Assembly: GCF_900119385.1 (NCBI RefSeq) | Contig: NZ_FPKO01000009.1 | Location: forward strand, 1,077,405 to 1,141,404 | Length of the DNA stretch: 64,000 bases | Source: Thermophilibacter mediterraneus | Lineage (GTDB): Bacteria > Actinomycetota > Coriobacteriia > Coriobacteriales > Atopobiaceae | Reading direction: 5' to 3' | In this document: positions 1 to 64,000 of the stretch, piece by piece | How positions within the stretch are numbered: the stretch's first letter is position 1 | Layout of the letters: each line of letters starts with the position of its first letter | Position numbers and translations under genes: made by a program | The notes under the pieces: generated by a model | What the model was told of the DNA's origin: nothing | What the model saw: the letters and a program-made list of their open reading frames with translations, nothing else | The model's database searches: none

Positions 1-87
1 GACCCGTAATCACAATCTCACGCGCAGGCGCAGCTTGAGTTTCTGAAAACCGATGACTGGGGGAGGGAAGGCCGTGCGCGCTCGCCG

Positions 88-912
88 CTACGAGCGCCCC
101 AGCACGAAGCGCTCGATCGCCTCGGCGACGGCGCCGGCGTTGTTGTCGTCCGCGCAGACGTAGCCGGCGGCGGCCTTCGCCTCGTCGGTGGCGTTGGCGA
201 CCGCGACGCCGAGTCCCGCCGCCCGGATCATGGGGACGTCGTTGGAGTTGTCTCCGATCGCCATGGTGTCTGCGCGGTCGATCCCGAGGCGCTCGGCGAG
301 CGCGAGCAGGCCCGTCCCCTTGTTGACGCCCGGGGCGTTGAATTCGAGGTAGCGGTTGGAGGAGTAGACGACGTCGAGGCCCCGCGTGGCCCCCGCGTCG
401 GCGAGCTCCCGCTCGATGCCGCCGAGCTCGGTCATGTCGAGGCTCATGTAGAGGATCTTGACGACCGGACGCCCCTGCGCGAAGGCGAGCGTGGGGTCGT
501 GGGTCTCGACGGTCCTCATGCGCTTCTCGAGGTAGGCGCGCTCGGAGGGCACGAGGTTGTGGACGTAGACGCAGTCGAGCAGGTAGACGTGGGTGCACAG
601 GCCGCGCTCGACGCCGAACTCGTAGAGGCGCTCGGCCGTCGCGGGGTCGAGCGAGCAGCTGGTGAGCGGCTTCATGTCGGCGTTCTCGGTGATGACGCCC
701 CCGTTGAACGAGAGCACGTACTCGTCCCTCGCCCCCGCGAGGCCGAGCTCCTCGAGCGTGGGCGTGACGGAGCCGAAGGGCCTGCCCGTCGAGGGGACGA
801 AGCGCACGCCGAGGCCGCGCGCCTCGGAGATGGCCGCGCGCACGCGCTCGGGGACGCGACCCTGGTCGTCGAGCAGCGTCTCGTCGAGGTCGCAGGCAAT
901 GAGCTTGTACAT
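88..912 (-). CDS. Cof-type HAD-IIB sugar-phosphate phosphatase family protein
   Basis: A 274-residue cytosolic HAD hydrolase. Motif I is DLDETLLD near the N terminus, with the nucleophile Asp at about residue 8. Motif II lies in STGRPFG (about 45-51) and motif IV is GDNSNDVPM near residue 220. The long cap between motifs II and IV is the type IIB (Cof) arrangement, whose members dephosphorylate sugar phosphates, FMN or PLP; the substrate cannot be read from sequence. A longer ORF reaches 1038, but the ATG at 912 is preceded by GAGGGGAG at good spacing and starts just ahead of motif I. It is transcribed away from the leu operon and is not obviously part of an operon. Two more Cof-type genes lie at 17081 and 41533. 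Confidence 0.85.
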   Translation of the reverse strand: MYKLIACDLDETLLDDQGRVPERVRAAISEARGLGVRFVPSTGRPFGSVTPTLEELGLAGARDEYVLSFNGGVITENADMKPLTSCSLDPATAERLYEFGVERGLCTHVYLLDCVYVHNLVPSERAYLEKRMRTVETHDPTLAFAQGRPVVKILYMSLDMTELGGIERELADAGATRGLDVVYSSNRYLEFNAPGVNKGTGLLALAERLGIDRADTMAIGDNSNDVPMIRAAGLGVAVANATDEAKAAAGYVCADDNNAGAVAEAIERFVLGRS

Positions 913-1090
913 GGATCTCCCCTCTTCGGCGTTGACGGGGCCATTGTATCGGACGTCCGCCGCGAGCGCGCCGCCGCCCGCGGATTGGATTGTTTCCGAC
1001 CAGATACCATTCCGCCCGCGAGCGTCCCATCTATGCAATAGTGCGCATCAGCCGCGCCCGTCGGGGGCGCGCGAGGCGCGAGGGGGAAGC

Positions 1091-1213
1091 ATGGCATGGC
1101 ACGAGGCTGCAGACGTTCGAGTCGACGGACGCGCGACCGCGCCCGCTCTTCTCGCCTGCCGTCGCCTGTCGCTGGCCGCCCATGACCTACTCTCGCTAGC
1201 GAGCGCGCGCTAG
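1091..1213 (+). CDS. putative leucine leader peptide of the leu operon
   Basis: A 40-codon ORF upstream of leuA, starting at ATG 1091 with AGGGGG 5-10 bases upstream. Its last 21 codons contain seven leucines, including two CTA codons (CTA-CTC-TCG-CTA just before the stop), which should be scarce in so GC-rich a genome. A hairpin followed by T5 lies 32 bases after the stop. The arrangement matches ribosome-mediated transcription attenuation: leucine shortage would stall the ribosome on the Leu codons and prevent terminator folding. No T-box or other riboswitch features are seen in 913-1336. The sequence features are direct; the regulatory role is inferred. Confidence 0.6.
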   Translation: MAWHEAADVRVDGRATAPALLACRRLSLAAHDLLSLASAR

Positions 1214-1244
1214 GCCCGTCCACACGCCCGGCGCGCGCGTCTGT

Positions 1245-1276
1245 GCCGTCGCCCCCCATGGGGACGCGGCCTTTTT
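1245..1276 (+). terminator. attenuator-type terminator before leuA
   Basis: Outer stem GCCG/CGGC, a T-G pair and a two-base mismatch, then inner stem CCCC/GGGG with loop CCAT (1245-1270), followed by C and TTTTT. It lies 60 bases before the leuA start and just after the leucine-rich ORF. Upstream CGTCC (about 1216-1220) could compete for GGACG on the 3' arm as an antiterminator. Confidence 0.6.
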
Positions 1277-1336
1277 CTTGCAGCCTCCGTTGCGTGCCTG
1301 AGGTCCGCATGCGCTCCGAGAAGAAAGGCTCCCACC

Positions 1337-2872
1337 ATGACCAGGAAGATTCATATCTTTGACACCACGCTGCGCGACGGCGAGCAGTCGCCGGGCGCGT
1401 CCATGAACACCGAGGAGAAGCTCGTCATCGCCCAGCAGCTCATCCGCATGGGCGTCGACGTCATCGAGGCCGGCTTCCCGATCTCGTCGCCCGGGGACTT
1501 TCGCTCCGTGCAGGAGATCGGCCGCCTGGCGGGCGACGACTGCGTGGTCTGCGGCCTCACGCGCGCGGTCGAGAAGGACATCGACCGTGCGGCCGAGGCG
1601 CTCGCCTGCGCCAAGCGCCCGCGCATCCACACCGGCATCGGCGTCTCGCCCTCCCACCTCAGGGAGAAGCTGCGCATCACCGAGGAGGAGTGCATCGAGC
1701 GCACCATCCACTGCGTCGAGTACGCCAAGCGCTACGTCGAGGACGTCGAGTTCTACGCCGAGGACGCCGGCCGCTCCGATCAGGACTTCCTCATCCGCGT
1801 GATCCAGGCCGCCGTCAACGCCGGCGCCACCGTCGTCAACATCCCCGACACCACCGGCTACTCCATGCCCGAGGACTTCGGGGCGCGCATCAAGAGCCTC
1901 TGCGATAACGTCATCGGCATCGAGAACGTCATCATCTCCGTGCACACCCACAACGACCTGGGCATGGCCACCGCCCTCGCCCTCCAGGGCGTCAAGAACG
2001 GCGCCCGCCAGATCGAGTGCACGATCAACGGCCTGGGCGAGCGCGCCGGAAACACCGCGCTCGAGGAGGTCGTCATGGCCATCAAGATGCACGGGGGCGA
2101 GCTCGACGCGCACACCGACATCGTGACCACCGAGCTCACCCGCGCGAGCCACCTCGTGAGCCGCATCACGGGCATGAGCGTCCAGGCCAACAAGGCCATC
2201 GTCGGCGCGAACGCCTTCGCGCACTCCTCCGGCATCCACCAGGACGGCGTCCTCAAGGCGCGCGACACCTACGAGATCATCGACCCCGCCGACGTGGGCG
2301 CGGCGGGCTCCGAGATCATCCTCTCGGCGCGCTCGGGCCACGCGGCGCTGCGCCACCGCCTCGGCGAGCTGGGCTACACCTTCGAGGACGCCGAGTTCGA
2401 TGAGGTCTACCAGCGCTTCCTCGAGATCGCGGACCAGAAGAAGGAGGTCTACGACGAGGACCTCGAGTCGATGGTCCAGGAGCGCCAGCGCGACGTGGCG
2501 GCCGTCTACACCCTCGACGCGCTCCAGGTGAGCTGCGGCGACCCGCTGATTCCCACGGCCACGGCAACGATCAGCGACGAGCTGGGCGTGGCGCACGTCG
2601 TCGCGGCGACCGGCACCGGCCCCGTCGACGCCGCCTACCAGGCCATCGACAAGATCGTGGCGGTCCACGGCGACCTCGCTGAGTTCTCCGTCAAGGCCGT
2701 CACCCGCGGCATCGACGCCATCGGCGAGGTCACGGTCCGCATCACGGCCGACGACGGCAAGGTCTACACCGGGCGCGGCGCCGACAACGACATCATCGTC
2801 TCGAGCGCCAAGGCGTACGTGAACGCCATCAACCGCATGATCCAGACCACCCGCTCCCGGGAAGGCAAGTAG
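1337..2872 (+). CDS. leuA: 2-isopropylmalate synthase
   Basis: Condenses acetyl-CoA with 2-ketoisovalerate, the first committed step of leucine synthesis. The 511 residues begin with the family's [12 protein letters not shown] signature (residues 8-19). The metal-binding His motif VHTHNDLG lies near residue 200, and GLGERAGN follows at about 230. The region after about residue 385 matches the C-terminal allosteric (LeuA dimer) domain, so leucine feedback inhibition is expected. Length is normal for a bacterial type 2 LeuA. ATG 1337 follows AAAGG. First gene of leuA-leuC-leuD-leuB, probably under the attenuator at 1091-1276. Confidence 0.97.
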
Positions 2873-2907
2873 CCGACACACCCGCCGCCCTCGCAGAAGG
2901 AGGAGAC

Positions 2908-4170
2908 ATGGCACGTCCCATGACCATGGCCGAGAAGATCCTCGCCGCCCACGCCGGCCTCGAGGAGGTCGTCCCCGGGCAGCTCGTCGAGTGCGACCTC
3001 GACCTCGTGCTCGCCAACGACATCACGGCCCCCATCGCCATCAGGACCGTGCGCGAGATCGGCGCCGGCGTCTTCGACCGGTCCAGGATCTGCCTCGTGC
3101 CGGACCACTACGCGCCCAACAAGGACATCAAGAGCGCCGAGCAGACCAAGGTCACGCGCGACTTCGCCCACGAGTACGAGATCGAGCACTACTTCGAGCA
3201 GGGCTGCATGGGCATCGAGCACGCGCTGCTCCCGGAGCGCGGCATCGTCGTGCCCGGCGACCTCGTGATCGGCGCCGACTCACACACCTGCACCTACGGC
3301 GGCATCGGCGCCTTCTCCACGGGCGTCGGCTCCACCGACGCCGGCGTGGGCATGGCCACCGGCCGCGCCTGGTTCAAGGTGCCCGAGACCATCCGCATCG
3401 TCATCGACGGCGAGCTGCCCGCGGGCGCCTCCGCCAAGGACGTCATCCTCTACGTCATCGGCCAGATCGGCGTGGACGGCGCGCTCTACTGCGCGATGGA
3501 GTTCGCCGGCTCCACGATCGAGGCGCTCTCGGTGGAGGGGCGTCTCACCATCGCCAACATGGCCATCGAGGCGGGCGGCAAGGCGGGCCTCTTCGAGGTG
3601 GACGAGAAGTGCCGCGAGTACGTGAGCCGCCGCAGCACGCGCGCGTACGTGGAGTACCACCCGGACGCCGACGCCGCCTACAGGCAGGTCATCCACATCG
3701 ACGCGGCCGACATCGAGCCCTGCGTCTCCTGGCCGCACCTGCCGAGCAACACCCACCCCGTGGCGGAGAGCCGCCACATCAAGATCGACCAGGTCGTGAT
3801 CGGCAGCTGCACCAACGGCCGCATCGAGGACATGCGCGCGGCGGCCGAGGTGCTCTGCGGCCGCACCGTCGCCGACGGCGTGCGCTGCATCGTCATCCCG
3901 GCCACCCAGGGCGTCTGGCTGCAGTGCGTCCACGAGGGCCTGATGGACATCTTCATCAACGCCCACTGCGTGGTGTCCACGCCCACGTGCGGCCCGTGCC
4001 TGGGCGGCTACATGGGCATCCTCGCGGCGGGGGAGCGCTGCGTCTCGACCACCAACCGCAACTTCGTCGGGCGCATGGGCGACCCCACCTCGGAGGTCTA
4101 CCTGGCGAGCCCGGCCGTCGCGGCCGCCTCGGCCGTCGCCGGTCACATCGCCCTGCCCTCGGATTTGTAG
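2908..4170 (+). CDS. leuC: 3-isopropylmalate dehydratase large subunit
   Basis: Large subunit of the aconitase-family enzyme that isomerises 2- to 3-isopropylmalate; partner of LeuD. The 420 residues carry GADSHTCTYGG (about 123-133), GSCTNGR (about 298-304) and TCGPCLGG (about 359-366), which supply the three cysteine ligands of the 4Fe-4S cluster. An oxygen-sensitive cluster fits an anaerobe. Start ATG 2908 has GGAGGAG just upstream, 35 bases after leuA. The 281-base gap before leuD is unusually long for leuCD and contains two palindromic repeat elements. Confidence 0.97.
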   Translation: MARPMTMAEKILAAHAGLEEVVPGQLVECDLDLVLANDITAPIAIRTVREIGAGVFDRSRICLVPDHYAPNKDIKSAEQTKVTRDFAHEYEIEHYFEQGCMGIEHALLPERGIVVPGDLVIGADSHTCTYGGIGAFSTGVGSTDAGVGMATGRAWFKVPETIRIVIDGELPAGASAKDVILYVIGQIGVDGALYCAMEFAGSTIEALSVEGRLTIANMAIEAGGKAGLFEVDEKCREYVSRRSTRAYVEYHPDADAAYRQVIHIDAADIEPCVSWPHLPSNTHPVAESRHIKIDQVVIGSCTNGRIEDMRAAAEVLCGRTVADGVRCIVIPATQGVWLQCVHEGLMDIFINAHCVVSTPTCGPCLGGYMGILAAGERCVSTTNRNFVGRMGDPTSEVYLASPAVAAASAVAGHIALPSDL

Positions 4171-4180
4171 CCTCTCTGGG

Positions 4181-4262
4181 TGGCCGAGCTTGTCGCCGTG
4201 CTCAAACAGCTTTGGCGCAAAGGGCGCGCCTGCAGAACTGCGCGCGGCAACAAGCTCGGCCA
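4181..4262. repeat. palindromic repeat, constant core with unique arms, copy A
   Basis: Perfect 13-base arms (4181-4193 and 4250-4262), extended inward by GCCG/CGGC after one mismatch. On the minus strand the inside reads CGCGCAGTT, a variable hairpin, then CTGTTTGAGCA. The same two core blocks occur in copies B (4356-4426) and C (13190-13266), whose arms are unrelated. This copy lies 11 bases after the leuC stop. Confidence 0.75.
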
Positions 4263-4355
4263 TCTCGCGCTTCCATCCAGGCGGAGGAGGTCCCGCGACG
4301 GCGCGGTCCGCAAGGCAGTTCCTCTTACCGTCTGGTTTACCTGCACGTTTTCGCG

Positions 4356-4426
4356 GGGTCATGGGTCATGCCCCGCGCGCAGTTTTGCGCAGCAACTGTT
4401 TGAGCACGGGGCATGACCCATGACCC
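4356..4426. repeat. palindromic repeat, constant core with unique arms, copy B
   Basis: Arms 4356-4374 and 4408-4426 are a perfect 19-bp inverted repeat (GGGTCATGGGTCATGCCCC). The loop holds CGCGCAGTT, TTGCGCAGCAA and CTGTTTGAGCAC, nearly the same as in copy C and on the opposite strand to copy A. It ends 25 bases before the leuD start, so folding of the leader could affect leuD translation or mRNA stability. Confidence 0.8.
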
Positions 4427-4451
4427 GGGCACGTATCGAGGAGGAGAACCC

Positions 4452-4958
4452 ATGCAGTTTAGAGGAACTGTCTTCCGTTACGGACGCGACATCGACACCG
4501 ACGTCATCATCCCGGCGCGCTACCTCAACACCTCGGACCCGACCGAGCTCGCCAGGCATTGCCTCGAGGATCTCGACCCGACCTTCGTGGGGCGCGTGCG
4601 GCCCGGCGACATCGTGGTGGCGGACGAGAACTTCGGCTGCGGCTCGAGCCGCGAGCACGCGCCCGTGGCCATCAAGGCGGCCGGCGTGTCCTGCGTGATC
4701 GCCAAGAGCTTCGCGCGCATCTTCTACCGCAACTCGATCAACATGGGCCTGCCCATCCTCGAGTGCCCGGAGGCGGCAGACGCCATCTCCGACGGCGACG
4801 TCGTCTCCGTGGACGCCGACACCGGCACCATCACGAACGAGACCACCGGCGCCGTCTTCCACGCGCAGCCGTTCCCGCCGTTCATCCAGGAGATCATCAG
4901 CGACGGCGGCCTGGTCGCGCGCACCAAGCGCGTGATGGCCGAGAAGGGCGGGAACTAG
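4452..4958 (+). CDS. leuD: 3-isopropylmalate dehydratase small subunit
   Basis: Small swivel subunit of isopropylmalate dehydratase (168 residues, normal for bacterial LeuD). [13 protein letters not shown] near residue 12 and [11 protein letters not shown] near residue 60 are the family signatures; the latter forms the substrate-binding loop that closes on the LeuC cluster. A possible upstream in-frame ATG at 4413 lies inside palindrome copy B and lacks a ribosome site. ATG 4452 has GAGGAGGAG just before it and gives the usual N terminus. Two bases separate its stop from the leuB start. Confidence 0.96.
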
Positions 4959-4960
4959 CG

Positions 4961-6091
4961 ATGGCATCCACGACCTACCGCGTCTGCACCCTGCCGGGAG
5001 ACGGCATCGGACCCGAGATCATCGCCGAGGCCAAGAAGGTCCTCGCGGCGCTGGGCGAGAGGCACGACGTCGAGTTCGTCTGCGAGGACCAGCTCATCGG
5101 CGGCGCGGCCATCGACGCGACCGAGGCTGCCGGCGGCCCCGTGAGCGCGCTGCCGCCCGCCACGCTCGAGGCGGCGCGTGCGGCGGACGCCGTCCTTCTC
5201 GCCGCCGTGGGCGGCCCCAAGTGGACCGACACGCGGGTGGGGGCCGTGCGCCCGGAGCAGGGGCTCCTCGCGATTCGCAAGGAGCTCGGCCTCTACCTCA
5301 ACCTGCGCCCGGTGCGCATGTTCTCGGCGCTCGTGGGCGCCTCGACGCTCAAGCCCGAGGTGCTCGAGGGCGTCGACCTCATCATCGTGCGCGAGCTCAC
5401 GGGCGGCCTGTACTTCGGCGGGCACGAGCGCATGATGGGCGTCGAGGGGGCCGGCGTGGGCGGCGGCCGCGGCGAGTACGCGCGCGACGTGCTCGAGTAC
5501 AGCGAGTACGAGGTCGACCGCGTGGTGCGCTGGGCCTTCGACGCGGCGCGCCGCCGCCGCGGCGTGGTCCACTCGGTGGACAAGGCAAACGTGCTCGACA
5601 CCTCCCGCATGTGGCGCGAGGTCGCCCACAACGTCGCCGCGGAGTACCCCGACGTGAGGCTCGAGGACATGTACGTGGACAACGCCGCCATGCAGCTCAT
5701 CGCCAACCCCGCCCAGTTCGACGTGCTCGTGACCGAGAACACCTTCGGCGACATCCTCTCCGACGAGGCGTCCATGCTCACGGGCTCGCTCGGCATGCTC
5801 GCATCGGCGAGCCTGGGCGACGGCACGGCGCTCTACGAGCCGAGCCACGGCTCGGCCCCCGACATCGCGGGACAGGGCATCGCCAACCCCATCGCGCAGG
5901 TCCTCTCGGTGGAGCTCATGCTGCGCTACAGCTTCGGCATGGACGACGCGGCCGACGAGCTCGCCGCGGCGGTCACGCGCGTGCTCGACGAGGGCTGGCG
6001 CACGGCGGACATCGCCGACGAGTCAACGCCCGCGGAGCGCGTGCTCGGCACCGCCGCGATGGGCGACAAGATCGTGGAGGCGCTCGGGTAG
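4961..6091 (+). CDS. leuB: 3-isopropylmalate dehydrogenase
   Basis: NAD-dependent oxidative decarboxylation of 3-isopropylmalate to 2-ketoisocaproate. The 376 residues start with LPGDGIGPEI (about 9-18). VRELTGGLYFG lies near residue 145, the catalytic KANVLDTSRMW near 205, and DILSDEASML near 265. The C-terminal HGSAPDIAGQGIANP is the cofactor-binding segment. ATG 4961 directly follows the leuD stop, implying coupled translation. Last gene of the leu operon; a hairpin follows at 6158. Confidence 0.96.
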   Translation: MASTTYRVCTLPGDGIGPEIIAEAKKVLAALGERHDVEFVCEDQLIGGAAIDATEAAGGPVSALPPATLEAARAADAVLLAAVGGPKWTDTRVGAVRPEQGLLAIRKELGLYLNLRPVRMFSALVGASTLKPEVLEGVDLIIVRELTGGLYFGGHERMMGVEGAGVGGGRGEYARDVLEYSEYEVDRVVRWAFDAARRRRGVVHSVDKANVLDTSRMWREVAHNVAAEYPDVRLEDMYVDNAAMQLIANPAQFDVLVTENTFGDILSDEASMLTGSLGMLASASLGDGTALYEPSHGSAPDIAGQGIANPIAQVLSVELMLRYSFGMDDAADELAAAVTRVLDEGWRTADIADESTPAERVLGTAAMGDKIVEALG

Positions 6092-6157
6092 TCGCCCGGC
6101 GGACGGTCGAGGCCAAGAGGCCCCCGCGCCCGGGCATGGCCTGCGAGAGACTCGCCA

Positions 6158-6198
6158 ACCCCCTCCCCGTCGGGCGGAGAGCCCAGCGGGGAGGGGGT
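6158..6198 (+). terminator. probable terminator of the leu operon
   Basis: Perfect 12-bp stem ACCCCCTCCCCG/CGGGGAGGGGGT (6158-6169, 6187-6198) with a 17-base loop, 67 bases after leuB. It is followed by CTCTGTG rather than a clean T-run, so it may also stabilise the mRNA end. Confidence 0.55.
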
Positions 6199-6230
6199 CT
6201 CTGTGTCCCGAGGGCGCGCGCGGGGCCGCG

Positions 6231-6380
6231 CTAGACCGTGATCTCGACCTGGTTGCCCTCGGGGCCGAGGACGCATGGCTCGTAGTAGCCGTCGTTTGAG
6301 GTGGCGCCGAAGAAGCGGACGAAGAAGTCGCGCGCCCCCTCGAGGTCGTTCACGTAGAGTGCCGCGTGCTCGATTCTCAT
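6231..6380 (-). pseudogene. VOC (glyoxalase-like) gene with internal deletion
   Basis: An intact 49-codon frame reads as the first 33 or so residues of a VOC-superfamily protein (MRIEHAALYVNDLEGARDFF, then FFGATSNDGY) joined directly to its last 15 or so (YYEPCVLGPEGNQVEITV). Full-length relatives are roughly 125 residues, so about 75 central residues, with most metal and substrate contacts, are missing. The junction falls at a DGY motif that in complete relatives occurs near both ends, suggesting an in-frame recombinational deletion. A GGGGGG ribosome site precedes the ATG, so a peptide may still be made. Family assignment is from memory of homologues. Confidence 0.6.
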
Positions 6381-6455
6381 GGTGTCGCCCCCCGGTGTCC
6401 CTGACGCTGCGTTGACGCTATCCTAGCAGAGCAGACCAAGACGGGAGGGACGCCC

Positions 6456-7658
6456 ATGACCTACGACTTCACCACCATCCTCGACCGGGCCGGGCACGAC
6501 GCGCTCGCCGTCGACGCCATCGGCGCCGAGGGCTCCGCCTACCCGGAGCCCGAGGACGGCTTCGACGCCATCCCCATGTGGGTGGCGGACATGAACTTCC
6601 CCGTTGCCCCCGCCATCACCCGGGCCATCGAGGAGCGCCTCAGGTACCCGACCTTCGGGTACTTCCAGCCGTCCGACGCCTACTATCGGTCCATCATCGA
6701 CTGGCACCGCGACCGCAAGGGCGTGGTCGACCTCCTGCCCGAGCACATCGGATACGAGAACGGCGTGCTCGGGGGAGTGGTCTCGACCCTGCGCACCTGC
6801 GCCGCCCCGGGAGACCCGGTGCTCGTGCACAGCCCCACCTACGTGGGCTTCACGCACAGCCTCGAGGACAACGGGTTCAAGATCGTGCACTCGCCGCTCG
6901 TGCGCGACGAGGCGGGGGTCTGGCGCATGGACTTCGAGGACATGGAGCGCCGCCTCGAGCGGGAGCGCATCCACGTGGCCATCTTCTGCTCCCCGCACGA
7001 CCCCTGCGGGCGCGTCTGGGAGCGCTGGGAGGTCGAGCGCGCGATGGAGGTCTACGCGCGCCACGACTGCGTCGTGATCTCCGACGAGATCTGGTCCGAC
7101 ATCGTCCGCCCGGGCGTGACGCACGTCCCCACGCAGTCCGTCTCCGAGGACGCGCGCGCCCGGACCGTCGCGCTCTACGCGCCGTCCAAGACCTTCAACC
7201 TCGCGGGCCTCATCGGCAGCTATCACGTCATCTACGACGAGGGCCTGCGCGACCGCGTGACCTCGCGCGGCAGGAAGACGCACTACAACTCCATGAACGT
7301 GCTCTCCCAGCACGCGCTCATCGGCGCCTACTCGCGGGAGGGGAGGGCCTGGGCGGACGAGCTCAACCAGGTGATCGCCGGCAACGTGGACTGGGCGTGC
7401 GACTTCATCGCCGAGCGGCTCCCGGGCGTGAGCGTCTACCGCCCGCAGGGCACCTACATGCTCTTCCTCGACTGCTCGGAGTGGTGCGAGAGGAGCGGGC
7501 GCTCGATCGGCGAGCTCCTGGATGCGGGGCATCGCGTGGGCGTCTTCTGGCAGGACGGGCGCGCCTTCAACGGCCCCGCGCACATCCGCATGAACCTCGC
7601 GCTGCCGCTCTCCCGCGTGCAGGAGGCCTTCGCGCGCCTGGCGGAGCACGTCTTCTAG
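6456..7658 (+). CDS. MalY/PatB-type PLP-dependent C-S lyase (aminotransferase class I/II)
   Basis: A 400-residue fold-type I PLP enzyme. MWVADMNFPVAP near residue 41 and GYFQPSDAYY near 68 are typical of the MalY/PatB group, which cleave cystathionine or cysteine conjugates to pyruvate, ammonia and a thiol. The cofactor lysine is in APSKTFNLAG (about 243-252); SDEIWSDIV just before it supplies the Asp that contacts the pyridine nitrogen. The C terminus has the substrate-carboxylate Arg in HIRMNLALP. ATG 6456 follows a purine-rich GGGAGGGACG. The gene stands alone, flanked by the VOC remnant and a hairpin. Substrate and any regulatory role are not determined. Confidence 0.85.
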   Translation: MTYDFTTILDRAGHDALAVDAIGAEGSAYPEPEDGFDAIPMWVADMNFPVAPAITRAIEERLRYPTFGYFQPSDAYYRSIIDWHRDRKGVVDLLPEHIGYENGVLGGVVSTLRTCAAPGDPVLVHSPTYVGFTHSLEDNGFKIVHSPLVRDEAGVWRMDFEDMERRLERERIHVAIFCSPHDPCGRVWERWEVERAMEVYARHDCVVISDEIWSDIVRPGVTHVPTQSVSEDARARTVALYAPSKTFNLAGLIGSYHVIYDEGLRDRVTSRGRKTHYNSMNVLSQHALIGAYSREGRAWADELNQVIAGNVDWACDFIAERLPGVSVYRPQGTYMLFLDCSEWCERSGRSIGELLDAGHRVGVFWQDGRAFNGPAHIRMNLALPLSRVQEAFARLAEHVF

Positions 7659-7661
7659 GAG

Positions 7662-7715
7662 TGGGACAGCGGGGACGGGGGGGGGGAGTGTCACCGCTCC
7701 GTCCCCGCTGTCCCA
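7662..7715. repeat. 17-bp palindrome of GGGACAGCGGGGAC type
   Basis: Perfect inverted repeat TGGGACAGCGGGGACGG / complement (7662-7678, 7699-7715) around a 20-base loop, three bases after the preceding stop codon. It resembles REP-like GGGACAG palindromes and could act as a 3'-end structure. No T-run follows. Confidence 0.6.
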
Positions 7716-7783
7716 GGCGCTCTTCGAGCGGGAGGCGACCCTCCGCTAGCGCGCCCCCGACGGCACTGCCGCCCGCCCCGTCC

Positions 7784-8485
7784 CTACAAGAGGGCGCCCT
7801 CCGCGAAGGCCCGGTCGACCTCTGCCTGGAAGCGCGGGCTCACGCGGTTCTCCCCGTCGGGGATGAGCCCCCCGTAGGCCTCGAGCTGGTCCGCCCCCGA
7901 GATGACGGTGCGACGGGAGAGCTCCCGGGCCTGCCCCGCGATGAGCGGGACGGCCCAGGGGGCGGGCTCGCACGAGAGGTGGATCGTCATGCCGCTCGTG
8001 ACGATGCCCCCCTTGAAGGGGAGCAGGGTGAGCAGATCGAGCGAGGGGATGGCGCTCACGTGCGCGTCGGCGGGGTCCTGCATGGCCCCCACCACGAAGA
8101 GGTGGTCCTGGTTCATGCAGACGATGCTGTCGGCGTCCGCGGCGACGATGGTGAACGCGTCGCGCACGGCACGTCGCCACGGCCGCGCGCAGGCGAGGTG
8201 CGCGTCGCCGAGGCGCATGGGGTTGTCGCGGACGAAGTCGTCGACGAGGCCGCGGTTCCTCCACAGCGCGTCGGCGACCTGGCCGCCGTGCTCGTAGAGC
8301 ATGCAGGGGGCGCCCTCCCGCTCGACCAGGGCGCGGGGGTCGACCACGCCCATCCTCTGGTTGGCGTAGACGAGCAGGGAGTTCATCGTCGTGTAGAACA
8401 GGCGGGCGTCATCGTCGGACATGTGCGAGTAGGGGACGTACGTCGCGACGACGGTGCCGTCGCTCGTCTGCCAGTGCAGGCTCAT
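7784..8485 (-). CDS. conserved hypothetical protein
   Basis: A 233-residue soluble protein without signal peptide or membrane span. The pattern FYTTMNSLLVYANQRMGV at about 30-47 and LTLLPFKGGIVTSGM at about 153-167 recalls an unnamed family sometimes fused to SEC-C zinc motifs (FYxLWxPLLDYVN ... LLPFKxxIIYDGLL); no SEC-C motif is present here. Function unknown. ATG 8485 has the ribosome site AAGGAGG four bases upstream, and that site is the 3' half of a perfect 8-bp hairpin (8489-8516). Codon use matches the neighbours. Transcribed alone. Confidence 0.7.
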   Translation of the reverse strand: MSLHWQTSDGTVVATYVPYSHMSDDDARLFYTTMNSLLVYANQRMGVVDPRALVEREGAPCMLYEHGGQVADALWRNRGLVDDFVRDNPMRLGDAHLACARPWRRAVRDAFTIVAADADSIVCMNQDHLFVVGAMQDPADAHVSAIPSLDLLTLLPFKGGIVTSGMTIHLSCEPAPWAVPLIAGQARELSRRTVISGADQLEAYGGLIPDGENRVSPRFQAEVDRAFAEGALL

Positions 8486-8488
8486 GGT

Positions 8489-8516
8489 GCCTCCTTCGGT
8501 CGGGTGTGAAGGAGGC
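8489..8516 (-). promoter_or_regulatory. 5'-UTR hairpin sequestering the ribosome-binding site
   Basis: On the minus strand GCCTCCTT (8516-8509), a 12-base loop and AAGGAGGC (8496-8489) form a perfect stem. The 3' arm is the only Shine-Dalgarno of the gene at 7784-8485. Folding would hide it, as in a translational on/off switch. Confidence 0.5.
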
Positions 8517-8603
8517 TAGCAGCTCGTCTGCCGCGTTGTCTGACGGTTGGCGAGCACGAGCCTGACGGTCGAGGCAGGGAGGCCAAGGGGGCCTCGGACC
8601 ACC

Positions 8604-8632
8604 GCCGACCAGTTCGCGGGCGGTCGGCTTTT
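8604..8632 (+). terminator. terminator-like hairpin with T4
   Basis: Stem GCCGACC/GGTCGGC (8604-8610, 8622-8628) followed by TTTT, reading on the plus strand. No plus-strand gene precedes it within 900 bases. Confidence 0.45.
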
Positions 8633-8650
8633 CGGGGCGAGCGGCGCCCC

Positions 8651-8693
8651 CGCCCCGGCCCGACGCGACGGGGGCGTCGGGCCGGGGCGTTTT
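8651..8693 (+). terminator. strong terminator-like hairpin with T4
   Basis: Perfect 16-bp stem (CGCCCCGGCCCGACGC at 8651-8666 and its complement at 8674-8689), 7-base loop, then TTTT. It sits 12 bases past the stop of the minus-strand Mg2+ pump gene, but the T-run is on the plus strand. It may serve as a 3'-end hairpin for the pump mRNA or block antisense transcription. Confidence 0.5.
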
Positions 8694-8704
8694 CCGCGCG
8701 ACGC

Positions 8705-11428
8705 CTACAGCAGCGTCCCGCCGCGGCGGACGAAGAGGCGGCGGGCGAGCAGCAGCGCCGCCGCGTAGAGCCCGACGATGGCGAGGAGCAGGGCGAAATA
8801 GGTCGGGGGCAGGGGCGCGAGGTCGAGCGCGGGGCCGAGCGGGGTGAACGGCAGCGCCGTCACCAGCGCGACCCCCAGCGCGCCGAGCACGGAGAGCTGC
8901 CACGCGGCGCGGCTCTCCACGAACGGCACGCGCTGCGTGCGGACGAGGTGGACGGCGAGCGTCTGCGTCCACATGCTCTCGACGAGCCAGCCGGCCTGGA
9001 ACGTCGCCACGAAGAGCGCCCTGCCGCCCGCGTCGAGCTCGGCCCACGGCGCCCCCGTCACGCCGGGGCACACCACGAAGAAGAGCGCGGCAAACGTGAG
9101 GAGGTCGAAGACCGAGCTCACCGGCCCCATCGCGACCATGAAGCGCCGGACGGAGGCGCTGTCCCAGCGCCTCGGCGACCGGACCAGCTCGTCGTCGACG
9201 CTGTCCCAGGGCAGCGCCGTGCAGGTCACGTCGTAGACGAGGTTGAGCAGGAGCAGCTGGACCGCGCTCATGGGGAGGAAGGGGAGCAGGGTGGCGGCGG
9301 CGAGCACGGAGAAGATGTTCCCGAAGTTCGAGCTCACGGTCATCTTCACGTACTTGGTCATGTTGGCGAGCGTCCGCCTCCCGCAGACGATGCCGCGCTC
9401 GAGGACCATGAGGTCCTTCTCCAGCAGGATGAGGTCGGCTGCCTCGCGGGCGACGTCGACGGCCGAGTCCACCGAGATTCCGCAGTCGGACGCCCCCATC
9501 GCCGCGGCGTCGTTCACGCCGTCGCCCATGAAGCCCACGATATGCCCGGCGTCCCTGAGCGCGCCCACCACGCGCGCCTTCTGCGCGGGAGAGAGCTTTG
9601 CGAGGACCGACGCCTCGCGCACGCGCCGGCCGAACGCCCCGTCGTCGAGCGCCTCGAGCTCGGAGCCCTCGACGACCACGTCCGCGGGGATGCCGATGGA
9701 GCGGCACACGTGCGCCGCGACGCGGGCGGAGTCGCCGGTGAGAACCTTGGTCTCGACGCCGTGTGCCGCGAGCGCCGCAACCGCGTCGGCGGCGCCGGCC
9801 TTCGGCGGGTCGAGAAACGCGAGGCACCCCACGAGCGTCATGTCACGCTCGTCCTCGGTCGTGAGCCTCCCCACCCCGGCGGGCTCCCTGCGCAGCGCCA
9901 CACCGAGCACGCGCATGCCCCTCTCGGCGAGCTCCGCGGCCCGCGCGCTCACGTCGGCCTCGAGCTCCGGGGAGAGCGGGACCTCCTCGCCGTCGACCTC
10001 GGCCGTCGAGCAGACGCCGAGCATCTCCTCGATGGCGCCCTTGCAGATCATGAGGGTCGCGCCCGACTCGTCGCCCACCACGACGCTGATCCTCCTGCGC
10101 TCGAAGTCGAAGGGGAGCTCGTCCACGAGGTCGTAGCGGGCGCAGAGCTCCTCGGCGGACGGGTCCACCTCGAGCGCGCGGCGCAGGATGGCGGAGTCCA
10201 CGAGGTTCTTCACCCCGGTCCCGAAGAAGCTGTTGAGAAACGCCGCGCGCAGCACCCCCGCGTCCTCGCGGCCGAGCACGTCGAGGTGGAGCTCGAGCGT
10301 CACGCGATCCTCCGTGAGGGTTCCGGTCTTGTCGCAGCACAGCACGTCGACCGCTCCGAGGTCGGAGATGGCGTCGAGACGCTTCACGATGACCTTGTCG
10401 CGCGACAGGTCGACCGCGCCCTTGCCCAGGCAGCACGTCACGAGCACGGGGAGCATCTCCGGCGTGAGTCCCACGGCGACGGACAGCGAGAAGAGCAGCG
10501 CGTCGACCCAGTTTCCCTTCGTGAGGCCCGACACGACGACCACCGCGGGGACCATGAGCGCCATGAGGGTCACGAGCAGCCTGCTCGTCTGCGCGACCCC
10601 CTCGTCCGACGCCGTCGAGCGGCGCCGGCCCTCGCCGGCGACGACGTCGGCGGCGGTCGCCCCGAGCAGGGTCGCCGCGCCGGTGGCGATCACGACGCCC
10701 TCGGCGCTTCCGGAGATCACGCTGCTGCCCAGGAACACGAGGTTGTCGAGATCGGTCACCGACGCCCCCGCCCCCGCCCCGAGCTCGCGGTGCTTCTCGA
10801 CGCTCTCGGACTCCCCGGTGAGCGCGGACTGGCTCACGAAGAGGTCGCGGGACGAGATGAGGCGCAGGTCGGCCGGCACGAGGTCGCCGGAGGAGAGGCG
10901 GACGACGTCGCCCACCACGACCTCGTCGATCGCCACCTCGACGAGGCCCGCCCCGGCGCGCCGGACGCTGCAGGTGGTCTCGACCATCTCGGCGAGGGCG
11001 GCCGCCGCGTCGCCGCTGCGCTCCTCCTGGACGAAGCGCAGCGTCCCGGAGATGAGCACCATCACGGCGATGATCGCGGGCGTGGTGAGGTCGCGCGCCT
11101 CGGGGCGCGCGAGGACCCAGTCGGTGAGGACGGAGACCGCGGCGATGAGCAGCAGGATGCCCACGAAGGGGTCGACGAACGCCGCGAGGGCCCGCCGCGC
11201 GAGCGAGGGGCGCTCCGAGCGCGCGAGGCGGTTCTCGCCCCAGAAGGCGCGCATGGACGACACCTCGTCCTCGGAGAGGCCGTCCTCATGGGCCCCGAGC
11301 TCCTCGAGGAGCTGCGAGGGGGAGGCCTCGGCGGCGTGGCGCAGCCAGTCGGCGCCCGCCTGGGACGCGGTCGCGGCAGGGCGGGAGGGGCGCGCGAGGA
11401 CGCGCGCGAGGAGGGTGGCCAGCAGCAT
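8705..11428 (-). CDS. mgtA: magnesium-transporting P-type ATPase, MgtA/MgtB family
   Basis: A 907-residue inner-membrane pump that imports Mg2+ with ATP hydrolysis. Landmarks in order: the actuator loop LTGESE near residue 205, the M4 segment VGLTPEMLPVLVTCCL, the phosphorylation motif DKTGTLTED near 357, and GDGVND in the P domain. The run NSFFGTGVKNLVDSAIL after the phosphorylation site and the PEMLP membrane motif are typical of type IIIB Mg2+ ATPases rather than Ca2+ pumps. Ten membrane spans are expected. ATG 11428 is preceded by GAGGTGAGCC. A 29-codon ORF and hairpin in the leader (11459-11593) suggest attenuation-like control. Confidence 0.9.
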   Translation of the reverse strand: MLLATLLARVLARPSRPAATASQAGADWLRHAAEASPSQLLEELGAHEDGLSEDEVSSMRAFWGENRLARSERPSLARRALAAFVDPFVGILLLIAAVSVLTDWVLARPEARDLTTPAIIAVMVLISGTLRFVQEERSGDAAAALAEMVETTCSVRRAGAGLVEVAIDEVVVGDVVRLSSGDLVPADLRLISSRDLFVSQSALTGESESVEKHRELGAGAGASVTDLDNLVFLGSSVISGSAEGVVIATGAATLLGATAADVVAGEGRRRSTASDEGVAQTSRLLVTLMALMVPAVVVVSGLTKGNWVDALLFSLSVAVGLTPEMLPVLVTCCLGKGAVDLSRDKVIVKRLDAISDLGAVDVLCCDKTGTLTEDRVTLELHLDVLGREDAGVLRAAFLNSFFGTGVKNLVDSAILRRALEVDPSAEELCARYDLVDELPFDFERRRISVVVGDESGATLMICKGAIEEMLGVCSTAEVDGEEVPLSPELEADVSARAAELAERGMRVLGVALRREPAGVGRLTTEDERDMTLVGCLAFLDPPKAGAADAVAALAAHGVETKVLTGDSARVAAHVCRSIGIPADVVVEGSELEALDDGAFGRRVREASVLAKLSPAQKARVVGALRDAGHIVGFMGDGVNDAAAMGASDCGISVDSAVDVAREAADLILLEKDLMVLERGIVCGRRTLANMTKYVKMTVSSNFGNIFSVLAAATLLPFLPMSAVQLLLLNLVYDVTCTALPWDSVDDELVRSPRRWDSASVRRFMVAMGPVSSVFDLLTFAALFFVVCPGVTGAPWAELDAGGRALFVATFQAGWLVESMWTQTLAVHLVRTQRVPFVESRAAWQLSVLGALGVALVTALPFTPLGPALDLAPLPPTYFALLLAIVGLYAAALLLARRLFVRRGGTLL

Positions 11429-11458
11429 GGCTCACCTCGCAATCCCGGGACACGAAAG

Positions 11459-11478
11459 GGGCCGCGCTTCGGCGGCCC
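11459..11478 (-). terminator. hairpin in the mgtA leader
   Basis: Perfect 7-bp stem GGGCCGC/GCGGCCC with loop CGAAGC on the minus strand, followed by CTTTCG, 25 bases downstream of the small upstream ORF and 30 bases before the pump start. It could be a weak terminator or pause hairpin. Confidence 0.4.
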
Positions 11479-11503
11479 GAGGGAGTGCTGCTCTGAGCGT
11501 GCG

Positions 11504-11593
11504 CTATGCGCGGCGGCGCCGGCCGTCCCGTTTGGCAGGCGTCTCTCCCATGGGCTGTTGCATGCTTCGTCTGGAACTGCAACTGTCACTCAT
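11504..11593 (-). CDS. small upstream ORF in the mgtA leader
   Basis: A 29-codon ORF starting at minus-strand ATG 11593 with a strong GGGAGGTGG site 4-13 bases upstream. The product is Ser-rich at the start and very basic at the end (AKRDGRRRRA). Codons are atypical for this genome (three AGT, AGA, CGA, AAA), unlike a normal gene but as expected of a regulatory leader. A hairpin lies between its stop and the pump gene. Leader peptides control Mg2+ transporter genes in enterobacteria, but this one is not recognisably related. Confidence 0.4.
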   Translation of the reverse strand: MSDSCSSRRSMQQPMGETPAKRDGRRRRA

Positions 11594-11696
11594 GGAAACC
11601 ACCTCCCTCGGTTCGGGGCGCTCGCCCGCTCGTCGCGGCCAGTATGCCGCACTCCGGCGCCGCCGGACAACCCCCTCGTCGGGAGCCCCCCTCGCT

Positions 11697-12332
11697 TCAC
11701 ACTTTGGGCACATCCCTTGCGGAGGCGCGGGCCAGCCTGGCGTCGATGAGCCGCCAGGCCTCGTCGTTTCTTGTTGCGAACTCCTCCGGCGACATCCCCC
11801 ATCCGGCGGGCGCGGGGCCGCGGTAGGCAACGAACCCCAGCTTGCGGTACATGCCGCAGGCCGGCCAGCTCCCCGTCTGGGTGGAGAGGTAGAGTGGCGG
11901 CCGGCCGGAGGGGACCAGCTCGTCGTAGCGCCGGATCGTCTCGAGCACGAGGGCCCGGGCGATGCCGCGACGCTGGTGCGCCGGGTCCACCCCGACCCAG
12001 TGCACGCGCAGCCGCTCGTCGCCGAAGTCGCGCCCGACCCACAGCGAGCTCGTGCCCGCGAGGCGCCCGGCGTTGTCCACGGCGACCACCATCTGCCGCG
12101 CGCACGCCACGGGGTCCGCGCCGTAGGTACGGTCGAAGTAGGCGAGGCCGTCCTCCACGGTGGGCCCGAGGTGCCCGAGGGCCACGTGCAGCCGAACCCA
12201 CGCCTCGCGGAGGCTCGGGTCCCACGGGGCGAGGCGGTAGCCCGCCGGAAGCGGGACCTCGCGCACGGGCTCGTGCGGCCCCAGCTCCATGAGGACGGGG
12301 ATGTTGGGGAGGCTTGTGTCCAGAACGGTCAT
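11697..12332 (-). CDS. GNAT-family N-acetyltransferase
   Basis: A 211-residue GNAT protein. The acetyl-CoA pyrophosphate loop is VDPAHQRRGIARALV (about 118-132), preceded by the beta-4 strand LRVHWVGV. The C-terminal segment GMYRKLGFVAY is the usual strand after the CoA site. Acceptor substrate unknown. The ORF is open back to 12458 through the repeat array, but the ATG at 12332 has GGAAGGAAGGG upstream and gives a normal N terminus. The gene follows nrdG on the same strand, separated by a 61-bp-period hairpin array that takes the place of an ordinary leader. Confidence 0.85.
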   Translation of the reverse strand: MTVLDTSLPNIPVLMELGPHEPVREVPLPAGYRLAPWDPSLREAWVRLHVALGHLGPTVEDGLAYFDRTYGADPVACARQMVVAVDNAGRLAGTSSLWVGRDFGDERLRVHWVGVDPAHQRRGIARALVLETIRRYDELVPSGRPPLYLSTQTGSWPACGMYRKLGFVAYRGPAPAGWGMSPEEFATRNDEAWRLIDARLARASARDVPKV

Positions 12333-12359
12333 CGACCATCCCTTCCTTCCAGGGGCTTC

Positions 12360-12545
12360 GTGCTGGTTACGGTCAGTTTTTGGCTGCGGACCGTCCACAA
12401 CCCGCACGCACCTGAAGTACGTGCTGACTGCGGACGGTTTCGGGCTGCGGACCGTCAATAACCCGCACGTACCCGAACAACGTGCGGGTTACGGACGGTT
12501 CGGCCCCGAAAAGCGTCCACAACCCGCATGTACTTCTCGCCGGGC
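12360..12545. repeat. three-unit 48-bp hairpin array, 61-bp period, locus 1
   Basis: Three 48-base imperfect palindromes begin at 12360, 12421 and 12482, exactly 61 bases apart, with 13-base spacers. Read on the minus strand they begin after CCGGCGAGAAGTAC (12543-12530), as in the array at 49561-49746. Unit ends are GTGCGGGTT and its complement, and the apical loop contains an A-rich CCAAAA-like stretch. The array fills the space from the nrdG stop to the GNAT ribosome site. Confidence 0.85.
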
Positions 12546-12546
12546 G

Positions 12547-13107
12547 TCACTCCATCGTGTGCGTGGAGAAGACCGGGTCGTCGCGCCACCAGACGACCTC
12601 GTCCCCGGGCGCCTCGAGCGTGGCGGGCACGTCGATGAGCCGCTGGTTGGACGAGCCGCGGAAGCGCAGCGTGATGTCGTGCCTGGCCTGGACGAAGGGC
12701 CCGTCCACGAGCACGTCGAGCGTGTCGAGGATGCGGTCCGTGACGTCGCCGAGGTTCCACGCGCCGCCGGGCCGCAGCTGCTCCCACGTGTGGCCCGAGA
12801 AGAGCCAGATGCTCTTGGCGGTGCCGAAGCGCTCGCGCACCGCCTCCAGGAAGCCGACGAGCCCCGCCTGGTTCTCGGGCTCCATCGGCTCGCCGCCGAG
12901 GATGGTGAGGCCGTCGATGTAGGGCGTGTCGAGCGAGTCCATGATCTTCTCGGCGACGGCGTCCGTGAAGGGCTCGCCGGCCTCGAAGCTCCACGCCTCC
13001 TCGTTGAAGCACCCCGGGCACCCGAGGCGACATCCCGAGACGAAGAGCGTGGTCCTCACCCCCACGCCGTTTGCGATGTCGCAGTACTTGATGTTCGCGT
13101 AGTTCAT
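12547..13107 (-). CDS. nrdG: anaerobic ribonucleotide-triphosphate reductase activating protein
   Basis: Radical-SAM activase that installs the glycyl radical on NrdD using S-adenosylmethionine and a 4Fe-4S cluster. The 186 residues contain CRLGCPGC (about 26-33), the C-x3-C-x2-C cluster motif, and the SAM-binding ILGGEPM (about 68-74). The ORF is open upstream to 13245, but ATG 13107 begins with the family-typical MNYANIKYCDI and has a GGAG site. It lies downstream of nrdD on the same strand, with palindrome copy C in the intercistronic gap. Confidence 0.95.
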   Translation of the reverse strand: MNYANIKYCDIANGVGVRTTLFVSGCRLGCPGCFNEEAWSFEAGEPFTDAVAEKIMDSLDTPYIDGLTILGGEPMEPENQAGLVGFLEAVRERFGTAKSIWLFSGHTWEQLRPGGAWNLGDVTDRILDTLDVLVDGPFVQARHDITLRFRGSSNQRLIDVPATLEAPGDEVVWWRDDPVFSTHTME

Positions 13108-13189
13108 GATGGGGAGCTCCAATTTCCGAGAAGAACCGTGAGGGCCGCGGGGAGGCGCGGCCGCGTGCCGCACCGATGGCAGTGCGCGC

Positions 13190-13266
13190 GGGGCCTGAGG
13201 GTAAGGCCCCGCGCGCAGTTCTTGCGCAGCAAGCTGTTTGAGCACGGGACCTTACCCTCAGGCCCC
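13190..13266. repeat. palindromic repeat, constant core with unique arms, copy C
   Basis: Perfect 17-bp arms (GGGGCCTGAGGGTAAGG at 13190-13206, complement at 13250-13266). The loop contains CGCGCAGTT, the hairpin CTTGCGCAGCAAG and CTGTTTGAGCACGGG. The core matches copies A and B at 4181-4426; the arms do not. Located between nrdD and nrdG. Confidence 0.8.
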
Positions 13267-13276
13267 GCCCCGAACC

Positions 13277-15499
13277 CTACAGGTGCAGCACGCGGTCGCG
13301 AATCTCCTCGGTGCGGCCCTGGTTCCAGAACTGGGTGCCGATGTAGCCGCAGGTCCTGCGGGCCACGTTCATCTTGGACTGGTCGCGGTTGCCGCAGTGC
13401 GGGCACTCCCAGACGAGCTTGCCGTCGTCCTCCACGATGCGGATCTCGCCGTCGTAGCCGCACACCTGGCAGTAGTCGCTCTTGGTATTGAGCTCGGCGT
13501 ACATGATGTGGTCGTAGATGTAGCGCATGACCGAGATGACGGCCTCGAGGTTGTCCTGCATGTTGGGCACCTCGACGTAGGAGATGGCGCCGCCGGGGGA
13601 GAGGCGCTGGAACTCGGACTCGAAGCGCAGCTTGGTGAAGGCGTCGATCTCCTCGGTCACGTGGACGTGGTAGCTGTTGGTGATGTAGCCCTTGTCCGTG
13701 ATGCCGGGGATGATGCCGAAGCGGCGCTGCAGGCACTTGGCGAACTTGTAGGTGGTGGACTCGAGCGGCGTGCCATAGAGCGAGTAGTCGATGTTCTCGG
13801 CGGCCTTCCACTCGGCGCACTTGTCGTTCATGCGCTGCATGACGGCGAGCGCGAACGGCGTGGCCTCCTTGTCGGTGTGGCTGTGGCCGGTCATGGCCTT
13901 GACGCACTCGTAGAGGCCGGCGTAGCCGAGGCTGATGGTGGAGTAGCCGCCATAGAGCAGCTTGTCGATCTTCTCGCCCTTCTTGAGGCGCGCGAGGGCG
14001 CCGTACTGCCACAGGATCGGCGCGGCGTCGGAGGTGGTGCCGAGCAGGCGCTCGTGGCGGCAGCGCAGCGCGCGGTGGCACAGCTCCAGGCGCTCGTCGA
14101 AGATCTTCCAGAACTCGTCCGTGCTGCGGTGGGCGGAGAGCGCCACGTCAACGAGGTTGATGGTCACGACGCCCTGGTTGAAGCGGCCGTAGTACTTGGG
14201 CTTGCCCGGCTCGTAGTTGCCGGCGTTGGCGATGTTGTCGAAGCCGTTGCCGGAGCGGTCGGGGGTGAGGAAGGAGCGGCAGCCCATGCAGGTGTAGCAG
14301 TCGCCGTTGCCCTCGGTCTCGCCCTTGGAGAGCTTGTACTCCCTCATCTTCTTCTCGGAGATGTAGTCGGGCACCATGCGCTTGGCCGTGCACTTGGCCG
14401 CGAGCTTGGTGAGATAGAAGTACGGGGTCCCCTCGGCGACGTTGTCCTCCTCGAGCACGTAGATGAGCTTCGGGAAGGCCGGGGTGATCCAGACGCCCGC
14501 CTCGTTCTTGACGCCCTGGTAGCGCTGCTTGAGCATCTCCTCGATGCACAGGGCCAGGTCGGCCTTCTCCTGCTCGTTCTTGGCCTCGTTGAGGTACATG
14601 AAGACCGTGATGAAGGGAGCCTGGCCGTTGGTGGTCATGAGGGTGACGACCTGGTACTGGATGGTCTGGACGCCGCGGGCGACCTCCTCGCGCAGGCGCT
14701 TCTCGACGATCATGTCGATTTTGTCGGAGCCGGGGTGCGCGTCGATGGCCTCCATCTCGGCCTCGACCTGGCGGCGGATCTTCTGGCGCGAGACGTCGAC
14801 GAAGGGCGCGAGGTGGGTGAGCGAGATGGACTGGCCGCCGTACTGGCAGGAGGCGACCTGGGCGATGATCTGCGTGGCGATGTTGCAGGCGGTGGAGAAG
14901 CTGTGCGGGCGCTCGATGAGCGTGCCCGAGATCACCGTGCCGTTCTGCAGCATGTCCTCGAGGTTGATGAGGTCGCAGTTGTGCATGTGCTGCGCGAAGT
15001 AGTCCGAGTCGTGGAAGTGGATGATGCCCTCGTTGTGGGCCTCCACGATGTCGGCGGGGAGCAGCTCGCGCATGGTGAGGTCCTTGGAGACCTCGCCGGC
15101 CATGTAGTCGCGCTGGACCGAGACGACCGTGGGGTTCTTGTTGGAGTTCTCCTGCTTGACCTCCTCGTTGTTGCACTCGATGAGCGCGAGGATCTTGTCG
15201 TCGGTCGTGTTCTTGTGGCGCTTCTGGTTCTGCACGTAGCGGTAGATGATGTACTTGCGGGCCACCTCGAAGTGGTCGAGCGCCATGAGCTGGTCCTCGA
15301 CGAGGTCCTGGACCTCCTCGACGGTGACGGTGTGGCCGGCCTCCATGCACTCGTCGGTGACGTTGAGGGAGGCGAACTTGACCTCGCGCTCGGTGAGGCG
15401 CTCGCTGGCGGGAACCTCGTTGTTGGCCGCGCGGATGGCGTTCTCGATCTTCGAGATGTCGAAGGTGACCTCCGAGCCGTTGCGCTTGATGATCTTCAT
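13277..15499 (-). CDS. nrdD: anaerobic (class III) ribonucleoside-triphosphate reductase
   Basis: Glycyl-radical enzyme that reduces ribonucleoside triphosphates for DNA synthesis without oxygen. The 740 residues start with an ATP-cone allosteric domain (about 3-90). The catalytic barrel follows. Near the C terminus the zinc-site cysteines occur in CQVCGYDG and CPHCGN, and the radical loop is RTCGYIGTQFWNQGR. The ORF is open to 15880, but ATG 15499 begins MKIIKRNGSEV and has GAGAGGGG upstream. nrdG follows after 169 bases. Two NrdR-box-like sites lie about 100 bases upstream. No oxygen-dependent reductase is visible here, consistent with an anaerobe. Confidence 0.96.
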   Translation of the reverse strand: MKIIKRNGSEVTFDISKIENAIRAANNEVPASERLTEREVKFASLNVTDECMEAGHTVTVEEVQDLVEDQLMALDHFEVARKYIIYRYVQNQKRHKNTTDDKILALIECNNEEVKQENSNKNPTVVSVQRDYMAGEVSKDLTMRELLPADIVEAHNEGIIHFHDSDYFAQHMHNCDLINLEDMLQNGTVISGTLIERPHSFSTACNIATQIIAQVASCQYGGQSISLTHLAPFVDVSRQKIRRQVEAEMEAIDAHPGSDKIDMIVEKRLREEVARGVQTIQYQVVTLMTTNGQAPFITVFMYLNEAKNEQEKADLALCIEEMLKQRYQGVKNEAGVWITPAFPKLIYVLEEDNVAEGTPYFYLTKLAAKCTAKRMVPDYISEKKMREYKLSKGETEGNGDCYTCMGCRSFLTPDRSGNGFDNIANAGNYEPGKPKYYGRFNQGVVTINLVDVALSAHRSTDEFWKIFDERLELCHRALRCRHERLLGTTSDAAPILWQYGALARLKKGEKIDKLLYGGYSTISLGYAGLYECVKAMTGHSHTDKEATPFALAVMQRMNDKCAEWKAAENIDYSLYGTPLESTTYKFAKCLQRRFGIIPGITDKGYITNSYHVHVTEEIDAFTKLRFESEFQRLSPGGAISYVEVPNMQDNLEAVISVMRYIYDHIMYAELNTKSDYCQVCGYDGEIRIVEDDGKLVWECPHCGNRDQSKMNVARRTCGYIGTQFWNQGRTEEIRDRVLHL

Positions 15500-15590
15500 C
15501 GCTGCCCCTCTCGTAAGACGGGCGCCCGCAGGCGCCCATCTGCGTGTTTGTGTTCCGGGGCACCCCCTCTGGGGTGCGGGGACTACTATG

Positions 15591-15638
15591 ACACAACTAG
15601 TAGTGGTCGTGTGTCGACAACTCCACAAGATATTGTTG
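15591..15638. promoter_or_regulatory. candidate tandem NrdR boxes upstream of nrdD
   Basis: ACACAACTAGTAGTGG (15591-15606) and CCACAAGATATTGTTG (15623-15638) match the NrdR consensus ACACWATATATWGTGT at 11 and 12 of 16 positions. Their centres are 32 bases apart, the usual spacing of paired NrdR boxes. NrdR represses nrd operons when dATP is plentiful. No nrdR gene is in the window. The rest of 15500-15878 holds a GCACCCC hairpin (about 15560-15577) and an AT-rich stretch that is probably promoter for the divergent aminotransferase. Confidence 0.55.
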
Positions 15639-15878
15639 ATAACCTGCTGAGATGCTGTTGATAAGCCATATCGGCGCAGGTAGAAAAAATGCTTCCGAAA
15701 AAAGCATTCGCCCAAAATTGACGGTGGTGTTTCCGTGAACGGCATGGCGAGCGGCGACGGCCCCGCAAGGGGTAGAGTGGAGGGGCCGCGCCGGGTCGGC
15801 CGTCGCGGCGCCCGGCGGGGCAAAGACGTTCGGGAGGCGTGCGGCGGGCCCGCGCGCCGCGAGGCAAGAGGGGTGCTC

Positions 15879-17039
15879 ATGGAGTTTTCTCAGCGACTCG
15901 ACCTGTTTGGCGACGAGGTCTTCGCGGCGCTCAACGCGAGGCGCCGCGAGCTTGAGGCGGCGGGACGGCGCGTCTTCGACCTCTCCGTGGGCACGCCCGA
16001 CTTCGAGCCCCCCGCCCACGTGGTGGAGGCGCTCCTCGAGAGCGCGTCGCGCCCCGAGAACTGGAGGTACTCGCTGCACGACAAGGACGAGCTGCTCGAG
16101 GCCGTGTGCTCCTACTACGAGCGCCGCTTCGGCGTCGCCGGCGTCACGCCCGACATGGTGGCGAGCTGCCGCGGCACCCAGGAGGGCCTGGGCTACGTCT
16201 GCGCCGCGCTCGCCGACCCCGGCGACGTGGGCCTCGTGCCCGACCCGTGCTACCCCGTCTTCCAGAACGCGACGCTGCTCGCCGGCGCGCGCCCCTTCTA
16301 CTACCCGCTCACGGCGGAGCACGGCTTCCTGCCGCACCTGGCCGACGTCCCGCGCGACGTCGCCGACGCCGCCAAGTACCTCATCCTCTCGCTGCCGGCC
16401 AACCCCGTGGGCTCGGTCGGGACGCCCGAGGTCTACGAGGAGGCCATCGCGTTCGCCCGCGAGCACGACCTCGTGGTCATCCATGACAACGCCTACTCCG
16501 ACATCGTCTTCGACGGCGAGGCGGGCGGCTCGTTCCTGGCGTACCCGGGGGCGGCCGAGGTGGGCGTCGAGTTCCTCTCGCTCTCCAAGTCCTTCAACGT
16601 CACCGGCGCGCGCCTCTCCTTCCTCGTGGGGCGCCCCGACGTGGTGGCCGCCGCCAGGAAGCTCCGCGGCCAGGTCGACTTCGGCATGTTCTACCCCGAG
16701 CAGGACGCCGCCATCGCGGCGCTCACGGGGCCGCTCGACTCGGTCGAGCGCCAGCGCCTGCTCTACCAGGAGCGCCGCGACGCCCTCTGCGACGGCCTCG
16801 AGGCCGCCGGGTGGGAGCGCCCCAACGCCCACGGCTCGATGTTCGTGTGGGCGCGCCTGCCGCACGGCCGCACGGACTCCGTGTCCTTCTCGCTCGAGCT
16901 CATGGAGCGCGCGGGCGTGATCGTGACGCCGGGCGCGAGCTTCGGCCCGTCGGGGGAGGGCTACGTGCGCATGGCCCTCGTCATGGGCCCCGAGCGCCTG
17001 CGCGAGGCGGTGGCCGCGATCGCGGCGTCCGGGCTGTGA
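15879..17039 (+). CDS. class I/II pyridoxal-phosphate aminotransferase
   Basis: A 386-residue fold-type I aminotransferase. DLSVGTPDFEPP lies near residue 36, LILSLPANPVGSVG near 168, and the PLP lysine is in SLSKSFNVTGAR (about 232-243). The C-terminal YVRMALV supplies the Arg for the substrate carboxylate. The layout resembles LL-diaminopimelate and aspartate/aromatic aminotransferases, but amino-donor specificity cannot be read. The ORF is open upstream to 15735, but the ATG at 15879 has AGAGGGG at proper spacing and begins at the family's N terminus. The HAD gene follows 41 bases later. Confidence 0.85.
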   Translation: MEFSQRLDLFGDEVFAALNARRRELEAAGRRVFDLSVGTPDFEPPAHVVEALLESASRPENWRYSLHDKDELLEAVCSYYERRFGVAGVTPDMVASCRGTQEGLGYVCAALADPGDVGLVPDPCYPVFQNATLLAGARPFYYPLTAEHGFLPHLADVPRDVADAAKYLILSLPANPVGSVGTPEVYEEAIAFAREHDLVVIHDNAYSDIVFDGEAGGSFLAYPGAAEVGVEFLSLSKSFNVTGARLSFLVGRPDVVAAARKLRGQVDFGMFYPEQDAAIAALTGPLDSVERQRLLYQERRDALCDGLEAAGWERPNAHGSMFVWARLPHGRTDSVSFSLELMERAGVIVTPGASFGPSGEGYVRMALVMGPERLREAVAAIAASGL

Positions 17040-17080
17040 TACAAAGGGACGGTATCCCAGCGGCGACCGAGGAGGACTCC

Positions 17081-17911
17081 TTGAGCGAGAAGAACATGGC
17101 GGCCCCGGGCCCCTGGAGGACGCCGGCACCCGTCCGCGCGGCCTTCTTCGACGTGGACGGGACGATGCTGAGCCATCGGCTCGGCACCGAGCCCGCCTCC
17201 ACGCGGGAGGCGATCGCGCGACTCGTGGAGGCGGGGGTGACGCCGATCCTGGCCACGGGCCGCACGAGCTACCTGCTGGACCTCGTGGACCTCACGGGCT
17301 TCGGCGGCTTCGTCACCTTCAACGGCCAGCTCGTGGAGCTGGGCGGGCGCGTCGTCCACTCCAACCCCATGGACCCCGCCGACGTGGCCGTGGCGGTGCG
17401 GCAGGCGCGCGAGGGCCGCTACGCGTGCCTGTTCATGGAGCGCGACGGGATGTACGTGAACACGATCGACCAGCGCGTGCGCGACCTCGCCGAGCTCGCG
17501 CACAACCACTACGTGACGGCCGACGTGCGGCGCGCCCTCGAGAGCGACGTCTACCAGCTCAACCTCTTCGTGGGGCCCGGCGACGAGCGCATCCTGCTCG
17601 ACGAGTGCCGCCACAGCAAGGCAACCCGCTGGAGCGACATCTTCTGCGACGTCATGCCGGACGCCGGCGGCAAGGACGCAGGGGTGCGCCTGGTGATGAG
17701 GGAGCTGGGCCTCGACCCGCGCGAGTGCGTGGCCTTCGGCGACGGCGGCAACGACGTGGACATGTTCGCCGCGGTGGGCACGTCGGTCGCCATGGGCAAC
17801 GGCAACCCCGAGGCAAAGGCGGCCGCGACCTACGTGACCGACCACGTGGACGACGACGGCATCTGGAACGCCTGCGTCCGCCTGGGCCTCATCGAGGGGG
17901 CGCTGCTCTAG
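17081..17911 (+). CDS. Cof-type HAD-IIB phosphatase family protein
   Basis: HAD hydrolase of 276 residues. FFDVDGTML (about 21-29) carries the nucleophile Asp; ATGRTSYL and GDGGNDVDMF are motifs II and IV, with a Cof-type cap between. I chose TTG 17081 as the start because GAGGAGG lies 5 bases upstream; the in-frame ATG at 17096 is 20 bases from that site and would remove five residues. Substrate unknown; related enzymes remove phosphate from sugar phosphates or vitamin cofactors. It follows the aminotransferase closely and is probably co-transcribed. Confidence 0.82.
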   Translation: MSEKNMAAPGPWRTPAPVRAAFFDVDGTMLSHRLGTEPASTREAIARLVEAGVTPILATGRTSYLLDLVDLTGFGGFVTFNGQLVELGGRVVHSNPMDPADVAVAVRQAREGRYACLFMERDGMYVNTIDQRVRDLAELAHNHYVTADVRRALESDVYQLNLFVGPGDERILLDECRHSKATRWSDIFCDVMPDAGGKDAGVRLVMRELGLDPRECVAFGDGGNDVDMFAAVGTSVAMGNGNPEAKAAATYVTDHVDDDGIWNACVRLGLIEGALL

Positions 17912-17942
17912 GCGTGCAAAAGGGACAGGCACTTTCGCACGC
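17912..17942. repeat. GGGACAGGCACTTT hairpin
   Basis: GCGTGCAAAAG and CTTTCGCACGC pair with one mismatch around GGACAGGCA, directly after the HAD stop codon. Same family as the larger palindrome at 28578-28643; a partial copy (GGGGGACAAAGTGCCTGTT) lies near 18630. Confidence 0.6.
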
Positions 17943-17983
17943 GGGACGGCCCCGACCCGCGCGCAGACGGAGGGAGCGCTCAC

Positions 17984-18562
17984 ATGAACGGCATGCAGTT
18001 CCAGGACCTGGTGGCGTCGTCGCGCACCTATCGGCGCTTCAGCGACCAGAGGGTGGGGGAGACGGTGCTCTCGGCGCTCGTGGACGCCGCCCGCCTGGCG
18101 CCGTGCGGCAACAACATGCAGCTGCTGCGCTTCCGCGTGGTGGGCGAGAAGGACGAGTGCGACGCGGTCTTCGGCCACCTGCGCTGGGCCGCGCTCTACC
18201 GTGACTGGGACGGACCGGAGCCGGGGGAGCGTCCGCACGGCTACGTGGTGATCTGCCTGCCGAGCGAGCTCGCGGACAATCCCATCCGCCTCATCGACGT
18301 GGGGATTGCGGCGCAGACGATGGCACTCGCCGCGTGCGCGCGCGGCCTCGGGTGCTGCATGATACGCAGCTTCGACGCGGGCCTCGCCCCGGAGCTCGCG
18401 CTGCCCGAGGGCCTCGTCCCCGCGCTCGTGCTGGCAGTGGGCGGGCGCGGGGAGCGCGTGGTCCTCGAGGGACCGGACACCGAGCACGGCCTCTCCTACT
18501 GGCGAGACGCCGACGGCACGCACCACGTACCCAAGCTCGCCCTCGAGGACCTGCTGGTCTAG
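17984..18562 (+). CDS. nitroreductase-family flavoprotein
   Basis: A 192-residue FMN-binding protein of the nitroreductase superfamily. The N-terminal SSRTYRRFSDQRV (about 10-22) has the Arg cluster that binds the FMN phosphate, followed by LAPCGNNMQ (about 41-49). The middle IDVGIAAQTMALAA helix and the GLGCCMI turn are the other flavin contacts. It is somewhat shorter than classical NfsB and probably acts as an NAD(P)H-dependent reductase dimer; substrate unknown. ATG 17984 has GGAGGGAG upstream. An 18-bp palindrome with a TCGG loop follows the stop. Confidence 0.85.
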   Translation: MNGMQFQDLVASSRTYRRFSDQRVGETVLSALVDAARLAPCGNNMQLLRFRVVGEKDECDAVFGHLRWAALYRDWDGPEPGERPHGYVVICLPSELADNPIRLIDVGIAAQTMALAACARGLGCCMIRSFDAGLAPELALPEGLVPALVLAVGGRGERVVLEGPDTEHGLSYWRDADGTHHVPKLALEDLLV

Positions 18563-18582
18563 GGGCGGCACCCCGCATGACT

Positions 18583-18622
18583 CCGCGCGGCCGCACAATT
18601 TCGGAATTGTGCGGCCGCGCGG
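18583..18622. repeat. perfect 18-bp palindrome with TCGG loop
   Basis: CCGCGCGGCCGCACAATT, loop TCGG, and the exact complement, 20 bases after the nitroreductase stop. No T-run. A second hairpin with the same CGCACAAT...ATTGTGCG core lies at 18697-18718. Together they resemble REP elements or a strong 3' end. Confidence 0.65.
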
Positions 18623-18696
18623 GTCGGACGGGGGACAAAGTGCCTGTTGGAGGTTCTTCTCGCGGTCAAGAAATCGGCCCAGTGCGCGCTCGTGTC

Positions 18697-18718
18697 CGCA
18701 CAATTTCGAGATTGTGCG
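18697..18718. repeat. second CGCACAAT hairpin
   Basis: Stem CGCACAAT/ATTGTGCG with loop TTCGAG, sharing its core with the larger palindrome at 18583-18622. The remaining sequence between the two holds a partial GGGACA...GTGCCTGT copy and no gene. Confidence 0.5.
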
Positions 18719-18773
18719 TTCAGGGGTTGGGCTGCGCGCGTCGTGAGCCGGCTGCGGGCGTCATCGGTCCGCG

Positions 18774-18884
18774 CTACTCCCCGCGCGTCAGCTCCTCCTC
18801 GAGGACCGGCCAGAGCGCGATGGGGGCCAGGAGGAGCAGGGTTCCCAGGGCGGCGAGAAGCACGTAGAGCTGCTGGATCATCAT
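18774..18884 (-). CDS. 36-residue single-span membrane protein at the end of the ATPase operon
   Basis: A short ORF beginning ATG-ATG at 18884 with GGGAGA 4-9 bases upstream. The product starts MMIQQLYVLLAALG, has one hydrophobic helix of about 23 residues (LYVLLAALG to about WPVL) and an acidic tail EEELTRGE. Thirty-four of 36 codons end in G or C, matching real genes here. It is 129 bases downstream of the second TrkA gene on the same strand, so it probably belongs to the pump operon. Size and topology recall KdpF or FXYD-type small pump subunits, but the sequence does not match KdpF. Function is inferred from position only. Confidence 0.6.
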   Translation of the reverse strand: MMIQQLYVLLAALGTLLLLAPIALWPVLEEELTRGE

Positions 18885-19013
18885 GGTCTCCCTTCGCGGC
18901 GGCGTGCGTGACGGGACCATTGTCCCGCCGGCGCCCCCGGGGAGCCATCGCACAAGGTTGCGCCCACCTTACGGTTTCGCAAGGCATGCCCGCGCTTCGC
19001 CCCGCGACGCACC

Positions 19014-19673
19014 TCACGCGAACGCGCGGTGAAGCCGGGTGCGTCCCTGCTCGTCCGTGAACGCGATGATTTTGTCCCCCGCCTCGAAGCGCGTGTCCCC
19101 CTTGGGGACCACGATGCCGTCCTGGCGCTCTATGGCCACGAGAATCGTGGTGCCCGGGAGCTCCACGTTGCGCAGGGCCTCGCCGATGACGCGCGAGCCG
19201 GGGCGCACCTCCACGCGCACGACGGCGTGGCCGTCCTTGCCCAGGCGCAAGATCGTGAACACGTCGCGCAGGTCGAGCCCTTCCTGCACGGAGCGGGCGA
19301 GAAGCTCGGCCTGGTTGATGCTCACGTCCACGCCCATGCCCTCGTTGAACATCCAGGCGTTTGCCGGGTTGTTCACGCGTGCCACCACGCGGCCCACGCT
19401 GTACTCCATCTTGGCGAGGGTGGAGACCACGAGATTGACCTCGTCGGAGCCCGTGGCGGCCACCACCACGTCCGCGTGGAGGATGCCCGCGCGCTCCAGG
19501 GCGAGCGGGTCGGCGCCGTTCCCGAGGATGACGTCCTTCTCGCCGAACTGCTCGCGCAGGCGCGCGACGTGGTCCTTGCGGGACTCGATGATGCGGATGC
19601 GGTAGCCGTCCTCGGTGAGGAGCGTGGCGAGGTAGGTCCCGGTCTTGCCGCCGCCCACGATAATGATGTCCAT
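19014..19673 (-). CDS. trkA: TrkA-family RCK protein, second copy
   Basis: A 219-residue cytosolic K+-transport regulator. The N-terminal Rossmann (TrkA-N/RCK) domain has VGGGKTG (about 6-12) for NAD(H) or ATP and an acidic residue in IIESRKD at the end of beta-2. NGADPLALERAGI is a conserved RCK turn. Residues from about 140 form a TrkA-C domain with PGSRVIGEALRNVELP. Such proteins normally gate TrkH/KtrB channels, but none is encoded here; instead the gene follows a second RCK gene and a P-type ATPase. ATG 19673 lies 10 bases from the upstream stop. Confidence 0.85.
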   Translation of the reverse strand: MDIIIVGGGKTGTYLATLLTEDGYRIRIIESRKDHVARLREQFGEKDVILGNGADPLALERAGILHADVVVAATGSDEVNLVVSTLAKMEYSVGRVVARVNNPANAWMFNEGMGVDVSINQAELLARSVQEGLDLRDVFTILRLGKDGHAVVRVEVRPGSRVIGEALRNVELPGTTILVAIERQDGIVVPKGDTRFEAGDKIIAFTDEQGRTRLHRAFA

Positions 19674-19682
19674 GGTGCCCTC

Positions 19683-20336
19683 CTACGCGCTCGTGCCGAT
19701 CATGTAGCGGAACTTCGCCGAGGCGCTCGACGCCACGGCGGCATAGATGACGTCCCCGTGCTCGAGGACGGTCCCGAGCGTGGGGATGAAGGTCTCGTTG
19801 TTGCGCGAGACCGCCACGACCTCCACCTCGCCCAGGGCCGTGAGCTCGCGCACGGGGCGCCCCTCCAGAAGGGCCGGGACGTCGCTGCGCACGAGCTGCA
19901 CGTCGCCCGAGCCGATCTCCAGCACCGTGTCCATCTCCTGGTAGGTGAGCAGCTCGCAGGCATGGCGGATGCCCCAGTCCGTGGTGGAGATGGTCTGTAT
20001 GCCCAGGCGCCGGTACGCCTCCGCCTTGCTTATGTCATAGAGCCGCGCGATGACGCGGGGCACGCGATAGGTTCCGCGGGCCACGCGGGCGATGACGATG
20101 TTCGCCTCGTCCGAGGACGTGCAGGCAACGACGGCGCTCGCTCGCTCAACGCCCGCGGCGGAGAGGACCTCGCGGTCAAACCCCACGCCCACGACGTGCC
20201 TGCCGGCGAAGTCCTCCCCCAGCTCCTCGAGCTCCTCGGCGTCGCGGTCTATGACGGTGACGTCGTGCCCCTGACGGCTCAGCCTCCTGGCGAGCCCGCG
20301 GCCCATGTGGCCCGCGCCCACGATGATGACGTTCAT
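19683..20336 (-). CDS. trkA: TrkA-family RCK protein, first copy
   Basis: A 217-residue RCK protein with VGAGHMGRGLA (about 6-16) as the nucleotide loop, VIDRDAEELEE after beta-2, and a TrkA-C-like second half from about 135. It differs clearly from the following copy, so the pair is old; two unlike RCK proteins could form a hetero-oligomeric ring as CglK or KtrA/C pairs may. It starts 6 bases after the ATPase stop and is followed by the next RCK gene after 9 bases, which makes a tight operon. Partner channel or pump not proven. Confidence 0.85.
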   Translation of the reverse strand: MNVIIVGAGHMGRGLARRLSRQGHDVTVIDRDAEELEELGEDFAGRHVVGVGFDREVLSAAGVERASAVVACTSSDEANIVIARVARGTYRVPRVIARLYDISKAEAYRRLGIQTISTTDWGIRHACELLTYQEMDTVLEIGSGDVQLVRSDVPALLEGRPVRELTALGEVEVVAVSRNNETFIPTLGTVLEHGDVIYAAVASSASAKFRYMIGTSA

Positions 20337-20342
20337 GGCAAC

Positions 20343-23183
20343 CTACCTCTCCTCGGCGCCCGCACGATTGGCGCGGCGCCTCCTGACAAGACGGAACACG
20401 GCCTTGCGACCCTCCTCCACCGCAAGCACGAGCGGCGGCAGGCAGCAGAGGAAGACGTAGTCAAAGAGCCCGAGCGGGCTGGTGTGGAAGACCTGCTGGA
20501 ACGGCGGGAAGAGCGTTATGAACACGATAAGGCAGACCTCGAAGACGATGCCCACGTTGATGTGGCGGTTGGAGAGGAGCCCTCGAGAGAAGACCGAGGC
20601 GGTCTCGGTGCGGCAGTTGAGGACCTGGCCGATCTGGGCAAACACGATCGCCGCGAGGCACATCGTGGTGGCGCGCACGTAGACCGGGTCGGCGTCCGTG
20701 CCCACGCCGAACATCGGCAGGCCCGGCAGCCACCCGGCCTCGACCTGAGCGAAGACGTAGGCGGCCATGGAGACGACGGCGCCCATGAGCCCGTAGCCGA
20801 GAAACGCCTTGCGCATGAGCTTTGCCGTGAGCAGGGGCTCCTTCGGGTCGCGCGGCGGGCGGTCCATGACGTCGGCCTCCGGGGCCTCGCAGCCCAGGCC
20901 GAGCGCCGGCAGCATGTCCGTGCCGAGGTCGATGGTGAGGATCTGCATCGTGGTGAGCGGCAGCGGCACGGCGCCGCCCGAGAGCAGGTAGACGGCCGAG
21001 GGCACCGCCTCGGGCATGTTGGAGTTCAAGATGTAGAGCATGAACTTGCGAATGTTGGCGTAGACGGCACGCCCCTCCTCGATGGCGTGGACGATGGAGG
21101 CGAAGTTGTCGTCCGTGAGCACCATGTCGGCGGCCTCCTTGGCCACGTCCGTGCCCGTGACGCCCATGGCCACGCCTATGTCGGCCTTCTTGAGCGCGGG
21201 GGAGTCGTTTACGCCGTCGCCCGTGACTGCAACGATCTCTCCCATCTGCTGGAGGTTCTCCACCACGCGCAGCTTCTGCTCGGGAGCCATGCGCGAGAAG
21301 ACCACCTCGCCTCCGAGAATCTCGCGGAGCTCTGCGTCGCTCATGCGCTCCAGCTCTACTCCCGACACCACCCGCGGGTGCTCTCCGCGCACGATGCCGA
21401 TCCTGCGCGCAATGGAGACGGCGGTGAGGCCGTAGTCCCCGGTGATCATGATGACGCGGATGCCCGCCCGCCGGCACTGCTCGACGGCTGCCGCCACCTC
21501 AGGACGCGGCGGGTCCTGCATGACCTCGAGACCAACGAAGACGAGGTCGCGCTCTATGTTCTCGGGCGTGTAGGCGCTCATGGCGCGCGGCACGCTCTCG
21601 TCGTCGGTGCGGAGCGGCCGGTAGGCCACGGCAAGGACGCGCAGGCCGTCGGCGGCGTAGGCGTCGTTTGCCGCGCGAATCCTCTCGTGCAGCTCGTCTG
21701 TCATCTCCACGGTCTTCTCGTAGGCGCGGCAGCGGGTGGAGAGGCGCACGATCTCACTGGGCGCTCCCTTCACGAAGGCCACGCGGCGTGCGCCCTCGAG
21801 AGGCTCGGAGAGCTGGTGGATCGTCGTCATGCGCTTGCGGCGGCTCTCGAAGGGCAGCTCGCGCACGCGGGGGCAGGACGCCTCCAGCTCCGCGGGGTCG
21901 AGCCCGGCCTTCTGGGCGGAGACGAGCAGGCACGCCTCGGTGGGGTCGCCCAGCACCGTGTAGCGCCCTCCCTCCTCCTCGGGCGCGATGAGGCGGGCGT
22001 TGGAGCACAGCGCCCCGCCGGAGACGAGCAGGCGCAGGTCGTCGTCATAGATGGCCTGGATGCGATGACCTGCCGCGCGCACCTCGCCCTCGGGGGCGTA
22101 GCCCACGCCCGTGACCTCGTACTCCGAGCCCACCGTCCAGAGGTGGTTCACCGTCATCTCGTTCTGGGTGAGGGTGCCTGTCTTGTCCGTGCAGATGACC
22201 GAGGTGGACCCCAGTGTCTCCACCGAGTTGAGCTTCTTCACGAGGGCGTTTCTCTTGCTCATGCGCTGCACGGCCATGGCAAGCGAGAGCGTCACCGTGG
22301 GCAGGAGCCCCTCGGGGATGAACGCGACCACCATGCCCAGGGAGAAGATGAAGGCGGCCGCGAACTCGCTCCCCACGAAGAGCTGGTCCAGGAGGAAGAA
22401 GCCCACGCCCATGCAGGCGGCAAAGACCGTGATCTGCCTGGTGGTGCGGTTGAGCTGCTGCTGGAGCGGGCTCTCGGCCTCCTCCATGTTCTGCGTGAGG
22501 TGCGCGATCTTGCCAAACTCCGTGTCCATGCCTATGCGCGTGACCACCGCGCGGCCGGTTCCCTCCGAGACCGAGGTCCCGGCAAAGAGGAGGTTGGGCG
22601 TCTCGGCCTGCGTGAGGTCCTCCTCCAGCACCGCGTCGGCCGTCTTGCGCACGGGGTTGGACTCCCCGGTGAGCGTGGACTGGTTGACCTGGAGGTCGTT
22701 GGCGCGCACCACGCGCGCGTCCGCGGAGATCTTGTCCCCCTCGGCGAGCAGCATGACGTCCCCGGGCACGAGGTCCTCGGCCAGGATCTTCTGCTCCTGG
22801 CCGTCGCGGATGACGCTTGCGTAGGAGGGGAGCATCTTCTTGAGCGCGTCCGTGGCCTTGCCCGCGCGGTACTCCTGCCAGAAGCTGAAGCAGCCGTTGA
22901 TGACGTTCACGAGCCAGACCGCCACGCCCAGCTCAGGCAGCCCCGCCACAAAGGCAATGGCGCCGGCGGCCCACAGGAGGCATGCCATGAGGTGGGTGAA
23001 GTTGGAGAGAAACGCCAGAACCGGCGACCTCCTCTTCTCCGTTTGGATGAGGTTCTTGCCCTGCCGGGCCTGACGGGCCTCCGCCTCCGACTGCGTGAGT
23101 CCGGCCGGCGAGGTCTCGAGTGCCGAGAAGACCCTGTCCGCCGTGAGCCTCTGCACGGCCACGGAGGCTGTCGCTTCGCTCAT
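20343..23183 (-). CDS. Na+/K+-ATPase-like P2-type cation pump
   Basis: A 946-residue P-type ATPase. LTGES at 171-175 is the actuator loop, D333 in CTDKTGTLTQ is phosphorylated, KGAP at 472-475 binds ATP and TGDGVND at 654-660 binds Mg2+. M4 reads IPEGLLPTVT (289-298) and the M5-M6 region reads NSNMPEAVPS ... ILTIDLGTDMLPALG (720-763). By eye this is closer to the Na,K-ATPase alpha chain (VPEGLLATVT, SNIPEITPF, CIDLGTDMVPA) than to Ca2+ pumps. Counterparts of the alpha residues E327, N776, E779, D804 and D808 are E291, N722, E725, D752 and D756. The D926 counterpart is Q853. No beta subunit is seen. KdpDE-like genes lie upstream and two RCK genes downstream. Confidence 0.85.
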   Translation of the reverse strand: MSEATASVAVQRLTADRVFSALETSPAGLTQSEAEARQARQGKNLIQTEKRRSPVLAFLSNFTHLMACLLWAAGAIAFVAGLPELGVAVWLVNVINGCFSFWQEYRAGKATDALKKMLPSYASVIRDGQEQKILAEDLVPGDVMLLAEGDKISADARVVRANDLQVNQSTLTGESNPVRKTADAVLEEDLTQAETPNLLFAGTSVSEGTGRAVVTRIGMDTEFGKIAHLTQNMEEAESPLQQQLNRTTRQITVFAACMGVGFFLLDQLFVGSEFAAAFIFSLGMVVAFIPEGLLPTVTLSLAMAVQRMSKRNALVKKLNSVETLGSTSVICTDKTGTLTQNEMTVNHLWTVGSEYEVTGVGYAPEGEVRAAGHRIQAIYDDDLRLLVSGGALCSNARLIAPEEEGGRYTVLGDPTEACLLVSAQKAGLDPAELEASCPRVRELPFESRRKRMTTIHQLSEPLEGARRVAFVKGAPSEIVRLSTRCRAYEKTVEMTDELHERIRAANDAYAADGLRVLAVAYRPLRTDDESVPRAMSAYTPENIERDLVFVGLEVMQDPPRPEVAAAVEQCRRAGIRVIMITGDYGLTAVSIARRIGIVRGEHPRVVSGVELERMSDAELREILGGEVVFSRMAPEQKLRVVENLQQMGEIVAVTGDGVNDSPALKKADIGVAMGVTGTDVAKEAADMVLTDDNFASIVHAIEEGRAVYANIRKFMLYILNSNMPEAVPSAVYLLSGGAVPLPLTTMQILTIDLGTDMLPALGLGCEAPEADVMDRPPRDPKEPLLTAKLMRKAFLGYGLMGAVVSMAAYVFAQVEAGWLPGLPMFGVGTDADPVYVRATTMCLAAIVFAQIGQVLNCRTETASVFSRGLLSNRHINVGIVFEVCLIVFITLFPPFQQVFHTSPLGLFDYVFLCCLPPLVLAVEEGRKAVFRLVRRRRANRAGAEER

Positions 23184-23289
23184 CTCGGCCCTCCCTTCTC
23201 GTGTGGCTGTGCGTACGCGGCAAAGGGTAGGCCAGGGAGGGGCGTGTGGGCGCGGGGTGCCAGCGGGTGGTCAAAACGCCACGTGCCGA

Positions 23290-23339
23290 GCATAAAGACC
23301 CTGTTAAGAGGGGGCGTCTCGGCATAAAGGCGGCATTAA
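23290..23339 (-). promoter_or_regulatory. two operator-like direct repeats upstream of the pump gene
   Basis: GCATAAAGACCCTGTTAA (23290-23307) and GCATAAAGGCGGCATTAA (23322-23339), 32 bases apart. On the coding strand each reads as TTAAYR-N5-TTTATG, two half-sites 11 bases apart, the pattern bound by OmpR/PhoB/KdpE-type regulators. They lie between the regulator gene and the pump, about 107-156 bases before its start. KdpE binding is an inference. Confidence 0.55.
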
Positions 23340-23377
23340 CGCCGCAGGTCGGCAGCTTGCGAAGCGGGACCCGGCAG

Positions 23378-24076
23378 CTACTCCACCCGAACCATGCGAT
23401 AGCCCACGCCCACGTGGGTCTGGACGAGCTCGGGGCCGATCTTCTTGCGCAGGGAGGCCATGATGACGCGCAGCGACGCGAGGTCCCCCACCTGGCCCTC
23501 GCCCCACGCGTGCTCGAGGAGGTACTGGTGGGTGAGGACCTTGTCAGTGTTTCTGGAGAGAAGGACGAGCAGCCGGTACTCCATGGGGGTGAGGTGGAGC
23601 TCCTCCCCGCGCACGCGCGCGATCCCGGCCGCGTAGTCGATCGTGAGCCCGCCGTTCGCGAAGGTGGGCGACTCGGGGCGGGCGGGCTCGCGGCTCGCGC
23701 GCCGCAGCGCCACCCGCACGCGCGCGAGGAGCTCGCCCACCGAGAAGGGCTTCACGAGGTAGTCGTCGGCGCCGGCGTCGAGCGCGTCGATCTTGTCGGC
23801 GTCGTCGGAGCGGGCGGAGACCACGATGATGGACAGGTCGCTCGACCAGGTGCGCACGCGGCGGACGACCTCGATGCCGTCCATGTCGGGCAGCCCCAGG
23901 TCGAGCAGGATGACGCGCGGCGCGAGCTCCGCGGCGTCGGCAATGGCCCGACGGGCGGTCCCGGCGAGCGCGTGCCGCAGGCCGCGCGACTCGAGCGCGG
24001 TGCCGACGAGGTTCGCGATGGCAGGGTCGTCCTCGACGACGAGGACGAGCGGGGCGTCGGCGGCTGGCTCAGACAT
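23378..24076 (-). CDS. kdpE: KdpE-like OmpR-family response regulator
   Basis: A 232-residue two-component regulator. The receiver domain (about 10-122) has VVEDD with the acidic pocket, the phosphoacceptor Asp in VILLDLGLPD, and the Lys in VKPFSVGEL. The winged-helix output domain (about 135-232) ends with LRKKIGPELVQTHVGVGYRM, typical of OmpR/KdpE. Its start overlaps the kinase gene by 8 bases. The likely target is the pump operon immediately downstream, whose leader carries two matching direct-repeat sites. The Kdp assignment rests on the kinase's DUF4118 domain and overall similarity; kdpFABC itself is absent from the window. Confidence 0.85.
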   Translation of the reverse strand: MSEPAADAPLVLVVEDDPAIANLVGTALESRGLRHALAGTARRAIADAAELAPRVILLDLGLPDMDGIEVVRRVRTWSSDLSIIVVSARSDDADKIDALDAGADDYLVKPFSVGELLARVRVALRRASREPARPESPTFANGGLTIDYAAGIARVRGEELHLTPMEYRLLVLLSRNTDKVLTHQYLLEHAWGEGQVGDLASLRVIMASLRKKIGPELVQTHVGVGYRMVRVE

Positions 24077-25589
24077 TGGGTACCTCCTCGGCGGGAAGGG
24101 TGAGGGAGAAGACGGAGCCGTGCGGGGCGCGGTCGCGCACGGAGATGGTGCCGCCGTGGGCCCGCGCGACCGCCCGGCAGACGGTGAGCCCCAGCCCGAC
24201 GCTGCGCGTCCCGTCGGGCAGGGTGGCGCCCGCGGTGCGGAAGGGGTCGAAGACGAGGTCCTTCTCGGCGTCCGGAATCCCAGGGCCGTCGTCCGCCACG
24301 CGCAGCTCCACGACCTCGCCCGCGCGCTCCGCCGAGACCGTGACGCGGCAGCCCGCGGGCGTGTGCGAGACGGCGTTGTTGACGAGGTTCACGAGCGCCT
24401 GGACGACGAGCGCGGGGTCCGCGCGCACGAGCAGCGGTTCGTCCGGAGCCTCGAAGCGCACCTCGTGGGCGTCGTCGCGCGCGGCGTGTCGCAGGGCCTC
24501 CTCCACGAGGTCGTCCACGAGCTCCGCGTCCGCCTGCGGCCGGACGCCGCCCTCCTCGAGGCGCGTGACCGTGAGGAGGTTCTCCACCGTGGCGCGGAGC
24601 CACGACGCGTCGTCGCGGACCGACTCGAGCAGGGCGCGCCGGCGCGCCCCGTCGAGGGCGTCGGAGGCCTCGAGCAGGACGTCGGCGTTGCCGATGATGG
24701 AGGTGAGCGGCGTGCGGAGGTCGTGGGAGATCGAGCGGAGGAGGTCAGCGCGGGTGCGCTCGTCGCGCGCGCGGACGGCGGCGCGCTCGCGCTCCTCGAG
24801 GGCGAGCAGGCGCTCGGCGGCGAGGGCCGAGACGCCGCAGGCGGATCGCCACAGGTCGACGTCCTCGGGAGCGAGGTCGGACGCGGGGGCGAGCGCAATC
24901 ACGCCGAGCGGACGTCGATCGCTGCCGAAGGGGAGGTAGAGGCCCGATGCCGCCCCGAGGGAGGCGGTCGTCGCGCCCGCCGGGGCGCGGTTCGCGAGGG
25001 CGAGCAGGGCGACCTGTCGCTCGTCGACGACGGTCCCGCCCGGCTCGAGGGGGTAGGCGCGCTGCGGCCCGAGGGCCGCGGCGCCGTCGGCGACGGGGTA
25101 CCACGCCATCGAGCGCCGCAGCGTGCGCGCGGTGCATCGTGCCATGACGCCGATCACGGCGTCGACGTCGGCGCAGTCCTGGAGCTCGCCCCTGAGGGCG
25201 AGCAGCGCCTGCGAGCGGGCGCGGGCGTCCTGCGCCTCGCGGGCCTCGGCGCGCAGGCGCGCGGCGAGGCGGCCCGCGACGAGCGCGACGACGAACATCA
25301 CGGCAAACGTTCCCGGCATGGCGGGGTCGAGCGCCTCGAGCGAGAGCGTGGGCGCCGCGAAGAAGAAGTTGAACGCGAGGACCGACAGCGCCGCCGCCGC
25401 GATGCACCACGATCCGCCCGGGGTCAGGAGCGCGACGCCGATGACGGAGAGCACGTAGGTCACGACGACGGTCGCCTGCTGCAGCCCCGCGGCGCTCAGG
25501 CACGCACCCGCCGCCGTGGCGGCAGCGATGAGCCCGACCGTCACGAGAAGCGATGAAAAGGGGGTCCCCCTTCCCATCGGGCGCGTCAT
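24069..25589 (-). CDS. kdpD: KdpD-like sensor histidine kinase lacking the N-terminal KdpD domain
   Basis: A 506-residue membrane kinase. Four membrane helices in residues 10-110 match the KdpD DUF4118 segment (LAFNFFFAAPTLSLE is characteristic). A GAF-like domain covers about 130-240. The H-box SISHDLRTPLTSIIGN follows near 270, then LVNLVNNAVSHTP (N box), DDGPGIPDAEKDLVFDPF (G1/F box) and GLGLTVCRAVARAHGG (G2). The large N-terminal KdpD sensor and Usp domains of canonical KdpD are missing, so ligand sensing must differ. Its ATG overlaps the TGA of the M16C gene (ATGA), implying coupled translation. Confidence 0.85.
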   Translation of the reverse strand: MTRPMGRGTPFSSLLVTVGLIAAATAAGACLSAAGLQQATVVVTYVLSVIGVALLTPGGSWCIAAAALSVLAFNFFFAAPTLSLEALDPAMPGTFAVMFVVALVAGRLAARLRAEAREAQDARARSQALLALRGELQDCADVDAVIGVMARCTARTLRRSMAWYPVADGAAALGPQRAYPLEPGGTVVDERQVALLALANRAPAGATTASLGAASGLYLPFGSDRRPLGVIALAPASDLAPEDVDLWRSACGVSALAAERLLALEERERAAVRARDERTRADLLRSISHDLRTPLTSIIGNADVLLEASDALDGARRRALLESVRDDASWLRATVENLLTVTRLEEGGVRPQADAELVDDLVEEALRHAARDDAHEVRFEAPDEPLLVRADPALVVQALVNLVNNAVSHTPAGCRVTVSAERAGEVVELRVADDGPGIPDAEKDLVFDPFRTAGATLPDGTRSVGLGLTVCRAVARAHGGTISVRDRAPHGSVFSLTLPAEEVPNV

Positions 25590-28516
25590 CGGACGAGCTC
25601 GGTGACGGCGTCGAAGGGGACGCCGCTCGCCTCGACGGCCTCCCGGCCGCCGAAGACGCAGATGCCGGTGGGCGCGGACTCGTCCGCCAGCGTCGCCGCG
25701 AGCGCGCGCAGATCGTCGGCCGTGACCGCGAGCTCCTCTGCGCGGACGGCGTCGCGCCAGCCGGGCCGCTTGCCGCCGAAGCGGGCGACGTCCTGGCGAC
25801 GCGCGAGCTGGCGGGGCTTCACCGGCGCGTCGTGGGAGGCGACGGTGGCGACGACGTAGCCCTCGAGCTCCTCGCCCGTGCCGTCCCAGGAGGCGAGCCA
25901 GCCCGCCGCCCCGTCGTAGCGCTCGAGCGTCGCGTCGATGTTCGGGTCCCGGAAGCTCCAGAACGCGCGCAGACCCTCGCTCGTGCGCCTGAAGCCGCAG
26001 CCGTAGGCGCCGCCCTTCACGCGCACCTCGTTCCAGAGGTAGTCGTAGGAGAGGGCCCTCGTGGCAACCTGCCAGCAGCCGATGGTCCCCCGGTCGAGTG
26101 CGCTGCGCCCGCTGCCGCAGACCACGTAGCTCACGTCGGAGGGGATGAGGAAGGCTTCGTTGCGCGGAGCGGGGGAGGGGACCGCGAGCCGCCTCGCCGC
26201 GTCCCCGCCCGCGCCGAGCCCGAGCGTTCCGCCGGCCTCCCAGAAGCGCGCGCGGTCGTCTGCGGAGCCGGTGAAGCTCACGGTGACGCCGTCGGCGACG
26301 AAGACGCGCGCGGCGAGCTCAGAGAGCCGAGCGGGAAGATCTGGGCTGCGCAGCTCCCAGGAGTCGAGCAGCTCGCGCAGGAAGAGGTAGTACTCGAGCC
26401 CGGCCATGGCGCTCGACGCCACCGCGGCGGATGAGAAGTACGCGTTGGCACGCGCGGCGGCCGCGGTGTGGCCCGAGCTCACGAAGTACTGCTCGAGGGC
26501 GACCCGACGCTGCGTGAGAATGTCGCGCACGCGGCCGAGGTCGTCGAAGCGCGTGGTGCCCCACACCTCGGAGGGCAGCTCGGCGAGCGCGCCGACCTTC
26601 TCGCTGAGGGAGGAGGCGCCCACCACGAGCGCGGGGGCGGCGTAGGTGGGGTCGTCGTCGCGGGAGTAGGTCTCGGTGAAGAAGTCGAGCCCGCCGAGGC
26701 TCGCCTCGACGGCCGTGTCGAGGTCGGAGGCCGAGTGGCGCTCGGTGTCGAGCTTGCCGAGCAGGTCGGTGAGGACGCCGACCCACGGCAGGTCGGAGAA
26801 GTCGAGGCCGCGCAGGTCGAAGTAGTGGTAGACGTAGGCGATGCCATGGGTGTCGAGCTCGTGGGCGATGCAGGGCAGGGGGGCCTCGACGTCCTCGGGC
26901 GCCGCCTCCGGCGCGGGCGGCTCGACGTCGGCCACGGAGAGGCGCGGCAGCGTGGCGAGTGCCTCCGGCGCGTCCGGCGCCTCCTGCTCGGCGCGCAGCG
27001 CGGCGACCTCGGCCCGGACGGCCTCGAGGTCCTTCTCGCCCATGGTCGCGCGAAGGCGCGAGAGCTCGGCGCCCTCCTCGGCGGCGTCGCCCCCCTCCAC
27101 GGGCACGATCTCGACCTCGGCGCAGTGCTCGCTCTCGCAGACGAGCTCGCGCAGCAGGCGCTCGAAGTAGTCGCCCTCGAGACCGGCCTTGAGCTCGGTG
27201 AGCGCGTCCTCGTAGCGCAGGTAGTCGAGGGGCCGGTCATCGTCGTAGAGCCAGCTCGACATCGCGGCGATCGAGAGCGCCACGCCGTCGGGGTAGCCGC
27301 CGAAGTCGCCCTCGCGCAGGTTGAACTCGGCCTGGGCGAGCGACGCCTCGAGCTTGTCGCGCGGGATGCCGGACTCGGCGAGCTCCGCGCAGGTGTCCTC
27401 AACGAGCCCGCGGAACCTCTCCCCGGCTCCCTCGGCGAGGCCGCGCAGGACGAACATGGCCTGGGGCTGCGCCACGCCGTCCGCGAGCATGGCGCTGAAG
27501 TCGTCGGCGAGGCCCGCGTCGAGGACGCGGCGCTTGAGCGGGGCCTCGTTGGATCCGCAGAGCGCGTCGAGAAGGACGTCGACGGCGAGCACCCTCGTGC
27601 GGTCGCCCGCGGTGCCCAGTACGTAGGAGAGGCCGATGGTCGAGTTGCTGGGCGCCGTCGCCATGGTGACCACGCGGCGCGCGGGGCGCACCGGGGCCTG
27701 GAGGAGGAGCGGGTTGGGCGCGCCGGCGCCGCGGTCGGTCGCGGCGCGGAAGCGCTCGTCGACGAAGGCGAGCTCGCGGTCGATGTCGAGGTCCCCGTAG
27801 AGCACGGTGTAGCTGTTGGACAGGGCGTAGTGGCGCGCGTGGGCGTCGAGGAACGCCTCGTAGGTGAGGGTGGGGATGGCGCGCGGGTTGCCGCCGGACT
27901 CGTGCCCGTAGGCGGTGTCGGGGAAGAGCGCGCGGCTGAGCTCCTGGTAGAGCACGTCCTCGGGGTCGGAGAGCGCGCCCTTCATCTCGTTGAAGACCAC
28001 GCCGTTGTAGGAGAGCGCGCCGTCGTCATCGACCTCGAGGTGCCATCCCTCCTGCTCGAAGATGCGCGGGCGGGCGTAGATCGCGGGGTGGAGGACCGCG
28101 TCGAGGTAGACGCCCATGAGGTTCTCGAGGTCGGCGACGTTGGTTGACGCGACGGGGTACATGGTCTTGTCGGGGAAGGTCATGGCGTTGAGGAACGTCT
28201 GCATGCTGGTCTTGAGCAGGTTGACGAAGGGCTCCTTCACGGGGTAGGCGTCCGAGCCGCACAGCACCGAGTGCTCGAGGATGTGGAAGACCCCGGTGTC
28301 GTCGGCGGGAGGGGTCCTGAAGCTGATGGCGAAGGAGCGGTTGGTGTCGGCGCAGGCGAGCCACAGGGCACGGGCGCCGGTGGCGTCGTGGCGCATGAGG
28401 TAGGCGCACCCGCTGAGCTCCGGAACGACCTCCGCGCGCGTGACGGTGAAGCCGGCGTGGCGGGTGCCGGCGGCGAGCGCGGGGTCGGTCTGGGCGAAGC
28501 GGTTCTGCTGGGTCAT
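25586..28516 (-). CDS. M16C family (presequence-protease-like) metallopeptidase
   Basis: A 976-residue double-domain zinc peptidase. HILEHSVLCGS near residue 57 is the inverted HxxEH zinc motif; the distal Glu is in VFNEMKGALSDPED near 140. The second half contains the M16C-associated and inactive M16 domains, ending with RVKGGAYGCGFR, the C-terminal RxxxxxY substrate-binding element. These enzymes form a closed chamber that degrades peptides. No signal peptide is seen, so it is probably cytosolic. The ORF is open upstream to 30019, but ATG 28516 has AGGAGG five bases away. The KdpD-like gene is translationally coupled to its end. Confidence 0.9.
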   Translation of the reverse strand: MTQQNRFAQTDPALAAGTRHAGFTVTRAEVVPELSGCAYLMRHDATGARALWLACADTNRSFAISFRTPPADDTGVFHILEHSVLCGSDAYPVKEPFVNLLKTSMQTFLNAMTFPDKTMYPVASTNVADLENLMGVYLDAVLHPAIYARPRIFEQEGWHLEVDDDGALSYNGVVFNEMKGALSDPEDVLYQELSRALFPDTAYGHESGGNPRAIPTLTYEAFLDAHARHYALSNSYTVLYGDLDIDRELAFVDERFRAATDRGAGAPNPLLLQAPVRPARRVVTMATAPSNSTIGLSYVLGTAGDRTRVLAVDVLLDALCGSNEAPLKRRVLDAGLADDFSAMLADGVAQPQAMFVLRGLAEGAGERFRGLVEDTCAELAESGIPRDKLEASLAQAEFNLREGDFGGYPDGVALSIAAMSSWLYDDDRPLDYLRYEDALTELKAGLEGDYFERLLRELVCESEHCAEVEIVPVEGGDAAEEGAELSRLRATMGEKDLEAVRAEVAALRAEQEAPDAPEALATLPRLSVADVEPPAPEAAPEDVEAPLPCIAHELDTHGIAYVYHYFDLRGLDFSDLPWVGVLTDLLGKLDTERHSASDLDTAVEASLGGLDFFTETYSRDDDPTYAAPALVVGASSLSEKVGALAELPSEVWGTTRFDDLGRVRDILTQRRVALEQYFVSSGHTAAAARANAYFSSAAVASSAMAGLEYYLFLRELLDSWELRSPDLPARLSELAARVFVADGVTVSFTGSADDRARFWEAGGTLGLGAGGDAARRLAVPSPAPRNEAFLIPSDVSYVVCGSGRSALDRGTIGCWQVATRALSYDYLWNEVRVKGGAYGCGFRRTSEGLRAFWSFRDPNIDATLERYDGAAGWLASWDGTGEELEGYVVATVASHDAPVKPRQLARRQDVARFGGKRPGWRDAVRAEELAVTADDLRALAATLADESAPTGICVFGGREAVEASGVPFDAVTELVR

Positions 28517-28577
28517 GGGTCCTCCTTGGTGGCGTTTTCTGTGACAGTGTACCCCGTCGCCGGCGCGCACAGGGGAC

Positions 28578-28643
28578 CGTGCAAAGGGGACAGGCACTTT
28601 TGCACGTTCGAACGCGTGCAAAAGTGCCTGTCCCCTTTGCACG
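28578..28643. repeat. 66-bp perfect palindrome of the GGGACAGGCACTTTT family
   Basis: Two perfect 29-base arms (28578-28606, 28615-28643) containing GGGGACAGGCACTTTTGCAC, with loop TTCGAACG. It lies between the divergent M16C and EamA genes. Similar, shorter copies are at 17912-17942 and near 18630. This looks like a REP/RAYT-type element. Confidence 0.75.
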
Positions 28644-28690
28644 AGAGGTGGTAGGCTATCGCGGGCAAATCCGGAGTGGGGGAGGAACAC

Positions 28691-29632
28691 GTGGCCGACA
28701 GCATCCAGCCGAGCGAGGGCAGCCAGCGGGGCGAGCGCGATCTTGACCGCCGGCGCCGCGTGCGGCGCGGCATCGTCGCCACCCTCGTGGGAGGCACGTT
28801 CTGGGGGCTCAACGGCACGGTCTCCAAGTGGCTCATGGACGCCTACGCCATCGACCCGCTCTGGCTCGTGTGCCTGCGCGAGCTCACGGCGTGCTGGCTC
28901 TTCCTCGCCGCGGCGGCGGTGACGGCGCGCGGGCGCGAGCAGCTGCGCGGGGTGTGGAGAAGCCCGCGCGACCTCCTCGCCATCCTGGGGGTGAGCCTGG
29001 GCGCCATCCTGTTCTCGCAGGTGGCCTACCTCGAGGCGATCGACTGGACCAACTCCGCCACGGCGACGATCATGCAGAGCCTGGGCATGGTGATCGTGCT
29101 CGGCTACGTCTGCGTCAGGATGCGCCGGCGCCCGCGCAGGCGCGAGCTCGCGGGCGTGGGCCTGGCGCTCGTGGGGACCTACCTCGTGGCGACGGGGGGC
29201 AACCCCGGTCAGCTCAACCTGCCCGCCGAGGGGCTCGGGTGGGGGCTCGCCTGCGCCGCCGCGGCCGCGTGCCTCTCCATCCTGCCGGCGGGGCCCATGG
29301 CGCGCTGGGGCAACTTCACGGTCAACGGCCTGGCGTTCCTCTTCTCGGGGGTCATCCTCGCCGCGGTCTGGCGGCCCTGGGAGCACATGCCCGCGCTCGA
29401 CCTCACCGCGGTGGCGGTCCTCGCGGCATGCGTGGTGGTGGGGACCTTCGGCGCCTACGCGCTCTACCTCCAGGGCGTGCACGACGCCGGCTCGATGCGC
29501 GCGAGCCTGCTCGGGACGATCGAGCCGGTCACGGCGACCATCGCCACGGTCGTGTGGCTGGGCACGCCCTTCTCGCCCGCGGAGATCGTGGGCTTTGTCC
29601 TCATCATCGTGATGGTGTACCTGACGGCGTAG
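28691..29632 (+). CDS. EamA/DMT-family transporter
   Basis: A 313-residue integral membrane protein with ten hydrophobic spans arranged as two EamA repeats. GGTFWGLNGTVSKW marks the first helix and the second repeat starts near 165. The end of the second repeat (LGTIEPVTATIATVVWLG) is the most conserved DMT segment. Such proteins export amino acids, nucleobases or drugs; the substrate is unknown. I chose GTG 28691 because GGGGGAGGA is 6 bases upstream, rather than the GTG at 28676 that overlaps that site. A basic N-terminal tail precedes helix 1. It is divergent from the M16C peptidase. Confidence 0.85.
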   Translation: MADSIQPSEGSQRGERDLDRRRRVRRGIVATLVGGTFWGLNGTVSKWLMDAYAIDPLWLVCLRELTACWLFLAAAAVTARGREQLRGVWRSPRDLLAILGVSLGAILFSQVAYLEAIDWTNSATATIMQSLGMVIVLGYVCVRMRRRPRRRELAGVGLALVGTYLVATGGNPGQLNLPAEGLGWGLACAAAAACLSILPAGPMARWGNFTVNGLAFLFSGVILAAVWRPWEHMPALDLTAVAVLAACVVVGTFGAYALYLQGVHDAGSMRASLLGTIEPVTATIATVVWLGTPFSPAEIVGFVLIIVMVYLTA

Positions 29633-29679
29633 GGTCGCCACGCCCGCCGTCGGGGTCGTCCCGCGCGTCGGGCCTCGCC

Positions 29680-30765
29680 CTAGATGCGCTCCATGTTGGC
29701 GAGGACGCTCGCGTACCAGTGGTCGGCGTTGGGCGGGCAGTACTTCTTCGCGGCGGCGTAGGTGAGCTGCCCGCCGTAGCCGGACGCGAGGCCGGCCACG
29801 TGGTCCCAGATGGCCTCCTCCCAGCTGTCCCAGCTCGAGCTGCCCCAGCCCCAGGCGTTGTGGGGCAGGAAGCAGTTGCGGCCCTGGGAGCTCTCGACCA
29901 TGGAGATGGCGGGCGAGAAGCGCGGGTCGACCCCGTACTCCCACGCGGCTTCCGCGAACGTCGCGCCCTGACCGGCGAGCGGGGAGCCCGCGAGGTAGGC
30001 GTCGATGCGGGACGACCACTCGGAGACGAAGGCCTGCTTGTCGGCGCCCCAGTCGACCTCGCCGGGGTCGGGGCTCTCCGGGATCTCCACGGGTGCCTCC
30101 CCGCCCGACTCGGTGGTGAAGGTGTCGTCCTGGCCGCTCGACTCCTGGGCCGCCTCGAGCGCGGCCTGGCGCTCGGCGGCCTCGGCTGCGGCCTGGGCGG
30201 CGATCTGGTCCTCGAGCTCGCTGCGGGCCTCGTTCGCCTGCGCGAGGGCGTCCGCGGCCTCCTGCTGGGCGGCGCGGGCCTCCTCGACCTGGGCGTCGAG
30301 CGACGCCTGCGCGAGAGAGAGCTCGTCGGCGAGCGAGACGAGCTCGCTCACGGCGTCGGTGTTGCGGGACTGGATGATGTCCAGGTACTGGACCGTGGAC
30401 ACGAGCTCGAAGAAGTCGTCGGCGGAGAGGAGCAGCTCGACGAGGCTGCCCGATCCCTGCTGCATCTTGTAGAGGGTGCGCAGGGAGTCCGTGGCGCGCT
30501 CCTGCATCCCGGGCAGCTCGCGCTCGATCTGCTCGATGCGATCGCGGTTCTCGGCGATCTGGTCCTCGAGCTCGCTCACGCGGGCGGTCGCCTCGTCATA
30601 GGCGGCGTTGCCCTCCTGGATCTTCTGCTGGACGCTCTGCAGCTCCTCGACTGGGTCCGCCAGCGCCTCCGACGGCGCGAGGGCCGGGAGCGAGAGGGCT
30701 GCTGCAATCGCGCACGCGGCAAGGCCGGCGGCCCTCCGCGCGCGCTGCGTTGTCTCGGGCGTCAA
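29680..30765 (-). CDS. secreted coiled-coil protein with lysozyme-like C-terminal domain
   Basis: A 361-residue exported protein. From TTG 30765 it has a basic start, a hydrophobic core and a likely cleavage site after EALA (about residue 36). Residues 38-225 are a heptad-rich coiled coil of the PcsB/CwlO type (VEELQSVQQKIQEGN...). A Pro/Glu linker follows, and the last 110 residues match lysozyme-like domains with the probable catalytic Glu in ISMVESSQG. It probably acts in peptidoglycan turnover. The ORF extends to 30846, but AGGAGG lies 9 bases before TTG 30765 and that start gives a proper signal peptide. Confidence 0.75.
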   Translation of the reverse strand: MTPETTQRARRAAGLAACAIAAALSLPALAPSEALADPVEELQSVQQKIQEGNAAYDEATARVSELEDQIAENRDRIEQIERELPGMQERATDSLRTLYKMQQGSGSLVELLLSADDFFELVSTVQYLDIIQSRNTDAVSELVSLADELSLAQASLDAQVEEARAAQQEAADALAQANEARSELEDQIAAQAAAEAAERQAALEAAQESSGQDDTFTTESGGEAPVEIPESPDPGEVDWGADKQAFVSEWSSRIDAYLAGSPLAGQGATFAEAAWEYGVDPRFSPAISMVESSQGRNCFLPHNAWGWGSSSWDSWEEAIWDHVAGLASGYGGQLTYAAAKKYCPPNADHWYASVLANMERI

Positions 30766-30870
30766 GAACCACGACCTCCTCTGGACGCGTGGGCATTTTG
30801 CGCAAGTATTCAAGCCTTTCCATAATAGTCGGCCTGGCGGGAGCACACCTTTCCTTCATGACTTGTTCCA

Positions 30871-30902
30871 AAAGGCGCCCCGCAGCTCGGGGGCTGCGGG
30901 GC
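30871..30902 (-). terminator. intrinsic terminator of the Usp gene
   Basis: On the minus strand, stem GCCCCGCAGC/GCTGCGGGGC (30902-30893, 30886-30877) followed by GCCTTTT. It lies 50 bases past the Usp stop codon and upstream of the coiled-coil gene. Confidence 0.75.
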
Positions 30903-30951
30903 GTAAGGTGGTCGTTCGCTGCGGCCCGTCGGGCCCGGCCCGACGGTTGGG

Positions 30952-31413
30952 CTACTTGACGATGAGCGTGTCGCACTCGGTGTTGCGCGTCAGGAACGTC
31001 GAGATGGAGCCGAGGATGGCGTACTTGATCGACGAGAGCCCGCGCGCGCCGCAGATCACGAGGTCGGGCTCGATGACGTCGAGCATCTCGTCCTTCAGGG
31101 TCTCGCGGATGCGACCGGAGCGCACGATGACCTCGACCTTCTTGATGTAGGGGTTCGCCTCGGCGGCGGCGACCTTGGCGGCTATGGAGTCGCGGAAGGT
31201 CTTCTCGAGGGAGGGCACGATGTCGACGGGGAAGGTGCCGGCCGCCTCGAGCGCGGTCGAGTCGATGACATAGCCGACGTAGAGCTCGGCGTTGTCGTTG
31301 GCGGCCATGACGATGGCGCGGTCGAGCACCTTGTCCTGCTGCTCGGACCCGTCCAGGGAGACGAAGATCTTGTCGTAGCCGAGGTCTTGGTAGGTGGTGG
31401 CGGTTTCGGCCAT
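30952..31413 (-). CDS. universal stress protein (UspA family)
   Basis: A 153-residue cytosolic alpha/beta protein. KIFVSLDGSEQQDKVLDRA near the N terminus and the C-terminal GARGLSSIKYAILGSIST match the ATP-binding G-x2-G-x9-G-(S/T) signature of nucleotide-binding Usp proteins. The ORF is open to 31983, but ATG 31413 follows GAAGGGAG and fits family length. A terminator follows at 30871. The nearby KdpD-like kinase lacks the Usp domain usual in KdpD; whether this stand-alone Usp substitutes for it is speculation. Confidence 0.88.
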   Translation of the reverse strand: MAETATTYQDLGYDKIFVSLDGSEQQDKVLDRAIVMAANDNAELYVGYVIDSTALEAAGTFPVDIVPSLEKTFRDSIAAKVAAAEANPYIKKVEVIVRSGRIRETLKDEMLDVIEPDLVICGARGLSSIKYAILGSISTFLTRNTECDTLIVK

Positions 31414-31612
31414 GGTGGCTCCCTTCTCGCGTGCCCGCGGAGGTGTTGGCGGTGTTTCGCGGACTGCCTCACTTATGCCCCGCGGTCGCTCGGCCTTGCC
31501 GCTCGACTCGCCAAACGGCATAGTTTTTCGGTGGGGAGGAGGCTCCCGCGCATGCGGGTAGTCGGCTCCCGCGCGATGATGGTATGGTTTTGCCAGAGGG
31601 AGGGAGAAGGAC

Positions 31613-32542
31613 GTGGATCTCATCGAGCTCGCTAAGGCCGCGGTCTTCGGCGTCGTCGAGGGCGTCACGGAGTGGCTGCCCATCTCCTCGACCGGCCACA
31701 TGCTGCTGCTCAACCAGTTTCTCACCATGGACGTCTCCGAGGAGTTCTGGAACATGTTCCTCGTGGTCATCCAGCTCGGCGCCATCCTCGCCGTGTGCGT
31801 GATCTTCTTCGGGCGCCTCAACCCCTTCTCCCGGAAGAAGGACCGGGGGCAGCGGCGCGATACCTGGGCGCTCTGGGCCAAGACCGTCGTCGCGTGCCTC
31901 CCCGCCGCCGTCATCGGCATCCCGCTCGACGACTGGATGGAGGCCAACCTCGGCAGCCCCTTCGTCATCGCTGCCGCGCTCATCGTCTACGGCGTGGCGT
32001 TCATCGTCATCGAGACGGCGCGCGAGCGGCGCGCCGAGCGTGTGGCCGCGGAGCTCGCCGCGCGACCGGCGCCGAGGCACCTCGCCGCGCCGGAGCCCGC
32101 CGCGCTCTCGCGCTCCGAGCTCGCCGACGCCGGCGCGCGCGTGCAGAGCCTCGAGGAGCTCGACTGGAAGACCGCCATCGGCATCGGCCTGTTCCAGGTC
32201 CTCTCCATCGTGCCGGGCACCTCGCGCTCCGGCTCCACGATCATCGGCGGCCTCATCCTGGGCTGCAAGCGCACCGTGGTGGCCGAGTTCACCTTCTTCC
32301 TCGCCATCCCCGTGATGGTGGGGGCGAGCGGCCTGCGCCTCGTGAAGTACCTCCTCGCGGGCAACGTCCCCACGACGATGGAGCTCGCCGTGCTCGGCAC
32401 GGGGTGTGTCGTCGCCTTCGTGGTCTCGCTCGCGGTCATCCGCTTCCTCATGGACTTCGTCCGCCGTCACGACTTCAAGCCCTTCGGCTGGTACCGAATC
32501 GCGCTCGGCGTGGCGGTCATCGCGTGGTTCGCGCTGCACTAG
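31613..32542 (+). CDS. uppP: undecaprenyl-diphosphatase
   Basis: Dephosphorylates undecaprenyl pyrophosphate to recycle the lipid carrier for peptidoglycan; called BacA for its role in bacitracin resistance. The 309-residue membrane protein has EGVTEWLPISSTGHM (about 16-30), the glutamate-rich catalytic signature, and PGTSRSGSTI (about 201-210), the second catalytic loop. A charged insertion of about 45 residues in the middle (ARERRAERV...) is longer than usual. GTG 31613 has AGGGAGGGAGAAGG upstream. The carboxypeptidase gene follows after 19 bases, so both probably serve wall synthesis. Confidence 0.95.
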   Translation: MDLIELAKAAVFGVVEGVTEWLPISSTGHMLLLNQFLTMDVSEEFWNMFLVVIQLGAILAVCVIFFGRLNPFSRKKDRGQRRDTWALWAKTVVACLPAAVIGIPLDDWMEANLGSPFVIAAALIVYGVAFIVIETARERRAERVAAELAARPAPRHLAAPEPAALSRSELADAGARVQSLEELDWKTAIGIGLFQVLSIVPGTSRSGSTIIGGLILGCKRTVVAEFTFFLAIPVMVGASGLRLVKYLLAGNVPTTMELAVLGTGCVVAFVVSLAVIRFLMDFVRRHDFKPFGWYRIALGVAVIAWFALH

Positions 32543-32561
32543 ACGCAAGAGAGAGGTGCGC

Positions 32562-34061
32562 ATGAAGACCCAACACACCGCGCGGGCGCGCCTGGCCCTC
32601 GCCCTGGCCCTCGCGATCGGGGCGCTCTGCCCGGCGCTCGCCGCCCCCGCGCCCGCCAACGCCGACGAGGCCGCGGGAAGCGAGGCCGCCTACCTCGCCT
32701 CGGAGCCCCCCGAGCTCGCCTCGCCCGCCGCTCTGCTCGTCGAGCCGTCGACGGGGACCGTCCTGCTCGAGAAGGACGCCGACGCGCGTCGCGAGCCCGC
32801 GTCGACCACCAAGGTCATGACGGCGCTCGTGGTGCTCGAGCACGCCGACCTCGACGCCGAGGTGACGGTCGAGGAGTCCGACTTCGACGAGGTCACGCCC
32901 GAGAGCTCCGTGGCGGGGCTCGTGGCGGGGGAGACGCTGAGCGTCCGCGACCTTCTCGCCTGCCTGCTGCTGCCCTCCGGAAACGACGCCTCCTACGTGC
33001 TCGCCCGCTACGTGGGCGGGGACTGGCGGAGCTTCGTCGACATGATGAACGCCAAGGCGTCCGAGCTGGGCTGCGCGGGGACGCACTTCGCCAACCCGTG
33101 CGGCCTGCCCGACGACGACCACTACACCACTGCGCGCGACCTCGCCACCATCATGGAGGCGGCGCTCGCGTACCCGGAGTTCCGCGAGATCGCCGGGTCC
33201 GCCACGTGGGACCTTCCCGCGACGAGCGGCAACCCCGCGCGCACGCTCGAGACCACGGTCCAGCTCCTCGACCCCGAGAGCCCGGTGTACATGGGCGAGG
33301 GCGTCGTCACCGCCGGCAAGACGGGCTACACCGACGACGCCGGCCGCTGCCTCGTGGCAAGCGCGGAGAGCGACGATATGACCCTCGTGGGCGTGGTCCT
33401 GGGCGCGTCGGGCTCCGCCGACGCCGAGGGCGTCACCGACAACTTCTACGACATGCGCTCGATGTTCGAGTGGGGCTTCGGCGCGTGGCAGCTCGGGGCG
33501 GTCGTGAGCTCGGGCGACGTCGTGGGCGCGGCCGACGTCGAGCTCTCCGACGACGGCGAGTCCGTCGACGCGGTGGCGACGTCGGGCGTCGAGGGCGTGG
33601 TCCCGCGCGGCACGACGCTCGCGGACCTCACGCTCACGCCCTCGTGGGAGGGGACCGACCCCGAGACCGGGGCGTTTCGGGCCCCGCTCGAGGAGGGCCA
33701 GGCGCTCGGGACGGTCGACGTCGCGCTTGACGGGCGCTCCCTGGGCACCGTCGGCGTGGCTGCCGCGCGCGCCATGGGCCTCTCGATCCCCGCGTTCGTG
33801 ATGTGGTGGCTCTCCGACCCGGTGCACGCGGCGATCGCGGTGGCCGCGACGGTGGCCGCGTTCGTGGTCATCGGGCTCGTCTCGTCTGCGATTCGTCGCC
33901 GCCGCCGCACCCGCACGCGCTACCAGATGGCCGTCGGGCAGCGTCACCGCGTGGAGCCCGGCACCGGCGGCAGGAGGCTCGACCTTCCGTCGACGCCGCG
34001 GCAGGGCCGTCGCGCGCCCTCGCGCGGGGGCAGGCACGCGGGGCGCCACGCGAGGCGCTAG
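32562..34061 (+). CDS. dacA: D-alanyl-D-alanine carboxypeptidase (peptidase S11)
   Basis: A penicillin-binding protein that trims the terminal D-Ala of peptidoglycan stem peptides. The 499 residues start with a signal peptide (cleavage near ANA-DEA, about 31). The three active-site motifs are S-T-T-K near 79, S-G-N near 138, and KTG near 250. A C-terminal membrane helix (about 410-450) is followed by a very basic, Arg-rich tail, so the enzyme is anchored with a cytoplasmic tail, unlike PBP5's amphipathic anchor. ATG 32562 follows GAGAGG. It is 19 bases from uppP. Confidence 0.93.
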   Translation: MKTQHTARARLALALALAIGALCPALAAPAPANADEAAGSEAAYLASEPPELASPAALLVEPSTGTVLLEKDADARREPASTTKVMTALVVLEHADLDAEVTVEESDFDEVTPESSVAGLVAGETLSVRDLLACLLLPSGNDASYVLARYVGGDWRSFVDMMNAKASELGCAGTHFANPCGLPDDDHYTTARDLATIMEAALAYPEFREIAGSATWDLPATSGNPARTLETTVQLLDPESPVYMGEGVVTAGKTGYTDDAGRCLVASAESDDMTLVGVVLGASGSADAEGVTDNFYDMRSMFEWGFGAWQLGAVVSSGDVVGAADVELSDDGESVDAVATSGVEGVVPRGTTLADLTLTPSWEGTDPETGAFRAPLEEGQALGTVDVALDGRSLGTVGVAAARAMGLSIPAFVMWWLSDPVHAAIAVAATVAAFVVIGLVSSAIRRRRRTRTRYQMAVGQRHRVEPGTGGRRLDLPSTPRQGRRAPSRGGRHAGRHARR

Positions 34062-34131
34062 GGACGCTCGGCGGCCGTCCGACCATCGCCGGGGACGGCC
34101 CGCTCTCGAGCCGGACGAGTCTGGAGGCACC

Positions 34132-34578
34132 ATGACCCGCATACTCTTCGTCTGCCACGGCAACATCTGCAGGTCGACCATGGCCCAGTTCGTGATGGAG
34201 GAGCTCGTGCGCCGCGCCGGGCGCGAGCGCGAGTTCGCGATAGACTCCGCCGCCACGAGCTCCGAGGAGCTCGGCAACCCGCCGCACCACGGCACCGTGG
34301 CCAAGCTTCGCAGGGAGGGGATCCCCGTGGGCGGCCACCGCGCCCGGCGCCTGCGTCGCGACGAGTACGCGGACTGGGACCACATCATATACATGGACGC
34401 CGAGAACGCCCGGGGCGTCGAGCGCATCCTCGGGGAGGACCCTGACGGCAGGGTGAGCCGCCTGCTCGACTGGGCGGGCATCGGGCGCGACGTGGCGGAC
34501 CCCTGGTACACCGGGGACTTCGACGCGACCTACCGGGACGTCCTCGCCGGCTGCGAGGCGCTCCTCGCGGCGCTGTAG
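34132..34578 (+). CDS. low-molecular-weight protein-tyrosine phosphatase
   Basis: A 148-residue cytosolic phosphatase. The P-loop CHGNICRS (about 8-15) has the nucleophile Cys and the Arg, and DPWYTG near residue 122 supplies the general-acid Asp. Length and both motifs are typical of LMW-PTPs, which dephosphorylate BY-kinases, arsenate or protein arginine/tyrosine. No tyrosine kinase or capsule locus is in the window. ATG 34132 has TGGAGGCACC upstream. It follows the carboxypeptidase by 70 bases on the same strand. Confidence 0.92.
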   Translation: MTRILFVCHGNICRSTMAQFVMEELVRRAGREREFAIDSAATSSEELGNPPHHGTVAKLRREGIPVGGHRARRLRRDEYADWDHIIYMDAENARGVERILGEDPDGRVSRLLDWAGIGRDVADPWYTGDFDATYRDVLAGCEALLAAL

Positions 34579-34651
34579 CGACCGCCCCTCGTCCCGGGGG
34601 GTGCGTCGCCCCGGGTCCCATCAGCAGACAGGCGTCGTCGAGAGGAGACCC

Positions 34652-35677
34652 ATGAGCAAGAGGAGCGTGCTGGCCTCGCTGCTGGGCGCGGCTCGGGGGC
34701 TGGGCGCCGCGGCGCTCGTGCCCCGGCTCCTGCCCATGGTGCTGGGCCCGCAGCGCGACCTGGGGTCCGAGGAGCTGGGCCCGTACCTGGGAGGGGGCGG
34801 GGACGCGCGCGTGCGCGAGATGTCCCCCGGCCTCTCCGAGCGCGAGGGGCAGGTCATGGAGTGGGACCGCGCCGAGGAGGCCGAGCGCACCTGGCGCTGG
34901 CTCCAGGGGCTGCCCGTGCGCTTCGAGGACGTCGAGACGGCCTCGGACGACGGGACGCGCCTCGCCGGGCACGCGCTCGCGTGCTGCCCGGGCTCCGCGC
35001 GCTGGCTCGTCTTCGCGCACGGCTACCACGACAACTGGCGCGCCGGCCTCACCTACGCGAGGCGCTTCTGCGAGGCGGGCTTCAACCTGCTCCTCGTCGA
35101 TCTCCGGGCGCATGGGGCGAGCGGGGGAGACTGGGTCGGCTGCGGGTGGCTCGACCGGCGCGACCTCGTGGCGTGGGCGCGCTGGGTGGCGGCCCGGGCG
35201 GGCGAGGGGGCGAGCGTCGTGCTCATGGGCATCTCCATGGGGGCGGCGTCGTGTCTCATGGCCTGCGGCGAGAAGGACCTCCCCCCGCAGGTCCGCGCCT
35301 GCGTCGCGGACTCCGGGTACTCCGACTTCCTGAGGGTCGCCGAGGTCGTGGTGGGCACGGGGTCGCTCGGGACGCCGCCGGTGCCCGCCCACCCGATGCT
35401 CGACGTGGCGCGCCGGCGCCTCGCCCGCGTGCCGGGCGGCTACGACCTCGCGCTCGCCCGCCCGGCCGACGCGCTCGCCCGCACGCGGGTGCCGGTGCTT
35501 CTTGTCCACGGCGAGGGGGACGCCGTGGTGCCGGTCTCGATGGCCCGCGAGCTCGCGGCGGTGGGCACGGGTCACGAGCTCATGACGTTCGCCGGCGCCG
35601 GGCACTGCTGCGCGGTGTTCGCCGACCCGGGCCGCTACTGGGACGGCGTGCTCGGCTTCGTGGGCCGCTGGGCGTAG
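34652..35677 (+). CDS. alpha/beta hydrolase
   Basis: A 341-residue serine hydrolase, probably membrane-associated through an N-terminal hydrophobic stretch (LASLLGAARGLGAAALVPRL). The nucleophile elbow is GISMGA near 192; FAHGYHDNW near 120 forms the oxyanion hole. The acid is probably the Asp in HGEGDAVVP near 290 and the base the His in GAGHCC near 321. Similar proteins are annotated as esterases or bem46-like peptidases. Substrate unknown. ATG 34652 follows AGAGGAGA; an earlier in-frame start at 34601 lacks a site. Confidence 0.82.
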   Translation: MSKRSVLASLLGAARGLGAAALVPRLLPMVLGPQRDLGSEELGPYLGGGGDARVREMSPGLSEREGQVMEWDRAEEAERTWRWLQGLPVRFEDVETASDDGTRLAGHALACCPGSARWLVFAHGYHDNWRAGLTYARRFCEAGFNLLLVDLRAHGASGGDWVGCGWLDRRDLVAWARWVAARAGEGASVVLMGISMGAASCLMACGEKDLPPQVRACVADSGYSDFLRVAEVVVGTGSLGTPPVPAHPMLDVARRRLARVPGGYDLALARPADALARTRVPVLLVHGEGDAVVPVSMARELAAVGTGHELMTFAGAGHCCAVFADPGRYWDGVLGFVGRWA

Positions 35678-36473
35678 GTGGCGCGGCGGCGGCCGGCGCT
35701 CCGGCGTCGCGGCGGTCGCCGGCGCTCCGGTGCAGAGCTTTTCTCGCTCGTTGCGCGCGAGGCCGGCGGCGCGCATAGAAAGTGCCGCGCGTACGCGCTC
35801 CGCGGTGCGCTCGGCCGCGGCACTCCTCCCGACCGCTTAAGTTTGGTCCGCCGCTGCGGGGATCGGGTTCTTCTCGCTTAGCAAATCCCGCTCGTATGGG
35901 CGCTGCGGCCGAGGGAGGCCCCCGGACGCGTCAGCATGTCGGCCGCGGGGCTCATACGGGCGACGATTCCTGTGCGGCGAGACGGAAGAATCTGCAACGG
36001 CAGAGAGTTTCTAGGCATCCTCCAGCGAAGCGAGCGGCTGAGAGCACTCCGGGGCAAAACCCGCGCGCACTTCTATGCGCGCCGGTGCGGCATTTCGCAA
36101 GGCGAGAGAATAGTTAATCGCGCGCCCGGACGAGGGGAGCCGTGTCCGCCCGAGGAGCCGCGCCCTCCCACGGTGGCCGCGTCCGCCCGACGGCGGCTCC
36201 GTCATCCGCGTGCCGCACCGTTTTTCTCGCCTAGGTCGGCCGCTCGGGTGCCACGGCTGAGAAAAGGCGCAGGTCGAGAGCGCTTCTCGCTGATTATTGC
36301 ATCCCGAAATAGTTGCCAAAAAGAATAGTTGCTACCGTTAACCGAAGAATAGTTACCGCTGACAACCATCTGATTGTGTCGCTAATAGTTAACAAGGACA
36401 ATCAGTTTCAGCGAAAACCTCAGACGGCGCGGCGCCTCAATGCTGCGGCGTGCGCCACGGGAAGGAAGGCATC
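35678..36473. other. 796-bp non-coding stretch upstream of the PTS operon
   Basis: No convincing gene. An open frame at 35936-36328 has no ribosome site, no recognisable motif and poor codon statistics. The right third is AT-rich for this genome. AATAGTT recurs at 36109, 36308, 36324, 36348 and 36384. A hairpin with arms CCGTTTTTCTCGCC (36218-36231) and GGCTGAGAAAAGG (36255-36267) precedes it. This is probably the regulated promoter of the mannose-type PTS genes. Confidence 0.6.
36308..36390 (+). promoter_or_regulatory. cluster of AATAGTT repeats, putative operator of the PTS operon
   Basis: Four direct copies of AATAGTT at 36308, 36324, 36348 and 36384 (a fifth at 36109) in an AT-rich stretch 84-166 bases before the EIIA start. 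AGTTGCTACCGTTAACC at 36327-36343 is nearly repeated upstream of the MarR gene (42449-42464). No clear -10/-35 pair could be fixed. Confidence 0.5.
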
Positions 36474-36908
36474 ATGCGGTATCTGCTCCTGGTCAGTCAC
36501 GGAACCTTTGCGCCCGGCCTGCACAGCGTCCTCGACATGCTCGTGGGAAAGCGCGAGGACATCTTGAGCTGCAGCCTGCGCGACGGCGAGGGCGCCGACG
36601 AGTACGTCTCCGAGCTCGAGGGCGTCATTTCGCCGATCACCCCCGACGACCGCGTGCTCGTCCTCGGCGACATCATCGGCGGGTCCCCGCTCACCAACGC
36701 GCTCAACGCGCTCGCGGCGCGCGGCCTGCTTTCCTGCGCCCGCGCCTTCGGGGGCGCGAGCCTGCCGATGGCGCTCACGGCAGCGATGGACCTGCAGGCA
36801 GCCGACGAGGACGCCCTGTGCTCTTCGATGCTCTCGGAGGGCCAGGCTGCCATGAGCGAGATGGCCCTCGACCTTGGCTCCGGCGAGGACGACGAGGAGG
36901 ACCTCTAG
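36474..36908 (+). CDS. PTS mannose-family EIIA component
   Basis: A 144-residue cytosolic phosphocarrier. The phosphorylated His is in LVSHGTFAPGL (about residue 9), and GDIIGGSPLTNALNAL near 62 matches the EIIA-Man dimer-interface segment. It accepts phosphate from HPr and passes it to EIIB. ATG 36474 has GGAAGGAAGG upstream; the earlier in-frame ATG at 36450 lies inside that leader. An acidic tail (EDDEEDL) ends the protein. First gene of an EIIA-EIIB-EIIC-EIID operon. Sugar specificity cannot be read, but the linked mannose-6-phosphate isomerase fits mannose. Confidence 0.92.
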   Translation: MRYLLLVSHGTFAPGLHSVLDMLVGKREDILSCSLRDGEGADEYVSELEGVISPITPDDRVLVLGDIIGGSPLTNALNALAARGLLSCARAFGGASLPMALTAAMDLQAADEDALCSSMLSEGQAAMSEMALDLGSGEDDEEDL

Positions 36909-36978
36909 GTCCGCTCCGCACGGCACAGACGGCGGGCGCGCCCGCCGAAGGATAGCACTCCGACGAGAGGAGAAGAAC

Positions 36979-37476
36979 ATGGCTGTTTCGTTTGTCCGCA
37001 TCGACGACCGCATGATCCACGGCCAGACCGTCACCCGCTGGGCGCTCGAGTACCCCTGCGACGGCATCATCGCCGTGAACGACGCCGCGGCCTCAAACCC
37101 CGTCCTCAAGAGCGCCTACAAGAGCGCGGCTCCCGACAAGAAGACCTTCGTCTGGACGATGGAGCACTTCAAGGAGAAGGCACAGACCGTCCGCGACTCC
37201 AAGACCCGCTACTTCCTCATCACCAAGAACCCCGTCGACATGGCCGAGATCCTCGTGGAGTTTGGCTTTGTTCCGGACGACGTCAGGACCGTCATCGTCG
37301 GTCCCTGCAACGACCGCCCCGGCACCACCAAGATCGGCAACAACCAGTCCATCACCCAGGAGGAGGCGGAGGCCCTCGAAGCCATCTCCAAGAAGGGCTA
37401 CGTCGTCGACTTCCGACTGATCCCCGACAAGGAGACGGGAACTTGGGACAAGTTCCGCGGCCAGTTTGGCTTCTAG
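36979..37476 (+). CDS. PTS mannose/fructose/sorbose-family EIIB component
   Basis: A 165-residue cytosolic domain that phosphorylates the incoming sugar. The phospho-His is in RIDDRMIHGQTVTRW (about residue 15), the family signature. The rest matches sorbose/mannose EIIB (DDVRTVIVGPCNDRPG). ATG 36979 has GAGAGGAGAAG upstream. The gap of 150 bases to EIIC contains an 8-bp hairpin, which may tune expression of the soluble relative to the membrane components. Confidence 0.93.
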   Translation: MAVSFVRIDDRMIHGQTVTRWALEYPCDGIIAVNDAAASNPVLKSAYKSAAPDKKTFVWTMEHFKEKAQTVRDSKTRYFLITKNPVDMAEILVEFGFVPDDVRTVIVGPCNDRPGTTKIGNNQSITQEEAEALEAISKKGYVVDFRLIPDKETGTWDKFRGQFGF

Positions 37477-37534
37477 GAGCCGGACCCGCGCCTGACGGCG
37501 GGCCTCGCCCCCGCCAGGTCCCTGCGTTGCTTCT

Positions 37535-37560
37535 GCGGCGACAGACCCGGGAGTCGCCGC
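37535..37560 (+). other. intercistronic hairpin between EIIB and EIIC
   Basis: Perfect stem GCGGCGAC/GTCGCCGC (37535-37542, 37553-37560) with loop AGACCCGGGA. There is no T-run, so a processing or stability role is more likely than termination. GCCCC/GGGGC can pair further on, before the EIIC start. Confidence 0.45.
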
Positions 37561-37626
37561 GTCTGGCAAGCAAGAGCCCCATGGGGACCACCCCCACGGG
37601 GCACCACTCACGGAAAGGTGGTACGT

Positions 37627-38484
37627 ATGGTAATCAATGTGTTCCAGGCGGCGCTGCTCGGCCTGTTCGCCTGCCTGGCGTCGATGCCCGGCCTCGGCGG
37701 CACGTCCATCGGCAACTACACGCTCGGGCGCCCGCTCGTGGCCGGCCTCGTCGTCGGCATCATTCTGGGCGACATGACGCTCGGCATCATCGTGGGCATG
37801 GCCATCCAGGTGGTCTACATCGCCCTCGTCACCCCGGGCGGCACCGTTTCCGCGGACGTCCGCGCGGCATGCTACATCGGCATCCCGCTGGCCATGATGG
37901 CGGTGCGCGCCCAGGGTCTCGACCCCAACAGCGCCGACGCCGCGGCTCTTGCCACGACCCTCGGCGCCACCTGCGGCACCCTCGGCGCCATCCTCTTCTA
38001 CGGCACCGCCACCATCAACCTCGCCTGGCAGGGCATGGGCTGGAAGTGGCTCGAGAAGGGCGACACCCACAAGCTCTACCTCGTGGACATGGTCCTTCCC
38101 TGGATCTCCCACATCGTCTGCTCCTTCATCCCCACGTTCGTGATCGTCTACTTTGGCCAGGACATGGTCACGTTCATCATGAACAGCCTGCCGATGGACG
38201 GCCTGCCCATGAAGACGCTGTTCGCGCTCGGCTCGCTCCTGCCCTGCGTCGGTATCGCCATTCTGCTCAAGCAGGTCATCGCCAAGCCCACTGACTTCCT
38301 GACCTTCTTCTTTGGCTTCACGCTCGCCGCGGTCATGGGCTGCAACCTCATCGCCTGCTCCGCCATCGCGTGCTTCTTCGCGCTCATCAACTTCCAGATC
38401 TCCACGCTCAAGAACCGTCCCGTGGTCGCCGCCGCCTCCGGCGAGCTCACCGCAGCCGACGACGAGGAAGAGGAGGACATCTAA
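37627..38484 (+). CDS. PTS mannose/fructose/sorbose-family EIIC component
   Basis: A 285-residue inner-membrane transport subunit with about eight hydrophobic helices and an acidic cytosolic tail (AADDEEEEDI). MPGLGGTSIGNYTLGRPLVAGLV at the N terminus and the following GDMTLGIIVGMAIQVVYI are the mannose-family EIIC signatures. Together with EIID it forms the sugar channel. ATG 37627 has AAAGGTGG upstream; the in-frame GTG at 37618 overlaps that site. Its stop TAA shares a base with the EIID ATG (TAATG), so the two are translationally coupled. Confidence 0.93.
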   Translation: MVINVFQAALLGLFACLASMPGLGGTSIGNYTLGRPLVAGLVVGIILGDMTLGIIVGMAIQVVYIALVTPGGTVSADVRAACYIGIPLAMMAVRAQGLDPNSADAAALATTLGATCGTLGAILFYGTATINLAWQGMGWKWLEKGDTHKLYLVDMVLPWISHIVCSFIPTFVIVYFGQDMVTFIMNSLPMDGLPMKTLFALGSLLPCVGIAILLKQVIAKPTDFLTFFFGFTLAAVMGCNLIACSAIACFFALINFQISTLKNRPVVAAASGELTAADDEEEEDI

Positions 38485-39338
38485 TGGCCGAGAACACCGT
38501 CGCCGCCAAGGAAGGAAAGAAGGTCTCCAAGAAGGCCCTCTCCAAGTCCTTCCACAACTGGTACTACGGCAACCTCACCTGCTTCTCGCAGGAGCACATG
38601 CAGACCTTCGGCTACCTGGTCTCGATGCTCCCCATCGTCGAGGACCTCTATGACAAGAAGGAGGACCAGCAGCGCGCGCTCACCACGTACTCGGCCTTCT
38701 TCAACACCGAGCCCCAGATCGGCTCCATGATCGTGGGCGTCACGGTTGGTCTCGAGGAGGCCCGCGCCAACGGCGAGGCCATCGACGACGAGACCATCAA
38801 CGGCATCCGCGCCGGCCTCATGGGCCCGCTCGCCGGCATCGGCGACTCCCTCATCGTGGGCACGCTCATCCCCATCCTTCTGGGCATTGCCATGGGCCTC
38901 TCCGAGGGCGGCAGCCCGCTCGGTGCCATCTTCTACATCGTGGTGTGGAACCTGCTCGCCTACTTTGGCATGCGCCTGGCGTACTACCGCGGCTACGACC
39001 TCGGAGGCGCCGCGGTCGAGGCGCTCGTGGGCCCCAACGCCACCGCGCTTCGCGACGCCATCGTGATGGTGGGCACCATGGTCATCGGCGCCGTGGCCGC
39101 CACCTGGGTCTCCATCTCCACGTCGCTCCAGCTCCCCGGCGGCGGCACGCTCCAGGGCACGCTTGACGGCATCTACCCCAAGCTCCTGCCCCTGGGCTTC
39201 ACCATCCTGTGCTGGTGGCTCATGACCAAGAAGAAGGTCAGCCCCATCGTCACGATGCTCATCCTGCTCGTGATCGCCTTCCTCGGCGCCGCGGTGGGCT
39301 TCTTCGGCGCCGCCACGATCGCCGCGCCGACCGCCTAG
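38484..39338 (+). CDS. PTS mannose/fructose/sorbose-family EIID component
   Basis: A 284-residue membrane subunit. The N-terminal half is mostly cytosolic (SFHNWYYGNLTCFSQEHMQTFGY, then YDKKEDQQRAL), and GLMGPLAGIGDSL near 113 is the EIID signature. Three to four hydrophobic helices occupy the C-terminal half. Start ATG 38484 overlaps the EIIC stop. In other bacteria this family also serves as a receptor for class II bacteriocins and phage; nothing here addresses that. An 11-bp palindrome follows at 39375. Confidence 0.93.
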   Translation: MAENTVAAKEGKKVSKKALSKSFHNWYYGNLTCFSQEHMQTFGYLVSMLPIVEDLYDKKEDQQRALTTYSAFFNTEPQIGSMIVGVTVGLEEARANGEAIDDETINGIRAGLMGPLAGIGDSLIVGTLIPILLGIAMGLSEGGSPLGAIFYIVVWNLLAYFGMRLAYYRGYDLGGAAVEALVGPNATALRDAIVMVGTMVIGAVAATWVSISTSLQLPGGGTLQGTLDGIYPKLLPLGFTILCWWLMTKKKVSPIVTMLILLVIAFLGAAVGFFGAATIAAPTA

Positions 39339-39374
39339 TCACGCTCGTACCGCATCGCTCGAATACCTCCTTCT

Positions 39375-39409
39375 GCCCGGGCCGCCATCTCCCCCTGCGC
39401 GGCCCGGGC
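39375..39409. terminator. GC-rich hairpin after the PTS genes
   Basis: Perfect 11-bp stem GCCCGGGCCGC/GCGGCCCGGGC with a 13-base loop, 36 bases past the EIID stop. No T-run; possibly a partial terminator or an mRNA end stabiliser. Confidence 0.45.
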
Positions 39410-39433
39410 TCCCCGCCATAGAGAGGACCTGAC

Positions 39434-39772
39434 ATGGCTCTTGACACCTCCGGCTGGACGCGCGCGGACCTCGTCCGCGAGGCCAAGCTCCAAACCGACG
39501 CCATCCAGCGCCTGAACGTGTGGCTGCGCATTGGATACTCGCTGATCGCCCTGGGCTTCATCGTGGGGTACTGGGGCCTTTACGGAGAGGGCGGCACGGG
39601 GTTCGGCGCGCTCGGGGTTGCTCTGCTCGCGGTGGGCGCCGTGGCGTCGGTCGTCCTCAAGGTGGGGACCACCAACGCCAAGAGGAACGTGCGGGCGATC
39701 CTCGCCGCCGCCGACGTCGACCTCGACGCGCGGCGCGACGGCGGGGGAGCCGAGGAGGACGAGGGGAGGTAG
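39434..39772 (+). CDS. small two-span membrane protein, function unknown
   Basis: A 112-residue protein with two hydrophobic helices (about 31-50 and 57-76) between a soluble N-terminal helix (RADLVREAKLQTDAIQRLN) and a charged C-terminal tail. I do not recognise the family. ATG 39434 follows GAGAGGACC. Its stop is 6 bases before the start of the mannose-6-phosphate isomerase fusion, so the two are likely co-transcribed, perhaps with the PTS genes. Codon use is typical for the region. Confidence 0.7.
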   Translation: MALDTSGWTRADLVREAKLQTDAIQRLNVWLRIGYSLIALGFIVGYWGLYGEGGTGFGALGVALLAVGAVASVVLKVGTTNAKRNVRAILAAADVDLDARRDGGGAEEDEGR

Positions 39773-39778
39773 GTCGCG

Positions 39779-41533
39779 GTGGCAGGAGGCTATGACAGGT
39801 TCCCGACGGTGAGGGTTCCGGGGCACGAGGTCCTTCTCGGCTACGACGCCCTTGTGGGCGCGCTCGAGCGTCGCGTCGGAGCGCTTGGGCGGTCGGGCGC
39901 AGATCGCGTGGTCCTGGCGTGCGACTCCTACCCGGGGGTTCGCGACGACGAGGTCCTGGGGGCGCTCGGGTCGCTGCGGCCCGAGGTCCTCATCGACACC
40001 CGCGACCTCTTTCCCGAGCCCGACGAGCTCACGCGCCGCATGGAGCCCTTCCTCACCGACGACCGCGTCTTCGGGCGCATGTGCTTCGGCGAGCTCGAGG
40101 ACTTCATGGACGCCGCCGCGCTCGTCTCGGCCCGTCGGCGCGTGGAGGAGGCGCGCGGCCTCGTCGTGGTGTGCGGGTTCGGCGCGGCGCTCGTGCATCC
40201 CGGCGACGTGCTCGTCTACTGCGACGTGACGCGCTGGGAGATTCAGCTCCGCTACCGCGCCGGGATGCCCAACTACCGCTGCGACAACGGCGACGACGAC
40301 GTCCTGCGCAAGATCAAGCGCGGCTACTTCGTGGAGTGGCGCCTCGCCGACCGCCACAAGGCGCGGCTGCTCGGTCGCGCGGACTATGTCGTTGACACCG
40401 TTGACGCCGAGTCCCCGCGCGCCGTCACGGGCTCTGCGCTTGCGGATGCCCTGGACGTGGCGTCGAGCCGGCCGTTTCGCACGGTGCCCTACTTTGACCC
40501 GGGCGTCTGGGGAGGGCAGTGGATGCGCGAGAGGTTCGGTCTTCCCGGCGAGAAGCCCAACTACGCGTGGGCCTTCGACGGAGTTCCCGAGGAGAACGCC
40601 CTGGCCCTCGCCTTTGACAACGCCGTGGTGCGCGTGCCGGCGATGGACCTCACGCTCCTGCGCCCCCTTCCCCTGCTGGGGGAGGGGGTCTACGCGCGCT
40701 ACGGGGCGGAGTTTCCCATTCGCTTTGACCTGCTGGACACCATGGGCGGGCAGAACCTGAGCCTGCAGGTCCACCCCACGACCGACTACATCAGGCGCGC
40801 CTTTGGCATGGCCTACACCCAGGACGAGAGCTACTACATCCTCGACGCGAGCGAGGACGCCTGCGTCTACCTCGGGTTGAGGGAGGGCGTCGACCCCGAG
40901 GAGATGATGGGGGCCCTCGAGCTGGCAAACGCGGGCGGCGCACCCTTTGACGCCGAGCGCTACGTGAACCGCATCCCCGCGCGCCCCCATGACCACTTTC
41001 TCATCCCCGCGGGGACCGTCCACTGCTCCGGGGCGGGGACCATGGTGCTCGAGATCAGCGCCACGCCCTACCTGTTCACGTTCAAGCTCTGGGACTGGGG
41101 GCGCACGGGTCTGGACGGCCGCCCGCGCCCGGTGCACCTGGGGCACGGCAGGCAGGTCATCCGCTGGGACCGCGACGAGGGGTGGGTGCGGCGCAACCTG
41201 GTCGGCCGGGCGCGCGAGGTCGACGAGCCGTGCGGCGCGGCGCGGGTGGAGCGCACGGGACTGCACGAGCTCGAGCCGCTCGAGACGCGCCGCTACACGA
41301 TTGGGCCCGGCGCGCGCGTCCTTCTCGACACGCGCGGCACGGTGAGCGTGCTCAACCTGGTCGCGGGGGAGGAGGCGGTCGTGGGGAGCCCCGCGGGCGC
41401 CTTCGAGCCGATGCCCGTGCACTACGCGGAGACCTTCGTCGTGCCCGCCGCGACAGGGCCCTACACGGTGGAAAACGTCAGCGCATCGGACGTTGTGCTC
41501 GTGCGCGCGTACGTCCGCGGGATGGAGGGGTGA
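39779..41533 (+). CDS. manA: mannose-6-phosphate isomerase fused to an N-terminal kinase-like domain
   Basis: 584 residues in two parts. Residues 1-205 resemble the uridine-kinase/phosphoribulokinase fold but lack a Walker A loop; conserved-looking pieces are VVLACDSYPG, DDRVFGRMCFGELEDF and GDVLVYCDVTRWEIQLRYR. Residues 215-584 are a type I phosphomannose isomerase with the zinc-site QNLSLQVHP (about 325-333), IPAGTVHCSGAG and the downstream catalytic segment. The enzyme interconverts mannose-6-P and fructose-6-P, matching the mannose-type PTS just upstream. GTG 39779 follows GAGGGGAGG. The N-terminal half may be a regulatory, non-catalytic domain. Confidence 0.85.
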   Translation: MAGGYDRFPTVRVPGHEVLLGYDALVGALERRVGALGRSGADRVVLACDSYPGVRDDEVLGALGSLRPEVLIDTRDLFPEPDELTRRMEPFLTDDRVFGRMCFGELEDFMDAAALVSARRRVEEARGLVVVCGFGAALVHPGDVLVYCDVTRWEIQLRYRAGMPNYRCDNGDDDVLRKIKRGYFVEWRLADRHKARLLGRADYVVDTVDAESPRAVTGSALADALDVASSRPFRTVPYFDPGVWGGQWMRERFGLPGEKPNYAWAFDGVPEENALALAFDNAVVRVPAMDLTLLRPLPLLGEGVYARYGAEFPIRFDLLDTMGGQNLSLQVHPTTDYIRRAFGMAYTQDESYYILDASEDACVYLGLREGVDPEEMMGALELANAGGAPFDAERYVNRIPARPHDHFLIPAGTVHCSGAGTMVLEISATPYLFTFKLWDWGRTGLDGRPRPVHLGHGRQVIRWDRDEGWVRRNLVGRAREVDEPCGAARVERTGLHELEPLETRRYTIGPGARVLLDTRGTVSVLNLVAGEEAVVGSPAGAFEPMPVHYAETFVVPAATGPYTVENVSASDVVLVRAYVRGMEG

Positions 41534-42378
41534 TGGTGATGGGGCGTGAGCTTTCCCCAGGGAGGGGTGACGGGCCGGCCCTGCCGTCGGCCGTGTTCAC
41601 CGACGTGGACGGTACGCTGCTCGACGGCTCGCACCGCGTGACTCCGCGCGCCGCCGCCGCTGCCCGCGCGCTCGCGGAGCGGGGCGTGCCGCTCGTGCTG
41701 GTCTCGGCGCGGATGCCCGAGGCGCTCTCGGAAATCCAGGCGCAGCTGGGCCGTCCCGGCCCGGTGGTGTGCTACAGCGGTGCCTACGTGCTCGACGCCG
41801 CGGGCGCAGAGCTGCTGAGCTGTCCCATCGCGCTCGGATGCGCGCTCGAGGTGCGCGACTACGTCGCCTGCGACGTGCCCGACGTGTGCTGCATGGCCTA
41901 CGGCTACCATAGCTGGGTTACGTCCGACCGGCGCGACCCGCGCGTCGCCCGCGAGGAGGGCATCGTGGGCGTGCGCTCGATCGAGGGCCAGCTCGAGGAC
42001 CACTTCTCGGAGCGCGGGCTTCACAAGTTCCTGCTCGTGGGTGAGCCCGACGCGATAGCGCGCGCCGAGCGGGAGGTGGGGGCGGCCTTTCCCTCGCTCG
42101 CGGTGGTGCGCTCGTCGGCGACCCTGTGCGAGGTGATGAGCGGGGACGCGAGCAAGACGAGGGGGGTTCGTGCGGTCTGCGAGCACCTCGGCGTCTCGCC
42201 GCGCGACGCGGCCGCGTTCGGCGACGGGAGAAACGACATCGACATGCTCCGGTCCGTCCCGCAGAGCTGGGCGATGGCCAACGCCCCCGCCGAGGTTCGC
42301 GCCGCGGCCGCCCACGTGACCGCGCTCGACAACGACCACGACGGCTTTGCCGAGACGATCTTTTCGCTTCTCGGCTGA
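41533..42378 (+). CDS. Cof-type HAD-IIB phosphatase family protein
   Basis: A 281-residue HAD hydrolase. FTDVDGTLLDG (about 22-32) holds the nucleophile Asp; LVSARMPEAL is motif II and FGDGRNDIDML motif IV, with a Cof-type cap between. ATG 41533 shares its A with the TGA of the isomerase gene, indicating coupling; a second in-frame ATG two codons later is possible. Being linked to the mannose PTS and isomerase, it may act on a hexose phosphate. This is inference. Confidence 0.82.
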   Translation: MVMGRELSPGRGDGPALPSAVFTDVDGTLLDGSHRVTPRAAAAARALAERGVPLVLVSARMPEALSEIQAQLGRPGPVVCYSGAYVLDAAGAELLSCPIALGCALEVRDYVACDVPDVCCMAYGYHSWVTSDRRDPRVAREEGIVGVRSIEGQLEDHFSERGLHKFLLVGEPDAIARAEREVGAAFPSLAVVRSSATLCEVMSGDASKTRGVRAVCEHLGVSPRDAAAFGDGRNDIDMLRSVPQSWAMANAPAEVRAAAAHVTALDNDHDGFAETIFSLLG

Positions 42379-42448
42379 GGCGACGCTGGTCCGAGAGACG
42401 TATTTCCGGTGATGCTCGGGGGGGTGATGCTGTGGACGGCGCGCAAAA

Positions 42449-42464
42449 AGTTGCTACCATTACC
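42449..42464 (+). promoter_or_regulatory. motif shared with the PTS promoter
   Basis: AGTTGCTACCATTACC, preceded by CAAAA, 70-85 bases before the MarR start. It matches AGTTGCTACCGTTAAC in the PTS leader (36327-36342) at 14 of 16 positions. It may be an operator for the MarR protein or a shared promoter element. Confidence 0.45.
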
Positions 42465-42533
42465 ATTCAGTCGGATGTCGGGGCGGGGGGCTGGAACCCC
42501 GCGAGCTCGCTGGAAAGGACGAGTCGCACGGCG

Positions 42534-42986
42534 ATGGACTACGAGGACGCAGCGAAAAAGCTCATCATGTACTCGAGGGGCGTTGCCAAGGGCTCGATTG
42601 GCACGGCGTACGGCATGTCGATGGGGGAGGACCCGGTTCTGGAGTACCTCTCTCGTCAGGACGGCGGGATGAACCCGTCTGACCTGGCCGAGAGGCTCGG
42701 CTACACGCGCCCGCGCATGACGCGGATCTTGGACTCGCTCGAGGCCAAGGGCTACGTTCGTCGCGTCCCCGACGAGCAGGACCGGCGCCGCGTGATCGCC
42801 TACTGCACCGAGAAGGGTCACAGCCACGCGCACGACCACAGCTCGAGCGGCGTCTCGAGCCTGGCCGCGACGCTGCAGAAGATGGGCGAGCACGATGCCC
42901 GCGAGCTGCTCCGAGGCCTTGAGGTCGCCTACAGTCTCACCTACGACCAGGACATCACCATCGGCGACTCCGACGAGGGGAAGTAG
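42534..42986 (+). CDS. MarR-family transcriptional regulator
   Basis: A 150-residue DNA-binding protein. MNPSDLAERLGYTRPRMTRILDSLEAKGYVRRVPDEQDRR (about 43-82) is the MarR winged helix: recognition helix then wing ending in DxRRxx. A His-rich stretch KGHSHAHDHS near residue 95 is unusual and could bind metal. ATG 42534 gives the family's usual N terminus, but the best ribosome site (AAAGGA) is 16 bases away. An in-frame GTG at 42432 would add 34 residues over the shared motif. Ligand unknown; targets may include itself and the PTS operon. Confidence 0.8.
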   Translation: MDYEDAAKKLIMYSRGVAKGSIGTAYGMSMGEDPVLEYLSRQDGGMNPSDLAERLGYTRPRMTRILDSLEAKGYVRRVPDEQDRRRVIAYCTEKGHSHAHDHSSSGVSSLAATLQKMGEHDARELLRGLEVAYSLTYDQDITIGDSDEGK

Positions 42987-43425
42987 CGCCGCGCGCAGCC
43001 GGCGTGACGGGCAGGCGACGGCCATAGCCCGCCCGACGGCGCCCGCCGCGCGAGCTCGGTGAGGTCGAGGGTCCCGTCCCCCTTACCGGGAGTCCCTCAA
43101 GTATCCCGCTTTCCTGTAGAGTGTCCATGGTAGCCGCGTCGCTTCTACTCGAATCAACGTTTCAGCGAACATCGATTCTAGGGCACGGCCGCCGTCTTCC
43201 CGGGAGGCCCGTACACCACAATTCGACACACGATCCGTTTGGGGCGGAGCGGATGCCGCGGAGCGACAGGGTCCGCGCCAAGCGCACGCTCTGGCGACAA
43301 GATCCGTGCTTGGGGCGCGGGGTAACGACGGAGGTCGGCGTGCTTCCCGCTCCGTCGGGCGTCGAGCGGCTATCATGAGGCGGTGCGGCGCCGCTGCGCC
43401 GCCCAGCCGTCCGGAAGGAGCAGCC
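42987..43425. other. 439-bp intergenic region with hairpin element X1
   Basis: No gene seen. At 43273-43320, CCGCGCCAAGCGCAC and GTGCTTGGGGCGCGG form an imperfect stem around CTCTGGCGACAAGATCC. A related hairpin is at 62870-62917, and a further half-copy (GATCCGTTTGGGGCGG) precedes this one. A TATCAT -10-like box lies at about 43370, ahead of the membrane-protein gene. Confidence 0.5.
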
Positions 43426-45249
43426 ATGCCCGAGCGTTCCGTCGCGCCCCGTCACGCGACCGCGGCCCCGCGCGACCGCGGCAGGCGGCTGGTAGCCCTC
43501 GCCGTCGCCCTGGTGGCTCTTGTGGCGAGCCTGCCGGTCCTTCTCACCTACCTGCCCTACACGCCCAACCAGGACCTGATCTTCCACCTGTACCGCATCG
43601 ACGGGATCGCGCGGGGGCTCGCCGACGGGCAGTTCCCCGTGCGCATGCAGACGGTCCAGGTGAGCGGCTACGGCTACCCGGTCTCGATCTGCTACGGAGA
43701 CCTCTTCCTCTACGTGCCCGCCGTGCTCCGGCTCATGGGCCTCTCCATGCGGGCGTCCTACGGCGCCTTCGTCCTTCTCGTCAACGCGTTCTGCGCGGCC
43801 GCGACCTACCTGTGCTTCAGGCGCATGCTCTCGTCGCGCACGTCGGGGCTGCTCGCCTGTGCGCTCTGGACGCTCTCGCCCTACCGCCTGCTCGACGACG
43901 TCTGGCTGCGCGGGGCCGTGGGGGAGTACCTCGCGCTCGGCTTCTTCCCCGTGATCGCCTTCGGGGTCTACTGCGTCTTCTTCCCCGAGCGCGAGGGGGC
44001 GGCCCGCGGCGGATGGGCGTGGTGCTCGCTCGGCGTGGCGGCCGTCGTCTACTCGCACATCATCAGCATCGTCCTGGCGTTCGTGCTGTTCGCGCCGGTC
44101 GTCGTCGCCCTGCTCGTTCGGCGGCACGACGCTCGCACGCTGGGACGCCTCGCGCTCGCCGCGGCAGCGGCGCTGCTGCTCTCGCTCGCCTTCGCGGTGC
44201 CCTTCCTCGAGTACTACCAGTCGGCCGACATGCGCGTCACCGCCAAGACGGCGGCCATGACGCGCAGCGACGCCGCCAACAACGCGCTCATGCCCGCGCA
44301 GCTCCTCTTCTTCCTGCCCCGGGTCACGGGCCTGAGCTACGCCCTCGGCGAGCCGCTCGAGCTCGAGATGCCCTTCTCGGTGGGCTGGTCGCTCGTGCTC
44401 GGGGCGCTGCTGTGGGTGGCGCTCATGGTCGAGCCGGGCCTGCGCGGCCGCGTGGCGCGCCCCGTCCGCGCGCTCGGGTCGCTCGTGCTCGTGCTCGCCG
44501 TCCTCATCGCGTTCATGAGCACGGCGTACTTCCCCTGGAACCAGGCGCTGCCGGGACCGCTCGACGCGGTGGTCTCCGTGCTCTCCAACATCCAGTTCCC
44601 GTGGCGCCTGCTCGGCCCGCTCTCGTTTGCCCTCGTCTTCCTGGCGTGCCTCGCGGCGCGCTCGCTCGCCGCGGCGCTCTCCCCGGGTGCCGCGCGCGCG
44701 GCCGTCGTGGCGCTCGTGGCCCTCTCGTGCGTCGAGGCGCTGGCGGGTCTCACGAGCTACATGACGCTCGCCGACGCGCTCCCCGAGGACTACGTGGGCG
44801 TGGACGGCCAGGGCGGCGTGGCGAGCAGCGAGTACCTCCCCGTCGAGGCCGACAAGCCGGGCATGATAGCCGACGCGGACCCCGCGCCCGAGGCCTCCGG
44901 CGACGCCGAGGTCCTCTCGTGGAGCCGGAGCGGGGTCGACTTCGAGCTCGAGGTCGCGGGAGGCGAGACGGGCGGCTCGGTCTCGCTGCCGCTGCTCGAC
45001 TACCCCGGCTACGAGCTCGTCAGCGAGCCCGGGGGGTGCGAGCTTGCGCGCGGCGACGCCTGGACGCTCTCGGTGGAGGTCCCCGCGGGCTTCGAGGGCA
45101 CGGTGCGCGTCGCCTTCGTCGCGCCGCCCGCGTGGACCGCCTCGCTCGCCGCGAGCGCGGCGACCCTCGTCGGCTGCGTGGTCGTGCTGGCGGGGCCGCG
45201 GGCGGGCGCGCGCGGCTGCTCGCGTCGCGCTCTGTGGGTTTCTCGGTGA
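43426..45249 (+). CDS. large multi-spanning membrane protein, 6-pyruvoyl-tetrahydropterin-synthase-related/YfhO-like
   Basis: A 607-residue protein with about ten membrane helices followed by a soluble extracytoplasmic domain (about 485-575) and a last helix. YTPNQDLIFHLYRIDGIARGLADGQFPVR (about 46-74) is the start of the so-called 6-PTPS-related membrane family, which has a GT-C glycosyltransferase-like layout with acidic residues in the first loop. A role in polymer glycosylation is plausible but unproven. ATG 43426 has GGAAGGAG upstream. Its last 18 bases lie in the left arm of a 43-bp inverted repeat shared with the PcrA gene start. Confidence 0.75.
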   Translation: MPERSVAPRHATAAPRDRGRRLVALAVALVALVASLPVLLTYLPYTPNQDLIFHLYRIDGIARGLADGQFPVRMQTVQVSGYGYPVSICYGDLFLYVPAVLRLMGLSMRASYGAFVLLVNAFCAAATYLCFRRMLSSRTSGLLACALWTLSPYRLLDDVWLRGAVGEYLALGFFPVIAFGVYCVFFPEREGAARGGWAWCSLGVAAVVYSHIISIVLAFVLFAPVVVALLVRRHDARTLGRLALAAAAALLLSLAFAVPFLEYYQSADMRVTAKTAAMTRSDAANNALMPAQLLFFLPRVTGLSYALGEPLELEMPFSVGWSLVLGALLWVALMVEPGLRGRVARPVRALGSLVLVLAVLIAFMSTAYFPWNQALPGPLDAVVSVLSNIQFPWRLLGPLSFALVFLACLAARSLAAALSPGAARAAVVALVALSCVEALAGLTSYMTLADALPEDYVGVDGQGGVASSEYLPVEADKPGMIADADPAPEASGDAEVLSWSRSGVDFELEVAGGETGGSVSLPLLDYPGYELVSEPGGCELARGDAWTLSVEVPAGFEGTVRVAFVAPPAWTASLAASAATLVGCVVVLAGPRAGARGCSRRALWVSR

Positions 45250-45393
45250 CGCCCCCACTCTGTCCGGTCGGGCGGCTACACTCTTAGGGCACGAGAACTG
45301 CCGAGAAGAACGTGGGGGTTCCATGACCCAGAACCAGCAGAGCCTGTTCGCGCCCGACCGGACAGAGTGGGGGCGTCACCGAGAAACCCACAG
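45232..45393. repeat. 43-bp perfect inverted repeat spanning a gene end and the pcrA start
   Basis: Arms 45232-45274 and 45351-45393 are exact complements, 76 bases apart. The left arm contains the stop of the upstream gene. The right arm falls inside the pcrA N-terminal codons and is bounded by a 15-base direct repeat CTGTTCGCGCCCGAC (45344-45358, 45394-45408). Confidence 0.9.
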
Positions 45394-45408
45394 CTGTTCG
45401 CGCCCGAC
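45323..45408 (+). pseudogene. displaced original 5' end of pcrA
   Basis: ATG 45323 with a GGGGG ribosome site starts MTQNQQSLFAPD, then the frame runs into a 50-bp insertion and is lost. Removing the 50 bases between the two CTGTTCGCGCCCGAC copies joins it in frame to the helicase (…LFAPDAAPARP). The insertion is an inverted copy of the end of the upstream gene plus the direct repeat. Confidence 0.7.
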
Positions 45409-47883
45409 GCCGCTCCCGCCCGCCCGGCACCCGCCGCCCCGACCGTCGACCTCGCCGGGCTCAACCCCGCCCAGCGCGAGGCCGCCGAGTGCACGCGCGG
45501 GCCCCTGCTCGTGCTCGCCGGCGCGGGCTCGGGCAAGACGCGCGTGCTCACGTACCGCATCGCGCACATGATCGCCGACGAGGGCGTGCGCCCGTGGCAG
45601 GTGCTGGCCATCACGTTCACCAACAAGGCCGCCGCCGAGATGCGCGAGCGCCTGGAGGCGCTGCTGGGCGGCGGGACGCGCGGCATGTGGGTGTGCACCT
45701 TCCACGCCATGTGCGTGCGCATGCTGCGCGAGGACGGCGAGCTCGTTGGCTACCGCCCCAACTTCACCATCTACGACGACGATGACTCCAGGCGCCTGGT
45801 CAAGGCCATCATGGCCGACCTCGACATCGACCAGAAGTCCTTCCCGATGAACTCGATCCGCTCCAAGATCTCCTCCGCCAAGAACGCGCTCGTGGGCCCG
45901 GACGAGATGGCGGGCTCCTCCAACCCTGCCGACCGCGCCGCCGCGCGCGTCTACCGCGAGCTCGACCTGCGCCTCGCCAAGGCGAACGCCATGGACTTCG
46001 ACGACCTGCTCGTCAAGACCTTCGAGCTGCTCTCCCGCCGCCCCGAGGTGCTCGAGCGCTACCAGGACCGCTTCCGCCAGATCAGCGTGGACGAGTACCA
46101 GGACACCAACCACGTCCAGTACGCGATCACCAACCTCCTGGCGGCGCGCCACCGCAACCTCATGGTCGTGGGCGACGACGACCAGTCCATCTACAGCTGG
46201 CGAGGGGCGGACATCCAGAACATCCTCGACTTCGAGAAGGACTACCCCGACGCCCGCGTGGTGCGCCTCGAGCAGAACTACCGCTCGACGGGCCACATCC
46301 TTGCCGCCGCCAACGCGGTGGTGGCCAACAACGCCCGCCGCAAGCCCAAGCGGCTGTTCACCGACGCGGGCGACGGCGAGAGGATCCGCGTGTTCCAGGC
46401 CGCCGACGAGCGAGACGAGGGCCGCTGGATCGGGTCGGAGATCGAGAAGCTCCACGACGGCGGCACGAGCTACGACGACATGGCCGTCTTCTACCGCACC
46501 AACGCGCAGTCGCGCATCCTCGAGGACATGTTCCTGCGCGCGGGCGTGCCCTACAAGATCGTGGGCGGCACGCGCTTCTTCGACCGAGCCGAGGTGCGCG
46601 ACGTCATGGCCTACCTCAAGCTCGTCGTGAACCCCGACGACGACGTGGCGGCCCTGCGCGTGGTCAACACGCCCCGGCGCGGCGTCGGGACCACCTCGAT
46701 CAACAAGATCCGCGAGCTCGCGGCTGACGAGGGGGTCTCGTTCTTCAGCGCCTGCGAGATGGCGATCGCCGAGACGGGCCTGCTCGGCGCCAAGGTCCGC
46801 TCGGCGCTCGCGGAGTTCACGGGCGTGATCGAGGCGGGGCGCCACTTCACCGGGGAGCTCTCGGACGTGGTTGAGGCCATCGTGGAGCGCTCGGGGCTCA
46901 TTCGCGCGCTCGAGGCCGAGCACAGCGTCGAGGCCGACGGTCGCATCGAGAACATCCGCGAGTTCATGGGCGTCGCCGCCGAGTTCGACGAGACGCACGA
47001 CGCGGTGGAGACGCTCGAGAGCCTGGAGCAGCTGCGTGCGGCAGGGGCGATCGAGCCCGTCGGCGCCGAGCCCGGGGCGACCCCGCTTGCCTCTGGCTCA
47101 CGCTCCGCGAAGTCGCCCGAGACAAGCGGGGACGTCCCGGGCTCGGCGCCTGCCAGTCTCAGGCCGCCCGTGGCCTCCGAGAAGCTGCCCGCGCTCATCG
47201 AGTGGCTGGCGCTGCGCTCTGACCTCGACGCTCTTGCGGGGCAGACGCACGCGGTGACCATGATGACCATCCACTCGGCAAAGGGCCTGGAGTTTCCGGT
47301 AGTCTTCGTGGCCGGCATGGAGGAGGGCATCTTCCCGCACACCTCCTACGACGGCGACCCGGAGGGCGTGGAGGAGGAGCGGCGCCTCGCCTACGTGGCC
47401 ATCACGCGCGCCCGCAAGAAGCTCTACCTCACGCACGCGACGACGCGCCGGACCTTCGGCTCGGTGCAGGCCAACCCGCCGAGCCGCTTCCTGAACGAGA
47501 TTCCCGCCGCCGACGTGGAGCGCGTGGGCGTGGGCTCCTCGGGCTTCAGCGGCGTGGGCTGGGAGAAGCGCGGCGACCGCCACGGCACCTTCGGCAGCGG
47601 GCGCGGCTCCTCTGTCTACGGCGGCAACGTCTTCGGGTCGCGCACCCGCTCCACCGGCGGCGCGCCCCGCGCCTCCGAGCTGGCTGGCGCCCGCGCGGCC
47701 GCGCCGGCGCGCCCCGCGCCGTCCACGTCCTTCTCGCCTGGGGACCAGGTCTCCCACAAGACCTTCGGCCCCGGTAAGGTGATCGCCGTCACGGGCGACA
47801 CCATCGAGGTCAAGTTCACGCGCACGGGCAAGACCAAGAAGCTCCTCAAGGGCTTCGCGCCGCTCGTCAAGATCGAGGGGTAG
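45367..47883 (+). CDS. pcrA: ATP-dependent DNA helicase PcrA/UvrD
   Basis: SF1A 3'-5' helicase for repair and replication restart. From GTG 45367 it has 838 residues. GAGSGKTRVLTYR (about 53-65) is Walker A, VDEYQDTNHVQY motif II, GDDDQSIYSWRGAD motif III, LEQNYRST motif IV, TIHSAKGLEFPVVF motif V and EEERRLAYVAITRARK motif VI; the C terminus has the PcrA-type domain that contacts RNA polymerase (GDQVSHKTFGPGKVIAV). A Pro/Ala/Gly linker near 560-610 is atypical. The natural start at 45323 is out of frame because of a 50-bp insertion, and GTG 45367 has only a weak GGACAGA site. Confidence 0.9.
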   Translation: MGASPRNPQLFAPDAAPARPAPAAPTVDLAGLNPAQREAAECTRGPLLVLAGAGSGKTRVLTYRIAHMIADEGVRPWQVLAITFTNKAAAEMRERLEALLGGGTRGMWVCTFHAMCVRMLREDGELVGYRPNFTIYDDDDSRRLVKAIMADLDIDQKSFPMNSIRSKISSAKNALVGPDEMAGSSNPADRAAARVYRELDLRLAKANAMDFDDLLVKTFELLSRRPEVLERYQDRFRQISVDEYQDTNHVQYAITNLLAARHRNLMVVGDDDQSIYSWRGADIQNILDFEKDYPDARVVRLEQNYRSTGHILAAANAVVANNARRKPKRLFTDAGDGERIRVFQAADERDEGRWIGSEIEKLHDGGTSYDDMAVFYRTNAQSRILEDMFLRAGVPYKIVGGTRFFDRAEVRDVMAYLKLVVNPDDDVAALRVVNTPRRGVGTTSINKIRELAADEGVSFFSACEMAIAETGLLGAKVRSALAEFTGVIEAGRHFTGELSDVVEAIVERSGLIRALEAEHSVEADGRIENIREFMGVAAEFDETHDAVETLESLEQLRAAGAIEPVGAEPGATPLASGSRSAKSPETSGDVPGSAPASLRPPVASEKLPALIEWLALRSDLDALAGQTHAVTMMTIHSAKGLEFPVVFVAGMEEGIFPHTSYDGDPEGVEEERRLAYVAITRARKKLYLTHATTRRTFGSVQANPPSRFLNEIPAADVERVGVGSSGFSGVGWEKRGDRHGTFGSGRGSSVYGGNVFGSRTRSTGGAPRASELAGARAAAPARPAPSTSFSPGDQVSHKTFGPGKVIAVTGDTIEVKFTRTGKTKKLLKGFAPLVKIEG

Positions 47884-47913
47884 CGGAGGGGTTGCCCCCC
47901 CATGCCGAGATGT

Positions 47914-47964
47914 ATGCGTGCGCATGGATTTGCCCTCGAGAACGATTGATGCGTGCGTACGCAT
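47914..47964. repeat. two small ATGCGTGCG hairpins
   Basis: ATGCGTGCGCAT (47914-47925) and ATGCGTGCGTACGCAT (47949-47964) are short palindromes 35 bases apart between pcrA and mscS. They may be a pair of operator sites or a weak 3' end; no T-run follows. Confidence 0.35.
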
Positions 47965-47994
47965 AAGGGGCATGACGGGAGAGAGGAGAATCGC

Positions 47995-48759
47995 ATGGAG
48001 CATCTCATCGGCGTTGACATGGGCGGCTGGCTCGACAGGGGCGTGACGCTCGTCGTTGCCGTGGCAATCGCCGCGCTGGTGCAGCGTGTGGTGGTGCGGC
48101 TCATGCACCGGCTGCTCGATGCCTCCAACCTGCCGAGTGCATCGATCTTCATCAACATCGTGCGTGCGCTCATCTGGGCGCTCGCGCTGCTCAGCGTCAT
48201 GCAGCCCGTCTTTGGCGTGGACCCGGCGGGCTTTGTCGCCGCCCTCGGCGTGGTGTCGCTCGCCATCTCGCTCGGCATGCAGGACACGATCTCCAACATC
48301 ATCGGCGGCATCTCGCTCATGGTGAGCAAGTCCGTGCAGCCCGGAGATCGCATCACCGTGGGGCAGGTGACGGGCGAGGTCACCGACGTCACCTGGCGCA
48401 GCACGACCGTGCGCGTGCGCGGCGGGGCGCAGGAGGTCATCCCCAACTCCGTGCTGAGCAACACCTCGGTGCTGCACGTCACCGGCTGGACCGTGGGCTA
48501 CTGCGGCGTGCCGATTGCGGTGGTGCCGGGTGCGGACCTCGACGCCGTGGCGCAGGAGTGCTGCGCGGTGGCGGCCCAGGAGCTCGCCGACCTGCTCGAC
48601 CCCGACTTTGCGACCGACGTGGTCTTTACGGCCTTCACCGCCTACGGCACGCAGGGCGAGATTCGCCTGCACGTGAGGGACGACGTCGCGTTCTCGACGG
48701 CGCAGGACCGCCTCGTGCGAGCGCTCTCGGGAAGGCCGTGGCTGGCGAGCGCGCTGTAG
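47995..48759 (+). CDS. MscS-family mechanosensitive channel
   Basis: A 254-residue membrane protein with three helices: about 15-40, 55-75 and the pore helix 78-108 (VAALGVVSLAISLGMQDTISNIIGGI). The cytosolic beta domain follows (PGDRITVGQVTGEVTDVTWRSTTVR, then PNSVLSNTSV). This is the MscS core that releases solutes on hypo-osmotic shock. ATG 47995 has GAGAGGAGA upstream. A strong terminator lies 51 bases past the stop. Confidence 0.92.
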   Translation: MEHLIGVDMGGWLDRGVTLVVAVAIAALVQRVVVRLMHRLLDASNLPSASIFINIVRALIWALALLSVMQPVFGVDPAGFVAALGVVSLAISLGMQDTISNIIGGISLMVSKSVQPGDRITVGQVTGEVTDVTWRSTTVRVRGGAQEVIPNSVLSNTSVLHVTGWTVGYCGVPIAVVPGADLDAVAQECCAVAAQELADLLDPDFATDVVFTAFTAYGTQGEIRLHVRDDVAFSTAQDRLVRALSGRPWLASAL

Positions 48760-48773
48760 GGCGCTGCGCGTAG

Positions 48774-48891
48774 GGTGTAGGCGCCAACCGACGGTTTCTC
48801 TACCCAGAGCGTCGCCGCGCGCCCACGGTTTCCAGGGTGTGGGCGCGCGGCGACGTTTTTCTCGCCCGAGGTGTCGTTTTGCGCCTACGCC
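48774..48891. repeat. nested palindrome containing a strong terminator
   Basis: Inner stem CGTCGCCGCGCGCCCAC (48810-48826) with its complement at 48839-48855, then T5 (48856-48860): an efficient plus-strand terminator after mscS. Outer segments GGTGTAGGCGC (48774-48784) and GCGCCTACGCC (48881-48891), and CGAC/GTCG, also pair. The two unpaired sides each contain TTTCTC and GAG, so the whole could form a multi-arm structure. Confidence 0.7.
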
Positions 48892-49018
48892 CCGGTGACG
48901 TCCTCGATCTAGAGGATCGGCGCGGACAGGCGGGGGCCCGCGCCCGCTCGGGCCCTTGCCGAGGACGCGGGGCCGCCCCCAGTTTGCCCCAAGTTTTTCC
49001 TGCCGGCGCCCGACCGGC

Positions 49019-49024
49019 TACACT
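49019..49024 (+). promoter_or_regulatory. putative -10 box of luxS
   Basis: TACACT 38 bases before the luxS start, followed by GGCGAGAAGAACCC. The same TACACT ... GAGAAGAAC arrangement precedes pcrA (45276), and TACACT also precedes the TPP riboswitch (59567). No strong -35 is seen. Confidence 0.35.
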
Positions 49025-49061
49025 TAAGCGGCGAGAAGAACCCGCGACCCGGGGAGGCCCC

Positions 49062-49550
49062 ATGGACAAGATCGCCAGCTTCACCGTGAACCACCTCGTG
49101 CTCGAGCCGGGCGTCTACGTGAGCCGCGTGGACGTCGACCCGGCGACGGGAGCCGTGGTCACCACCTTCGACCTGCGCCTCACCGCGCCCAACCGCGAGC
49201 CGGTCATGGACACCGCGGCTGTGCACGCCATCGAGCACCTGGGCGCAACCTACCTGCGCAACGACCCCGCCTGGCGCGACCGCGTGGTCTACTTCGGCCC
49301 GATGGGCTGTCGCACGGGCTTCTACCTCATCCTCTTTGGCGAGCACTCCTCCGCCGAGGTGGCGCCGCTCGTGCGCTCGTGCTTCGAGTTCATCCGCGAC
49401 TTCGAGGGCGAGATTCCGGGCGCGCGACCTGAGGAGTGCGGCAACTGGCACGACGCGGACCTCACGGCCGCGCGGTGGTGGGCGCGTCGCTACCTCGAGG
49501 GCACGCTCGAGCACATCGACGAGGCGCACCTCGTCTATCCGGAGGCCTAG
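49062..49550 (+). CDS. luxS: S-ribosylhomocysteine lyase
   Basis: Cleaves S-ribosylhomocysteine to homocysteine and DPD, the precursor of autoinducer-2. The 162 residues have HAIEHLGATYLR (about 54-65), giving the HxxEH metal ligands, and CGNWHDADL (about 126-134), with the Cys ligand. Length is typical. ATG 49062 has GGGGAGG upstream. The next gene is mtn, which makes the LuxS substrate; the two are separated by a three-unit hairpin array. Confidence 0.96.
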   Translation: MDKIASFTVNHLVLEPGVYVSRVDVDPATGAVVTTFDLRLTAPNREPVMDTAAVHAIEHLGATYLRNDPAWRDRVVYFGPMGCRTGFYLILFGEHSSAEVAPLVRSCFEFIRDFEGEIPGARPEECGNWHDADLTAARWWARRYLEGTLEHIDEAHLVYPEA

Positions 49551-49560
49551 CGCCGGGCCC

Positions 49561-49746
49561 GCCGGGCGAGAAGTACGTGCGGATTCCGGTCGGTCTGCGG
49601 CCCAAAACCGTCCGCAACCCGCACCAAGTCGGAGTGCGTGCGGGTTGTGGTCGGTCTGCGGACCAAAACCGTCCGCAACCCGCACCTGGTTGGAATGCGT
49701 GCGGATTCCGGTCGGTCTGGGCCCCAAAACCGTCCGCAACCCGCAC
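49561..49746. repeat. three-unit 48-bp hairpin array, 61-bp period, locus 2
   Basis: Units begin at 49577, 49638 and 49699, exactly 61 bases apart with 13-base spacers. They start after GCCGGGCGAGAAGTAC, as does the array at 12360-12545 when read in the direction of transcription. Each unit is GTGCGG...CCGCAC with loop CCCAAAA or ACCAAAA. The array occupies the whole gap between luxS and the mtn ribosome site. Confidence 0.88.
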
Positions 49747-49761
49747 CTAAGGAGGCATGAC

Positions 49762-50463
49762 ATGAGAATCGGTATCATCGGTGCCATGGACGTCGAGGTC
49801 GACCACCTCAAGGCCGAGCTCGCGGACGCGCGGGCCGAGCGCGTGGCGGGCACGGAGTTCGTCGCGGGACGGCTGGGCGAGAAGGACGTCGTCGTGGTCA
49901 AGTGCGGCGTGGGAAAGGTGAACGCCGGAATCTGCGCACAGGTGCTCGCGGACCGCTTCGGCTGCACGCACCTCATCAACACCGGCATCGCGGGCTCGCT
50001 CGACGCATCGCGCCTGGACATCGGCGACCTCGTGGTCTCCACGGACTGCGTGGAGCACGACTTCGAGGTCGAGGAGCTGGGCTACGAGCCCGGCCTCATC
50101 CCCGGGCGCGACCGCGTGGAGTTCGTCGCCGACGACGCCCTGCGCGAGGCGGCCCTCTCCGCCGCGGCGGCCGTGGCGCCCGAGGTCCGCGCGCTGGCGG
50201 GCCGCGTGGCGTCCGGCGACCAGTTCGTGTGTCGCGAGCAGACGCGCCGGCGCATCGTCGAGCAGTTCGGGGCGCTCTGCTGCGAGATGGAGGGCGCCGC
50301 GATCGCCCAGGCTGCCGAGGCCAACGGCGTGCCCTTCGTCGTGGTGCGCGCGATCTCGGACAAGCCTGGCACCGAGGGGCAGGCCGTGGACTACGCCACC
50401 TTCGAGCGCGTCTCCGCCGAGCGCTGCGCGAGAATCGTCGAGCGGATGGTCGCCGAGCTGTAG
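49762..50463 (+). CDS. mtn: 5'-methylthioadenosine/S-adenosylhomocysteine nucleosidase
   Basis: Hydrolyses SAH to adenine and S-ribosylhomocysteine (and MTA to methylthioribose), supplying LuxS. The 233 residues begin MRIGIIGAMDVEV with the catalytic Glu at about 12. GVGKVNAGI near 52 and CCEMEGAAIAQAA near 174 contain the ribose-binding Met-Glu, and AISDKPG near 197 the catalytic Asp. ATG 49762 has AAGGAGG upstream, directly after the hairpin array. A 16-bp palindrome follows the stop. Confidence 0.95.
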   Translation: MRIGIIGAMDVEVDHLKAELADARAERVAGTEFVAGRLGEKDVVVVKCGVGKVNAGICAQVLADRFGCTHLINTGIAGSLDASRLDIGDLVVSTDCVEHDFEVEELGYEPGLIPGRDRVEFVADDALREAALSAAAAVAPEVRALAGRVASGDQFVCREQTRRRIVEQFGALCCEMEGAAIAQAAEANGVPFVVVRAISDKPGTEGQAVDYATFERVSAERCARIVERMVAEL

Positions 50464-50471
50464 CAATACGA

Positions 50472-50512
50472 CGACGCCCCGTCCGCGGCACATGGTCGCG
50501 GACGGGGCGTCG
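50472..50512. terminator. 16-bp palindrome between convergent mtn and degV
   Basis: CGACGCCCCGTCCGCG and its perfect complement around GCACATGGT, 8 bases after the mtn stop. No T-run on either side; it could end transcription from both directions weakly. Confidence 0.5.
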
Positions 50513-50546
50513 GTCCCCGCCGAGTCCGAATCGAGGGGCCCGGTCC

Positions 50547-51410
50547 CTATAGCCCCTGCACCGCCATGCCCACGATGGTGGGGCCGGTGTGGACGAGCAG
50601 GTCGGCGGAGATGCTCAGCCGCAGGACCTCGACGATCCGGCTCACGGGCTCCACGCGCTCGCGAAGGCGCGCCTCGAGCTCGTCGTAGACGCTCGTGTCG
50701 TAGCTGCAGATGCCCAGGCGCACCTCGCGGTGCTCGCGCGCGTGCGCGGCGACGAGCTCCACCTCGGTGTCGAGCGCCCGCCTCCACCCGCGCGCCTTCT
50801 TGGCGATGACGTACTTGCCCTCCTCGCTGCACGTGAGGACCGGCTTGATGTTGAGCGCCGACCCCACGCGGTAGACGGTCTCGCTGATGCGCCCGCCCTT
50901 GCGCAGGAAGTCGAGCTTCTGGACGGCGAAGTACACGTGCGTGCGCTCGCTCACCCCCGCGAGCACGCTGCCGATGCTCTCGAGCGGCATGCCCGCCTCG
51001 ACCTGTCGCACGGCCTCCATGACCACCATGCCCGCAGCGCCGCCGATGCTCCTGGTGTCGACGACCACCACCGGGAAGTCCTCCATCTGCCGCGCGACCA
51101 TGCTCACGGTCTCGTGGGTCGCGGAGAGCCCCGACGAGATGGTCACGAAGACGGCGCCGACGTAGCCGTCGCGGCGCGCCTGCTCGAGGGTGTCGGCGAT
51201 CTTCATGGGGGAGGGGAGCGACGTGGTGGGGACCTCCTCGCCGAAGCGCCTCACGACCTCCTCGGTGGTGATGCTCACGCCGTTCTCGTAGGTGGAGCCG
51301 TCGGAGTAGTTGATGCGAAGCGGGACGACGCGAACGTCGTGGGCGGCGACGAACTCCTCGGGCGTGTCGGTCCCCGAGTCCGTTATGACGGCGATGCGCT
51401 GCTTGTTCAT
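50547..51410 (-). CDS. DegV family fatty-acid-binding protein
   Basis: A 287-residue cytosolic protein of the DegV/FakB group, which binds a fatty acid and presents it to the kinase FakA. ITDSGTDTP (about 9-17), TTSLPSP near 62, FVTISSGLSATHETV near 88 and DTRSIGGAAGMVV near 117 are the lipid-pocket motifs. FLRKGGRIS near 168 is diagnostic. ATG 51410 lies in AGCATGAAC with GGGGAAG upstream. FakA is not in the window. Confidence 0.92.
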   Translation of the reverse strand: MNKQRIAVITDSGTDTPEEFVAAHDVRVVPLRINYSDGSTYENGVSITTEEVVRRFGEEVPTTSLPSPMKIADTLEQARRDGYVGAVFVTISSGLSATHETVSMVARQMEDFPVVVVDTRSIGGAAGMVVMEAVRQVEAGMPLESIGSVLAGVSERTHVYFAVQKLDFLRKGGRISETVYRVGSALNIKPVLTCSEEGKYVIAKKARGWRRALDTEVELVAAHAREHREVRLGICSYDTSVYDELEARLRERVEPVSRIVEVLRLSISADLLVHTGPTIVGMAVQGL

Positions 51411-51536
51411 GCTCTTCCCCCTCGCGACGTGACGCTCGGCGTCCCGGTCGGTATCATGGTGAGGTGACTATATCCCTTTAACATGGTTTTGAATACTAGG
51501 TAATCCGTTTCCGGAGACACTGAGGAGGTGGGCGGC

Positions 51537-52130
51537 ATGTCAGACAGGACGAGGGCGCTGGTCCCGGCCCGCGTCACCGACGAGCGGCGCCGCGAGCTCG
51601 CGGAGCGCCTGGGGTCGGTGCACGTCTCGCGCATCCACGAGATGCCCCGGATCGAGCTCTACCTCGACCAGCTGCTCACGCTCGTGGCCCAGGAGCTCGA
51701 GTTCATGCGGCTTCCCGACGAGACCCTGGTCACGGGCTCGATGGTCAACAACTACGTCAAGCAGGGCGTGATCCCGGCGCCCCATCGGAAGCGCTACACG
51801 CGCCGCCACGTGGCGTCGCTGCTGTTCGTCTGCGCGCTCAAGCGCGTGTTCTCCATCGCCCAGGTGCGCCAGCTCGCCGCCCTCATCTGGACCTCAGAGC
51901 TCGACCTCGAGGCGCTCTACGACCGCTCCTGCGAGGCCCTGGAGCGCTCGCTGGCGGCGCGCTTCAGCTCGGGTGCGCCGGCCGAGCCCACCGTGCTCGA
52001 GCTCGTGGACACGAGCGGCCGCGCCGCCGACCCCGAGCTCGCGTGGCTGCTCCAGGCGGCCATCGACGCGCTCGCCGCGCGGGTCGTGGTGGAGCAGACC
52101 CTGCTTCTGGGGGAGGGAGAGGCGAGGTGA
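51537..52130 (+). CDS. DUF1836 (MerR-like) DNA-binding protein
   Basis: A 197-residue protein. RIHEMPRIELYLDQLLTLV (about 35-53), TGSMVNNYVKQGVIPAPHRKRYTRRHVASLLFVC (about 66-99) and VFSIAQVRQL match DUF1836, a winged-helix family related to MerR. It is a probable transcription factor; no metal or drug ligand motif is visible. ATG 51537 has TGAGGAGG at good spacing, better than the GTG at 51528. Its stop overlaps the nhaA GTG (GTGA), so it may regulate, or at least be co-expressed with, the antiporter. Confidence 0.85.
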   Translation: MSDRTRALVPARVTDERRRELAERLGSVHVSRIHEMPRIELYLDQLLTLVAQELEFMRLPDETLVTGSMVNNYVKQGVIPAPHRKRYTRRHVASLLFVCALKRVFSIAQVRQLAALIWTSELDLEALYDRSCEALERSLAARFSSGAPAEPTVLELVDTSGRAADPELAWLLQAAIDALAARVVVEQTLLLGEGEAR

Positions 52131-53572
52131 CGCGCCCCGGGGCGATCTTCGACGAGCCGGCGGTCGTCCGGCGCCTCGAGCGCAAGGGCGCGCTGCGGGC
52201 GGTGACGGGCAGTTCCACCGTCGCGGCGGCGGTCATGGTGGGCGCCGCGCTTCTTGCGCTGGTGGTGGCCAACACGCCGCTCTACGACGCGGTCGAGCAC
52301 GTGCTCGGGCTGCCGCTCGTGGTGGGCGTGGGGCGCCTCACGGTCTCGCTCACCGTCGAGCAGTTCGTCAACGACTTCCTCATGGCCGTGTTCTTCCTGC
52401 TCGTGGGCATCGAGCTCAAGTACGAGACCACGGTGGGGCAGCTGCGCCGCCCCCGCCAGGCCGCGCTCCCGATGCTCGCGGCGGTGGGCGGCGTCACCGT
52501 GCCCGCCCTCATCTACCTCGCGGTCAACCTCGCCCAGGGCGGCGAGCCGCGCGGATGGGCGGTTCCCATCGCGACCGACATCGCCTTCGCGCTCGGCGTG
52601 GTGTCGCTGCTGGGCGAGCGCATCTCGCCGGCGACCAAGGTCTTCTTCCAGACGCTCGCCATCGCCGACGACATCCTCGCCATCGTGGTGATCGCCCTGT
52701 TCTACGGGCAGGTCCCCCAGGTCGGGTGGTGCCTCGCGTCGCTCGCGCTCACCGGCGCGCTCGTCGCGCTCAACCGCGCGCGCGTCTACTCGGTCGCCCC
52801 CTACGTGGCGGTGGGCCTCGTCCTGTGGGCGTGCATGTTCAACTCGGGCGTCCACGCCACGCTCGCGGGCGTCATCCTCGCCTTCGCCCTCCCGAGCCGC
52901 TCCGACGTGCGCCTCTCCGAGCTCGGGGGCTGGCTCGAGCGGCGTGCGCGCGACCTCGAGGACGCCTACGACGACGAGCACCACGTCCTCGGGCAGCACG
53001 ACTTCACCGACGGCGCCTGGAGAACCGAGCGCGTCATGCACCACGTCACGCCCCCGCTCCAGCGCATGGAGCGCTACGTGACGGTCTTCGTGAACTTCCT
53101 CGTGCTGCCGCTGTTCGCCTTCGTCAACGCCGAGCTGCACCTCGTGGGCGAGAACTTCGGGGCGCTGCTCGCGAGCCCCGTGGCGCACGGAGCCTACCTC
53201 GGCGCCGTCGCGGGCAAGCCCGTCGGCATCATCCTCGTGACGTGGCTCCTGGTGCGCCTCGGCTTCGCGCGCCTGCCGCGCGGCATGGACTGGCCGCAGG
53301 TCGTGGCGGTGGGGCTCATGGGCGGCGTGGGCTTCACCATGTCCATCCTCATCACGGGCCTGGCCTTCACCGACCCCGCCGACGCCATCGCCGCGAAGTG
53401 CGCCATCCTGCTCGCGTCGCTCACCTCGGCGGCGCTCGGCACCGTCTTCGCCCGCCTCGCCATCCGGGACGGCGGCCCGGGGGCGCGCCGGCGGCCGCCG
53501 CGGGGAGGGGCGCGGCGGCACGGTCCTTCTCGCCCGCCGCGCGAATCATGTCCGGGCCAAGGGGTATCCTAG
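52127..53572 (+). CDS. nhaA: Na+/H+ antiporter NhaA
   Basis: A 481-residue membrane exchanger that expels Na+ in return for H+. IATDIAFALGVVSLLG (about 144-159) contains the ion-site Asp and the unwound helix IV; TLAIADDILAIVVIALFY (about 177-194) contains the paired Asp residues of helix V. About 12 helices. A hydrophilic stretch between helices VIII and IX (RDLEDAYDDEHHVLGQHDFTDG) is longer than in E. coli NhaA. The C terminus is Arg-rich. GTG 52127 overlaps the preceding TGA and has GAGGGAGAGGCGAG upstream. Linked with the P-type pump at 20343, the strain invests heavily in Na+ control. Confidence 0.93.
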   Translation: MTRPGAIFDEPAVVRRLERKGALRAVTGSSTVAAAVMVGAALLALVVANTPLYDAVEHVLGLPLVVGVGRLTVSLTVEQFVNDFLMAVFFLLVGIELKYETTVGQLRRPRQAALPMLAAVGGVTVPALIYLAVNLAQGGEPRGWAVPIATDIAFALGVVSLLGERISPATKVFFQTLAIADDILAIVVIALFYGQVPQVGWCLASLALTGALVALNRARVYSVAPYVAVGLVLWACMFNSGVHATLAGVILAFALPSRSDVRLSELGGWLERRARDLEDAYDDEHHVLGQHDFTDGAWRTERVMHHVTPPLQRMERYVTVFVNFLVLPLFAFVNAELHLVGENFGALLASPVAHGAYLGAVAGKPVGIILVTWLLVRLGFARLPRGMDWPQVVAVGLMGGVGFTMSILITGLAFTDPADAIAAKCAILLASLTSAALGTVFARLAIRDGGPGARRRPPRGGARRHGPSRPPRESCPGQGVS

Positions 53573-53598
53573 GTACGTGGCCCGGGCACGTCCCCCCC

Positions 53599-53619
53599 GG
53601 GGCCCCGGAGCCGGGCCCC
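53599..53619. terminator. GC hairpin after nhaA
   Basis: GGGGCCC/GGGCCCC around CGGAGCC, 27 bases after the nhaA stop. No T-run. A CGTG/CACG palindrome (ACGTGGCCCGGGCACGT) lies just before it. Confidence 0.4.
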
Positions 53620-53688
53620 GCTGCGGAGGCGCTCGCCCGTGCCCCCCGTCCCGCGCGCCCGGCCCGTTCCGGCTGATTGGAGATTGGC

Positions 53689-54321
53689 ATGAGTGGACTC
53701 AAGCGGCTGTGCACGGTCGTCTTCGTGCTCGCCTGCGCGTTCTCGCTGGCATCGCTGGCGCTCACGTGGTTCGGCCCCTGGACGGCCGCCGCGTCGGCGC
53801 TCTTCAACCTCGAGGCGTACGCCATAGCCGTCCTCGCGTGCCTGGCGGTGAGCGCGCTCGGCCTGGTGGTGCTGCTCTGCCGCGCGCTCTTCGCGCGCAG
53901 GACGGTGCGCACGGTCGAGATCGCCACCGTCGACGGCGGCGTGATCTCCGTCACGCGCGACGCCATCGCCGCGCAGGCCTCCCACATCGTCGAGGCGGAC
54001 GGGAGCTGCGCCGCGGCGCGCGTCCGCGTGGACGCCAAGGCCCGCGGCCACATCCGCGTGCACGTGCGGGTGCTCCCGCACGAGACCGTCGACGTGGTCG
54101 CCAAGGGGGCCGAGCTGCACGAGGAGCTCGTGGACGGCCTGGCCGCCGTCTGCGGGGACAAGGTCGAGGACGTGAGCCTCGAGTTCGTGGAGCCCGAGTC
54201 CGTGACCGTCGCGCCCGACGACGAGGCGCCCGAGGCCGCCCCCGCCACGGGCGGCGGCGACGCCACGAGCGAGATCACGGTCTCCATGGGAGGCTCGCGC
54301 GAGTCCGAGAGGGAGGCGTAG
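53689..54321 (+). CDS. amaP: alkaline shock response membrane anchor protein AmaP
   Basis: A 210-residue membrane protein with two N-terminal helices (about 5-27 and 44-67) and a cytosolic Asp23-like domain (about 75-170). The C-terminal tail is acidic and Ala-rich. AmaP anchors Asp23 to the membrane in staphylococci. The next two genes encode DUF2273 and Asp23 proteins, the standard arrangement. ATG 53689 has TTGGAGATTGGC upstream; DUF2273 begins 4 bases after its stop. Confidence 0.85.
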   Translation: MSGLKRLCTVVFVLACAFSLASLALTWFGPWTAAASALFNLEAYAIAVLACLAVSALGLVVLLCRALFARRTVRTVEIATVDGGVISVTRDAIAAQASHIVEADGSCAAARVRVDAKARGHIRVHVRVLPHETVDVVAKGAELHEELVDGLAAVCGDKVEDVSLEFVEPESVTVAPDDEAPEAAPATGGGDATSEITVSMGGSRESEREA

Positions 54322-54324
54322 CGC

Positions 54325-54687
54325 ATGGCTGACGAGAGGACCCCCAGGCCCAAGATCAGCGTGGGCGAGAAGGACGAGGAGTGCCGCGACGACGCCGCGC
54401 AGGAGCGCCCGGCCGACGACGGTCGCTACACCGTCGCCGACGCCGTCCGCGACGGCGCGGGGCGCCTGAGCGCCTGGGTGAGCCGGACGTTCCCCGGCCA
54501 CGAGCGGGCGTTCTGGGGCGCCGTGGTGGGCTTCGTGGCGGCGATCGCCTTTCTTGTCGTGGGACCGTGGCCGCTCGTGGTGATCGCGGTCTTCGTGCTC
54601 GCGGGCGTGGCCGTCGGCCAGGCGCTCGACGGCGACCCGAGGATCGTGAACACGCTCAGGCGCCTCTTCACCAGGGGCAACCAGTAG
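54325..54687 (+). CDS. DUF2273 small integral membrane protein
   Basis: A 120-residue protein: a charged N-terminal half (to about 70), two closely spaced hydrophobic helices (about 72-88 and 90-104), and the ending DGDPRIVNTLRRLFTRGNQ. The two-helix core matches DUF2273, found between AmaP and Asp23 genes in Firmicutes and Actinobacteria; its role is presumed to be membrane anchoring of the Asp23 complex. The N-terminal extension is longer than in most relatives. ATG 54325 sits 4 bases after the amaP stop. Confidence 0.8.
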   Translation: MADERTPRPKISVGEKDEECRDDAAQERPADDGRYTVADAVRDGAGRLSAWVSRTFPGHERAFWGAVVGFVAAIAFLVVGPWPLVVIAVFVLAGVAVGQALDGDPRIVNTLRRLFTRGNQ

Positions 54688-54730
54688 GCAGGACGTCGGC
54701 CGGGCGCCGCTCGGCAGCAAGGAGCGAGAG

Positions 54731-55300
54731 ATGACTCAGAACGACACCGCACGTGAGCAGACGGACGCCAAGGGCGCCGACATCACCGTCGTCGAGGGGA
54801 CCGCGGAGATCGTCGAGGCGGAGGCCGAGGGCACCGACATCGACCTGTCCGGCGACGACGAGGACGTCGACTCCGAGGACTCCCTCACCTTCTCCAACGG
54901 CGTGATCGAGAAGATCGTGGCCATCGCCATGCGCGAGGTCCCCGGCGTCGTGGGCATGAAGGGCAGCTGGTTCAACCGCGTGCAGGACGCCTTCGGCGCG
55001 AGCGACTCCACCAAGGGCGTGACCGTCGAGGTGACGCCCGAGAGCGCCGTGCGCGTGAACATCTCCGTGCTCATCGAGTACGGGGCGTATGCGCCGCAGG
55101 TCTTCGAGGATGTCAAGCGTGCTGTCGTGAAGCAGGTCAGTGGCATGACCGGGCTCGAGGTGGCGGGCGTGAACCTGCGCATCGAGGACGTCCTCACGCC
55201 GGAGGAGATCGAGCAGCGCAGCCGACGCGCCGCCGGTGCCGCCCGCGACGACAGGCCCGCGAGGGAGCGGGACGAGCGCGCCGAGAAGGACGAGGACTAG
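54731..55300 (+). CDS. asp23: Asp23/Gls24 family envelope stress protein
   Basis: A 189-residue soluble protein. The Asp23 domain spans about 55-155: FSNGVIEKIVAIAMREVPGVVGMKGSW starts it and VSGMTGLEVAGVNLRIEDVLTPEE ends it. An acidic N-terminal extension and a charged tail rich in Arg, Asp and Glu flank it. The family forms membrane-attached assemblies that respond to alkaline or envelope stress. ATG 54731 follows GGAGCGAGAG. Its last 4 bases overlap the end of the convergent dehydrogenase gene. Confidence 0.88.
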   Translation: MTQNDTAREQTDAKGADITVVEGTAEIVEAEAEGTDIDLSGDDEDVDSEDSLTFSNGVIEKIVAIAMREVPGVVGMKGSWFNRVQDAFGASDSTKGVTVEVTPESAVRVNISVLIEYGAYAPQVFEDVKRAVVKQVSGMTGLEVAGVNLRIEDVLTPEEIEQRSRRAAGAARDDRPARERDERAEKDED

Positions 55301-56271
55301 CGGACCTCGTGCGGCGTCGCCTCGCCGGAGGCGAAGGCGACGAGCGCCTCGACGTTGCTCCGGACCATGCCCTCGACGTCCTCTGCGGTGTAGAACGCCA
55401 TGTGGGGCGTCACGATGACGTTGGGCAGCGCCATGAGCGCGGCCCGGTCGCGGTTGGGCAGGACGTCCAGGCCGCGGTCGAGGTAGTAGAGGTTCGACTC
55501 GTGCTCGATGGTGTCGAGCGCCGCGCCCCCTAGGTGGCCGGACTCGAGCGCGTCGAGCAGGGCGGCCGTGTCAACGAGGCTGCCGCGCGCGGCGTTCACG
55601 AGCACCGCGCCCTCGCGCATGCGCGCGAGCTCCGCGGCGCCGATCATGTGACGGTTCTCCGGGAGCCCCGGCGCGTGCAGCGTCACCACGTCCGACTCGG
55701 CGAGCAGCTCGGGCAGGCTCACGTACGTCGCGAGCCCGGCGCAGGGCGCCGGGTCGTACGCGAGCACGCGGCATCCGAAGCCCCGCAGCCGGCGCACCAC
55801 GCAGGCGCCGATGGCACCCGTGCCCACCACGCCCACGGTGCAGCTTCCGAGCGCGCGCCCGATCTTTCCCTCGAGGGTGAAGTCCTGGGCGGCGGCGTGA
55901 CGCTGGACGAGCTTCACCTTGCGCAGTGCCATGAGCGTCAGCATGACCGTGTAGTCCGCGACGCCGTCGGGCGGGTAGGAGGCGTGGGCCACGCGCATCC
56001 CGAGCTCGCGCGCCGCGGCGAGGTCGATGTGGTCGTATCCGATCGAGCGGGTGGCGACGCCGCGAACGCCGAGGTCGCGCCAGGCTCCGAGCAGCTCGCG
56101 CGTGAGGGGGCTGGTGATGACGCACACCCCGTCGGCGCCGGCGGCGAGCCCGGCGTTCGCGGTCGTCGGGTAGTCCTCCGTCCAGCCGTACTCGAAGCCC
56201 AGCTCGTGGGAAAGCGCGTCGAGGTAGCCGAGCTCGTCGTACGGGCGCAGCGAGTAGGCGAAGACCTTCAT
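55297..56271 (-). CDS. D-2-hydroxyacid dehydrogenase (D-lactate dehydrogenase-like)
   Basis: A 324-residue NAD-dependent dehydrogenase. VGVVGTGAIGACVVRRL (about 145-161) is the nucleotide loop, preceded by ATRSIGYDHIDL near 83. The catalytic Arg is in VNAARGSLVDT near 231, the Glu in IEHESN near 260 and the His in TPHMAFYT near 293. The pattern (YDHID, HMAFYTxEA-like end) is that of the D-LDH/VanH branch, which reduces pyruvate or 2-ketoacids. It would let an anaerobe regenerate NAD+. ATG 56271 has GGAGGATGCCCC upstream. It is convergent with asp23. Confidence 0.88.
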   Translation of the reverse strand: MKVFAYSLRPYDELGYLDALSHELGFEYGWTEDYPTTANAGLAAGADGVCVITSPLTRELLGAWRDLGVRGVATRSIGYDHIDLAAARELGMRVAHASYPPDGVADYTVMLTLMALRKVKLVQRHAAAQDFTLEGKIGRALGSCTVGVVGTGAIGACVVRRLRGFGCRVLAYDPAPCAGLATYVSLPELLAESDVVTLHAPGLPENRHMIGAAELARMREGAVLVNAARGSLVDTAALLDALESGHLGGAALDTIEHESNLYYLDRGLDVLPNRDRAALMALPNVIVTPHMAFYTAEDVEGMVRSNVEALVAFASGEATPHEVR

Positions 56272-56443
56272 GGGGCATCCTCCAAGCGAACGTCTGTCTG
56301 GCCATGGGCGCGGGCGTGGGGTCGCTGCCCGGCTGAGGGGAGGCGAGCGCGCCGTTCGCGGAATCGTCGTCGCGTCCCCAGGTTGATTGTATGACCATGG
56401 ACGCCGTGTCCGTTCGCACGTCGCGTGAGGAGGCTGCATCAGG

Positions 56444-57142
56444 ATGGCAGGCGACTTCGACCCTCTCGGGTTTGTCGGGGGACTGGTCAACGATGCGGGC
56501 AACGCCGTCCAGGGCGCGGTGGGCGCCGTGGCGAGCGGGGCCGGCGAGGTCGCCCAGGGGGCGGTCGGCGCGGTGGGCCAGGGAATCGGCGCGGTCGGGG
56601 ACGCCGTCGGCGGCGTGATCGAGGACGTCTTCGGCCCCGACCAGGCAGACCACAAGAGGGGGCAGCTCTCGACGCCACGGCTCGAGCCGCGTTACGCGCC
56701 GAGGGTCAGGGGCGACGTGAGGTTCCTTCTCCCCAAGGACGTCGAGGTGCGCCGGGTGACGCGGGGCATCGACGGCAAGCCGTTCGAGGGCCGCCCGCAG
56801 AATCTGAGGATGGACCTCGACGGCGTCACCCTCATGGCGTCGACGAAGCCGCTCGCCCACAAGGCCGAGCGGATTCCCGTCAGCAACGTGGCCCTGTTCC
56901 AGCAGGGCGAGAAGCCCGAGTCAAACCCGCTGCTCGCCGCGCTGATGGTGGGCGTGCTCGGCTCGCCCGTGCTGGGACTCGTCGTCCTGCTCGGGTCGAT
57001 GGCGCCGCAGGACCGCGGCGTCTGGTACCTCTACGTGCTCAGGCACGACGGCGGGGAGGACCTCTTCAAGCTCGGGAGTCGCGAGGACGGCGACAGGGTC
57101 GTCGAGTTTCTCGACGGCTACATGCTGCCCGAGACCCCCTAG
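56444..57142 (+). CDS. uncharacterised protein with glycine-zipper N terminus and membrane segment
   Basis: A 232-residue protein. Residues 10-62 consist of short Gly/Ala/Val repeats (QGAVGAV, AQGAVGAVGQGIGAVGDAV) that would form glycine-zipper helices. A soluble region (about 85-160) of PH-like character follows, then a hydrophobic hairpin (LLAALMVGVLGSPVLGLVVLLG, about 162-183) and a short C-terminal domain. No family recognised. ATG 56444 has GAGGAGG 11 bases upstream. Probably membrane-associated; function unknown. Confidence 0.7.
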   Translation: MAGDFDPLGFVGGLVNDAGNAVQGAVGAVASGAGEVAQGAVGAVGQGIGAVGDAVGGVIEDVFGPDQADHKRGQLSTPRLEPRYAPRVRGDVRFLLPKDVEVRRVTRGIDGKPFEGRPQNLRMDLDGVTLMASTKPLAHKAERIPVSNVALFQQGEKPESNPLLAALMVGVLGSPVLGLVVLLGSMAPQDRGVWYLYVLRHDGGEDLFKLGSREDGDRVVEFLDGYMLPETP

Positions 57143-57216
57143 GGCATGTCCGCCCCGCTCGCGCGCACGCGGGCGGTCGCCTAGAATGTGCGAGGCACCT
57201 GACGAGAGGGGATGAC

Positions 57217-57666
57217 ATGCGCGACACCGTGAGCATCGAGGCCGTGTCCGCCGCCGCACGAGCCTACAACCTGCCGGGACCCGACCACAGGAACTGCGGC
57301 GAGTCCGTGATCCTGGCGCTCTACGAGGCGTTCGAGCCCGACCTTCCTCCCCAGGTCGTCTCGGTGGGGGCGGGGATGGGCGCCGGCGTGGGCGGTTCCG
57401 GCTGCATCTGCGGCGCGCTCAACGGCGGCGTGGCGTTTATCGGCCTCATGGTGGGGACCAAGGAGCGCGCCAAGCCGCTCGCCGCCGAGCTGCACGACGC
57501 GTTCCGCGAGGGCACCGCGCGCCATGCTACGTGCTGCCGCGTCCTCACGCGCGGCATGGAGTGGACGAGCCCCGAGCGAATCTCCCAGTGCCAGGACCAC
57601 TGCGCGCTCGCGGCCGCGGCGACCGCGCGGATCCTCTGCCGCGAGCTTGGGGTGCGGGAGGCCTGA
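57217..57666 (+). CDS. C_GCAxxG_C_C family redox protein
   Basis: A 149-residue cysteine-rich protein. NCGESVILALYEAF (about 26-39), GSGCICGALNGG (about 61-72), HATCCRVL near 105 and CQDHC near 122 give the C...CGAxxG...C...C spacing of the family named after this motif, suspected to bind a metal or FeS centre in anaerobes. ATG 57217 has GAGAGGGG upstream. It stands alone, followed by a 527-base repeat-rich stretch. Confidence 0.85.
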   Translation: MRDTVSIEAVSAAARAYNLPGPDHRNCGESVILALYEAFEPDLPPQVVSVGAGMGAGVGGSGCICGALNGGVAFIGLMVGTKERAKPLAAELHDAFREGTARHATCCRVLTRGMEWTSPERISQCQDHCALAAAATARILCRELGVREA

Positions 57667-58049
57667 GCGACCGGCGGCGAGCCCCGGGCCCCGAGTACCG
57701 AGCAGCGAGCCCCGGGCCCGACCGCGAGCCCGACCGCGACTGCGAGCCCCAGGCCCGACCGCGAGCCCGACTCTTGACCCCGGGCCCCGCGATTGGGTAC
57801 TCCGCCCCATGTCCACGGCCCGGGATTGGGCGCTTCGGTCACGAATCCCCCGCGATTGGGTGCTCAGCCATTTGACAGAGGGCTCGTTTTGGGCTCTGGG
57901 GGCTGCAAAATGTCAGCTTGTGCGGCCGATTGGGTGGAAGCCCGTCGTTTAGCCTGAGCCTCGCTCAGCGGATGGTACCCAATCGCAGGGGGTTTCTCCC
58001 CATTTGGCACTTCTGGAATGCATCTCCACCCAATCACCCGGGCTCTGTG
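57667..58049. other. repeat-rich intergenic stretch with six GATTGGG motifs
   Basis: No gene. The left part is a degenerate run of GCGAGCCC/CGGGCCCGACC units. GATTGGG occurs at 57791, 57824, 57854 and 57928, and its complement CCCAATC at 57978 and 58029, mostly as CGATTGGGTGCTC. The opposed copies allow several alternative hairpins. Together with the following minisatellite it separates two unrelated transcription units. Confidence 0.6.
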
Positions 58050-58168
58050 GCAGCGAGCATCAACGGGCAGCGAGCATCAACGGGCAGCGGGCGCCAGCGG
58101 GCAGCGGGCGCCAGCGGGCAGCGGGCGCCAGCGGACAGCGAGCACCAAGGGGCGGCGAGCGCCAGCGG
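58050..58168. repeat. 17-bp tandem repeat, seven units
   Basis: Two units GCAGCGAGCATCAACGG, three GCAGCGGGCGCCAGCGG and two variants, in perfect 17-base register. It ends 26 bases before the stop of the minus-strand YdjM-like gene. 17 is not a multiple of 3 and no ORF is implied. It is a likely site of copy-number variation. Confidence 0.9.
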
Positions 58169-58193
58169 CCGCGCGGGCCCGCGATCCCGGCGC

Positions 58194-58790
58194 TCACAGG
58201 ACGGCACGAACGCCCGCGAGCAGACCGCCCACGAGAAGGCAGGCGTCCACCACGCCACCTGAGGAACAGAGTCCCAGGCAGAAGCCGCGCGAGAGCGGCC
58301 AGAGCAGGCGGACCGGCCGCTTGTTGAGCAGGTCGAGCACGAGGTGGGAGGCCATGCCGATGGCAACGGGTGCTGCGAGCGGGGGACAGGCGAGCCACGT
58401 CGCGGCGGCGAGGGCGGCGAGAGCGGCAAGCGAGTGCGAGGGTCCGCGATGGGCCGAGAGCCGGGCGGCGCAGAAGAGGCCCGCCAGCGCGACGGCCCCG
58501 AGCGCGACCGGAGCCATGCCCCGCGCAGCGGCCGCGCGCAGCAGCGTCCCGCCCTGCGCCGCGTCGAGAGCGACGGCGCCCGCGAGCATGGCGGCTGCGG
58601 CCACGCGCGCGGCGCGGTCCCGAAGCGGGTGCGCCGAGCTCTTCACGTCGAGGTCGGGAAAGACGCCGCCTGCGGCTCCGCCGGCAGCGGCGAGGGCGAG
58701 CGCCGGTACCGTCGCGGCCGCCGGCATGGCCGATGAGGCTGCGACGAGTGCGGCTGCGGCGCCAACCACAACGTGCGTCCTGCCGGTCAC
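58194..58790 (-). CDS. YdjM/DUF457-type membrane-bound metal-dependent hydrolase
   Basis: A 198-residue membrane protein with four to five hydrophobic helices. GGVFPDLDVKSS (about 42-53), SAHRGPSHSLAAL (about 112-124) and GMASHLVLDLLNKRPVRLLWPL (about 143-164) are the conserved His/Asp motifs of the LexA-regulated YdjM family, related to PAP2-like lipid phosphatases. Substrate unknown. ATG 58790 overlaps the stop of the upstream GNAT gene (ATGA). A 17-bp minisatellite lies just past its end. Confidence 0.82.
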   Translation of the reverse strand: MTGRTHVVVGAAAALVAASSAMPAAATVPALALAAAGGAAGGVFPDLDVKSSAHPLRDRAARVAAAAMLAGAVALDAAQGGTLLRAAAARGMAPVALGAVALAGLFCAARLSAHRGPSHSLAALAALAAATWLACPPLAAPVAIGMASHLVLDLLNKRPVRLLWPLSRGFCLGLCSSGGVVDACLLVGGLLAGVRAVL

Positions 58791-59380
58791 CGTGCCCCAC
58801 CGTTCTTGTCGGCACCCGCGTTCTTCTCGTCCGTGGGCGCGGTGCGGTACCAGACCTCGTTGTCGGTCCAGACGCCTTCCTCCAGGACAAAGCCCCGGCG
58901 CACCCCCTCGAGCTCGAAGCCGTTTTTGGCGAGCACGCGACGGGACGCGGGGTTGTCGAGGTTGACGTGGGCCTCGAGACGGTGAAACCCCAGGTGAAGA
59001 AGACCGATTCGCGCGAGCGCCCCGACCAGCTCGGTGCCCAGGCCCATCTCCCAGTGCGTGTTGTGCAGCGTGTACCCGATCTTGGCGAGCTGCAGGTCAT
59101 CGCGCAGCAGCGTCGTGACGTCGCAGTAGCCGACCGAGCTTCCGTCCGCGGCGAGAAAGACGTTGAGCATGCGGCAGCAGTCAGCCTCCGCCTCGCGCCG
59201 ACGGCGCCCGAGCAGGCCTTCGTACCAGGATCGCGTCATGAACGAGGTGTCGAGCGACCCCTCGTCGAAGCGGTTTCTCGCGGGTCCGCACGAGGCGAAC
59301 CCGGAGACGAACGCCTCGTAGTCACTCGGCCGGAGCGCTCGGATGACGAGACGCTCGGTTCTCTCGACGATCCTGTCCAA
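58787..59380 (-). CDS. RimJ/RimL-type GNAT acetyltransferase
   Basis: A 197-residue GNAT. ERTERLVIRALRPSDYEAF opens the domain as in RimJ/RimL proteins. GYTLHNTHWEMGLGTELVGAL (about 101-121) is the acetyl-CoA loop region, and LEAHVNLDNPASRRVLAKNGFELEG (about 134-158) is the usual C-terminal pattern. No ATG is available; TTG 59380 has GGGAGGTGA 4 bases upstream and was chosen. The 59-base shadow ORF upstream is not coding. Coupled to the YdjM-like gene by a 4-base overlap. Acceptor unknown. Confidence 0.82.
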   Translation of the reverse strand: MDRIVERTERLVIRALRPSDYEAFVSGFASCGPARNRFDEGSLDTSFMTRSWYEGLLGRRRREAEADCCRMLNVFLAADGSSVGYCDVTTLLRDDLQLAKIGYTLHNTHWEMGLGTELVGALARIGLLHLGFHRLEAHVNLDNPASRRVLAKNGFELEGVRRGFVLEEGVWTDNEVWYRTAPTDEKNAGADKNGGAR

Positions 59381-59566
59381 TGGGTCACCTCCCTTGTCTG
59401 CCCATCCATGATACCCGCCGGCACGCGCGACTCGGGAGGGCCGGTCGAGCGGGTGCGGAGGAGGGCGCGGCGGGGACTTCCGTCGCCCGGCCGCGCAGCT
59501 CACCCAACCCGCCCGCGCCCGCCCGACCCCCCGCGCAAAGAAACTCCGCCGCGGGCGCAACAGTGC

Positions 59567-59572
59567 TACACT
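59567..59572 (+). promoter_or_regulatory. putative -10 box of the thiamine transport operon
   Basis: TACACT, 12 bases before the first paired base of the TPP riboswitch, consistent with a transcript start near 59580. Sequence 59381-59566 is GC-rich and shows no gene. Confidence 0.45.
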
Positions 59573-59583
59573 ACCAATCGAAA

Positions 59584-59671
59584 GCGGGGGGCTGGCGCAC
59601 GCCGGCTGAGATTGGGCCCAGGATCGCGGCCCTGACCCATAACCTGATCCGGGTAATGCCGGCGTAGGGAC
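59584..59671 (+). ncRNA. TPP riboswitch (THI box)
   Basis: Contains the two diagnostic conserved strings: GGCTGAGA (59604-59611) and CCTGATCCGGGTAATGCCGG followed by CGTAGGGA (59643-59671). Flanking GCTGGCG and GCCGGC segments form P2/P3-type helices. It binds thiamine pyrophosphate and, with the terminator at 59692, should switch off the downstream importer when TPP is plentiful. Confidence 0.96.
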
Positions 59672-59691
59672 CTTAGGCAGTGCGCTCGCGA

Positions 59692-59720
59692 GGCACCTAC
59701 GGAGAGTGGGTGCCTTTTTT
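59692..59720 (+). terminator. expression-platform terminator of the TPP riboswitch
   Basis: GGCACC/GGGTGCC stem (59692-59697, 59708-59714) with a purine-rich loop, followed by TTTTTT. It ends 20 bases before the first gene and is the off-state structure. Confidence 0.9.
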
Positions 59721-59740
59721 GCACCCGGAAGGGAGGGCGC

Positions 59741-60082
59741 GTGAACTGCTCGATCGCAATCCAGTTCCTGCCCATGGACGCCACGACCGACGACGCCACC
59801 TGTGACGCCGTCGACGCGGTGATCGCCTACATCGACTCGACGGGCGTCGACTACTTCGTCGGCCCGTTCGAGACGGCCATCGAGGGCGACTACGAGACCT
59901 GCATGGAGATCCTCAAGAACTGCCAGCTCGTGGGCGCCAAGGCCGGGTGCCGCCACATGATGACCTACGCCAAGATCAACTTCAGGCCCTCGGGCGACGT
60001 CATGTCCACCGAGCGCAAGGTGGGCAAGTACCACCCCGGGGACCCGGAGTTCGCCGAGAAGAGCCCGTCGGCGGCGGCCTAG
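59741..60082 (+). CDS. thiamine-binding (MTH1187/YkoF-like, DUF77) protein
   Basis: A 113-residue small soluble protein of the YqgV/MTH1187 type. CSIAIQFLPMDA (about 3-14) and STGVDYFVGPFETAIEGDYETCMEIL (about 33-58) match the family. Related YkoF proteins bind thiamine or its HMP precursor and occur with thiamine-precursor ABC genes. First gene after the riboswitch; GTG 59741 has GGAAGGGAGGG upstream. It is 1 base from the permease gene. Confidence 0.88.
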   Translation: MNCSIAIQFLPMDATTDDATCDAVDAVIAYIDSTGVDYFVGPFETAIEGDYETCMEILKNCQLVGAKAGCRHMMTYAKINFRPSGDVMSTERKVGKYHPGDPEFAEKSPSAAA

Positions 60083-60083
60083 C

Positions 60084-60887
60084 ATGGCGCGCCCGGCCGC
60101 ATCGCCGACGTCCGCAGCGCCCCGCGCGCGTCGCGTCGCGATGCCGCTCGCGACCATCGCCGTCCTTCTCGTCGTGTGGCAGGCCGCGGTGGTCACGGGC
60201 CTCGTGCCCAACTTCTTGCTCCCCACGCCGGTGCAGGTGGTCCAGGCGCTCGCGGAGGACGCCGCGCTGCTCGCCTCGCACTGCGTGACGACGCTCGCCG
60301 AGGCCGCCGCCGGCCTTGCCGCAGGCGTTGCCCTGGGCTTTGCGTTTGCGGTGCTCATGGACCGCTTCGAGGGGTTCTACCTGGCCTTCGAGCCGCTCAT
60401 GACCATCTCGCAGACCATTCCCACCGTGGCCATAGCGCCGCTTCTGGTGCTGTGGCTCGGCTACGGGGCGCTGCCCAAGGTCGTGCTCGTGATCGTGTCG
60501 ACGTTCTTCCCGATCACGGTGTCGCTCGCCTCGGGCTTCCGCTCCGTGGACCCCGACGTCATCGACCTCATGCGCACGATGAACGCCTCGCGCTGGCAGA
60601 TCTTCTGGTACGCCAAGCTGCCCGCCGCGGCCGAGCAGTTCTTCAGCGGCCTCAAGATCTCGGCCACCTACGCCATCGTGGGCGCCGTCATCGCCGAGTG
60701 GCTGGGCGGCAACGAGGGCCTGGGCGTCTACATGACGCGCGTCCGCAAGTCCTTCTCTTACGACCGCATGTTCGCCGCGATCATCGTCATCTCCGCGCTG
60801 TCGCTTGCCCTCATGAAGCTCGTTGAGCTGGCACAGCGCCTCTGCATGCCCTGGAAGCGGGCAGAAAGGAAGAGCAATGAGCGATAA
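60084..60887 (+). CDS. thiX: thiamine-precursor ABC transporter permease
   Basis: A 267-residue inner-membrane permease of the SsuC/TauC/ThiX class with six helices. The EAA loop (MRTMNASRWQIFWYAKLPAAAEQFFSGLKIS, about 170-200) contacts the ATPase. The gene name is by context: TPP riboswitch, a DUF77 protein and an NMT1-type binding protein. Likely substrate is HMP or a thiamine breakdown product. ATG 60084 comes one base after the preceding stop; the end overlaps the binding-protein gene by 11 bases. Confidence 0.88.
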   Translation: MARPAASPTSAAPRARRVAMPLATIAVLLVVWQAAVVTGLVPNFLLPTPVQVVQALAEDAALLASHCVTTLAEAAAGLAAGVALGFAFAVLMDRFEGFYLAFEPLMTISQTIPTVAIAPLLVLWLGYGALPKVVLVIVSTFFPITVSLASGFRSVDPDVIDLMRTMNASRWQIFWYAKLPAAAEQFFSGLKISATYAIVGAVIAEWLGGNEGLGVYMTRVRKSFSYDRMFAAIIVISALSLALMKLVELAQRLCMPWKRAERKSNER

Positions 60888-61956
60888 GAACCTCTCCAAG
60901 AACCTCTTCAAGAGCCTCAGCCGCCGCCAGTTCGTCGCCGCCTCCGGCGCCGTCGCGGCCACCGCGGCGCTCGCCGCCTGCAACAACAGCTCCGGGACCG
61001 TCGAGGGCCCGGACGGCACGGCCTCCTCGGACGACAGCGCCGGCGACGCCGACAAGACCAAGATCTCCTTCGTCCTCGACTACACGCCCAACACCAACCA
61101 CACCGGCATCTACGTCGCGCTGGCCAACGGCTACTTCGCCGACGAGGGCCTCGACGTCGAGATCGTGCAGCCGCCCGCGGACGGCGCGGACGCCCTCATC
61201 GGTGCCGGCGGGGCCCAGATGGGCGTCTCCTACCAGGACTACATCGCCAACAACCTGGCCTCCGACCAGCCGATGCCCTACTCGGCCGTGGCCGCCGTCA
61301 TCCAGCACAACACCTCCGGCATCATGAGCCGCGCCGAGGACGGCATCACGCACCCCGCGGCGATGGAGGGGCACACCTACGCCACCTGGAACATGCCCGT
61401 CGAGCAGGCCACGGTCCAGCACTGCGTCGAGGCGGACGGCGGCGACTGGTCCAAGGTCGAGCTCGTGCCTTACGAGGTCGACGACGAGGTCTCGGGCCTG
61501 CGCGCCAACATGTTCGACACCGTGTGGGTCTACGAGGCCTGGGCCGTCCAGAACGCCGTGGTGCAGGGCTTCGACCACAACTACTTCAGCTTCATCTCCA
61601 TCGACCCGGTCTTCGACTACTACACGCCGGTCATCGCCGCCAACGACGACTTCGCCGCCGAGAACCCCGAGGCCGTGCGGGCGTTCCTGCGCGCGGCCAA
61701 GAGGGGCTACGAGTACGCGATCGAGAACCCCGACGGCGCCGCGGACATCCTCTGCGAGCAGGTGCCCGAGCTCGACTCCGACCTCGTCCACCAGAGCCAG
61801 GCCTACCTGGCCGACCAGTACACCGCCGACGCCGAGAGCTGGGGCGTCATCGACCCCGAGCGCTGGGCGGCGTTCTACCAGTGGCTCAATGACAACGACC
61901 TCGTCGCCAACCAGCTCGACGTCAACGCCGGCTACGACCTCTCCTTCCTGGAGTAG
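60877..61956 (+). CDS. thiY: NMT1/ThiY-like substrate-binding lipoprotein
   Basis: A 359-residue extracytoplasmic binding protein. SRRQFVAASGAVAATAALAAC (two pieces, about 14-34) is a twin-arginine signal ending in a lipobox, so it is probably a Tat-exported lipoprotein. The mature part starts ISFVLDYTPNTNHTGIYVA, the hallmark of NMT1/THI5-like HMP-binding proteins. GAGGAQMGVSYQDY near 108 is the family's GxxDxG-like substrate loop. ATG 60877 has AGAAAGGAAG upstream and overlaps thiX. It delivers a pyrimidine precursor to ThiXZ. Confidence 0.9.
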   Translation: MSDKNLSKNLFKSLSRRQFVAASGAVAATAALAACNNSSGTVEGPDGTASSDDSAGDADKTKISFVLDYTPNTNHTGIYVALANGYFADEGLDVEIVQPPADGADALIGAGGAQMGVSYQDYIANNLASDQPMPYSAVAAVIQHNTSGIMSRAEDGITHPAAMEGHTYATWNMPVEQATVQHCVEADGGDWSKVELVPYEVDDEVSGLRANMFDTVWVYEAWAVQNAVVQGFDHNYFSFISIDPVFDYYTPVIAANDDFAAENPEAVRAFLRAAKRGYEYAIENPDGAADILCEQVPELDSDLVHQSQAYLADQYTADAESWGVIDPERWAAFYQWLNDNDLVANQLDVNAGYDLSFLE

Positions 61957-61958
61957 CG

Positions 61959-62789
61959 GTGAGCGCGGCGAGCGGGGCGACGATGCCGAGGAGCGTGGGG
62001 CGCGCGGCTGCGGAGCTCGCGGCGGACCAACCCGTCGCCCCTGCCCTCGAGGCGCGTGACCTGACGCTCTCCTGGGACGGCGAGCACGTCGTCGTCCAGG
62101 GCGTCGACGTGACGGTCGCCCCCGGGGAGGTCTGCTGCCTCGTGGGGCGCTCCGGCTGCGGCAAGACCACCATCCTGCACGCGCTCGCCGGCCTCACGAC
62201 CCCCATGGCCGGCCGCGTCCTCCTGCACGGGGAGGACGTGACCGGCCGGCCGGGCCGCGTGAGCTACATGCTCCAGAAGGACCTGCTGCTGCCGAGCAGG
62301 CGCATCATCGACAACGTGTGCCTGCCGCTCGTGCTCTCCGGCATGCGCCGCACCGAGGCCCGCGCCAAGGCGGCCCCGCTCTTCGAGCGCTTCGGCCTCG
62401 CGGGGTGCGAGCTCAAGTGGCCGAGCGAGCTCTCCGGCGGCATGCGCCAGCGCGCGGCCTTCCTGCGCACCTACCTCATGGGGGCTGACGTGACGCTGCT
62501 CGACGAGCCCTTCTCGGCCCTCGACGCCATCACGCGCGTCGAGGTGCGCCACTGGTTCGTCGACGTGGTCGCCGAGCTGGGGCTCTCGGCGCTCGTGATC
62601 ACGCACGACGTGGACGAGGCCGTCTCGATGGCGAGCCGCGTCTACGTGCTCGCGGGGTCGCCCGCAGCCGGCGTGCCGAGCCGCGTCGTCGGCGAGGTGG
62701 CCGTGACGCGCCCCGCGGGCGCGCCGAGCTTCGAGCTCACCGACGAGTACCTCGCCGCCAAGCGCGAGGTCATGGCGCTGCTGGGCTAG
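61959..62789 (+). CDS. thiZ: thiamine-precursor ABC transporter ATP-binding protein
   Basis: A 276-residue ATPase of the TauB/SsuB/ThiZ class. Walker A GRSGCGKTTI (about 63-72), Q-loop in MLQKDLLLP, signature LSGGMRQRAAF (about 157-167), Walker B VTLLDEPFSALD (about 176-187) and switch His in ITHDVDEAV. GTG 61959 has GGAG upstream, 2 bases after the thiY stop. Last gene of the TPP-regulated operon. Confidence 0.9.
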   Translation: MSAASGATMPRSVGRAAAELAADQPVAPALEARDLTLSWDGEHVVVQGVDVTVAPGEVCCLVGRSGCGKTTILHALAGLTTPMAGRVLLHGEDVTGRPGRVSYMLQKDLLLPSRRIIDNVCLPLVLSGMRRTEARAKAAPLFERFGLAGCELKWPSELSGGMRQRAAFLRTYLMGADVTLLDEPFSALDAITRVEVRHWFVDVVAELGLSALVITHDVDEAVSMASRVYVLAGSPAAGVPSRVVGEVAVTRPAGAPSFELTDEYLAAKREVMALLG

Positions 62790-62869
62790 GCGGGGCGTCG
62801 GGCGGGACCACGCTAGCGTGCGAGCGCCGCACCCAGCACGTGCCGCACCGACGTGCCTCGGGCATTGCC

Positions 62870-62917
62870 CCGCGCCAAACGCACGAAATCGGGGGCGAAG
62901 CCGTGCGCTTGGGGCGG
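62870..62917. repeat. hairpin element X2
   Basis: CCGCGCCAAACGCAC (62870-62884) pairs with GTGCGCTTGGGGCGG (62903-62917) with two mismatches; loop GAAATCGGGGGCGAAGCC. Related to element X1 at 43273-43320. The gap 62790-63195 contains no gene. Confidence 0.5.
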
Positions 62918-62973
62918 ACTATGTCGAATCGCCGCGGGCGGCCCGCCAGGCCGGCTGCGGCGTATGGAAGGCG

Positions 62974-63037
62974 CGACCGCGCACACCTTCAAAATCAGAG
63001 CTCGTCTACACCCAAAACGCGAAGGTGTGCGCGGTCG
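62974..63037. repeat. 17-bp palindrome with 30-base A-rich loop
   Basis: CGACCGCGCACACCTTC (62974-62990) and its exact complement (63021-63037). The loop contains AAAATCAGAGCTCG and CACCCAAAACGC. Located between the thi operon and the gene at the right edge. No T-run. Confidence 0.7.
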
Positions 63038-63195
63038 GGCCACGACGAGCGCACGCTCCCGCCCGGCCGCGCGGGCGCGTCATGCTCGCGTAAGGCCCGC
63101 GTAATGCTCGCGCAAGGCTCGCCCCCGGCGCCCGCCCGCGCACCCTCCCCGGACGTATCGTTGTGGTAAGGATGCGTTCAGGTAGGGGAGGTGGC

Positions 63196-64000
63196 GTGGG
63201 AGCTCGAGCCAAGACGCTGATCGCCGGCGTGGCCCTCATCGTCGCCGCGGTCGTGGTGGCGGGTGCCATCGCGCTCCTGTCCGGCGAGTCGGGAGGGGGC
63301 TCCCCGTCCCCCGACCCCTCGACCGACCAGGCCGAGGAGCTCACCGTCGTCCGAGGGGTCATCGGCTCGGAGAAGGAGTCTCTCTTCGCCGACCCCGAGG
63401 CCCGGGCCATCTTCGCCCGCTACGGCCTCGACGTGCAGGTCACGACCTCGGGCTCCTGGGCCATGGCGGAGCGCCCCGGCATCGAGGAGGCGGACTTCGC
63501 CTCCCCCTCCTCGGAGATCGCCGCCGCGCACCTCGTCGACGTCCACGGGGACGCGGTCCTCTCCACCACCCGGCCCTTCTACTCTCCGCTCGCCCTGGCG
63601 ACGGGCGACGCCGCCCTCGACGTCCTGTCGCAGAACGGCATCGCGGAGCAGCGCGACGGCGTGTGGTACCTCGACATGGCGGCCTACCTCGACGCCGTGG
63701 CAGCGGGCAGGCGCTGGACGGACCTCGTCGGGTCGGACGCGTACCCCTCGAGCCGAAACGTCATGGTCACCACGACCGACGTGCGCTCCTCGAACTCGGC
63801 GCTCATGTACCTGTGCCTCGCAAGCTACGTGCTCAACGGCAACGCGGTCGTGACGAGCGAGGACGCCGCCCGGCGGCAGGCCTCCGACTCGCTCGCCCGC
63901 CTCTTCCTCGACCAGGGGTACTCGCAGTCGTCCTCCTCGGGGCCGTGGGAGTCCTTCCTCTCCAAGGGGCCCATGAACCAGCCGCTCACCCTCATCTACG
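63196..64000 (+). CDS. membrane-anchored substrate-binding-like protein (partial at window edge)
   Basis: The open frame runs off the right edge after 268 codons. An N-terminal hydrophobic helix (TLIAGVALIVAAVVVAGAIAL, about 7-27) is followed by a Gly/Ser/Pro linker. A periplasmic-binding-like domain then begins VVRGVIGSEKESLF and continues YGLDVQVTTSGSWAM. Similar proteins sit beside vWA-domain proteins in actinobacteria; the partner would be outside the window. GTG 63196 has GGGGAGG upstream; an in-frame ATG at 63172 is possible but lacks a spaced site. Function not assigned. Confidence 0.7.
   Translation, partial: MGARAKTLIAGVALIVAAVVVAGAIALLSGESGGGSPSPDPSTDQAEELTVVRGVIGSEKESLFADPEARAIFARYGLDVQVTTSGSWAMAERPGIEEADFASPSSEIAAAHLVDVHGDAVLSTTRPFYSPLALATGDAALDVLSQNGIAEQRDGVWYLDMAAYLDAVAAGRRWTDLVGSDAYPSSRNVMVTTTDVRSSNSALMYLCLASYVLNGNAVVTSEDAARRQASDSLARLFLDQGYSQSSSSGPWESFLSKGPMNQPLTLIY

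Follow-up and report, generated by a model that had tools for sequence, protein, structure and literature searches.

Known regulators of P-type ion pumps include small membrane peptides, terminal domains and kinases; RCK domains are known to switch both K+ channels and K+/H+ exchangers. The described systems closest to the locus reported here each match it in part. KdpFABC with its KdpDE regulators offers the likeness of an ATP-driven K+ pump (a proposed one, in our case) under a KdpD/KdpE-type system, as seen in the family of the organism studied; unlike Kdp, the locus has no KdpA, its ATPase is of P2 type and not a KdpB, and its kinase lacks the PF02702 sensor. CeoB/CeoC of Mycobacterium tuberculosis, whose genes are presumably adjoined by that of an APC-type permease, resemble the locus as a TrkA pair. 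The available portion of the source treats them as a system for K+ uptake and does not name TrkH, a further likeness, and leaves a linked P2 ATPase unmentioned, a difference (PMC13163235). In T. maritima, TM1088A and TM1088B are likewise two adjacent single-RCK genes corresponding to the N- and C-terminal halves of TrkA, and they share with some relatives of our second RCK protein an asymmetry in TrkA_C, according to the parts of the paper available (PMC4380455); they accompany the TrkH protein TM1089, whereas our pair adjoins a P-type ATPase in a genome lacking TrkH. The alpha subunit of Na,K- and H,K-ATPases (P2C) is approached by our pump in most ion-site residues of M4, M5, M6, M8 and M9, in the best PDB match and in tree placement, but the pump has no beta motif, has D926 replaced, stays below the family cut-off and comes with an RCK pair attached. 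Alpha-family members have been reported from prokaryotes, all of them without the beta-binding motif in the portion of the source available (PMC9609216). A literature search, mainly of freely accessible papers, yielded no description of a P2 ATPase combined with an RCK pair, and the available parts of PMC10654040, PMC4119724 and PMC5447177 do not describe one.

Here we characterize such a combination in Thermophilibacter mediterraneus (GCF_900119385.1, contig NZ_FPKO01000009.1, positions 1,077,405 to 1,141,404; this whole 64,000-nt stretch is termed the window, and coordinates below refer to it), its conservation among Actinomycetota and Bacillota, and the potassium transport systems that accompany it. 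From the sequences compared, we reason, at a probability of roughly 0.6, that the locus encodes an inducible K+-importing, Na+-exporting P2 pump controlled by a split-TrkA ring composed of two RCK proteins, RCK1 and RCK2.

Results

Organization of the locus

All six ORFs of the block (18774-25589) lie on the minus strand. A preliminary description, made from the letters of the region, had listed a KdpD-like kinase, a KdpE-like regulator, a P2 ATPase, two RCK proteins and a 36-codon ORF, and each of these was recovered in its place. In order of transcription they are a KdpD-like histidine kinase of 506 aa without the N-terminal KdpD sensor (24069..25589; DUF4118, HisKA and HATPase_c domains); a KdpE-like, OmpR-family response regulator of 232 aa (23378..24076), whose gene overlaps that of the kinase by 8 nt; after a gap of 194 nt (23184..23377), a Na,K-ATPase-type P2 ATPase of 946 aa (20343..23183); RCK1 (217 aa, 19683..20336), starting 6 nt past the ATPase, and RCK2 (219 aa, 19014..19673), 9 nt past RCK1, both with TrkA_N and TrkA_C domains; and, 129 nt past RCK2, the 36-codon ORF encoding a single-span peptide (18774..18884). 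The module as originally delimited does not hold in its full extent: ATPase, RCK1 and RCK2 form a core that is smaller, yet more widespread, than had been supposed; the kinase and regulator genes are additions of regional occurrence, and the short ORF is peripheral and confined to close congeners.

A consensus scan detected no promoter, including no sigma-70-like consensus in the gap between regulator and ATPase, and terminators at chance level. A plus-strand ORF of 1432 aa opposite the ATPase (19029-23327) was read as an effect of base composition.

Family placement and ion site of the ATPase

The ATPase contains the Pfam domains Cation_ATPase_N, E1-E2_ATPase, Cation_ATPase, HAD hydrolase and Cation_ATPase_C, and the motifs DKTGTLT, TGES and TGDGVND. 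The resemblance to the Na,K-ATPase alpha chain at M4-M6 proposed in the preliminary description is borne out by ion-site residues and by the best PDB match. Equivalents of E327, S775, N776, E779, D804 and D808 are identical to those of Na,K-ATPase, which is also the best sequence match in the PDB (527 bits, LMCA1 following at 482); the other P2 pump of the genome shows the reverse preference (LMCA1 561 bits, Na,K-ATPase 391). Among 95 RCK-linked pumps, the equivalents of E327, Y771, D804 and Q923 occur in every sequence, with S775 in 87, N776 in 89, E779 in 94 and D808 in 89. Departures from the alpha chain are the absence of any SYG, and with it of the SYG(Q/E) beta-binding motif, from the window pump, and the replacement of D926, of the third Na+ site, by Gln. 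That position is altered in 90 of the 95 linked pumps (N in 39, Q in 31, E in 14, T in 6 as the main residues), which makes a 3Na/2K stoichiometry doubtful.

The preliminary description had raised the question of whether phylogeny would group the ATPase firmly with Ca2+ pumps. Trees instead place it in one half with shark Na,K-ATPase and split off a Ca-type half with support of 99-100, given a midpoint root and a Na,K-ATPase row that is a long branch and the sole eukaryotic reference. Structure comparison was discarded as a discriminator between the two types, the predicted model (pLDDT 82.7) matching P2 pumps about equally (Z 34-39 among the 50 listed), with LMCA1, SPCA and Na,K-ATPase tied at Z 38-39; Foldseek ranked Na,K-ATPase first. 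Columns specific to the RCK-linked clade and passing our filter number four (E342, E477, N506 and Y584), too few to delineate a docking site on the ATPase.

An alternative that we regard as improbable is that the pump, while controlled by RCK proteins, exports a different ion, either Ca2+, as reported for CtpF, or Na+ alone, and acts in stress or detoxification and not in K+ uptake. The NCBIfam models lean in its direction, in that the PMR1-type Ca model (TIGR01522, 650.5 bits, cut-off 798.3) outscores the Na,K-type model (TIGR01106, 624.0 bits, cut-off 946.1), each remaining below its cut-off, as does the Ca2+ ATPase model TIGR01116 (570.5 bits, cut-off 703.4). The frequent loss of D926 is compatible with it, as are the neighbours of a linked copy on a Streptomyces plasmid, which are universal stress, Hsp20 and nitroreductase genes, and the reported transport of Ca2+ by CtpF, another bacterial P2 pump, from M. 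tuberculosis. Against this exporter stands the D804 position: with groups set by tree half, Asp is found in all 95 linked pumps and, within the Na,K-type half, in all 27 rows that are not linked, whereas Asn (SERCA N796) occupies it in 36 of 37 Ca-type rows. The positions of S775, N776, E779, D808, Q923 and E954 are also largely retained in linked pumps, a KdpDE-like two-component system is present in the operon itself, and the targets of RCK proteins are K+ systems in the described cases available to us (PMC10117811; PMC4380455). The pump is most likely a K+ importer (and Na+ exporter).

Conservation and distribution of the ATPase-RCK1-RCK2 order

The three core genes occur on one strand and in the same order in 88 of the 89 Actinomycetota loci with ATPase identity of at least 47% in which linkage could be told. 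Coriobacteriia, in which the preliminary description had suggested looking for co-occurrence of the ATPase with two trkA genes, contribute 58 of 58 tellable loci, and 30 of 31 further loci come from the remainder of the phylum, these 31 holding 33 of the 55 full-length matches of at least 47% identity listed outside the class. Less similar Actinomycetota pumps have no RCK alongside in 28 of 29 cases. The order persists over a range of RCK identities between 93% and about 33%. In the Bacillota, an Erysipelotrichaceae MAG is linked, as are all 13 further loci from its order and a Clostridia MAG. The recurrence of this order in Actinomycetota and Bacillota argues that the block did not come together by chance. 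The linkage counts are of sequences and not of events, many linked sequences being close kin, and the resulting set of 105 linked loci omits one (L138) in which the pump that matches best is placed behind the two RCK genes.

A sample of 80 among the relatives listed from across prokaryotes contains three linked pumps, the two MAGs above included, and 77 without an adjacent RCK, although nine of the latter have less than 600 nt of downstream sequence and are not tellable. Plasmid records containing a related pump number 202; of the three whose surroundings were examined one, that from Streptomyces, is linked. Correspondence between linkage and phylogeny is incomplete: pumps of Limosilactobacillus gastricus (L164) and of a Brocadiaceae member (L162) fall inside the RCK clade yet have no adjacent RCK, and linked pumps occur outside the main clade (L108, L112 and, in one tree of the two, L105). 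No ATPase-RCK fusion was present among the loci collected.

The RCK pair and other potassium routes

In TrkA, RCK1 resembles the N-terminal half and RCK2 the C-terminal half; of the T. maritima pair, RCK1 resembles TM1088A and RCK2 TM1088B. Some relatives of RCK2 are without a TrkA_C domain. The GxGxxG nucleotide-binding motif is present in 101 of 102 RCK1 and 102 of 102 RCK2 sequences. By-eye comparison of the window RCKs did not reveal the c-di-AMP RCK_C signature quoted in the available part of PMC10117811. As a separate observation, nine phage records contain relatives of RCK1, at no more than 32% identity.

The T. mediterraneus genome (99.6% complete) has no TrkH/KtrB-family match and no match to KdpA, so that the absence of both expected partners, originally remarked for the block, holds genome-wide; its TrkA_N proteins number two, both in the block. 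A distant TrkH in this genome was accordingly rejected as the target of the RCK pair. Pairing of the RCK genes with a TrkH elsewhere, together with loss of their order in relatives, would have spoken against the preliminary description; in this lineage neither is seen, TrkH being absent from the genome and the order conserved. Beyond it the picture is less clean. Of the Bacillota with related pumps, three genomes encode TrkH, among them both linked MAGs that were searched (L161 and L165), in which the RCK pair may serve a distant TrkH. It is also encoded in 8 of 60 Coriobacteriia pump genomes compared with 137 of 236 others, a negative association confounded by descent. Mutual exclusion of pump and TrkH is therefore not general. 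A TrkH-like ORF, detected with a model built from very few sequences, lies near two of the 105 linked loci (L098 and L147), with extra TrkA genes. KUP is found in 76 of 81 genomes of the window's family, including that of T. mediterraneus, so the pump is not its sole K+ route.

These other routes suggest an explanation in which the RCK pair makes no contact with the pump and is co-transcribed with it because all serve K+ balance, the ring acting on another transporter, such as KUP, TrkH in genomes that have it, or an unlinked channel. The prevalence of KUP and the TrkH genes of the two linked Bacillota MAGs and eight Coriobacteriia would supply such targets, and the loci of Streptomyces sp. 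BHT-5-2 and Nonomuraea (L261 and L262) have an RCK pair and no such ATPase within the 12.6 kb collected; CeoB/CeoC, too, are described as a TrkA-pair K+ uptake system for which the available text names no TrkH (PMC13163235). We nonetheless consider this explanation unlikely. In the window's family, RCK genes (at least 39 bits) are confined to genomes with the pump or TrkH, occurring in 18 of 18 of these and in none of the 40 lacking both, even though KUP is near-universal; the comparison covers the 58 of 81 genomes in which RCK, pump and TrkH had each been searched for, the other 23 being set aside, and excludes TrkA_N matches of 20-33 bits (such as ORFs of about 340 aa in G168, G202 and G180). 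The persistence of gene order across the wide range of RCK identity, the adjacency of the RCK genes to one pump clade and not to the less similar pumps, and the lack of TrkH in T. mediterraneus also argue against this explanation.

Accessory genes of the block

The kinase has KdpD as its best NCBIfam model (229.6 bits, cut-off 1123), and the regulator KdpE (204.3 bits, cut-off 325), both below cut-off. PF02702, the KdpD sensor, is absent from the Pfam matches of the kinase, consistent with the earlier reading of a KdpD-like kinase deprived of its usual N-terminal sensor, and a GAF_3 match falls below cut-off. The pair lies upstream of the core in 25 of the 105 linked loci, the window's family accounting for 23 of these 25, and was on this basis rejected as a core part.

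The 36-codon ORF encodes one hydrophobic stretch, is preceded by GGGAG as a plausible ribosome site, and matches no Pfam or NCBIfam family. It had been proposed as a pump subunit analogous to FXYD or KdpF. In favor of such a role are these coding features, the retention of the sequence in five other genomes of the genus, and an alignment of four sequences in which 22 of 36 columns are invariant. Its occurrence is patchy, however: matches at E<1e-9 are found in 6 of 31 genomes of the genus, T. mediterraneus included, a further copy (G830) is a weak 42% match interrupted by a stop, and the ORF lies near the pump in 4 of 59 Coriobacteriia clade loci collected, with that of G122 (L031) about 840 nt from RCK2. 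We therefore reject it as a general, conserved subunit, and regard an FXYD- or KdpF-like role as very improbable.

Discussion

The interpretation with which this locus was introduced survives in its central part, a Na,K-type pump paired with two RCK proteins in a genome without TrkH/KtrB or KdpA, and not in its miniature subunit. In the mechanism that we favor, the single-chain P2 ATPase, which keeps the greater part of the Na,K-ATPase K+/Na+ site, would bring K+ in and move Na+ out at the expense of ATP. RCK1 and RCK2, as halves of a split TrkA, would form a cytosolic ring that sets its activity; like TrkA acting on TrkH, this ring would read nucleotide state (ATP/ADP or NAD(H)), and so release or restrain the pump. 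In the window's family, the KdpDE-like two-component system would turn the operon on, in the place held elsewhere by KdpFABC. The steps that we infer are that ring and pump make contact, which ions move and in which direction, what the ring binds, and what the two-component system targets.

By a somewhat narrower judgment, though still on balance, we propose that these loci represent a new class of P-type ATPase complex, in which a Na,K-ATPase-type pump is gated by a hetero-oligomeric RCK ring, the TrkH channel having been exchanged for a primary pump; one nucleotide-sensing module would then control K+ channels, which are passive, as well as an active K+/Na+ pump, in Actinomycetota and Bacillota alike. 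If the RCK pair does control the pump, the complex would join two regulatory traditions of ion transport, and would provide a bacterial test system for Na,K-ATPase-type pumping under the control of cell energy state. For the organisms themselves, the pump may explain how K+ and Na+ are handled in TrkH-less Coriobacteriia where constitutive KUP falls short.

Gene organization of the block

All genes of the block lie on the minus strand, and each item listed in the preliminary description (kinase, regulator, ATPase, two RCK proteins and a mini ORF) was borne out. Transcription would begin with a KdpD-like kinase (25589-24069) carrying DUF4118, HisKA and HATPase_c domains; GAF_3 matched it only below the Pfam cut-off, and the KdpD sensor family PF02702 had no match in it. 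The KdpE-like regulator (24076-23378) stands second, separated by a 194-nt gap from a P2-type ATPase of 946 residues (23183-20343), here termed the pump. The first RCK (TrkA-type) gene, RCK1 (20336-19683), lies 6 nt behind the pump, the second, RCK2 (19673-19014), 9 nt behind RCK1, and a 36-codon ORF (18884-18774) 129 nt behind RCK2. Across the window Rfam yielded a single match that reaches its gathering threshold, a TPP riboswitch at 59575-59687 on the plus strand (56.2 bits).

Prokaryotic Na,K-type alpha chains are already known as sequences (PMC9609216), as are split TrkA rings. A review of P-type ATPases, in the part available, names as subunits beta, FXYD, phospholamban-type and Kdp proteins (PMC10654040). 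We found no standing combination of such a pump with a split-TrkA pair in the literature searched, which concerned P-type ATPases with RCK/TrkA, prokaryotic Na,K-type pumps and CtpF.

Conservation of the pump-RCK1-RCK2 core

In the class Coriobacteriia 296 genomes were surveyed, and 60, including the source of the window, carry the pump at 47% identity or more (partial in G105). The loci of the 59 others were fetched; one (L081) ends at a contig edge, and in all 58 with a downstream side on the contig the pump is followed by RCK1 and then RCK2 on the same strand. No RCK gene lay behind a 41%-identical pump fetched alongside them (L090). Among 396 genomes from the rest of the phylum Actinomycetota, we fetched 31 loci at 47% identity or more and 29 with less similar P2 pumps. 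RCK genes stand behind the pump in 30 of the 31 (the contig of L140 ends within the pair; L107 has no RCK), and 28 of the 29 less similar pumps lack them, L112 being the single exception, with a pair. Conservation of gene order in relatives, which the preliminary description had left to be checked, holds among pumps of at least 47% identity in both the class and the wider phylum.

Among the 80 matches listed from a GTDB scan, three are linked, that is, have adjacent RCK genes (Collinsella tanakaei, an Erysipelotrichaceae MAG and a Clostridia MAG); three have non-adjacent RCK genes and 74 none, and for nine of these 77 unlinked matches the sequence extends less than 600 nt downstream. The order to which the Erysipelotrichaceae MAG belongs was represented by 148 genomes, of which 14, the MAG included, carry a pump of 55-65% identity; two RCK genes lie directly 3' of it in all 13 others. 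Related pumps occur in 202 plasmid records, and in one of the three whose surroundings were read, a Streptomyces fungicidicus plasmid, the trio is present as annotated genes. There (p1, L260) its neighbours are universal stress, BON, Hsp20 and nitroreductase genes, a setting that may resemble a hypoxia or dormancy cluster. Lactiplantibacillus plantarum (L258, on pEM1, a plasmid typed as mobilizable) and Limosilactobacillus gastricus (L164) have pumps about 52-53% identical to that of the window, with no RCK nearby.

When a locus was counted as linked for having an RCK ORF no more than 2.5 kb 3' of its best-matching pump, 105 of those fetched qualified, 106 with L138. No pump-RCK fusion was found among the fetched loci searched. 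In L138 (pump-RCK-RCK-pump) and L144 (pump-pump-RCK-RCK) two clade pumps in tandem share one RCK pair, an arrangement in which a single ring might serve pumps of two ion specificities.

Of the 105 linked loci, 25 have the kinase/regulator pair immediately upstream; 23 of them come from the family of the window and two from another family (f3). The mini ORF was found (E<1e-9) in six of 31 genomes of the genus, the source genome and five others, and its hydrophobic core is invariant. Among the 59 Coriobacteriia clade loci that were fetched, four have it close to the pump, in one case about 840 nt from RCK2. Its conservation suggests that it is probably a real small gene. Both the kinase/regulator pair and the mini ORF are local additions.

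The RCK pair resembles a split TrkA

RCK1 resembles TM1088A of Thermotoga maritima and the N-terminal part of TrkA, and RCK2 TM1088B and the C-terminal part; this likeness gives the pair the look of a split TrkA ring. An octameric ring built of TM1088A (16 kDa, PF02254 only) and TM1088B is described in T. maritima for the TrkH protein TM1089 (PMC4380455), whereas the pair in the block adjoins a pump in place of TrkH. A GxGxxG motif is present in 101 of 102 RCK1 and in all 102 RCK2 sequences. RCK1 has at least 210 residues in every one of the 102 pairs, and RCK2 fewer than 170 in 14. Two of these short forms (L097, L104) are cut by contig ends; in L074, L075, L078, L079, L082, L083, L084, L086, L100, L155, L246 and L247, RCK2 is approximately a Rossmann domain alone beside a full-length RCK1, and is in this respect like TM1088A. 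Two further loci (L261, L262) have RCK pairs, but the sequence fetched around them contains no such pump; the long ORFs directly upstream on the same strand matched no Pfam family.

Which transporter the pair serves

The source genome (2.37 Mb, 99.6% complete) has no match to the TrkH/KtrB family and no KdpA, so that the absence of a TrkH/KtrB or KdpFABC partner, proposed from the window, extends genome-wide. It encodes one KUP, and its only two TrkA_N proteins are RCK1 and RCK2. The strongest argument that the RCK pair belongs to the pump comes from co-occurrence in the family, where 58 genomes were covered by pump, TrkH and RCK searches. At a threshold of at least 39 bits, RCK proteins are encoded by all 18 genomes having the pump only (12), TrkH only (five) or both (one), and by none of the 40 having neither; their positions in the 18 genomes place the RCK genes beside the pump or beside TrkH. 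KUP is present in 76 of 81 family genomes and, being nearly universal, does not account for the RCK distribution.

There is no general exclusion between TrkH and the pump. Class-wide, TrkH is rarer with the pump (8/60 genomes) than without it (137/236), a difference confounded by descent. Of five named genomes tested, TrkH is present in the linked Bacillota MAGs L161 and L165 and in the unlinked L. gastricus, and absent from C. tanakaei (L160) and a Brocadiaceae MAG (L162). In two linked loci a TrkH-like gene and extra double-RCK TrkA genes lie near the module (L098, 2219-3835; L147, 12296-14005), uniting a Trk channel and the pump in one locus.

Classification and ion site of the pump

By PDB match the pump scores highest with Na,K-ATPase (527 bits), ahead of SPCA (493), LMCA1 (482) and SERCA (468). 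An internal contrast is the second P2 ATPase found in the genome (L133, C1:333969-336380), with LMCA1 as its best match (561 bits versus 391 for Na,K-ATPase) and Asn at the D804 position (Na,K-ATPase numbering). The equivalents of E327, Y771, D804 and Q923 do not vary among 95 linked pumps. S775 is retained by 87 of these, N776 by 89, E779 by 94, T807 by 92, E954 by 93 and D808 by 89 (Glu in six), whereas most have another residue in place of D926, which belongs to the third Na+ site.

A quick IQ-TREE analysis unites 42 of the 44 RCK-linked rows in a single group (SH-aLRT 96), in which the two unlinked rows are tandem partners of linked pumps; the linked L108 and L112 branch deeply as a pair of their own. 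In this tree shark Na,K-ATPase falls in the same half as the pump, and the Ca-type half is split off with a support of 100. FastTree with GTDB relatives gave the same halves (99), with Na,K-ATPase adjoining proteobacterial pumps; it placed L105 outside the RCK clade, unlike IQ-TREE, and L162 and L164, both without RCK, inside it. There C. tanakaei (L160) lies next to L057 of family f3, which shares its order with the source of the window; this grouping is the basis for assigning the source to Coriobacteriia, and its own family (f1) is probably Atopobiaceae. Neither tree places the ATPase with the Ca2+ pumps, the placement that the preliminary description named as refuting; both trees are midpoint-rooted, with Na,K-ATPase as a long branch. 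Within the FastTree halves the D804 position is Asp in 27/27 unlinked Na,K-type rows and Asn in 36/37 Ca-type rows, and Asp is therefore a feature of the entire half that is not confined to the RCK-linked clade. Since the NCBIfam cut-offs were missed for the Na,K type and all Ca types, with the PMR1-type Ca model (650.5 bits) above the Na,K type (624.0), we do not file the pump as a P2C member. Its predicted structure (pLDDT 82.7) matched P2 pumps about equally, Foldseek putting Na,K-ATPase first. The main warning against deducing ion specificity from sequence is Mycobacterium tuberculosis CtpF, a Ca2+ pump as reported in abstracts and, in the part available of another source, a possible alkali/alkaline earth transporter (PMC4119724).

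A candidate mechanism

Beyond the order, distribution, ion site and motifs established at the level of sequence, we infer the ions, their direction, a contact between ring and pump, the ligand and the transcription target. The pump would spend ATP to import K+ while exporting Na+, the ring would set its activity from nucleotide state, and in the family of the window a KdpDE-like switch would govern the pump operon.
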